DNA of 64,000 bases from Theodoxus fluviatilis (taxonomy: Eukaryota > Mollusca > Gastropoda > Cycloneritida > Neritidae). This document shows positions 1 through 64,000 of this stretch, in pieces. Under the pieces are notes generated by a model that had not been told where the DNA came from, made no database searches, and saw nothing but the letters and a program-made list of their open reading frames with translations. The stretch covers positions 134,599-198,598 of the forward strand of contig JAWQFJ010002771.1 in assembly GCA_034096865.1 (NCBI GenBank). Direction: 5' to 3'. The position numbers were made by a program, and so were the translations under genes. The stretch's first letter is position 1. Each line of letters opens with the position of its first letter.

Positions 1-36
1 ATTCTATTCACCCTCCTTCAAAAATCTCCTCGCAAA

Positions 37-73
37 TGACGTCACGTTTATTCAACGTCAAATGATGACGTCA
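37..73. promoter_or_regulatory. pair of perfect cAMP-response-element palindromes
   Basis: Two exact TGACGTCA octamers lie at 37-44 and 66-73, with a further ACGTCA half-site between them. This octamer is the classical CREB/ATF site. No gene was found next to them inside the window, so a regulatory role is only a possibility; the flanking gene, if any, is to the left of the window. Confidence 0.3.
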
Positions 74-130
74 CAGATTTTGCAAAATGGAGTCTGTTGA
101 ATTGTTTTCATTGAAACACCAAAATGTAAA

Positions 131-981
131 CAAGAAGGGCAAAGCCCATACGACTCACATGCTTGACCTTGACCTTTATATGACCTTGACCTTCAGGTGA
201 CCTTCAAGGTCAAGGTCAAACAACTAAACCTACCAATGACATCATACACTAAGAAATGCTTTACACATTTTTCCTACCAAAATACATGTGACCTTGACCC
301 AAGGTCAAGGTCATCCAAGGTCATGCAACACAAAGCTGTTAATTCAAGACATAGGAAGCACAATGGTGCTTATTGGCACTTTCTACCATGAGATATAGTC
401 ACTTTTAGTGGTTCACTACCCCATTTTGGTCACATTTCATAAGGGTCAAAGTGACCTTGACCTTGATGATATGTGAACAAATGTGTCTCATGATGAAAGT
501 ATAACATGTGCCCCACATAATTATTAAGTTTGAAACAGTTATCTTCCATAGTTCAGGGTCAAGGTCACTTCAAAATATGTATACAATCCAACTTTGAAGA
601 GCTCCTGTGACCTTGACCTTGAAGCAAGGTCAACCAAACTGGTATCAAAAGATAGGGCTTGCTTAGACCTATATACCACTTGTAGCTAAGGTCGCCATTC
701 TCAATAACGTGGGAGAAAATTGGGAAAATGTGAAAAATGACTGTTTTTGAGACCACATTTATGGCTCCTGTGACCTTGACCTTGAAGCAAGGTCAAGTCA
801 CTATGTATGTTTTTTGAGGCCTTGTCATCATACACCATCATGCCACATTTGGTGTTGATAGACTTAATAGTCTCCGAGAAAAATCCAACGTTTAAGTTTT
901 TTACGGACGGACGGACGCCCGCCCGCCCGGACGTACGACACGGCTCAGTACATAGACTCACTTTTGCTTCGCATGTGAGTC
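131..981 (+). mobile_element. HINE (Helentron-derived) element, copy A
   Basis: A non-coding repeat of 851 bp. It begins with CAAGAAGGGCAAAGCCC, which contains a GGGC-GCCC stem, followed by GACTCACATGC, and ends with the inverted copy GCATGTGAGTC. The body is full of TGACCTTGACC and AAGGTCAAGG, and an ACGG/CCCG (GTCY-type) tetranucleotide run lies at about 901-935. The flanks are A residues on both sides (TT on the other strand) with no target duplication. Subterminal inverted repeats, a terminal stem-loop, a GTCY run and TT insertion are the known hallmarks of HINE/DINE-1 elements; assigning this family to them is my inference. It has no real ORF. Copy B at 26117 is nearly identical. Confidence 0.7.
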
Positions 982-1820
982 AAAAAGTCACTTTCTTTTA
1001 AAACCTCGATTCTGAAAATTTGATAATATTGAATCGGACCTAACTTCCAGTCAGTGTGCAAAATCTCAAGGAAATCCGTCCAGTAGTTTTTGAGATATAA
1101 GCCGTGGAGACGGGACAGACAGACACACACACACACACAGACAGATAAAGTCTGTAGGACCTCCAGTAAACCTGGAGGGATAAAAACAAGTAACCCCATG
1201 AAGATCTGAAATTATTTCCAGAATCAAGAAATAAGCATTTCTTCCAACTTAGATTCTGAAGAGTATTTTTAACTATTAGCTAAAACATTTTATTCATTCA
1301 AGGAAGATGGGGGTGGGGTGGGGGTGTGGGGTTTAAAATTCTAATCTTTTCAAAGTTAAATTAGACATCAAGAAAAACAAGGGGGTGGGGTCTTAAGTTT
1401 ACAAACCTACCTTGGATGCATTCATGCACATTAATGATTTGCCCAGTATTTTTCTGCATTAACATTTCCACTTAAAGTCATTAATGCATCAACACATAAG
1501 TTTTGCTAGTTGAGTTGTTCTCCTGAGTGACTGGATGGGGTGCTCTATTAAAGTTTCTTATAACCAGCTATTTTTTAGTTTTAGGCAAAGAAACATTGCA
1601 TCAGGAGGTTGTACATATGTCCAAGAAACACCATGAGCAGTGGGATTTGATGAAAGTAAAGTTTGTGCATGTTAGAGTAATAAATAATGTAAAATTGCCA
1701 TCAGAATGGAGGCCAAAAAGTGGAACGACTGACCCAACACGCTCCACAAACTATTTACAGCAAAGTATGCCATTGGTGTTTAAAAATTCTGCTGTGAATC
1801 TGTTAATAAAATTTTTGTTT
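982..1820. other. gene-poor stretch with a short hairpin repeat
   Basis: After the HINE there is a repeat-like sequence with a (AC)n run near 1124-1140 and a small CCTCCAG/CTGGAGG hairpin at about 1160-1178. From 1300 to 1390 the sequence has G-rich runs. An open frame at 1527-1943 runs into a transposon and shows no domain that I recognise; I do not call it a gene. Confidence 0.4.
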
Positions 1821-1821
1821 A

Positions 1822-2097
1822 GGCCAAAAAAAAAAAATGGTGTGGTTACGGTAACCCGACCTACCCTATTCTGGGGCGCCGACCCTACATCTTTTTTATT
1901 GAAAATGTTGAAGTTTTTTTTAAATATCAAAGTTGTGGGTTGAGGGCTGGGCTGTCAAGTCCCTGAGCGCTGAGCCGCCGACGTGAAGCTGGGGGGGGGG
2001 GGGGGGGGGGGGAGGGGAGGGAGGGGGTTCTACGTGACGGTCAAAAGTTCAGTTCGACGCTCAGCGCTGAACCGCCAGCATAAAGCGGGGCGTGTGT

Positions 2098-2128
<31 letters not shown>

Positions 2129-2769
2129 GGGTTCTTCGTGACGGTCAAAAGTTCAGTTCCAGGCTTTGAAAAATCGTAGTTTTTCCCTGACGATCGTAGC
2201 ATCGTAGCAAGCACGGCGAAATCGTAGCATGCTACGCCTAAATCGTAGCACTTGGCAGCTCTGGTGATGTGACCACGTGCAAAGCAGATGGGAATGGGTT
2301 TGAGTTGGCTTGGGGTTTGACTGTTGGAGAGGTCGGGGACACGTTTTTGAACTGAAGGCGATACATTTCAAATGTGAAGTTTTTCAAGCCGAGAGTGAGG
2401 AAGATGAAGAGGATGATCAACATGCAGTGCTCACAAGTTCATGATGCATTTCAATTACATCTGGTTCACGTTAGGGGCACCGATGGTTGGTCACATGATA
2501 CTGACACTAGCAGGACAGACAATCTCATATCAGCCATTATCTTCACTGGTAAGTCAATGCTTTTCTTTACATAATTCCAAGAGAAGTTAAGTCAAAATTG
2601 TTAAAAGGGAATATCCTCTGTCTGTTCGCACACTTATTTCCAAGTCGAGTAGGTTTAATTTGGTTTCCACGAGAAATAAAAAGTTATTAAAAAAAAAGTT
2701 ATTGCCGACCTACCTACCCTAATTTTTTTGGCTATGTTACCTTAACCACACCAATTTTTTTTTTTGGCC
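1822..2769. mobile_element. Harbinger-like MITE with TTA target duplication
   Basis: The left end GGCC followed by a run of A and GGTGTGGTTACGGTAAC is matched in inverted orientation at the right end (about 2690-2769). Both ends are flanked by TTA (1819-1821 and 2770-2772). TTA/TWA duplications and GGC-starting TIRs are typical of PIF/Harbinger elements. The interior carries poly-G tracts (about 1990-2012 and 2110-2130) and a cluster of GCTACG/CGTAGC hexamers (2185-2250). The same interior type is found again at 27.96-28.26 kb. No transposase is left. Confidence 0.6.
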
Positions 2770-2772
2770 TTA

Positions 2773-3901
2773 GCTTTTCCCAGGAAGAAAACCGCGATGT
2801 CACAATAACTGTATGTGAAAATCGACTTCAAAAACAAGGTAATGCGCGCTTTCTGCAAGGTCACAAGTGGACTTGCTTTTTTCACAAGCCGCTTCCTTCC
2901 GAATGCATTCAACACACACCGCTAGGTTTTAAAATCGAAAGTACTGATTCAATAGATCAAACTCATACAGAAAGCATTAGCATTTTGCGTGCGATGTAAA
3001 AAAAAAATAATTCCTTCAACAGTCACAGATGAAGCGTCCGTACCTTGATTTTAAATCTAAAACTGCGAACGTGAATCAGTCGTCTGCTGTTCCCTGTTGC
3101 ACTTTCACAGTACACTAAACATGCGCACACAGTTCAGTGATGTAGAACACAAGATTAAACGTAAATGTGTGATGTAAAACACAACATTGCACACAACTTG
3201 CGGCCAGAAGCGTGCGTTCCCGCCAGCCCTCTTGCCTCAATTTGTGCATCGCTGACGAATGGCAGACGGTGAGTAAAATCTTGTAACTTGCCAAATTAAT
3301 GACTGTAATATCATCAGATGTGTTTTGTTTGTGAAGATAGGTCTCAGAACAAGGGTTTTCTGATGTTTCTTATGATTGATGATGGGTTTATCTTCAAAAA
3401 CATCAACGGCACATGAAGCGTGCGTTTCGTTTTTCTCTCAATAGAAATGGTTTGCCACTTTATTTGTTTCATTCTGTGTGAGAACATCATTTATATGACT
3501 TTCACAAATCACAAGTAGTTAGCTACTGTGTATGTGTGTGCAGTGAAACTGCATTTTGTGTGAAAATGCCCAAACAGAGTTTCGAAATTTCATGTGACCT
3601 CAATTCTCTTCCCAAGTGTTGATGGTTGAACAGTCCCATGTAGCGGCGGTTCGGTTTTGGCTACTATCTCAAAGATTTGATTAAAAAGAACCCAAATGCC
3701 ACAAGAAGTAACATTTAAACATCACAGATGATCACCTATGTGCGTAAGATTGTGCAAACAAAGTAGCTTTTATGTTTAGTTCAAGTATGGTTTTGAAATT
3801 TCATGTGACCTTGATTTTCTCTTTCAGCAATTGGCAACAAAGTCGCATGCAATGCTGTTACGGTTTGGGCTAAAATAACAATGTTTTCTTTTCTTCTTTA
3901 A
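2773..3901. other. gene-poor stretch with diverged repeats
   Basis: No coding region could be supported. Two related segments ending in GAAATTTCATGTGACCT (near 3580 and 3800), and an echo of the following AATGCTGTTAC near 5570, suggest an old, strongly diverged repeat. The stretch ends at the TTAA that precedes the first piggyBac-like element. Confidence 0.3.
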
Positions 3902-4988
3902 CCCATTGCTTACGCAGCTCAACCACGTGGTTGCGATGACGCCAACACCCTTTGGCTACGCAGCTCAACTACGTGGTTGCGGTCGCCGTAAATAAATTTT
4001 CCTATCTACGTGGCTGTTTCAAGGGAAGTAAATCGTACAGCACTTTATGCTGTAACCAATCTGTGTTCGCTGGAGTTACCTTTTCTTTAGTATAGTCAAC
4101 GTGAGAAAGCTAGATGTTGTAGAAGCTACGCTCACCCTACGTCGCGTTTTCGCGCTTGTCGACATGGCATCGCGTTGTCGGTGATTGAGCGGTGATGAAA
4201 ATGACGAAGTATTAGAAGTGTGGATGGAAGAAGGGTCTGATATTGAAGATCTAGGTGGATATTGAACTTCTGAAGAAGATCTTTATGATTCTGATGCGGA
4301 AATAGTCCCAGTCAACGAGAATGAAGCGCTGGCTGACAGCGAAGATGAATTGACTTCGTCGCCGTCGTGTCAGAAAGAGAGGAAGAGATAGAAACGGTTT
4401 TTACAGCAGACACAGACATCGATTCGGATGCAGAGGATGCCAAAAACCTTCCGAAAACCTTCTCTACTCCTCCAATGAACTGTACCACACAAAAGAGGAC
4501 TATGCTGAGTAGGGCGCCTTCTTTCTCTCAGGTCATTTGAGACTTTTCTTCTATTCAAACAAAGACAGATTGCAGTAAGTGTATATTTTCTGATTTCCCC
4601 TCTCTGACTTGCTAAAAAAAATAATTTTCAAGCATTTTTTTATCCTGTAGTCAATCATTCATCAATATAGTTTGATGTGGAAATACTGATTTCAGAACTG
4701 TTGTGCAAAATTTATCTCTTGACTAATATTGCAATACATTAGGTGTAAAAAAAAAAGAAAATCAAAATTGCATGTACCTGGTGTTAAAAAACAAATTTCC
4801 CCAATTTTCTTACTGCATATTGTAACTATCCAGCACTTCAGCTAGAAAGTGCAAATGATTATCTTTCTTGTGATACCAACCATTAAACAGTTATTCTAAA
4901 TTTGGACTGTGTGTGATTTTTTGAAAACTTGCAAAAACACTGCGTACACAGGTAAAGTTCCTAATGCTATCCCTGCGTAAGCAATGAG
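3902..4988 (+). mobile_element. piggyBac-like element 1 (internally deleted)
   Basis: The ends CCCATTGCTTACGCAG and its inverted partner CTGCGTAAGCAATGAG are each flanked by TTAA (3898-3901 and 4989-4992), the invariant target duplication of piggyBac transposons. A second GGCTACGCAGCTCAAC block repeats near the left end. At 1087 bp it is far too short for a full transposase gene; only the start of one is left (4164-4391). Confidence 0.65.
4164..4391 (+). pseudogene. acidic N-terminus of a piggyBac-type transposase, degraded
   Basis: Starting from an ATG at 4164, the frame reads through two in-frame stops (TGA at codon 7 and again after GGY). It gives strings rich in Asp and Glu such as SGDENDEVLEVWMEEGSD and SEEDLYDSDAEIV. 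An acidic, disordered N-terminus of this kind commonly precedes the catalytic DDD domain of piggyBac transposases. That domain is missing here, so the copy cannot move by itself. The call depends mostly on its position inside TTAA-flanked TIRs; the peptide alone would not be diagnostic. Confidence 0.4.
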
Positions 4989-5030
4989 TTAAGCAATCAT
5001 GCGACTTGTAGATTTCTTTATTCTTTGCAG

Positions 5031-5510
5031 GTGTAGTTGTCGAAGACAACTTTACAAGTCTGCGAGTGGATTTTCTCAAACCACATGGAACCAAGGAAAA
5101 GCCTCAAAAGGTCTTCACAAAACCTGTGGTCCCTGATGTCCGGACTGTGATGACTGTGATGAAAGAGATGACTGTTGCCATGAACATTGTTTTTGTTCCT
5201 TGTGGCAATAGTTTTCGCGAATGGAGGGTGGAAGGATTTTTTTTTAATGAGTGTTCTTGTGCCTTATAGCATTAGGTGGATAGATTATCATTTTAATGTG
5301 GGTGTATAATGTTGCATGATTAGTTATATTTGTGTTTTGAATTTCCATTAATTTCCTCGTGAAAATGTCCATCTGCAAATTCTGTTGGGATAGTGAATGT
5401 TAACCAGCATTTTAATCTGCGATTATTTTTGCTTCTATTACTGTATTAGATTTATTATTTATTTTGGTATTGTGTGTGTCTGCTGCAGTAATCAAATAAA
5501 CTGTTGTGAA
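5031..5510 (+). other. possible 3'-terminal exon of an unknown gene
   Basis: A good acceptor (TTCTTTGCAG) at about 5030 is followed by an open frame that ends with TAG at 5267-5269. About 230 bp later comes AATAAA (about 5495), a polyadenylation signal. The frame contains VDFLKPHGTKEKPQKVF, which I do not recognise. No upstream exon could be joined, so this may equally be a relic or a chance combination. Confidence 0.2.
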
Positions 5511-6040
5511 CTATTAATCTGGGTTTTTCCCCTTTTTAGTGGTTTGTCAGACTGATGTGAGTCACGTGTAATGCTGTTACCATTTATCTAAAGAATCCTC
5601 TAACTTCTTGACTGTGGTTATAGAATTTTTCTAAAGAGCTTTCATAGTTAAAAGGTACATCTAGTGTTACAATGTATCCATGGATTGTACTCTGCTTCTT
5701 GAACTTCATGTACAGGGTAATGTTTACAGTGGCCAGTAACAGCATTTCGCCGTCACAGATATATCTTGTCCAGTGTCTGTTATGTAACAACTATATCCAG
5801 CTCTCATCTTGTCACATTAAAGGTGCTTGCCATTTACTTTAGTGACAGGTATTGAGGTATTTGTTTACTCCAAACTCATTTGCATTTCATAATTACAGGT
5901 TCTAAATCTAAGAAGTCACGGCAGGGGAATACTTAATGACAGTTGACATCGTTTTAAAAAAGTACTACTGCTGCTGCTTTTTTGGTTACATTCTCTGATA
6001 CTGTAATGACTAAGCTAAAGCTGTCCAAAAATGACATTAA

Positions 6041-7131
6041 CTCTTTCCGTCCCATTCACCGCACTGTGCGCAAAAGCGCATTCAGTTGCCTCCCATCCGC
6101 TGCACTCTGCGCCAAATTTTTTTTGCTTCGTTTCTTTGTATAATAATCCACACTTTCTAGTGTTCCCTATCGGACCCAATGTGGTTTTAGAGCAGTAGAG
6201 AGCTCTCCCACAACGTTAGATGAAACGACTAATGCGGAGCGTGAGGTTTAATGCAACTTTTGTGGACCGATTGTGATTGTTTTGATCGAAATGTCTGAGA
6301 ACATCCCAGAAGTTCTGCGTCGCTCTGCGCCAAATTTTTTTTGCTTCGTTTCTTTGTATAATAATCCACACTTTCTAGTGTTCCCTATCGGATCCAATGT
6401 GGTTTTACAGCAGTAGAGAGGTCTCCCACAACGTTAGATGAACGTCTAACGTGGACCGATTGTGAATGATTTGATCGAGATGTCTGAAGAACAACCCGGA
6501 AGTTCTGCGTCGCAGTGGCGTAGTTGTTATACGGCCAAATTGCTCGCTTGATTATTGATTCATGCATGAAAGGACAACGATAGTGGAGATGAATAAATCT
6601 ACAATCAATGCTGGTGAAGAATTCATAAACCCCTCAGTTAGTACGTGTATTTGTGCAGCGAGATTCCAGTTCAGAGTCTGATGTGGAAGTGACTGTCATT
6701 GTGATGGACGGTTCGTCTCTTCTGTATGTCAGTGCTACTGCTAGACAACTGTTAAAGATATTCATTTAAAATTTTGACTGGACATTTTCCAATGGATGAT
6801 TATTGTGTGGTGATATTCTGTAAAGGATCAGTGGGATCATTACCAAGGTATTGCATGGTATAAGATCAAATTCAGCATGCTCCTATTTCTTGGTTTTTGA
6901 AACAAGTGTGTAATTTCAAGCATGCTTTCTCAGTCTTGCTAAAGGCAACTAACTTTTTTTTGTTTTAGTCTTGTAGGGCATTTATTTTCCTTCAAAATGA
7001 TATGCCACATGATGCATGTAGTATCTTCTGTTCTAGAGGCACAATACACTCTCAAAAGAGCACTACCGGGTGCGTTTTTCTCTGTAGAAAATAATTGTGT
7101 TGTGTTCCGTAAAAACCTGGTACGGGAAGAG
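6041..7131. mobile_element. piggyBac-like element 2
   Basis: A second TTAA-flanked element (TTAA at 6037-6040 and 7132-7135) with ends CTCTTTCCGTCCCATTC and, inverted, CTCTTCCCGTACCAGG. It is 1091 bp, almost the same length as the first element but with different ends. Inside is a direct repeat of about 125 bp, at 6111-6235 and 6328-6450, starting CTGCGCCAAATTTTTTTTGC. A short stretch near 6660-6700 reads SSSESDVEV in one frame, which could be a trace of an acidic transposase N-terminus. Confidence 0.6.
6111..6450. repeat. two-copy direct repeat, period about 217 bp
   Basis: The segment beginning CTGCGCCAAATTTTTTTTGC and containing CCACACTTTCTAGTGTTCCC occurs at about 6106-6235 and again at about 6323-6450 with few changes (for example GGACCC/GGATCC). 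It lies wholly inside piggyBac-like element 2, so the duplication happened within that element. Confidence 0.7.
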
Positions 7132-7727
7132 TTAAGAATTGCTAAAGTGAATGTTTAAAATGTAGTCCATTTTCCTGGTTTTAGTCACGAACTCGGGAGA
7201 ACAACGCAGTTACAAATACAATACGAGTTTTCATTCAATTATTTCAAATATGAAAAAATTGGACAGAAAAGTCACCATTACTTGTTCATGGTCATTTGAT
7301 TTATTTTAGTAAAATCACGCAAATATCTTACCCAGAGTGACTATTACTTAAGCATATACTTTCTCTTCATTTAAAGATTTTTTTTTGCGTCTTAAGACAA
7401 GAGTTCTCAACATTCTTATAACAAGAAAGCACTCACAGTCATACACGTCGATTAATTCATTATGAATTAAAAGTAGTAATCTTTTATTAACTCCGAATAA
7501 AACAAAATTTACCACGACAAAACAAACATAATGCTTCACAACAATCTATTTTCTTCGACCTCGACGGCTACAGACTCTGAGACTGCATTTATACTAGTGC
7601 ATAATGATACGACGGTATCATTACCACGGTCACAACTGAACTTTTCCGAAACGGCACCTTGGTGACTACGAAAAAAAATTGTTTAAAAAATAACCATTAA
7701 ATGCATGCAAAGGGCGTCTTGGAATAC

Positions 7728-7798
7728 CTGGGCGAAATTAGTACATCCTGTGCCAGCGTAAGCCGGTGCGGAAACAGAAATTTCGCTTTGCCCGCCAT
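7728..7798 (-). CDS. candidate first coding exon of an unrecognised gene
   Basis: On the minus strand, ATGGCGGGC at 7798 begins a frame reading MAGKAKFLFPHRLTLAQDVL and then ISP. It stops at a CCCAG|GTATTC donor (exon end 7728). The start overlaps AAAATGGCGG, a YY1-type site often found over start codons of animal housekeeping genes, in a GC-rich patch. I do not recognise the protein and could not find the next exon, which would lie at lower coordinates and may have been destroyed by transposons. Low confidence. Confidence 0.22.
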
Positions 7799-8170
7799 TT
7801 TACTCAGATGCAACGACGCCGGTAGCAGCGGCGGCCTGCACTTCAAGTTCTACTGTTCTAGTAACAGGGAGGTACGCACGCTGCCTCGAGTGAGCAACCT
7901 CATTTGAACATTCACAGATTTTCGGCATAGTTGACAACTGCATTAATTTGCAAGCATGTAACAATCGATACATTTAATATTTTTTGGTCAGAGAGATCAG
8001 CATATTTGCTAATATTACGCGGGAACAAAGCCCGGCGTCCGTCGTAGAACGAATACAAAAAGTGTGAGGAAAATCGCTGATCAAATGTGCGGTGACAGCC
8101 ATAAAGCAGCAGACCACTTACAAAGGAACTTCAAAATAATAACGTAAAATCCCCATTAACAGATTCCTAC

Positions 8171-8365
8171 CTTGTAATGTGCACCGGCAACGTCGACAAG
8201 CACCGAGAAAGCACACGTTCGCTTGCACGAGTTAGCCTTCGCTCAAGCGGCCTTTTTGTGGCGGGATTGGGATTCTCGCGAGATTCACGTTGGTGTTCAC
8301 GGAGTGCAAACGCACGAGGATACGTCGACTTCCCCGAATTGGGCGGGAAAAGTTCCTTCAAATGA
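8171..8365. promoter_or_regulatory. GC-rich promoter-like patch with TCTCGCGAGA and an E2F-like site
   Basis: CpG-rich sequence that differs from the AT-rich surroundings. It contains the palindrome TCTCGCGAGA (8274-8283), a known core-promoter motif of TATA-less animal genes, and TTGGGCGGGAAA (8339-8350), which resembles an E2F site. On the minus strand a strong donor, ACAAG|GTAGGA, lies at 8170, so this patch could be a 5' untranslated exon transcribed leftwards; the candidate coding exon at 7728-7798 lies in that direction. This is an inference from motifs only. Confidence 0.35.
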
Positions 8366-8469
8366 AATTAATTAAATAAAAGGTGCTCATTTAACTTTCT
8401 TAGCAGAAAAACTGTTCTATATTTATTACTAGTGATTATATTTTTAAAAAAAACACGCATCTTCAATGT

Positions 8470-8629
8470 TACTTGTACTTGTAGTACTTGCGTCATCGGG
8501 TCTTCCTCCATGGGGTCCTCATCAACGATCAAGAGAGTGGACGATGCCAACATCCGAAAGCGGAGAGAGAAGTTCTGGCGCTTCATGCTGCGCACCAACT
8601 ACCCTGAAGGACTGAATGTGTTTGACTGA
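8470..8629 (+). CDS. short unrecognised open frame, possible last exon
   Basis: An open frame after a possible acceptor (CTTGTACTTGTAG, about 8483) ends in TGA at 8627-8629. Its C-terminal part, DDANIRKRREKFWRFMLRTN, looks protein-like: charged and then aromatic, with no low complexity. I recognise no domain. A (GA)n microsatellite follows within 30 bp. It may be a terminal exon of a gene starting near 8.2 kb, or a relic. Confidence 0.22.
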
Positions 8630-8658
8630 GAGAGAGATAGATGGAACTATGAACACTT

Positions 8659-8731
<73 letters not shown>

Positions 8732-8818
8732 ACTCTGGACACTGGACGCTGAGAGAGCTCGGGCTCCGAGAACTCGGGCTAGAACATTTTTTTATGAGGG
8801 TGGTGGAGAGAGAGGGAG

Positions 8819-8860
<42 letters not shown>

Positions 8861-8935
8861 AATAGAGAGGGAGGGAGGGAGAGAGAGAGAGGGGGGGGGA
8901 GGGGGGAGAGAGAGAGGGAGAGAGAGGAGGGGGAG
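8659..8935. repeat. (GA)n microsatellites
   Basis: Two impure GA arrays, 8659-8729 and about 8812-8935, separated by about 85 bp of unique sequence. Confidence 0.9.
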
Positions 8936-9087
8936 AGTTCTGGAGTGCCTACGTCATGTCATTCTAAAGTTTTTTTACGTCACGTGTTGCATCATTTATG
9001 TGTTTCTGCATCTTTCACTGAAGAAGGGCGTGTGCCCGAAAGCCTTTGATTTTGGTGTTTGTCGTGTGTTTTTTTCTTATTTATATG

Positions 9088-9258
9088 TTACTTGTAGTTG
9101 TAAGTAAAATGGATGTCATTGCAGCCCCTCAGTCCAAGAGTGGAAATGAGCGTCTGCTGTTGGCAGTAGGAACAGTGACGAGGCAATGTTGCACAGAGTT
9201 ACTTCGAGCAATGGATCGCCCTGAACAGCTGCCTGATGACAAAATCAAGGAACTTTAG
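9088..9258 (+). CDS. short unrecognised open frame
   Basis: From ATG at 9109 the frame reads MDVIAAPQSKSGNERLLL, continues with AVGTVTRQCCTELLRAMDR, and ends DDKIKEL at a TAG (9256-9258). A possible acceptor TTACTTGTAG precedes it. The amphipathic composition looks like real coding sequence, but I cannot name a family. It sits between a microsatellite and a dead LINE, so a gene fragment is as likely as a live exon. Confidence 0.22.
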   Translation, partial: LLVVVSKMDVIAAPQSKSGNERLLLAVGTVTRQCCTELLRAMDRPEQLPDDKIKEL

Positions 9259-9407
9259 GTTACATAAGAATGTTTAGAGATTTTAAAAATTGACCGTTGC
9301 CTCATTTTTCAATCAGAAATGTCAAGTTGTGGGCCTGACCTGACATGCCCTGAGCACAAAAGTAACTATAACTTTTATATTCCATTGGAAAACAGTATAT
9401 ACTCAGT

Positions 9408-11236
9408 TCAGTCTCTTAACCCTGAGATGAGTTGTTGAGGCACCACTGATGACTTTCGGACAATCTTCCTCCATCGATCTCTATCCTCTGTGGCTCGCTG
9501 TGAGTCAGCAAAGGTCAAGCCTGTCCATCTTTGATGTTGTCTTCTCACCTCTTTCTCTGCCTGCCTCTCCTTCTCCCACCTGGTACGGTACCTTGCAGGA
9601 TGGTCTTGACCAGCCCACTGCCTCTTGACACGTGACCGTACCACTTCAGCTTTCTGCTTTTCACAATTGACAGCAGGTCTTCGTACTGTCCAATTGCTCT
9701 CCTGATCCTGTTGCTGACTTCCTCATTCGTGACATGGTCTTTATAGGAGATGTTCAGAATCTTGCTGTAGCATCTCATTTCCAGGGCTTGTATCCGTCTC
9801 TGTAGTTCAGATGTGAGTGTCCAGGACTCGCATGCATACAAGAATACGGAGATGGCCAGCGTGCGCATGAGCCTGATCTTCGACGCGAGAGTGATATTTC
9901 TGTCAAGCCATATGGCTTTAACTTTACCGATGCTGCTGTTGTTTGTGCTATCCTGGACAGTATCTCTGGTTTGGACCCTTCATCAGTCATGATAGATACC
10001 AGGTATTTGAAGTTGTTCACAGCTTCCAGTTTTTGGCCTTTCACTTTGATTTCCATTTTGAAGCCCCGAGGATTGTTCGTCATCACCTTGGTCTTCTCGG
10101 CGCTGATCTCCATGCCATATGCCTGTGAGGTCTTGTCCAGGTGCTCGACAAGACTAGTCAGCTCCTCTTCACTTCCTGCTAATCCATCAAAGTCATCAGC
10201 AAAACGTAAGTTGGTGATCTTTCTGCCACAGATGCTGATCGATCCTTCGTGTTCTGCTAGGGCATCAGTCATTATCCTTTCGAGGAAGAGGTTGAAGAGT
10301 GTGGGGGAGAGTAGACAGCCCTGTCTGACTCCGACCGTTGTCCTGAACCATTCGCCTGTGGTACCATTCAACAGGATTGCGCTGGTCGCTCTGTTATAGA
10401 GATGTTCGACGACTTTGATAATCTTGGAGCTGATGTTGTAGCTTCTCATGTGGCCCACAGCGCAGCATGCCAGACTCTGTCAAATGCTTTCTTAAAGTCT
10501 ATAAAGACATGGTACAGATCTTGTTGGTGTTGTAGATGTTTCTCACACAGGACTTTCAGATTGAAGATCTGATCGGTGGTGTTCCTACCTGGTCTGAAAC
10601 CTGCCTGCTCTTCAGCAATGATTTTCTCTGCCTGAGGTTTTAATCTGTTCAACAGTACTTTCAGCATGACCTTGCTGGGATGGCTGATGAGGCTGATTGT
10701 GCGGTAGTTCTGGCACATTTGCAGGTTTCCTTTCTTGGGCAATGTAATCACTAGGGACTGTGTCCACAGGGTTAGCCAACCTCCCGTCTGCCAGATCTTA
10801 TTGCAGATCTTTGTGAGTGCATCGATCATTGCGTCGGCTCCTGCCTGGATGATTTCCCTGGAATGTTGTTGTTGTTGTTGCGTACCTGAGCTAAACACTC
10901 CCAGGATCACCCAAGTGGGTGAGATGATTGCGTGTGTGACTGTTTTTGAACACCCCGCCATATAGGCAGCCACGTACACTCCGTCTTCAGGGGATTTGAT
11001 CTCTGTCTCCAGAGAATGCCTGTTGTTATGTTAGGAGCTTACCGCGGCTGAAGATAATCCCCACATAACAGTACAACATAACAACATTTTGCTGTAGCCT
11101 TAATTGGTTTTTGGCTGGAGTCAACAAATAGCAGCCTTTGCCCAAGGCAAGTGGAATGTTGTCAACCCTAGCTGACTTCCCTTTCTTGAGGGACTTAACC
11201 GCTGTCTCCACCTCCACGCGGTTAAGGAGTATAAAC
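9408..11236 (-). pseudogene. non-LTR retrotransposon reverse transcriptase, 5'-truncated and frameshifted
   Basis: Read leftwards, the frames give in order: VKSLKKGKSARVDNIP (about 11160-11200), the RT block NYRTISLISHPSKVML and EEQAGFRPGRNTTDQIF, then DFKKAFDRVWH, GVRQGCLLSPTLFN, the catalytic LRFADDFDGLAG (an FADD box), and a C-terminal part with YACESWTLT, LKWYGHVSR and a final SVVPQQLISGLRD before a stop at 9408. At least three frame changes break it (10979-10446, 10458-9775, 9868-9545 and 9644-9408 are in different frames). No endonuclease domain remains. A SINE-like element sits inside it (10870-11151). It is a LINE-type pol; I do not assign the clade. Confidence 0.85.
10870..11151 (-). 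mobile_element. SINE-like insertion with 11-bp target duplication
   Basis: This segment of about 282 bp interrupts the reverse transcriptase exactly between DNIP and EIIQAGAD. It is bounded by the direct repeat TGGAATGTTGT (10859-10869 and 11152-11162); removing one copy restores the RT alignment apart from one missing base. On the minus strand it ends in (CAA)n, a simple-repeat tail. Length, tail and target duplication fit a SINE. I do not see a clear tRNA promoter box, so the type is uncertain. Confidence 0.6.
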
Positions 11237-11242
11237 TATTAT

Positions 11243-11684
11243 TGCTGAAATGGTCGTTGTCACCAACGCCATTTGGCGACACTGTACCTCGGGTACTCTG
11301 TCCCCGGGGACAGAGTACCCCAGTTTGAATTATCGGCATTTGAACGAGAACGAGACTGCCAACAACCGGCAGTTTCTAAAACTTTCAAAATGGCGGTCGA
11401 CAACGAGACCGCAGCCGCCACCCCGCCTGATTGACTTCGCACGCCCGGGGAGTTACGCTAAGATCTGGCCGCGTTAATGTATCTGCGTTTTGTGACAAAC
11501 GTCTTGCTCGGCGGTACTGTACTCCATGCACCTTAACGGTCCGCGTGATTTGGGTGTAATCTTAAGCTAAACGACGTTTATTGGCGCTGCTGAAATGGTC
11601 GAAGTCGGAAACATTCGGAGCTCTGGGGACAGAGTACCTCGGGTACAGTGTCGCCGAATGTTGGTGACAACGACCATTTCAGCA
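11243..11684. mobile_element. MITE with long TIRs and 7-bp target duplication
   Basis: The left end TGCTGAAATGGTCGTTGTCA is repeated inverted at the right end, and the TIR similarity continues for about 65 bp (through CGACACTGTACC and GGTACTCTGTCCCC). CTATTAT flanks both ends (11236-11242 and 11685-11691). A 7-bp duplication suits P-type or related cut-and-paste elements, but the superfamily is not certain. It lies at the broken 5' edge of the reverse transcriptase. The central 11411-11480 part resembles the centre of the inverted-repeat element at 25.1 kb. Confidence 0.75.
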
Positions 11685-11699
11685 CTATTATTTGATAAG

Positions 11700-13170
11700 C
11701 TTGTACAAGAAAGACAATATTAAATTTCTGTCTTAAAATGTGTAGGCCTGAACATGTTTATATAATTTTTCGTCTTTGCTAGCTCGCGCGAGAGAGAGAG
11801 AGTAGCCATGAAGTTATAATTATTGAATTTGCGATAGACGCACAATTCCTGCGCGCAGTGTTCACTGCTAGGCCTACATAGTATTAATAATTGTTCATGT
11901 GTTGGATAGGTATTCTTGAGTGTAATGATGAAACAGCTATGTCGACATTTGCGCATGCACTGAAGACAAAACCAGCAGGATATCGAGTTAATATCTAATT
12001 CCAAGCATAGTTTTCGCTAATGAAGCATTTGTCTTAGAATGAAACTTTTCGAACAATCAATGCAGGAAAGACTCGTATCTCTCGATTGAGATTTTGTGTA
12101 ATTTTGTGGTCATGTGGTTAAAACTTTTGACCTCCAGTCGCTTTCGGCTTTTGAAGTTGTGCAGATCCCAGAGTTGCATATCCTAATCCTTGAACAAAAA
12201 GCCTAACTCACCTTGCCTCTCTCCATCCAGGGGTAAAACTGGTTACCTGTGAGGGCGAAGCTGGAAATTGTGAAAGTTTACCGTGGCGTGTTCATCTGCA
12301 GCGGGATTGCATGCTCCTCAAGGAGTGTGGACGATACTGGAGTAAAGATGAAAGCAGCTCCATGACCAGAGGCTTAAACTTAAGTGTATGTTTTGAATCC
12401 CAATCAATGAGTGAAAAGTCTCAGTCTACTCTAGGGTCAGCAGATTTTGCAGCTGGACATCTTACCTTTAAACCGGAAGCAGGCGAGACAGGAAGATTCC
12501 AACCAGCTAGACTCCGTCGGGCAACTCTACAGAGCCGGCGGGGATAACATTCAGTGACGAACTGAAATGACATAATACTAGAGCTCACGTCCGCTTTCCG
12601 TAATGTCAGTTAGAATCCTTCTGGTTTCCATCCCCCATCTCTCCTTTCAAGAATCGTGATATCAGAGGTGATTGATTGCCCCTCCCAATTGATAGGCTGC
12701 CATGTCTCTCTCTGTGCCTCTCAGAAACAGATCATCCCAAATGGCTCTTATCATATACACTCACTGCCAGACGTGTCTTCCCCCGATTCAGGTTTCTGTA
12801 CTGCTCTCAATGGACCACAAAAAAGTTCCAGAGATCACAGTATCAAAGTATGCCAGAGGAATATCTTTTCTCGGCAAAGTACATGTAAAGATACATAGTA
12901 CATATTCTGAGGTGCTTTCAACTGTGGTGTACTAGTAAGATGTTCTGTGGTAACTTACAGTTAACTCCACCCTTCTGTTGCTTTCTCTTTGTCACCGGAT
13001 AGCTGTAGTGGGGAAGTGGGTTTTCGGAAGTATCTCACCTGAGAGGGACTTGGTTTTTGCTGGTAAGGTTGGTAGTCCAACGACTCTATAGAAATGGAGG
13101 GTGGATGGGGGTTGAGTTCTGCCCTAGGAATGATGAGCGGTGTTCGCTCTGGGATGTCTGTCCCCGCTCC
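11700..13170. other. no gene recognised
   Basis: I find no supported gene. Short open frames such as 12311-12547 have no domain I recognise. The sequence is not obviously repetitive, apart from a short GA run at about 11788-11800. Confidence 0.4.
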
Positions 13171-13176
13171 CCCCCC

Positions 13177-13396
<220 letters not shown>

Positions 13397-13644
13397 TACA
13401 ATCCTAATGAAAATAGTTAACTTTTCTTGTTGACAATTTTAGCAGCTCAGTTGCATGCATGTCTCGGGAATGCTCTTTAGCGCACCACGCAATTACCTGA
13501 ATATACGAGAGCTCTTTATAAGTGGACAAATCAGCGATGTGTTTCGTAGAGCTGTCACTGGAGCAAAAGAGGTATGTCTGCCTCTTCTCGCTTTCCAGGC
13601 CTTCCCTGCTCAGAATGACATTCGAAGATGAAACGAGTCAAGCA

Positions 13645-13830
13645 TTACGGCCTGTCAGCTTCTGCACGCTATGTAAGGCCATTGACTACACAGTCACCAG
13701 AGCTGGTTAGATTTGGGGGAAGACTGAAAGCAAATCATGCCTCCATTTCCCTAGTTACTTGCTGTTTGCAAATCGCGAAAGGAGACGTGGTGGGTTTATT
13801 CTGATCTTATCCCTAGTCCTCAGGAGGTTG
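13645..13830 (+). repeat. interspersed repeat S, copy 1
   Basis: It starts near TTACGGCCTGTCAGC, and the part CCCTAGTTACTTGC, CGCGAAAGGAGACGTGGTGGG and CCTCAGGAGG is shared, with changes, with 59552-59715. It may be a SINE or a piece of one; no tail or target duplication was seen. Confidence 0.5.
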
Positions 13831-14044
13831 AGGTTTGTAATTCGAAAAGATACATAAAGTTTGAATTCCATCCGAGTCCTTCACCCAAATTACTTTTCAG
13901 TGCGTCAATGACATTTCAGCATACGTGGGTGCTCTCATCGGTGTTTACAAGTCTCTTTTTTCATGGGCGTGCAATAAATCAAAACGCACTCGAGGCAGAA
14001 GTGATTCCTGGTGCGCGTTGCTTAGTCAATCAAGTTCGCAAAAA

Positions 14045-14128
14045 ATAGGCCAGTGTCAACATGTGTCCAAGATTTGACTGCCTTTATTTTTGCTTTCATC
14101 ATATTCACACATGTTGACACCGGCCTAT
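14045..14128. repeat. 84-bp perfect-type hairpin
   Basis: ATAGGCCAGTGTCAACATGT at the left end is matched inverted by ACATGTTGACACCGGCCTAT at the right end with a single mismatch, around a loop of about 38 bp. It could be a minimal MITE or a transcribed hairpin. Confidence 0.7.
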
Positions 14129-14170
14129 TCCTCGCAACATCTTGCGAGGTTCCTAGAGTAAGCAAAGGGG

Positions 14171-14295
14171 GAGGGGCCGCTATTGCGGAGGGCTGCTATT
14201 GCGGGATTTTTTTTGGTCAAAAGTTTTTAAGGAAATAATTTTGTCCTAAAACGCCAAAAAAAACCCACATAAAATCTTTAATACTTTTTTTTTCT
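14171..14295 (+). mobile_element. terminal fragment of the GGGGCCGCTATTGCGG element
   Basis: GAGGGGCCGCTATTGCGGAG, then GCGGGATTTTTTTTGGTCAAAAG and GTCCTAAAACGCC, match one arm of the long inverted-repeat element at 25142-25960. Only one arm is present. Confidence 0.65.
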
Positions 14296-14354
14296 TAAAA
14301 AACGTAGAAATTTTTTCGATATGCCTGCAACCATTCTGAACACAGAGATATACT

Positions 14355-15050
14355 GGGGCCTGTTCAAGAGGCCTACCGGTACGTACCGGTACGTACCGGT
14401 AGCCTCTTGAACGACTTGGTACGGCTACCGGTACGTACCGGTACGTACCGCGCCGGAGAGCCGTTGCGCCTGTATAGCCAAAATGGCTGCCTTCGGGGAA
14501 AGGAAGAAAGTCGTCTTCACAAATATGCGCTGTGGCACGCATTTCGACCTGTGATTATTACCCAGCCTATGCGAGACGTTACAAGAAGTTAGGCTGATAT
14601 TGTACTTTTCTTTTTTAAAAGAATAACTGCTCTGAAATAATTACTGGGCAAGATGTTAGCAAACATTTCCAAGGCAGATAGCGAAACAATTTTAAGGGAA
14701 GCAACTCTTATATCTTACATTAGCCCTTTGTTTGTTGTGTAATCTCCCTTGAAGTGAGCATCGAAATATTCTTGCTTACACCAAGTTAGCACTGTCGTTT
14801 TGACATAAATTTCTATTCGAGTGATGCCGAGCATTCATGCACAGCTACAGCTTAACGTATTTCATCAGTTCCACAAGGAACGAGCAGTCTGCAGCTGCTG
14901 GTTTACTCATTTGGTTGAGAAGCGCAATCCGCGGCGATGAGAAGGCATCGCGGAAGCCATCTTGGCTACCGTTGGGTCATAACGAGTCGTTGAAGAGGGC
15001 ACACCGGTTGCTCGGCCACCGGTAGGCTACCGGTAGGTCGTCTTGAACGC
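14355..15050 (+). mobile_element. ACCGGTACGT-palindromic element, copy 1
   Basis: A unit of 696 bp bounded by GGGGCCTGTTCAAGAGGCC and, inverted, GTTCAAGACGACCTACCGG. Both ends carry repeated self-complementary ACCGGTACGT units (for example 14379-14402 and 14428-14449), which can fold on themselves. A second copy, highly similar over its whole length, is at 15719-16406. The GGGCCTGTTCA-type terminus resembles cut-and-paste transposons, but I could not define a target duplication. No coding capacity. Confidence 0.6.
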
Positions 15051-15056
15051 ACGGCT

Positions 15057-16500
15057 GGCTGCGCTCGATATGTCCGCCGGAATCCGCCGGCGGGCGAGAC
15101 GGGGCACCGGCGGGTTTTTTGTTCAGCTCACGTGATCGGCGGATCACCCGGCGAACCGCCGGGTCCGCCGTCAGGTTTTCTGAGGCGAACGAAGATCCAA
15201 GATGGCGACGACAAGACTAGGCTTTTTGTTTCATGACGATTCGACACTGAAAATATTTGATAATTCGTTCTCCGCTGACTCATGTGTGCCTTAATTTGTC
15301 ACCTCGCTGCAATTTCCGCTGGACAATTGAAGTAGATTACGATTTATTTTCTTTATTGTGTGCACGATGTGTGGTTGACGGTGAGAAATCCTGCATTAAG
15401 TTCGAATTGAAAATTCTCTCGCGAAGGGACGTAACTCTACATTCTGACCTCCCTTTGCGTAAAGGAAAATCGCTCGAGTGCGTGGTCTTAGTGTATAATT
15501 ATAGGGTCTTTGACTGCACCTAGGCTCAGGAGTCACTTATCAGGGCATAGGTAGTGGTAATAAAAATGTTCAATTTACACAATAACCTCAAACCTTACCA
15601 TAAACCAAGAAGACAGCACATTTCCTCATCATCGCTACCGCTGTCTAGTAACTCTTCTAAACACCACAATTGTGCCGCCATGTTGATCAGCCGAAAGCGC
15701 TCGATTAGCACGAAAGCTGGGGCCTGTTCAAGAGGCCTACCGGTACGTACCGGTACGTACCGGTAGCCTCTTGAATGACTTGGTACGGCTACCGGTACGT
15801 ACCGCGCCGGAGAGCCGTTGCGCCTGTATAGCCAAAATGGCTGCCTTCGGGGAAAGGAAGAAAGTCGTCATCACAAATATGCGCTGTGGCACGCATTTCG
15901 ACCTGTGATTATTACCCAGCCTATGCGAGACGTTACAAGAAGTTAGGCTGAGATTGTACTTTTCTTTTTTAAAAGAATAACTGCTCTGAAATAATTACTG
16001 GGCAAGAGTTAGCAAACATTTCCAAGGCAGATAGCGAAACAATTTTAAGGGAAGCACCTCTTATATCTTACATTAGCCCTTTGTTTGTTGTGTAATCTCC
16101 CTTGAAGTGAGCATCGAAATATTCTTGCTTACACCAAGTTAGCACTGTCGTTTTGACATAAATTTCTATTCGAGCGATGCCGAGCATTCATGCACAGCTA
16201 CAGCTTAACGTATTTCATCTGCTTCCACAAGGAACGAGCAGTCTGCAGCTGCTGGTTTACTCATTTGGTTGAGAAGCGCAATCCGCGGCGATGAGAAGGC
16301 ATCGCGGAAGCCATCTTGGCTACCGTTGGGTCATAACGAGTCGTTGAAGAGGGCACACCGGTTGCTCGGCTACCGGTAGGCTATCGGTAGGTCGTCTTGA
16401 ACGCATGGCTGTCGATTAGCCGGTCACGTGACGGGGGATCGCCGGTCACGTGGCGGCGGACCGCCGCCGCCGGATTCAGGCAGATAAATCGAGCGCAGCC
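15057..16500. mobile_element. GGCTGCGCTCGAT-ended element containing a nested copy
   Basis: The left end GGCTGCGCTCGAT is matched inverted at the right end (16488-16500), with GC-rich CGCCGGCGG blocks and CACGTGAC motifs following inside both ends. The second ACCGGTACGT element (15719-16406) sits within it, so this element is the older one. About 755 bp are its own. An open frame at 15257-15523 has no recognisable domain. Confidence 0.5.
15719..16406 (+). mobile_element. ACCGGTACGT-palindromic element, copy 2
   Basis: It has the same structure as copy 1 (14355-15050) and nearly the same sequence; one block of palindromic repeat (about 10 bp) is missing near its left end. It is nested inside the GGCTGCGCTCGAT element. 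The close similarity of the two copies points to recent activity. Confidence 0.65.
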
Positions 16501-16506
16501 ACTAGA

Positions 16507-16758
16507 GGTTGGTCATATGACTTCGGCTCCACATTCCAATGATTTAACCTATCAAAACTCAAATTAATCAAAAGACCATCGAGAGTAAAAAGAGACGATT
16601 CTGTTTCACTCCAATTATTTATCTTGATAGATAAACACAAATTTGGTGTTCTAATAAAACTAATCTATGAGATTTTCAGGAAATCATTTGAGAACTACTT
16701 TTAGCGCAAATGTCGTCTACAAAGTTGCAAAATGCCGTGAGCACGTGCGATTGTGTAC
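16507..16758 (+). mobile_element. left end of TIR element M, fragment
   Basis: GGTTGGTCATATGACTTCGG followed by about 240 bp closely matches 42325-42575, including AACACAAATTTGGTGTTCTAA. It is the left terminus of the element described at 42323-45011. The right part is not found next to it. Confidence 0.6.
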
Positions 16759-17066
16759 GCAATCTTTGGAACCAGTATAAACGCAGCGAAAATGATTCCT
16801 GTGGCACCGAGCTGGTGGCATGAATCTATGGTTATACTCTCGCCAGTAAATGCTTTCTGACCGGAACCTGTAGTCTAACACTGTTTGACGAGCTGCTGGA
16901 GTCCACACTTCGATGATTCGTGTATCGACATATGGAGTCGGTAAGTGATTTAATCTACATTCCGTCTGTGTTGAACGTTAAATGGTTAATCGAGTGGAAG
17001 TTTCTTCTGTAGGAATCCGTCCGATTCCGAAGTTTGATATCATCGGATAGCTCAGAAACAGTTTTT

Positions 17067-17631
17067 GACTCACATGCGAAGCAAAAGTGAGTCTATGTAC
17101 TCACCCGTTTCGTCCGTCCGGGCGTCCGGGCGTCCGTACAAACTTTAACATTGGATTTTTCTCGGACACTATTAAGTCTATCAACACCCAATTTGGTATG
17201 ATGGTGTATGATGACAAGGCGTACAAAAACATACATAGTGACTTGACCTTGCTTCAAGGTCAAGGTCGCAGGGGCTGTCTAAAAAAACAGCCATTTTCCA
17301 AATTTTCCCAATTTTTGACTGAAGTTTTTGAGATTGGATGCCTGACCTATATATGGTTTATAGGGCAAAGTAATTCCTATCTTTTGATACCACTTTGATT
17401 GACCTTGCTTCAAGGTCAAGGTCACAGGAGCTCTTTAAAGTTGGATTGTATACATACTTTTTGAAGTGACCTTGACCCTGAACTATGTAAGATTAATCTT
17501 CCCAACTTCATAACATTGTAGTACACATGTTATACTTTCATACTAGGTCACCCGTGTCGTCCGTCTAGGCGTCCGGGCGTCCGTCTGGGTGTCCGGGCGT
17601 CCGGGCGTCTGGGCGTCCTGTAATCCTTAAA
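17067..17631 (-). mobile_element. HINE copy G, left part of a copy split by a Gypsy element
   Basis: It begins GACTCACATGCGAAGC (the subterminal repeat) after a T run, continues with GTCY-type GTCCGGGC runs, the AAGGTCAAGG body, and a second GTCY run, and ends at GTAATCCTTAAA (about 17631). The missing remainder, starting AAACTTTAACGTTGG, is found in the same orientation at 24099-24726. Together the two parts reproduce one multi-module copy like 56646-57840, so the 6.5 kb between them was inserted into it. Confidence 0.6.
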
Positions 17632-17850
17632 CACAATTTTTTGCACGGGGCCACAGATCACGGTTGTTGGATGCCATTAGCAGATGGTTTCTCATGTTGT
17701 CTGCTCCTAACTTCCGGTCAGTGCGCTGACCGCGCTCAGCTTCTGGAGGGGGGTCTGGCAATTGCCAGCCCCAGTGCGTGAACGCACGCGCAGGAATCAG
17801 GTCATTCCTGAATTGTCCCAGGGAGAACTGGCATCAACTCAAAATTTTTC
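17632..17850. repeat. direct repeat of 23230-23448
   Basis: About 219 bp beginning CACAATTTTTTGCACGGGG and ending AACTCAAAATTTTTC. It is practically identical to the right-hand copy. The two lie near opposite ends of the presumed Gypsy element, as partial LTRs would. Confidence 0.85.
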
Positions 17851-19424
17851 TTGAGGGAAGAGGAACGGAGAACGAGACGATCTGCCTACGAGATATAACG
17901 GCGAGTACTTATGATCTTTTCGATCGAATTTTTATCGGTTCCTCAGTTTTTCTCTACGTGCAGTTGTGTGTTGATGCCGTGAGAGTGCATTCGTTACTCG
18001 GATATTCACATGTGCGGAGATTGAAAGACTTTCTCGATTATCATGGAAAAGTGAGAGTGCATTCGTTACTCGGATATTCACATGTGCGGAGATGTAAGAC
18101 TTTCTCGATAAGAGTGGTCTGATTGAGTGGCGGACATTGTATACATGTATGATTGTGCGTCGATGAAAACCCCACGTGGGATTCTCACGGTCCGAGACCA
18201 TGTGAATTCACACATGCCACGAAATATTTTCAGACGGTCCGCCGTTTCACTGAAACTGCAGAGTACCTCATTCGATAATCCAATCTGGCTAAGAACGGCT
18301 CTCACAATTTCTACCACGTTTTCTCCGGAATTCTTGCTAACTTACGATCTGTACGCATCAAGTATGTTCAGAGAAATGTGCGACAGACTTGTGCCTCCCA
18401 TCATAATGATCATTTGCGAATCATTCGGCATGATTCTGCCCGATTCTATGCTAAATTACGATATGTACGCACAGCATTAATTTATCATAGGTGTATGTTG
18501 AATGCATTAACAGATCGTGAAACCTCCTACAGTTCACACATCGAATGCAGGTCAACGCAGCCACGCCGAACATTTGTCTCCAAGATGGCGGCACGCAATG
18601 TACTCATGCTGTCCGCCATCTTGAATCTTAAAAGCTAGCACCTCTCAAAATGCCTCGCTCAATCTACGCCCGTCTTCGATTGGCTCGATAGCAAGCAAAG
18701 AACGAAACTGCCCCTTCGGCGAGATCTGCGTAGATCTACCGAGATCTTCGCATTTTCAAACCAGGCACAGGTAGCTCCTGGCGCCATAATAGCGGTGACA
18801 GGGGAGGCAACTCTGACTGGTAAGTTGCTAAGCAGGGAGCAGCGATAGTCTCCCTTGCCATTGCACGGGAACCTCTCGGTGTTGTGACCTTTGCAGAATG
18901 TCACTGTAAAACATTTAAGTGGTGTGAGTTAAATGAGTGTGATAATTAGCTTACTGAGCTACAGTCGAAAAAATTCCAGGTTACCCAGAGGCATAAACCA
19001 CTTTGATACCGGCAGAGCGAGAGGGTTCTGGTTGGAGCAAATGTCACTGTCAATGACTGGATGTACATGTTGGTTATGCTTTGCATATACTTTCAACATG
19101 GCAACACAAGAGTCGTGACCAATAACCTTGCAGTGACTAACCTACTTTCTGACTGGGTCAGAAACAAACATCTTTTTTGAGAAAAACCAAATGTGAGTGG
19201 TTGAAACTCATTTTGTAGACAAAATACAACAAACTGAAATGATGTGAACTTTTTTCCTTGAAGTGGGGCCTAATGCCCTGCGTGGCTTAATGCCATGCTT
19301 TTCCCTACTACTTCACAGCTAACAGTAAAGCTGTTCACAAACATCCTGCCTGTGATAGCACAGACCAGCCTTTTCTCTTTCTGTTGCCTTGTTTATTTCT
19401 ACTGTAAGTGAAATGTGCAAATTG
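17851..19424. other. no gene recognised; small YY1-type hairpin
   Basis: No gene could be supported. A frame at 18127-18480 has no recognisable domain. At 18581-18623 the arms CAAGATGGCGG and CCGCCATCTTG form a hairpin in which each arm is a YY1-type motif. This region is inside the presumed Gypsy insertion. Confidence 0.35.
17979..18115. repeat. 72-bp tandem duplication
   Basis: GTGAGAGTGCATTCGTTACT starts at 17979 and again at 18051. The repeats share CGGATATTCACATGTGCGGAG and GACTTTCTCGAT, so there are nearly two full units. Confidence 0.85.
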
Positions 19425-20026
19425 TCACCCATCGATCTCGAAGTAGCGGATGTAATAGTCCACTGTTATCAGGAAGGATCTGTCTTGCCAATTGAAGATA
19501 TCGGTGCCAAGCTTCTGCCACGGTCGAGTTGGGACTTCGTGGGATAGGAGTGGTTCCTTTGGGTTTGCTGGGCTCATACTGGCACAGATGGTACAGGCTG
19601 CGATGGTGTTGTGGATCTGTTTTTTCATCCCTGGCCAGAACATGATTTCTCCTGCTCGTTGCTTTATTTTCTCAATTCCAAAGTGGCTGGAGTGAATCTT
19701 CGTTATTATTTCTGGACGCATGGCAAGTGGTAAAGTATCTTCTCTCCTTTGAAGATGATTCCATCGGTAAAGTATCTTCTCTCCTTTGAAGATGTTTCCA
19801 TCGATGGAGGAAAGTTCATCTCTGAAGTTCCAGAACTCACTGATGGTTGATTTGCAGTCTGTACGAAGTTCAGGCCATCCATTCTGTATGGTTGACTTCA
19901 AATCTTGCAGTTGAGGGTCTTCTGCAGTGGCTTTCTGAATTTGCTTCATTTTCACATCGGTGACGGGCTGATTCTCGACGACAGTGTGGACGTATGCGTC
20001 GATGTCTTCAGCAATTTTCACTGTCT
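19425..20026 (-). pseudogene. Gypsy/Ty3 Pol: integrase zinc-binding region and start of the catalytic core
   Basis: On the minus strand, after the 114-bp array, the frame reads KIAEDIDAYVHTVVENQ, then AMRPEIITKIHSSHFGIEK. Next comes the H2C2 zinc finger: its first His is in HSSHFGIEK, and its Cys pair is in AACTICASMSP after FWPGMKKQI. The integrase core then starts with RPWQKLGTDIFNW, which carries the first catalytic Asp, and continues LITVDYYIRYFEIDG before a stop at 19425. The rest of the core, with the second Asp and the Glu, is gone. A 37-bp duplication (about 19731-19806) lies in the linker before the finger. The order is that of Gypsy-type pol. The copy is dead. Confidence 0.8.
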
Positions 20027-21120
20027 TCTGGTTCTGTTGCAGGTATGGGCGCAAGCCCCGGTGGTGGACTTCTTCGTGAACTCCAATGCTTGGGCGTAAT
20101 GCCTTGGGGGAACCCTGTGGGATCCCAGTGGGCCCAGAGCCCTGGTTCTGTTGCAGGTTTGGGCGCAAGCCCTGGTGGTGGATTTCCTCGTGAAATCCAA
20201 TGCTTGGGCGTAATGCCTTGGGGGAACCCTGTGGGATCCCAGTGGGCCCAGAGCCCTGGTTCTGTTGCAGGTTTGGGCGCAAGCCCTGGTGGTGGATTTC
20301 CTCGTGAAATCCAATGCTTGGGCGTAATGCCTTGGGGGAACCCTGTGGGATCCCAGTGGGCCCAGAGCCCTGGTTCTGTTGCAGGTTTGGGCGCAAGCCC
20401 TGGTGGTGGATTTCCTCGTGAAATCCAATGCTTGGGCGTAATGCCTTGGGGGAACCCTGTGGGATCCCAGTGGGCCCAGAGCCCTGGTTCTGTTGCAGGT
20501 TTGGGCGCAAGCCCTGGTGGTGGATTTCCTCGTGAAATCCAATGCTTGGGCGTAATGCCTTGGGGGAACCCTGTGGGATCCCAGTGGGCCCAGAGCCCTG
20601 GTTCTGTTGCAGGTTTGGGCGCAAGCCCTGGTGGTGGATTTCCTCGTGAAATCCAATGCTTGGGCGTAATGCCTTGGGGGAACCCTGTGGGATCCCAGTG
20701 GGCCCAGAGCCCTGGTTCTGTTGCAGGTATGGGCGCAAGCCCTGGTGGTGGACTCCCTCGTGAACTCCAATGCTTGGGCGTAATGCCTTGGGGGAACCCT
20801 GCGGGATCCCAGTGGGCCCAGAGCCCTGGTTCTGTTGCAGGTTTGGGCGCAAGCCCTGGTGATGGACTCCCTCGTGAAATTCCCATGCTTGGGCGTAATG
20901 CCTTGGGGGGAATCCTGTGGGATCCCAGTGGGCCCAGAGCCCTGGTTTTGTTGCAGGTCCTGTGGGATCCCAGTGGGCCCAGAGCCCTGGTTTTGTTGCA
21001 GGTATGGGCGCAAGCCCGGGTGGTGGACTTCCTCATGAACTCCAACGGATGGGCGTCATGCCTGGTGGAATTCCTGCAGGATCACAGTGGGCCCATGCCT
21101 TGTTGGAATCCTTCGGGACC
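20027..21120 (-). repeat. 114-bp minisatellite in frame with Gypsy pol
   Basis: A tandem array with a period of exactly 114 bp (unit starts for example at 20031, 20145, 20259, 20373, 20487, 20601, 20715 and 20829). Truncated or variant units reach about 21120. The central units look identical or almost so. Because 114 is 38 codons and the unit lacks stops, all three minus frames and one plus frame stay open over about 1 kb. The minus frame joined to the integrase codes for a 38-residue repeat with GSGPTGIPQGSPKALRPS. All these frames most likely result from the array and not from selection. Confidence 0.9.
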
Positions 21121-22757
21121 CCATCGGGCGGAGCCCTGTGATGATATTCTTGTGAACTCCAATTGTTAGGAATAGTGGCGAGTTTCATGTTGGTGGCACA
21201 AGATTTTGTTGCATTTTGCAGAATGCCTCCCCAACGACGGGGCACACGCAGGCGCAGGATTCCCAGCAGGTCGCAGGACAAGATGGAGTCACTCCCTTCC
21301 ACTGCTCTGCTTGACCACGCACAGGCAATCTCCGACCACCGCCACTCCAGCGTGGCGCCCCCACGGTCTTTCGGCCGGATCACCTGGGAAGCGGCTATCC
21401 TGCAACAGCTGAAGGAGAACAGCGCAACATTGATGGGCCTCTCCGCACGATTGGCGACCCTGGAGCACGAATGGATGCAACTGCTGCCATACAACCCTCC
21501 AGCGTGGCCCCCACGGACAGCAGCACCATCGTCTCCCCCACTGCCAGCACCAGCGTGGCACCCACTGCGCGTCCTTTGAGGGCTACAGCGTGGTGCCGTA
21601 TCTACGGCCGCTAGAGACCTTGCACAATGACCTGACCCTCAAAGACATGGAGTGTAGGACAGCAACTTATGGCGGGGGCGTTGAGCAAGGTGACAAGAGT
21701 GGCATACCTAAGAACTTGAGCAGCAGTTAAGAACTTTGATCAGCAGCACAGACTCCCGAAGGCCTTGCCAGTAGATGCGCATGTCCTTTTGACTTACAAA
21801 AGCGAGTCTGTGTGTCCGTTAAAAAGGTCAGAATTTTAAATGTTGTCTAAAAACAGGAATTTTTCACAATTTCCTAATTTCGCTAAGGTTTTGGAGATTG
21901 GATACCTGACCCATGTATGGTGTATAGAGCAAAGTCATCCCAATCTCTTTATACCAGTTTAACTCTTCCAAACTCATAACATTGTAGTACACATGCTATA
22001 TTTTCATATTAGGTCACCCGTGTCGGGTGTCATCCGTTTAAAACCCTAACGTTGGAATTTTTTCTCCCAGACTATTAAGTCTATCAACACCCAATTCGGC
22101 TTGATGGTGTATGATGACAAAGCGACTTGACCCCGCTTCAAGGTCAAGGTCGCAGTTGCCTTAAATGTTGTCTAAACAACAGCCATTTTCTCACATTCGC
22201 TCAGCATGTGAGTCGTGTGGGCTTGCCCTTCTTTTCTGTATATCTGTACATGCACGAGAAGGGGGTATGCTCCAGCCACAGTAGCATCAGCCTTTTCAGC
22301 AATCGAACCCACCAGACTCCTTCATCATTAGGAAGATGCCGCAAGCTAGGAAAACATTAAAACCCACAGGGATCATCGCATACCAATCTCAAAACCTATC
22401 CCACAAACTCTTTTCATGGCTATGTTTTTATGAGCCTTCCATGAATGGTGAGAGTAGGGGACTTGACAGTATCCAAGCACAATCTCAGTCTCGCAGATAT
22501 AACATTGGGCCTTGATAAGTTGTTCATTACTTTCCACTCGGCCAAACACGCAATACCTGCACACTCAATATCTCCACTGTTAGTCACGGAATCTACTCTA
22601 ATATGAACGTTACACTTTTTCTGCAGATGGCACGGTGGTTGCACATACCTACCGGGTATTGTGTCTGTTTTTCGTGCGTCAGTTGGTCTTCTCTCTAGTT
22701 TCATTCTCTGGGTTGTGTGGGGGCTGCTATAAGTCGTCTGCAACTCCTTATAGCTGT
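21121..22757. other. rest of the Gypsy insertion, no clear gene
   Basis: A plus-strand frame at 21163-21579 contains RITWEAAILQQLKENSATL and looks like a coiled-coil, gag-like sequence, but it has no diagnostic motif and opposes the direction of the pol. A minus frame at 22420-22773 has no recognisable domain. A HINE fragment occupies 21791-22236. Confidence 0.3.
21791..22236 (-). mobile_element. HINE copy H, shortened and diverged
   Basis: It starts GACTTACAAAAGCGAGTCTGTG after a T run and ends GCATGTGAGTCGTGTGGGCTT then GCCCTTCTT before TTC, as in the other copies read backwards. The middle has deletions and more point changes than the rest, so it is an old copy. It lies inside the Gypsy insertion. 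Confidence 0.6.
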
Positions 22758-23229
22758 GGCGGTCAGCCCTCACACAAAACAGGGGTCAAGAAGATTAGTT
22801 ACATGTTATGATGTGATTGTAAATAATTTTGTACATGGGTGAGAGGTAAAACTACTAGAACAAATAACACTGAGATCAGAACAAGGGACATAACCAGGGT
22901 CATGGTTTTGATTAATTGTATGAATGTAGAATTCTGTTTCTGAAGAGGAAAATTTGCAATGTGAGTGATGTGTACATTTGTTTGCACAACCTCAGCCGTG
23001 TTATATAAGCAATAATATCTTTGAGGTTCTGAGGCATGCTGCTATGATTATTATACTGTCGTATGTATAATATATGGTGTCACTGGCTCTTTATTAAGAA
23101 AGAATACTGGATGTTGTGTTAATCGTTGGTTATTATGCTTTCTTAATAAAGATGCCCATTTTCTCTCTCGAATCAAGTGTGCTGTGGTCTTGTGCAAAAA
23201 AGGATTTGTGTGAAAGAATGCAACACAAA
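22758..23229. repeat. 472-bp direct repeat, copy 1
   Basis: It begins GGCGGTCAGCCCTCACAC and ends GAATGCAACACAAA. By eye it is identical to 23627-24098; short open frames in the two are the same residue for residue. It contains TTATATAAGC and CTTAATAAAG, which could serve as TATA box and polyadenylation signal. A partial LTR is the likeliest meaning. Confidence 0.85.
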
Positions 23230-23448
23230 CACAATTTTTTGCACGGGGCCACAGATCACGGTTGTTGGATGCCATTAGCAGATGGTTTCTCATGTTGTCT
23301 GCTCCTAACTTCCGGTCAGTGCGCTGACCGCGCTCAGCTTCTGGAGGGGGGTCTGGCAATTGCCAGCCCCAGTGCGTGAACGCACGCGCAGGAATCAGGT
23401 CATTCCTGAATTGTCCCAGGGAGAACTGGCATCAACTCAAAATTTTTC
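23230..23448. repeat. direct repeat of 17632-17850
   Basis: The right-hand copy, lying between the two 472-bp repeats. After AACTCAAAATTTTTC the sequence differs from that following the left copy. Confidence 0.85.
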
Positions 23449-23626
23449 CCCACCCTCCACCCCTAGCTGCCACCAACCTTGTTGTTTTACTAAACAGTCA
23501 CATATATTGCTTTCCATGTACTGACTGGTTACTCAATTGATCGCGTCCCTAGTGACTCTGGAAGGGTAGGAGCCATGCTTTTTCCCATGGGGTTTTTTAC
23601 CGCAGGTCCTTCCTTCATATTATTTA

Positions 23627-24098
23627 GGCGGTCAGCCCTCACACAAAACAGGGGTCAAGAAGATTAGTTACATGTTATGATGTGATTGTAAATAATTTTG
23701 TACATGGGTGAGAGGTAAAACTACTAGAACAAATAACACTGAGATCAGAACAAGGGACATAACCAGGGTCATGGTTTTGATTAATTGTATGAATGTAGAA
23801 TTCTGTTTCTGAAGAGGAAAATTTGCAATGTGAGTGATGTGTACATTTGTTTGCACAACCTCAGCCGTGTTATATAAGCAATAATATCTTTGAGGTTCTG
23901 AGGCATGCTGCTATGATTATTATACTGTCGTATGTATAATATATGGTGTCACTGGCTCTTTATTAAGAAAGAATACTGGATGTTGTGTTAATCGTTGGTT
24001 ATTATGCTTTCTTAATAAAGATGCCCATTTTCTCTCTCGAATCAAGTGTGCTGTGGTCTTGTGCAAAAAAGGATTTGTGTGAAAGAATGCAACACAAA
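23627..24098. repeat. 472-bp direct repeat, copy 2
   Basis: The second copy of 22758-23229, offset by 869 bp. It directly abuts the right part of the split HINE (AAACTTTAACGTTGG), so it marks the right end of the insertion. Confidence 0.85.
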
Positions 24099-24726
24099 AA
24101 ACTTTAACGTTGGATTTTTCTCGGAGACTTTTAAGTCTATCAACACCCACTTTGGCATGATGGTGTAGAATGACAAGGCCTCACAAAACATACACAGTGA
24201 CTTGACCTTGCTTCAAGGTCAAGGTCACAGGAGCTCTTTAAAGTTGGATTGTATACATATTTTGAAGTGACCTTGACCCTGAACTATGGAAGATAACTCT
24301 TCCAAACTTCATAACATTGTAGTACACATGTTATACTTTTATCATGAGACACATTTGGTCACATATCATCAAGGTCAAGGTCACTTTGACCCTTATGAAA
24401 TGTGACCAAAATGGGGTAGTGAACCACTAAAAGTGACCATATCTCATGGTAGAAAGTGCCAATAAGCACCATTGTGCTTTCTATGTCTTGAATTAACAGC
24501 TTTGTGTTTCATGACCTTGGATGACCTTGACCATGGGTCAAGGTCACATGTATTTTGGTAGGAAAAATGTGTGAAGCAGTTCTTAATGTATGATGTTATT
24601 GCTAGGTTTAGTTGTTTGACCTTGACCCTGAAGGTCATCTGAAGGTCAAGGTCATGTAAAGGTGAAGGTCATGTAAAGGTCAAGCAAGGTCAAGCATGTG
24701 AGTTGAATGGGCTTTGCCCTTCTTGT
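24099..24726 (-). mobile_element. HINE copy I, right part of the split copy
   Basis: It starts inside the element at AAACTTTAACGTTGGATTTT, has the AAGGTCAAGG body, and ends GCATGTGAGTTGAATGGGC then TTTGCCCTTCTTG before TT. It lacks the first subterminal repeat and the GTCY run, which are present at 17067-17631. Confidence 0.7.
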
Positions 24727-24849
24727 TCTAAGTTTAATCCTTCTAAGCATACATTAAATTAATTATTCCTCATCATTAAAAGCACTCAGCGGATTTCTGG
24801 GCATATCGGCCCAAAAGATTATGCAGACGGGATCGGTTGCCTTACTCGC

Positions 24850-25140
24850 ACAATGAAGTATAATTGTTGCTGTTGTATTCAAAGTCCTTATCATGAGTAG
24901 AGTTCACAATATTACACTCTTGTGGTTCAAATTTTTCCGCTTTAATACAAGTTTTACATTTTTGGGAAATCGATGTTTAGAAAATGAATTGATGAAAAGA
25001 TGGCTGCCAATATCCGAGTGTATCACAACAAGTGGAGGAATACACTCAACGATGGGATACTTTGTGGTATGCATGGTATGGAAGATTTAAAGCAATCACG
25101 TGACCAACCTGTTGCTGAGACTATATTCACTAGTCTCAGC
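24850..25140 (+). mobile_element. right end of TIR element M, fragment
   Basis: It matches the right part of the element at 42323-45011, without the LINE and HINE inserted there. It ends ATCACGTGACCAACCTG, then GCTGAGACTA-TAGTCTCAGC as a short hairpin. It serves as the reference for the empty insertion sites in the other copy. Confidence 0.65.
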
Positions 25141-25141
25141 A

Positions 25142-25960
25142 GGGTCGGCTCTCTATTGCGGAGGGCCGCTATTGCGGAGGGCCGCTATTGCGGGATTTTT
25201 TTAAATAACAAAAGTTCTTAGGCCATTTTGATTCTATTGTCCTAAAACGCCTAAAAAACCATAATATTTTTGTTACTTTTTGTTTTCGAAACTGAAAAAT
25301 TTTCGTTTTTTTTCTATTGCGGGATTTTTTTTGTCAAAAGTTCTTCAGGCCATTGTGATTCTTTTGTCCTAAAACGCCAAAAAAACCATAAAATATTTGT
25401 TACTTTTTTGGGGAAAAAACAATTTTTTGGGGGTTTTACCGATAGCGCTCAGCCAAGGCCGCACCCGCCACCCCGCCTGACTGACTTAGCCTGTCCGGGG
25501 AGTTTCACCTAAACCTGGACGCGTTACTTTTTGTCACGTTTGTGTCCAACATCAGCGTCGGGCCCTGGAGTTAGGGCGTAGGGACCACCCGTTGAGAGTC
25601 AAACGTGGGATGGAGTTAGAATATAAAGTTTCACCCGTTATTGATAAAACCCGAAATAATTTCTAAGTTTTTGTCCAAAAAAAATAACAAATATATTTTT
25701 TTTTTTTGCGTTTTAGGACAAAAGAATCAAAATGGCCTGAAGAACTTTTGACCAAAAAAATCCCGCAATAGCGGCCCCCCGCACTAGAAAAAAAACGAAA
25801 AAATTTCATTTAAAAAGTTTTTTTTAAAGTAACAAAATTATTTTATTTTTTTTGGCGTTTTAGGACAAAAGAATCAAAATGGCCTAAGAATTTTTGTTAT
25901 TAAAAAATCCCGCAATAGCGGCCCTCCGCAATAGCGGCCCTCCGCAATAGCGGCCCCTAC
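25142..25960. mobile_element. long inverted-repeat element, GGGCCGCTATTGCGG termini
   Basis: The arms 25142-25430 and about 25680-25960 are inverted copies of each other. They carry CTATTGCGGAGGGCCGC repeats, GCGGGATTTTTT, GTCAAAAGTTCTT and TTTTGTCCTAAAACGCC. The centre (25459-25530) resembles the centre of the MITE at 11411-11480. An arm fragment also lies at 14171-14295. A non-autonomous DNA element or foldback element is the likely identity; no ORF of significance. Confidence 0.65.
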
Positions 25961-26116
25961 CCCATTTATCAACGACACCGTTGCAAGAAGATCTTGGACA
26001 TGACTGGAGGGTCTCCGCCGTGGCGCACACATGCTTGTTGCCCGGAACCATTCATCAATATAAATAGAAAGAAGATACAAAAGAATGAAAGAAACATAAA
26101 GGAAAATAAAAAGAAA

Positions 26117-26995
26117 CAAGAAGGGCAAAGCCCATACGACTCACATGCTTGACCTTGACCTTTATATGACCTTGACCTTCAGGTGACCTTCAAGGTCAAG
26201 GTCAAACAACTAAACCTACCAATGACATCATACACAAAGAAATGCTTTACACATTTTTCCTACCAAAATACATGTGACCTTGACCCAAGGTCAAGGTCAT
26301 CCAAGGTCATGCAACACAAAGCTGTTAATTCAAGACATAGGAAGCACAATGGTGCTTATTGGCACTTTCTACCATGAGATATAGTCACTTTTAGTGGTTC
26401 ACTACCCCATTTTGGTCACATTTCATAAGGGTCAAAGTGACCTTGACCTTGATGATATGTGAACAAATGTGTCTCATGATGAAAGTATAACATGTGCCCC
26501 ACATAATTATTAAGTTTGAAACAGTTATCTTCCATAGTTCAGGGTCAAGGTCACTTCAAAATAGGTATACAATCCAACTTTGAAGAGCTCCTGTGACCTT
26601 GACCTTGAAGCAAGGTCAACCAAACTGGTATCAAAAGATAGGGCTTGCTTTGACCTATATACCACTTGTAGCTAAGGTCGCCATTCTCAATAACGTGGGA
26701 GAAAATTGGGAAAATGTGAAAAATGACTGTTTTTGAGACCACATTTATGGCTCCTGTGACCTTGACCTTGAAGCAAGGTCAAGTCACTATGTATGTTTTT
26801 TGAGGCCTTGTTATCATACACCATCATGCCACATTTGGTGTTGATAGACTTAATAGTCTCCGAGAAAAATCCAACGTTTAAGTTTTTTACGGACGGACGG
26901 ACGGACGGACGCCCGTACGCCCGGACGGACGGACGCCCGGACGGACGGACGACACGGCTCAGTACATAGACTCACTTTTGCTTCGCATGTGAGTC
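26117..26995 (+). mobile_element. HINE copy B
   Basis: Nearly identical along its length to copy A (131-981). The main difference is a longer ACGG/CCCG tetranucleotide array at about 26890-26950. The flanks are A residues on both sides. The close match of A and B, against more diverged D, H and G/I, suggests recent copying. Confidence 0.75.
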
Positions 26996-27582
26996 AAAAA
27001 GGAATAAATAAAAGCAAGCACGCCAAATAATTATCATTAACCACTAATTTTTGACACTGACAAATGGAGACCACTTGAATTTGAAGTTGAAATTTTATCA
27101 TGAAAAGAAAAAGTATCTTAGGGAGCATTGCTTGGCAATGTCCAGACAAAAAAAGGAAACGATAAGAGAGATTCCTCGTTTGCTTTTGATGGATTCATTG
27201 TGATGCATGATTTTTGTTGTTGTTGTGCAAAGTTATTCGAATCAGGATAATGCAGCTAGAGTTGGGAAAGAGGTGCTCTGTCAATATTCACATGACTTCC
27301 CACCAGTTTGAAGAGGGAGTTTACATGCAATCACTCTTCCTACTAGGACAACCTATAAGCTTGTTGATATTAGCAACCTACTCGGATCAGACAGAGCAGA
27401 TGGCTCCATTCCTCATGACAAGGGTCTCTCCCAGATGGAGTTGTGCAGTCAGCCTGAAAGATGGGTGTTGCGGCAACCGATTTCCCCAAATCAAGCCCAA
27501 ATATGACGATGACGAATACGATGACGAGGAGAGGGAGGTGGAAGAAAAAAAACCCGCGGCGAAGCAAAACCAAAAAGTATTT

Positions 27583-27957
27583 ACAGGAACTATCCTTCCC
27601 TTCCATCTTGTCTATAATATATGCAGTTCCCTGCAGCCCACCAGCAAGTGCTCTACCCTCTTGCATGAGTGCATGGTCAGTCATGTCTTTTGACAAGTGG
27701 AGATAGGCGAGCGTGCTTTGGGTCTGAGGATGTGCGAGGTTCAGTGCCGTGGTTCTATCTCTGGGACGAAAAAAAAGAAGGGTTTATTTAATTATCTTGA
27801 CAATGCCTTACTTGCTGCAACCTGTGTCGTGAATCTGTCTGCACGTGAATACTTGATGAACATCCATGATGCACCTATCCCATTGTGTGACTGCATTGGC
27901 TTTGGTTCAACGTCTACGATGTGCCCAAGTACCCCCAAAAAGTTTCCTTTGATCTTG
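27583..27957 (-). pseudogene. possible coding exons, perhaps tyrosine-recombinase C-terminus
   Basis: On the minus strand, 27583-27765 follows a pyrimidine-rich acceptor and reads TTALNLAHPQTQSTLAYLHL then SKDMTDHALMQEGRAL. The His and Tyr lie nine residues apart in L-x-H-x9-Y-x-H-L-S, the spacing of the last box of tyrosine recombinases, where Tyr is the nucleophile. A second open block just upstream, about 27795-27957, contains GNFLGVLGHIVDVEPKPMQ and GASWMFIKYSRADRF and ends by a possible donor. Whether these belong together is not shown. It could be a DIRS/Crypton relic or exons of an unrecognised gene. Confidence 0.25.
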
Positions 27958-28260
27958 TCCAGACCTGCCAAATGCTACGCTTTAGGCGTAGCATGCTACG
28001 CTTTCGACATGCCTGCTACGCTGCTACGCTTGTCCATAAAAACTACGCTTTTTCCCGCGTGCTTGAACTTTTGACCGCGATGGAGAATTCCCCCCCCCCC
28101 CCCCCCCGCTTTCACGCCGCCAGCGCAGCTTATCACGCCGCCTTCACAGCCTTATCTCTTCTCCCCCCCCCCCCCCCCCCCGCTTTCACTCCACCAGGTC
28201 AGCTTATCACGCCAACCTCACAGCCTTATCTCTCCCCACCCCCCACCCCCGCTACGCCTA
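27958..28260. repeat. GCTACG-hexamer / poly-C repeat
   Basis: It contains repeated GCTACGC units, the palindrome GCGTAGCATGCTACGC (about 27985-28000), and two poly-C tracts (about 28090-28106 and 28165-28181) that follow similar GCTTTCACGCCGCC-like segments. It is related, in opposite orientation, to the interior of the MITE at 1.93-2.28 kb. Confidence 0.6.
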
Positions 28261-29100
28261 TTCCTTCAATGCTACTCCATATAGCTCTGGATGCTACTCT
28301 TTGGTATGATGGTGGGTTGGCAGGTCTGCTTGTCTAAATTTCACATGAAAAAAAGGGTGGATGATAGAAAGACAGAAACAGAAAGGAAGAAGTATAAAAT
28401 GTCAATGGGTACTAGTCTTCTCAGCAGAAATTTCTAGTCGACATGAATCCTAAGGCTTGAAAGTAACCTTTGACTTCCAGCAGCATTGGTGATGAAAATA
28501 CATGAGTTGATGTGTTAATTAACAATTCGTTCATTACACTGGTTGTTTGTTTACCTGAGAAAGTTTTAAGTCACTAAAATGGATTTGTTTCTTCTTCATG
28601 TTCAGTGTGTGTGTGTGTGTATGCGCATGAGCATATCATCATGATGGACCACATAAATTGCATGGTATAATGTAGCAGTGGCTCGTAAAGCAGCTAAGCA
28701 CCACAGCATCACACGAAAAGCTTTTGCTTATTGTAATAATTGGATACATCTGGCATCTGTGTCGTGTCATGTGGCATGACAAAGGTGCCGGGCCAGGACA
28801 GTTATTTTGACACACTTCACATCCAGAAAAGAAATCACGCACTGGTAATAAAGGTAATGAAGTGACAATATTGAAGTAGTGCCATGCTATGATTGGACCT
28901 ACTTGACAATCAAGGTTGGACAGTTTTTGCCAGGCTAGATATTTTATTTGTCTTAGTGTTCCCTTCATGATAAGTTCAAGGATCGTGTATGTGTGTCAAC
29001 CTTTGAACAATTTTCTATGCTTGCCTTAAAAACCCCCACATAACTTCTCTTCTCTAGCATATGATGATACTTCTCAATGAGATTAAATCAATTTGACAAC
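28261..29100. other. no gene recognised
   Basis: Unique, AT-rich sequence with a short (GT)n at about 28605-28620. No domain or splice-consistent frame was found. Confidence 0.35.
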
Positions 29101-32100
29101 AAACTTCTTTACTCATCTTGTTACTGTCTTTATTTTGTGGAAAAGTTGCTGTTACAGAACTTAATACACACAAGCATCATTAGGTAAACACAAGGTCTAC
29201 ATCAGCATTTATACTTACAATGCAAAAACATGGGCATGCATATCTGCACGGCTCACACACTTACGGCCATGTTACAGCTTGCTGTGGAGGAAATGACCAC
29301 TGGCAGAAACTAATGAGTAGTGACTGAAGGAGACCAGAGCAAACATTGTGGCGAGATCCTTAGGTACAGAAAGGGTACTCACACAGGGGAAGAGAGGTGC
29401 CATCCATGTTGACACTTCACTGCACTTAAGCCATTCAGTCTGCCCCTTATCACAGAGACTACGCTTCCCACACCTAGTCAGAGGCATGAATTTTTTTAAA
29501 TATCAAGCAGGTTCTTTATCAATTAATGTGAAATATTTGACAACACCAAAGAAGCACTCTTTGACAAGTTACCTCTTGTCTCCTAATTGCAGAAACAGTG
29601 ACCAAGGACAATTCACTCAAGATCAGTGTCATCCTGTATGATAAGTGCAGAAATGTGGCATGATGAAAGATTTGATTAAAAAAGGAATTGAGAAAAAGGT
29701 TACCACAGCATTTCAAGCCCAAAACCATTCATTAGAAGCACACTGTGACTAAATGACAGAGTGGCTGCTTCTTTCCCACAATAGTTCATGCAATTTGTGA
29801 ACGGTTGCAAGTGTTAAAGTTATAAGAGTAACCAGTGAAATTCAAAGAGATCAAGTTTACAATTAGGTTGCAGACAAACCCATCCATCCCACCCCACTCC
29901 ACACCCCACTTCCCCACCCCACCTAATTTTCCCATCCCACCCCACCTTTCCTCATGCACCTCTAACGCTGACTAGAATTTTTCAAGCTAAATACTTTTTG
30001 TCTTGAATCCAGTCCTCATGTCTGACCTTTTGTCATCCATTGCACCCAAACTGCAAGATTTCTGATTCTAACATTCCAGCAGCAGAATTGCATTTCAAAA
30101 GAACATCTAAAAAGAATACCTAAAAGCAATTTCCCTGTAGATCAAAGCAAGCACTTCTGAGAGCATGACAAAGTGTTACACAGATGTGACCTTTGAAGCA
30201 ACACAAATGGGGTGGTGGAAGAATGCACTGAATTATGCAGATCTTTCAAATGGTAAAAATTAAAAAGCTGTTACATGTAAGAGACCGCAATACTCATGAG
30301 ACATCGGTATAGCAAAACCCTACAGTACATCAAAAGAATTTGGAAATCAAATTCAATGCTGTAACAATCAGCACTAACAAAAATATAAGGAATCACATTT
30401 GATATTTTAAAATAATCCAAGAAATGAAGGAAGGTAACATGTTTGTGGATTCATCATGCAGGGGTAGTTACAGAAGTACAAAAGGGAAGTGAAAAGATTT
30501 ATCAGGTGTATAGCAATTGGTGCAACAAAGATCTACATCAACATACTATGTGAGCTTTCCTTTGCAGAACATGCCGAGAGCATCAAGACTTGTAAATCAC
30601 ATGCCATTATTCTTTTACATCTTCAACACATAAGCTATAAAGCCCAAATAACAAGATTCATTCACTCCATGTTCACTTAATCAGACTGTACACGACTACC
30701 GCATTCTTAAATTATTTTGCACAACTACAAGGCTCAAATACATCCACAAAATTGTAAGCACATATTGCACTTTGCTGTTTTTGTTTTCCAGCATTTTTCT
30801 ACAGAGCATCCTCCAAAACAGGTGCAGAATCATCTACAATTCCTAAAATATACATCTCTAAAGCATCACTTTCATGCAAGCAGTGAAAATGTTGTCCATA
30901 TGAAGGAATATCTCCCATCAGGCATGTACAATTTGTACATATTTATTGGTCTCCTGACTCACAACTCGGTCACATAAGTCAGTCAAGTGGGTGGCTGGCA
31001 CCTGGCCCAACATCACAGAGAGGAGGTTTGGTTGCATCATGGGTCAATGCGTGGCAGCAGCAGCAGTGGACACATGTGAAACATTCAGACTCAACAGGCT
31101 CTCGGGATATGTTCAACAAGATGACACACGACTGTACACATTATTTTTATATGCAGCTGTACACTTTTCCCCTTGCACTCCAGTCACAACAGCAGCAGTC
31201 ACACCAAGAAACTCCCCTCACCACCTCACAAACTGCAGGTCTGATCACATAATCAGCACAGGTGTGGTTTGGGCAAACAAGGAAATCCAGCCTCTGACAC
31301 AGGAATGTATAGGTATTCCCCCTTCATTGCAGCTGGGGACTTCCTCCCTAACATACAGGTCTCCCTACACCTATGACACTTGGTCATGCATACCTGGTTT
31401 GCGGGGTCTGATGGCATGAATAGGAATAAACCAGGATGCACACTAGTGCAGATATGTCCATGAGCAACAGTGAGTCAATGACAGTGCACTTTGCTTTGTG
31501 GTCCACCAGCCAGCCACACCAAATCAAGGTGAACCGGGCAGGAAGCCAAAGAGAGAATTGCTTGGTGAATGGAAGCCTTGCTGAATTGACAATGTCCGAC
31601 TCCTCCTTTTCAAGATGGGTCACAGTTCCTGTGTCTTGTGTATTGAACTGTGGCTAGCTGGTCTCAACTCACTCTGTACACAAACAAAACAGAATTCTTT
31701 TTCTCCAGAGTCTCAAAAGTGCAACAACAAGAGAATAAGGCATGAGAATCTGGAACTATGTCTGCTCAAAAATATTTTGCCTCTTCTGTTATACCAAGAT
31801 ATGTGATCTGTCTCTACACTCACTGTAAAGCATGGGAAACACGTTTTCTCTTTACTCCATTCGTTGTGGGCCTGATGTGAATTTTAAACAATTGTTCAAG
31901 CTACTTTTATTTCCTCTGGAAAAGTATTTTACACAGTTGTCTCCATACAAACATCACAGAATTGAGCAGCACACTTTAACTACATGTGAGTATATTGAAA
32001 TAATATTACACCTAAAAAAATCTTGTCTACTCTTCAGATATGTAATGGCACTGAAAATGGAAGGGCATTAGTGTTCAATATAATGGCAGCTGCAAATACA

Positions 32101-32893
32101 ATTCTTGATGAATTAGCACTTACAGCTGTAATATCAAACCATGAATCTGTTACTTCCTTTCAGTATGGTTATCAAACATAAAAAGACAACCCTAAGAAAC
32201 TTATCACATATCTATGTTTGGACAAACACTAGTACCCCACAGTCACTAAAACTGAAAAGAAGCAAACTCATATTAATCCCCTGTTCACTTCAAGATAGAG
32301 GGGAAAGAAACAAGGGAGAAAGGAGGTCATACTCTGAGAGAAGGAAAAAAAAAATAGGTAGTGGAAGGAAGAGAAGCAGTAGAAGAGAAAGAAATGGCAC
32401 TGAAATATGACACTGTAAAAAGGAGGAGGACAACACCAACAAGAGACATACAATTGCAGATGCCAAACAAAAGCAACCATACTCGAGTCAGGCACAGCAA
32501 CAAGGAGAAATCCAGCCCTCCCACTCCACTGTTCACCCTGGCACTTCAAGTCCAGATCAGCACAGCACAGACAGCACAGCCCTACCAGCCTGTAACCCTT
32601 AGCACTGCACCACAGACACATGTCTGTGTCCAATGAAAGACTTGGGAAGCCAGATGTGCCCCTACACACTGGGACACAGCATCACCACTAAGGAAACCCA
32701 CCCCCAACCCCTGGAGCCTACAAGCCCATCCTGGCTCCTCACTGTGTATATACCACAGGCACTCCACCATGGAATAAACCACATAATCTCTCCCCAGTTG
32801 TGGTGCTCCTTTGCAGTTCAACCAAGGTGTGAATTTTCTCACACACACAATGCAAAATTCTTCTGCACAAAAGTGACATGCTTTTAAATAGGA

Positions 32894-32972
<79 letters not shown>

Positions 32973-33606
32973 TGATTATCCTGAAAAACTGGAATGCCAC
33001 GTGACACAACAGGTCATTAACATTTGGCATCTTCTGCTAGTGACAAGAAATCAAATCCAAGTGGTATGCATGTGTGAAATTGTCAGTGCTGTACTTTGGA
33101 GAAAAATGACCAAAGTTACTTCTATTTTCTATACATTCTAGCCTACTCCTACATCTTAAAGGCTGCTGTTAATTAATACTACAGCACAGCAAATGTTACA
33201 GATCAGTTAAGCCTATCAGCCATATTCTCATTTTTAAATAGGCACTTGTACCATCACTTCAGTCTGCAACAAAATCTCTCTGATACAGAGCTGAATTTTT
33301 AAATAGTCTTACAGCTTTACAAAACCTCCTTATTTTCTTTCATCATAGGCAATCTGTATTCTATTGTTATCTCATACAATGACAATGCCTGATCGAAGTT
33401 TGAAAGTTAAGAGAAAATCCCTTTCCTTTATATAAGCAGCGAGAGGCAGCCTGGACTCCTCTGCTAGTCTGATTGATGGAAAACCTGAATACTGAGGCTG
33501 CGCACAGCAACTGTGGCAGACTGCTGATTACAGCAAATCCTTCCTGTGGCTTCAAAAGTTCACCTCCTGGAGGGAGAGTGAGAGATGCGGATTCAGGGAG
33601 AGGCAA
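29101..33606 (-). other. possible long 3' untranslated region of EXOC6
   Basis: The 4.5 kb downstream of the EXOC6 stop is almost free of transposons, in contrast with everything around it. On the minus strand AATAAA occurs at 31911-31906, 30947-30942 and 29134-29129, each a possible polyadenylation signal. No coding frame was recognised. A (TA)n microsatellite is at 32894-32969. How far the transcript reaches cannot be decided from sequence. Confidence 0.35.
32894..32969. repeat. (TA)n microsatellite
   Basis: About 38 uninterrupted TA units, downstream of the EXOC6 stop codon. Confidence 0.95.
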
Positions 33607-63821
<30,215 letters not shown>

Positions 63822-64000
63822 GCGCAGTACGGACACAATCCCATCTTCAAGACTAAAGACTAGAGTTGTCTACCCTTAGACCGCGGACTTATCCTTTCGA
63901 TTCAGTCATGCCGCTAACTTCTTGAAGTGCTATGAATTTTCCATGGACACGACACCGTGCACAAGAGGAAATGAAAAACATCACGAATGCATGAAAATCG

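Follow-up and report, generated by a model that had tools for sequence, protein, structure and literature searches.

The closest described systems to the transposon family analyzed here are HINEs, the non-autonomous Helentrons. The structural sections of the account of HINE-Mo and DINE-1 give short subterminal inverted repeats (subTIRs), a 3' palindrome, a preference for TT or T-rich sites, an optional microsatellite, optional central repeats and tandem copies (PMC4067079), and the same source describes the biochemistry of Helentron transposition as still to be done. For Cg_HINE of the Pacific oyster, the passages describing the element report a 5' subTIR with a complementary inverted repeat, a GTCC/GTCY-type microsatellite, a short array of ~160-bp satDNA-like repeats with conserved segments within otherwise unlike monomers, a 3' subTIR followed by a palindrome, and a T-rich target (PMC7492417). 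The BIV160/Cg170 satellites and the pearl elements of bivalves, in the portion of the source that treats them, likewise consist of ~160-bp repeats with two conserved segments and diverged monomers, and the BIV160/Cg170 repeats are carried in Helitron-like elements (PMC5139131). Finally, excerpts on the ISX Helitron of Drosophila miranda describe a Helitron-type element that spreads protein-binding motifs widely, with binding and effect shown experimentally (PMC4384637, PMC6417741, PMC6825717).

The structural features listed for HINE-Mo, DINE-1 and Cg_HINE recur, between mostly T-rich flanks, in a repeat family found in a 64-kb stretch of the Theodoxus fluviatilis genome (hereafter the window), which also carries its ~160-bp repeats within a Helitron-like element. 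The original prediction had called this family HINE-type and had claimed at least eight full or partial copies. All eight, here named A to H, were located where it had placed them (together 8,057 bp by the interval list), and the HINE label was borne out, as both ends show HINE parts. Comparison of both ends with the published HINE and Cg_HINE descriptions thus supports, at the level of sequence anatomy, the assignment of the family to the non-autonomous Helentrons. The likeness to Cg_HINE is one between descriptions rather than between aligned sequences, and the cited passages on the oyster element mention no TGACCT box, nor does the word "transcription" appear anywhere in the main text of that source (PMC7492417). 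Unlike those of Cg_HINE as described there, the monomers here differ strongly within one copy; the 3' subTIR lies ~22 nt from the 3' end, compared with 38–60 nt in the mite elements of the sections cited from PMC4067079. For BIV160, the comparison covered just the two primer sequences given in PMC5139131 and established no relation to the boxes described below. The anatomy is already known from the sources as cited. Neither this sequence nor its dense array of TGACCT boxes is described in the cited passages or the open-licence literature searched, in which no receptor-motif HINE of this kind was found.

Copy A occupies positions 131 to 984 of the window and is read, in the HINE sense, on the minus strand; its 5' end is at 984 and its 3' end near 133. 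On that strand the element opens with a T-run and the subTIR GACTCACATGC (971–984, the subTIR at 971–981), followed by the inverted repeat GTGAGTC (955–961), which is complementary to the 5' subTIR and would form a 5' hairpin with it, by a GTCC-type microsatellite (902–935) whose length varies among copies, and by the central repeats. After these come the 3' subTIR GCATGTGAGTC (152–162), the palindrome GGGCTTTGCCC (137–147, ~7 nt from the 3' end) and TTCTTGT. The two subTIRs measure 11 bp, at the lower end of the 11–15 bp given for HINEs. Each end pattern is present in 7 copies with 0–2 mismatches, against chance expectations of 0.01 and 0.00, and the GTGAGTC repeat and the GTCC-type microsatellite can be recognized where A, E and F are aligned and also in the tail alignment. 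The T-run is seen in six of seven flank rows; the exception is copy D, where GGGG replaces it, one subTIR base is changed and the 3' palindrome has 1 mismatch. The predicted folds of the ends are less telling: the 5' hairpin was matched or bettered by 16 of 200 shuffles, so that the fold alone is weak evidence, and the 3' palindrome by 34 of 200. Copy A has no coding capacity (its longest stop-to-stop frame is 92 aa, and a protein search with that frame returned no candidate), and no Rep/helicase was found in the scanned 20 of the 35 window ORFs of at least 130 aa.

The remaining copies differ in age and integrity. Copy E (26114–26998, minus) differs from A by just 0.5% in the head and 1.6% in the tail, indicating that the family was recently active. 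Copy F lies at 44010–44863 (minus), and copy D (38669–40289, minus) holds three central units in tandem, two of which were also matched as a 321-bp tandem repeat at 39286–39945. Copies G (55454–56642, minus) and H (56643–57843, minus) directly abut head-to-tail with no host DNA at the junction, as expected from rolling-circle copying past the termination signal according to the mechanism outlined in the part of PMC4067079 cited. Copy B runs on the plus strand in two parts, 5' (17062–17620) and 3' (24096–24727), separated by a ~6.5-kb insertion (17621–24098) that holds copy C (21787–22240, plus), the oldest of the eight and a decayed one. This insertion also contains an integrase zinc-binding ORF (19425–21032, minus), eight 114-bp tandem repeats (20028–20958) and two pairs of identical direct repeats, of 472 bp (22758–23229 and 23627–24098) and of 222 bp (17629–17850 and 23227–23448). 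Elsewhere in the window, we noted a 156-aa frame (42628–43098, minus) that matches a Tc5 transposase DNA-binding domain (E 2.1e-14) and, below threshold, the N-terminal domain of CENP-B, and retrotransposon reverse transcriptase fragments (RVT_1) at 9775–11030 and 40253–40762. When the retrotransposon reverse transcriptase was used as a protein query, most matches carried no name, and those that did included a sea slug, a fish and an entry labeled as bacterial. An EXOC6/Sec15-like exon (57843–58080; PF20651, E 2.5e-20) lies on the minus strand, the HINE sense of the GH tandem, and its splice donor, read by eye, is ~25–30 bp from the 5' end of the tandem, that of copy H.

The copies are densely marked by one short motif. 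The sequence TCAAGGTCA is the extended half-site of the NR5A and ERR receptors. Counted on both strands it occurs 101 times in the window, whereas 100 dinucleotide-preserving shuffles gave a mean of 0.93 and a maximum of 3, so that consensus nuclear-receptor half-sites stand far above chance and a chance origin can be rejected. Nearly all sites (99 of 101) are inside element copies, leaving 2 outside, where base composition predicts 0.45. The predicted order of 100 sites is thus confirmed, as are the overlapping zero-spaced direct repeats TGACCTTGACCT/AGGTCAAGGTCA, all 44 of which are inside copies. The claim of about a dozen motifs per copy holds for seven copies (A 13, B 13, D 17, E 13, F 11, G 15 and H 16) and fails for copy C, which has 1. 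These sites are not independent of one another, because AGGTCA beside AGGTCA yields TCAAGGTCA automatically. Indeed, 69 of the 101 lie wholly within runs of 2 or 2.5 TGACCT units, and we set aside the independent evolution of many NR5A sites on this ground.

In copy A the central repeats, of ~160 bp on the minus strand, occupy 445–600, 601–763 and 764–930, with a related repeat at 282–444; they have the TGACCTTGACCTTGA box in common and little besides, and each of the four stretches starts with the TGACCTTGACC box and aligns poorly beyond it. Between the monomers at 601–763 and 764–930, the 33-bp boxes (601–633 and 764–796) are identical at 33 of 33 positions, and elsewhere ~64 of 116 aligned bases match. 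The box at 452–466 (TGACCTTGACCTTGA) is 94% complementary over 18 nt to the opposed box AGGGTCAAGGTCA at 553–570. Toward the 3' end, TGACCTTGACC is opposed to GGTCAAGGTCA at 289–323, in a hairpin of 11 bp with a loop of 3 nt, and at 164–218 two units of TGACCTTGACCTT are followed by an opposed TCAAGGTCAAGGTCA, for which a long hairpin is predicted. In units B5, D2, G1 and H1 the stretch between one 33-bp box and the next is missing, as exchange between boxes would give, and copy F combines segments of two subfamilies in mosaic fashion. Exact searches of viral_contigs and genome_contigs with a 25-nt box and a 20-nt end found nothing, although in these collections of viruses and prokaryotes such an absence says little; a 15-nt box pattern matched at least 120 stretches in viral_contigs, presumably by chance or in coding sequence.

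The TGACCT runs are arranged as opposed pairs. Among the perfect hairpins found within copies (arm of at least 8, loop of 3–20), 31 of 32 are made of TGACCT boxes; outside copies, 39 such hairpins occur in 55,738 bp when arms of two or fewer different letters are excluded. The single strand of copy A has a predicted folding energy of −154.2 kcal/mol, compared with a shuffle mean of −93.7 (z −11.5, with 0 of 20 shuffles as good). More specifically, among six short pieces, the four from box regions gave z values from −2.8 to −5.5, with 4, 1, 0 and 0 of 200 shuffles folding equally well, and the two terminal pieces gave −0.9 and −1.6. When the orientation of the boxes was randomized and the boxes themselves were kept, predicted local folding was weaker in 192 of 200 trials (8 as good). 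The same test fails for global folding, for which 82 of 200 randomized versions were as good, and no compensatory changes were noticed by eye among the 12 private mutations in motifs. Taken together, the predicted folds make the hairpin arrangement of the boxes suggestive, not proven.

Whether the motifs are conserved was assessed with 7 copies for the head and, for the tail, with 12 units from six insertions, some of which contributed more than one unit; the decayed copy C was handled separately, and the tail counts exclude the microsatellite and everything past it. The original prediction had proposed that in each copy the motifs are kept while the rest diverges, which is not clearly seen: counted by position, private mutations amount to 12/1177 in motifs and 81/5542 elsewhere (p 0.27), with 9/629 versus 22/1956 in the head (p 0.53) and 3/548 versus 59/3586 in the tail (p 0.056). 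Counted by column and insertion, private variants stand at 12/144 in motifs versus 95/631 elsewhere (Fisher 0.033, shift test 0.11). Variants common to at least two insertions, in turn, are rarer in motifs, at 1/144 versus 49/631 columns (Fisher 0.0005, shift test 0.0095), and the contrast between private and shared variants itself gave 0.063 by Fisher and 0.0105 by the shift test. In a first column test, motif columns of the head were no less variable than others (9/91 versus 32/284, shift test 0.465), and in the same test those of the tail differed from their surroundings (0.010). In copy C, depending on the reference used, motif mismatches were 3/22, 3/28 and 2/22 and mismatches elsewhere 64/430, 73/382 and 34/200, the alignment to F being visibly poor.

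These counts hint at constraint on the motifs in the actively transposing lineage, a sequence-based reading that is confounded by patchy variation: the shared variants are mostly clustered in a handful of patches within the central repeats, and the deficit of shared variants in motifs could for that reason reflect mosaic exchange between subfamilies. There may thus have been some protection of the motifs before insertion, in the transposing lineage, and little or none after it; with six insertions and variation this patchy, we do not read the data more firmly. Host constraint on single copies is not clearly supported by either the private mutations or the oldest copy.

Most likely, the boxes either have a role in the replication of the element itself or are spread passively. 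To the former we give a tentative preference. The family would be a recently active HINE, its end anatomy observed directly and its movement probably owed to a rolling-circle protein encoded elsewhere. The opposed TGACCT runs are predicted to fold the single strand produced in rolling-circle copying into a row of hairpins, and the boxes may serve the Helentron Rep/helicase as hairpins or iterons or, alternatively, be sites of fold-back or recombination through which the central repeats go on multiplying. The boxes would be kept by the transposing lineage and, once inserted, would be lost at roughly the usual rate, as the contrast between private and shared variants suggests, and any resemblance to receptor half-sites would simply follow from the TGACCT hexamer. 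Because a HINE makes no protein and depends on no transcript, protection at the level of the lineage would point first to the folding or recognition of its DNA during rolling-circle copying. Against this reading stand the outcome of the global folding test, head motifs as variable as their surroundings, and private variants that by column are likewise rarer in motifs by Fisher (0.033), though not by the shift test (0.11). Nearly as likely is that the boxes are satellite-like repeat sequence, produced by slippage and fold-back synthesis, homogenized by unequal exchange or gene conversion and binding nothing of consequence, an account we regard as a serious but slightly weaker contender. It is in keeping with the satDNA-like repeats of 140–180 bp that bivalve HINEs carry as a rule, according to the cited part of PMC7492417, with the box exchange in B5, D2, G1 and H1 and the mosaic structure of copy F, and with head motifs that vary as much as their surroundings; in copy C, too, motifs have mismatches at 3/22 positions, against 64/430 elsewhere. 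What speaks against passive spread is that shared variants in motifs fall below the sliding-mask expectation (0.0095) and that the local hairpin arrangement beats random orientation in 192 of 200 trials.

A part for host receptors is possible and comes second to DNA folding or recognition: FTZ-F1/NR5A, ERR or the thyroid hormone receptor (TR) could bind the clusters and open germ-cell chromatin for the element, giving more copying, so that the lineage keeps the sites. The element contains AAGGTCAAGGTCA, the core of a DR0 probe bound by oyster TR in the experiments excerpted from PMC4692385 and, in the gel shifts cited from PMC2045677, by schistosome TRalpha, and the deficit of shared, not clearly of private, variants would fit as well. 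We consider this role rather improbable. The oyster result is not specific to the DR0 arrangement, because that receptor bound all of DR0–DR5, with DR0 fourth in strength (in the same excerpt of PMC4692385); moreover, a HINE encodes nothing, so that there is no transcript of the element for a receptor to drive, the extended half-site follows automatically from a run of hexamers, and opposed hairpin pairing is unnecessary for receptor binding. Still less probable, in our judgment, is the fuller version in which the HINE lineage evolved and keeps dense zero-spaced half-site clusters for germline access given by a host receptor and, as it spreads, seeds receptor-responsive clusters in many genes at once, here as near as ~25–30 bp to an EXOC6/Sec15 exon. 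The position of the GH tandem beside the splice donor also speaks for host exaptation, in which single copies would have become receptor-driven enhancers of host genes under host selection. We find this very hard to sustain: motifs show no clear deficit of private mutations (p 0.27 for 12/1177 versus 81/5542 by position; Fisher 0.033 but shift test 0.11 by column), the oldest copy retains one intact 9-mer, and A and E are too alike (0.5–1.6%) to reveal selection.

If the boxes are indeed hairpins or iterons of the element itself, the family would offer a testable cis-element for Helentrons. If a host receptor does bind them, hormone-receptor sites would be spread in an invertebrate by a rolling-circle transposon, a case to set beside ISX in Drosophila, whose binding and effect were demonstrated by experiment; for the present element the parallel is one of sequence matches. 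Either way, the family carries a warning that dense and perfect transcription-factor motifs in repeats can arise incidentally from a short tandem unit that forms hairpins.
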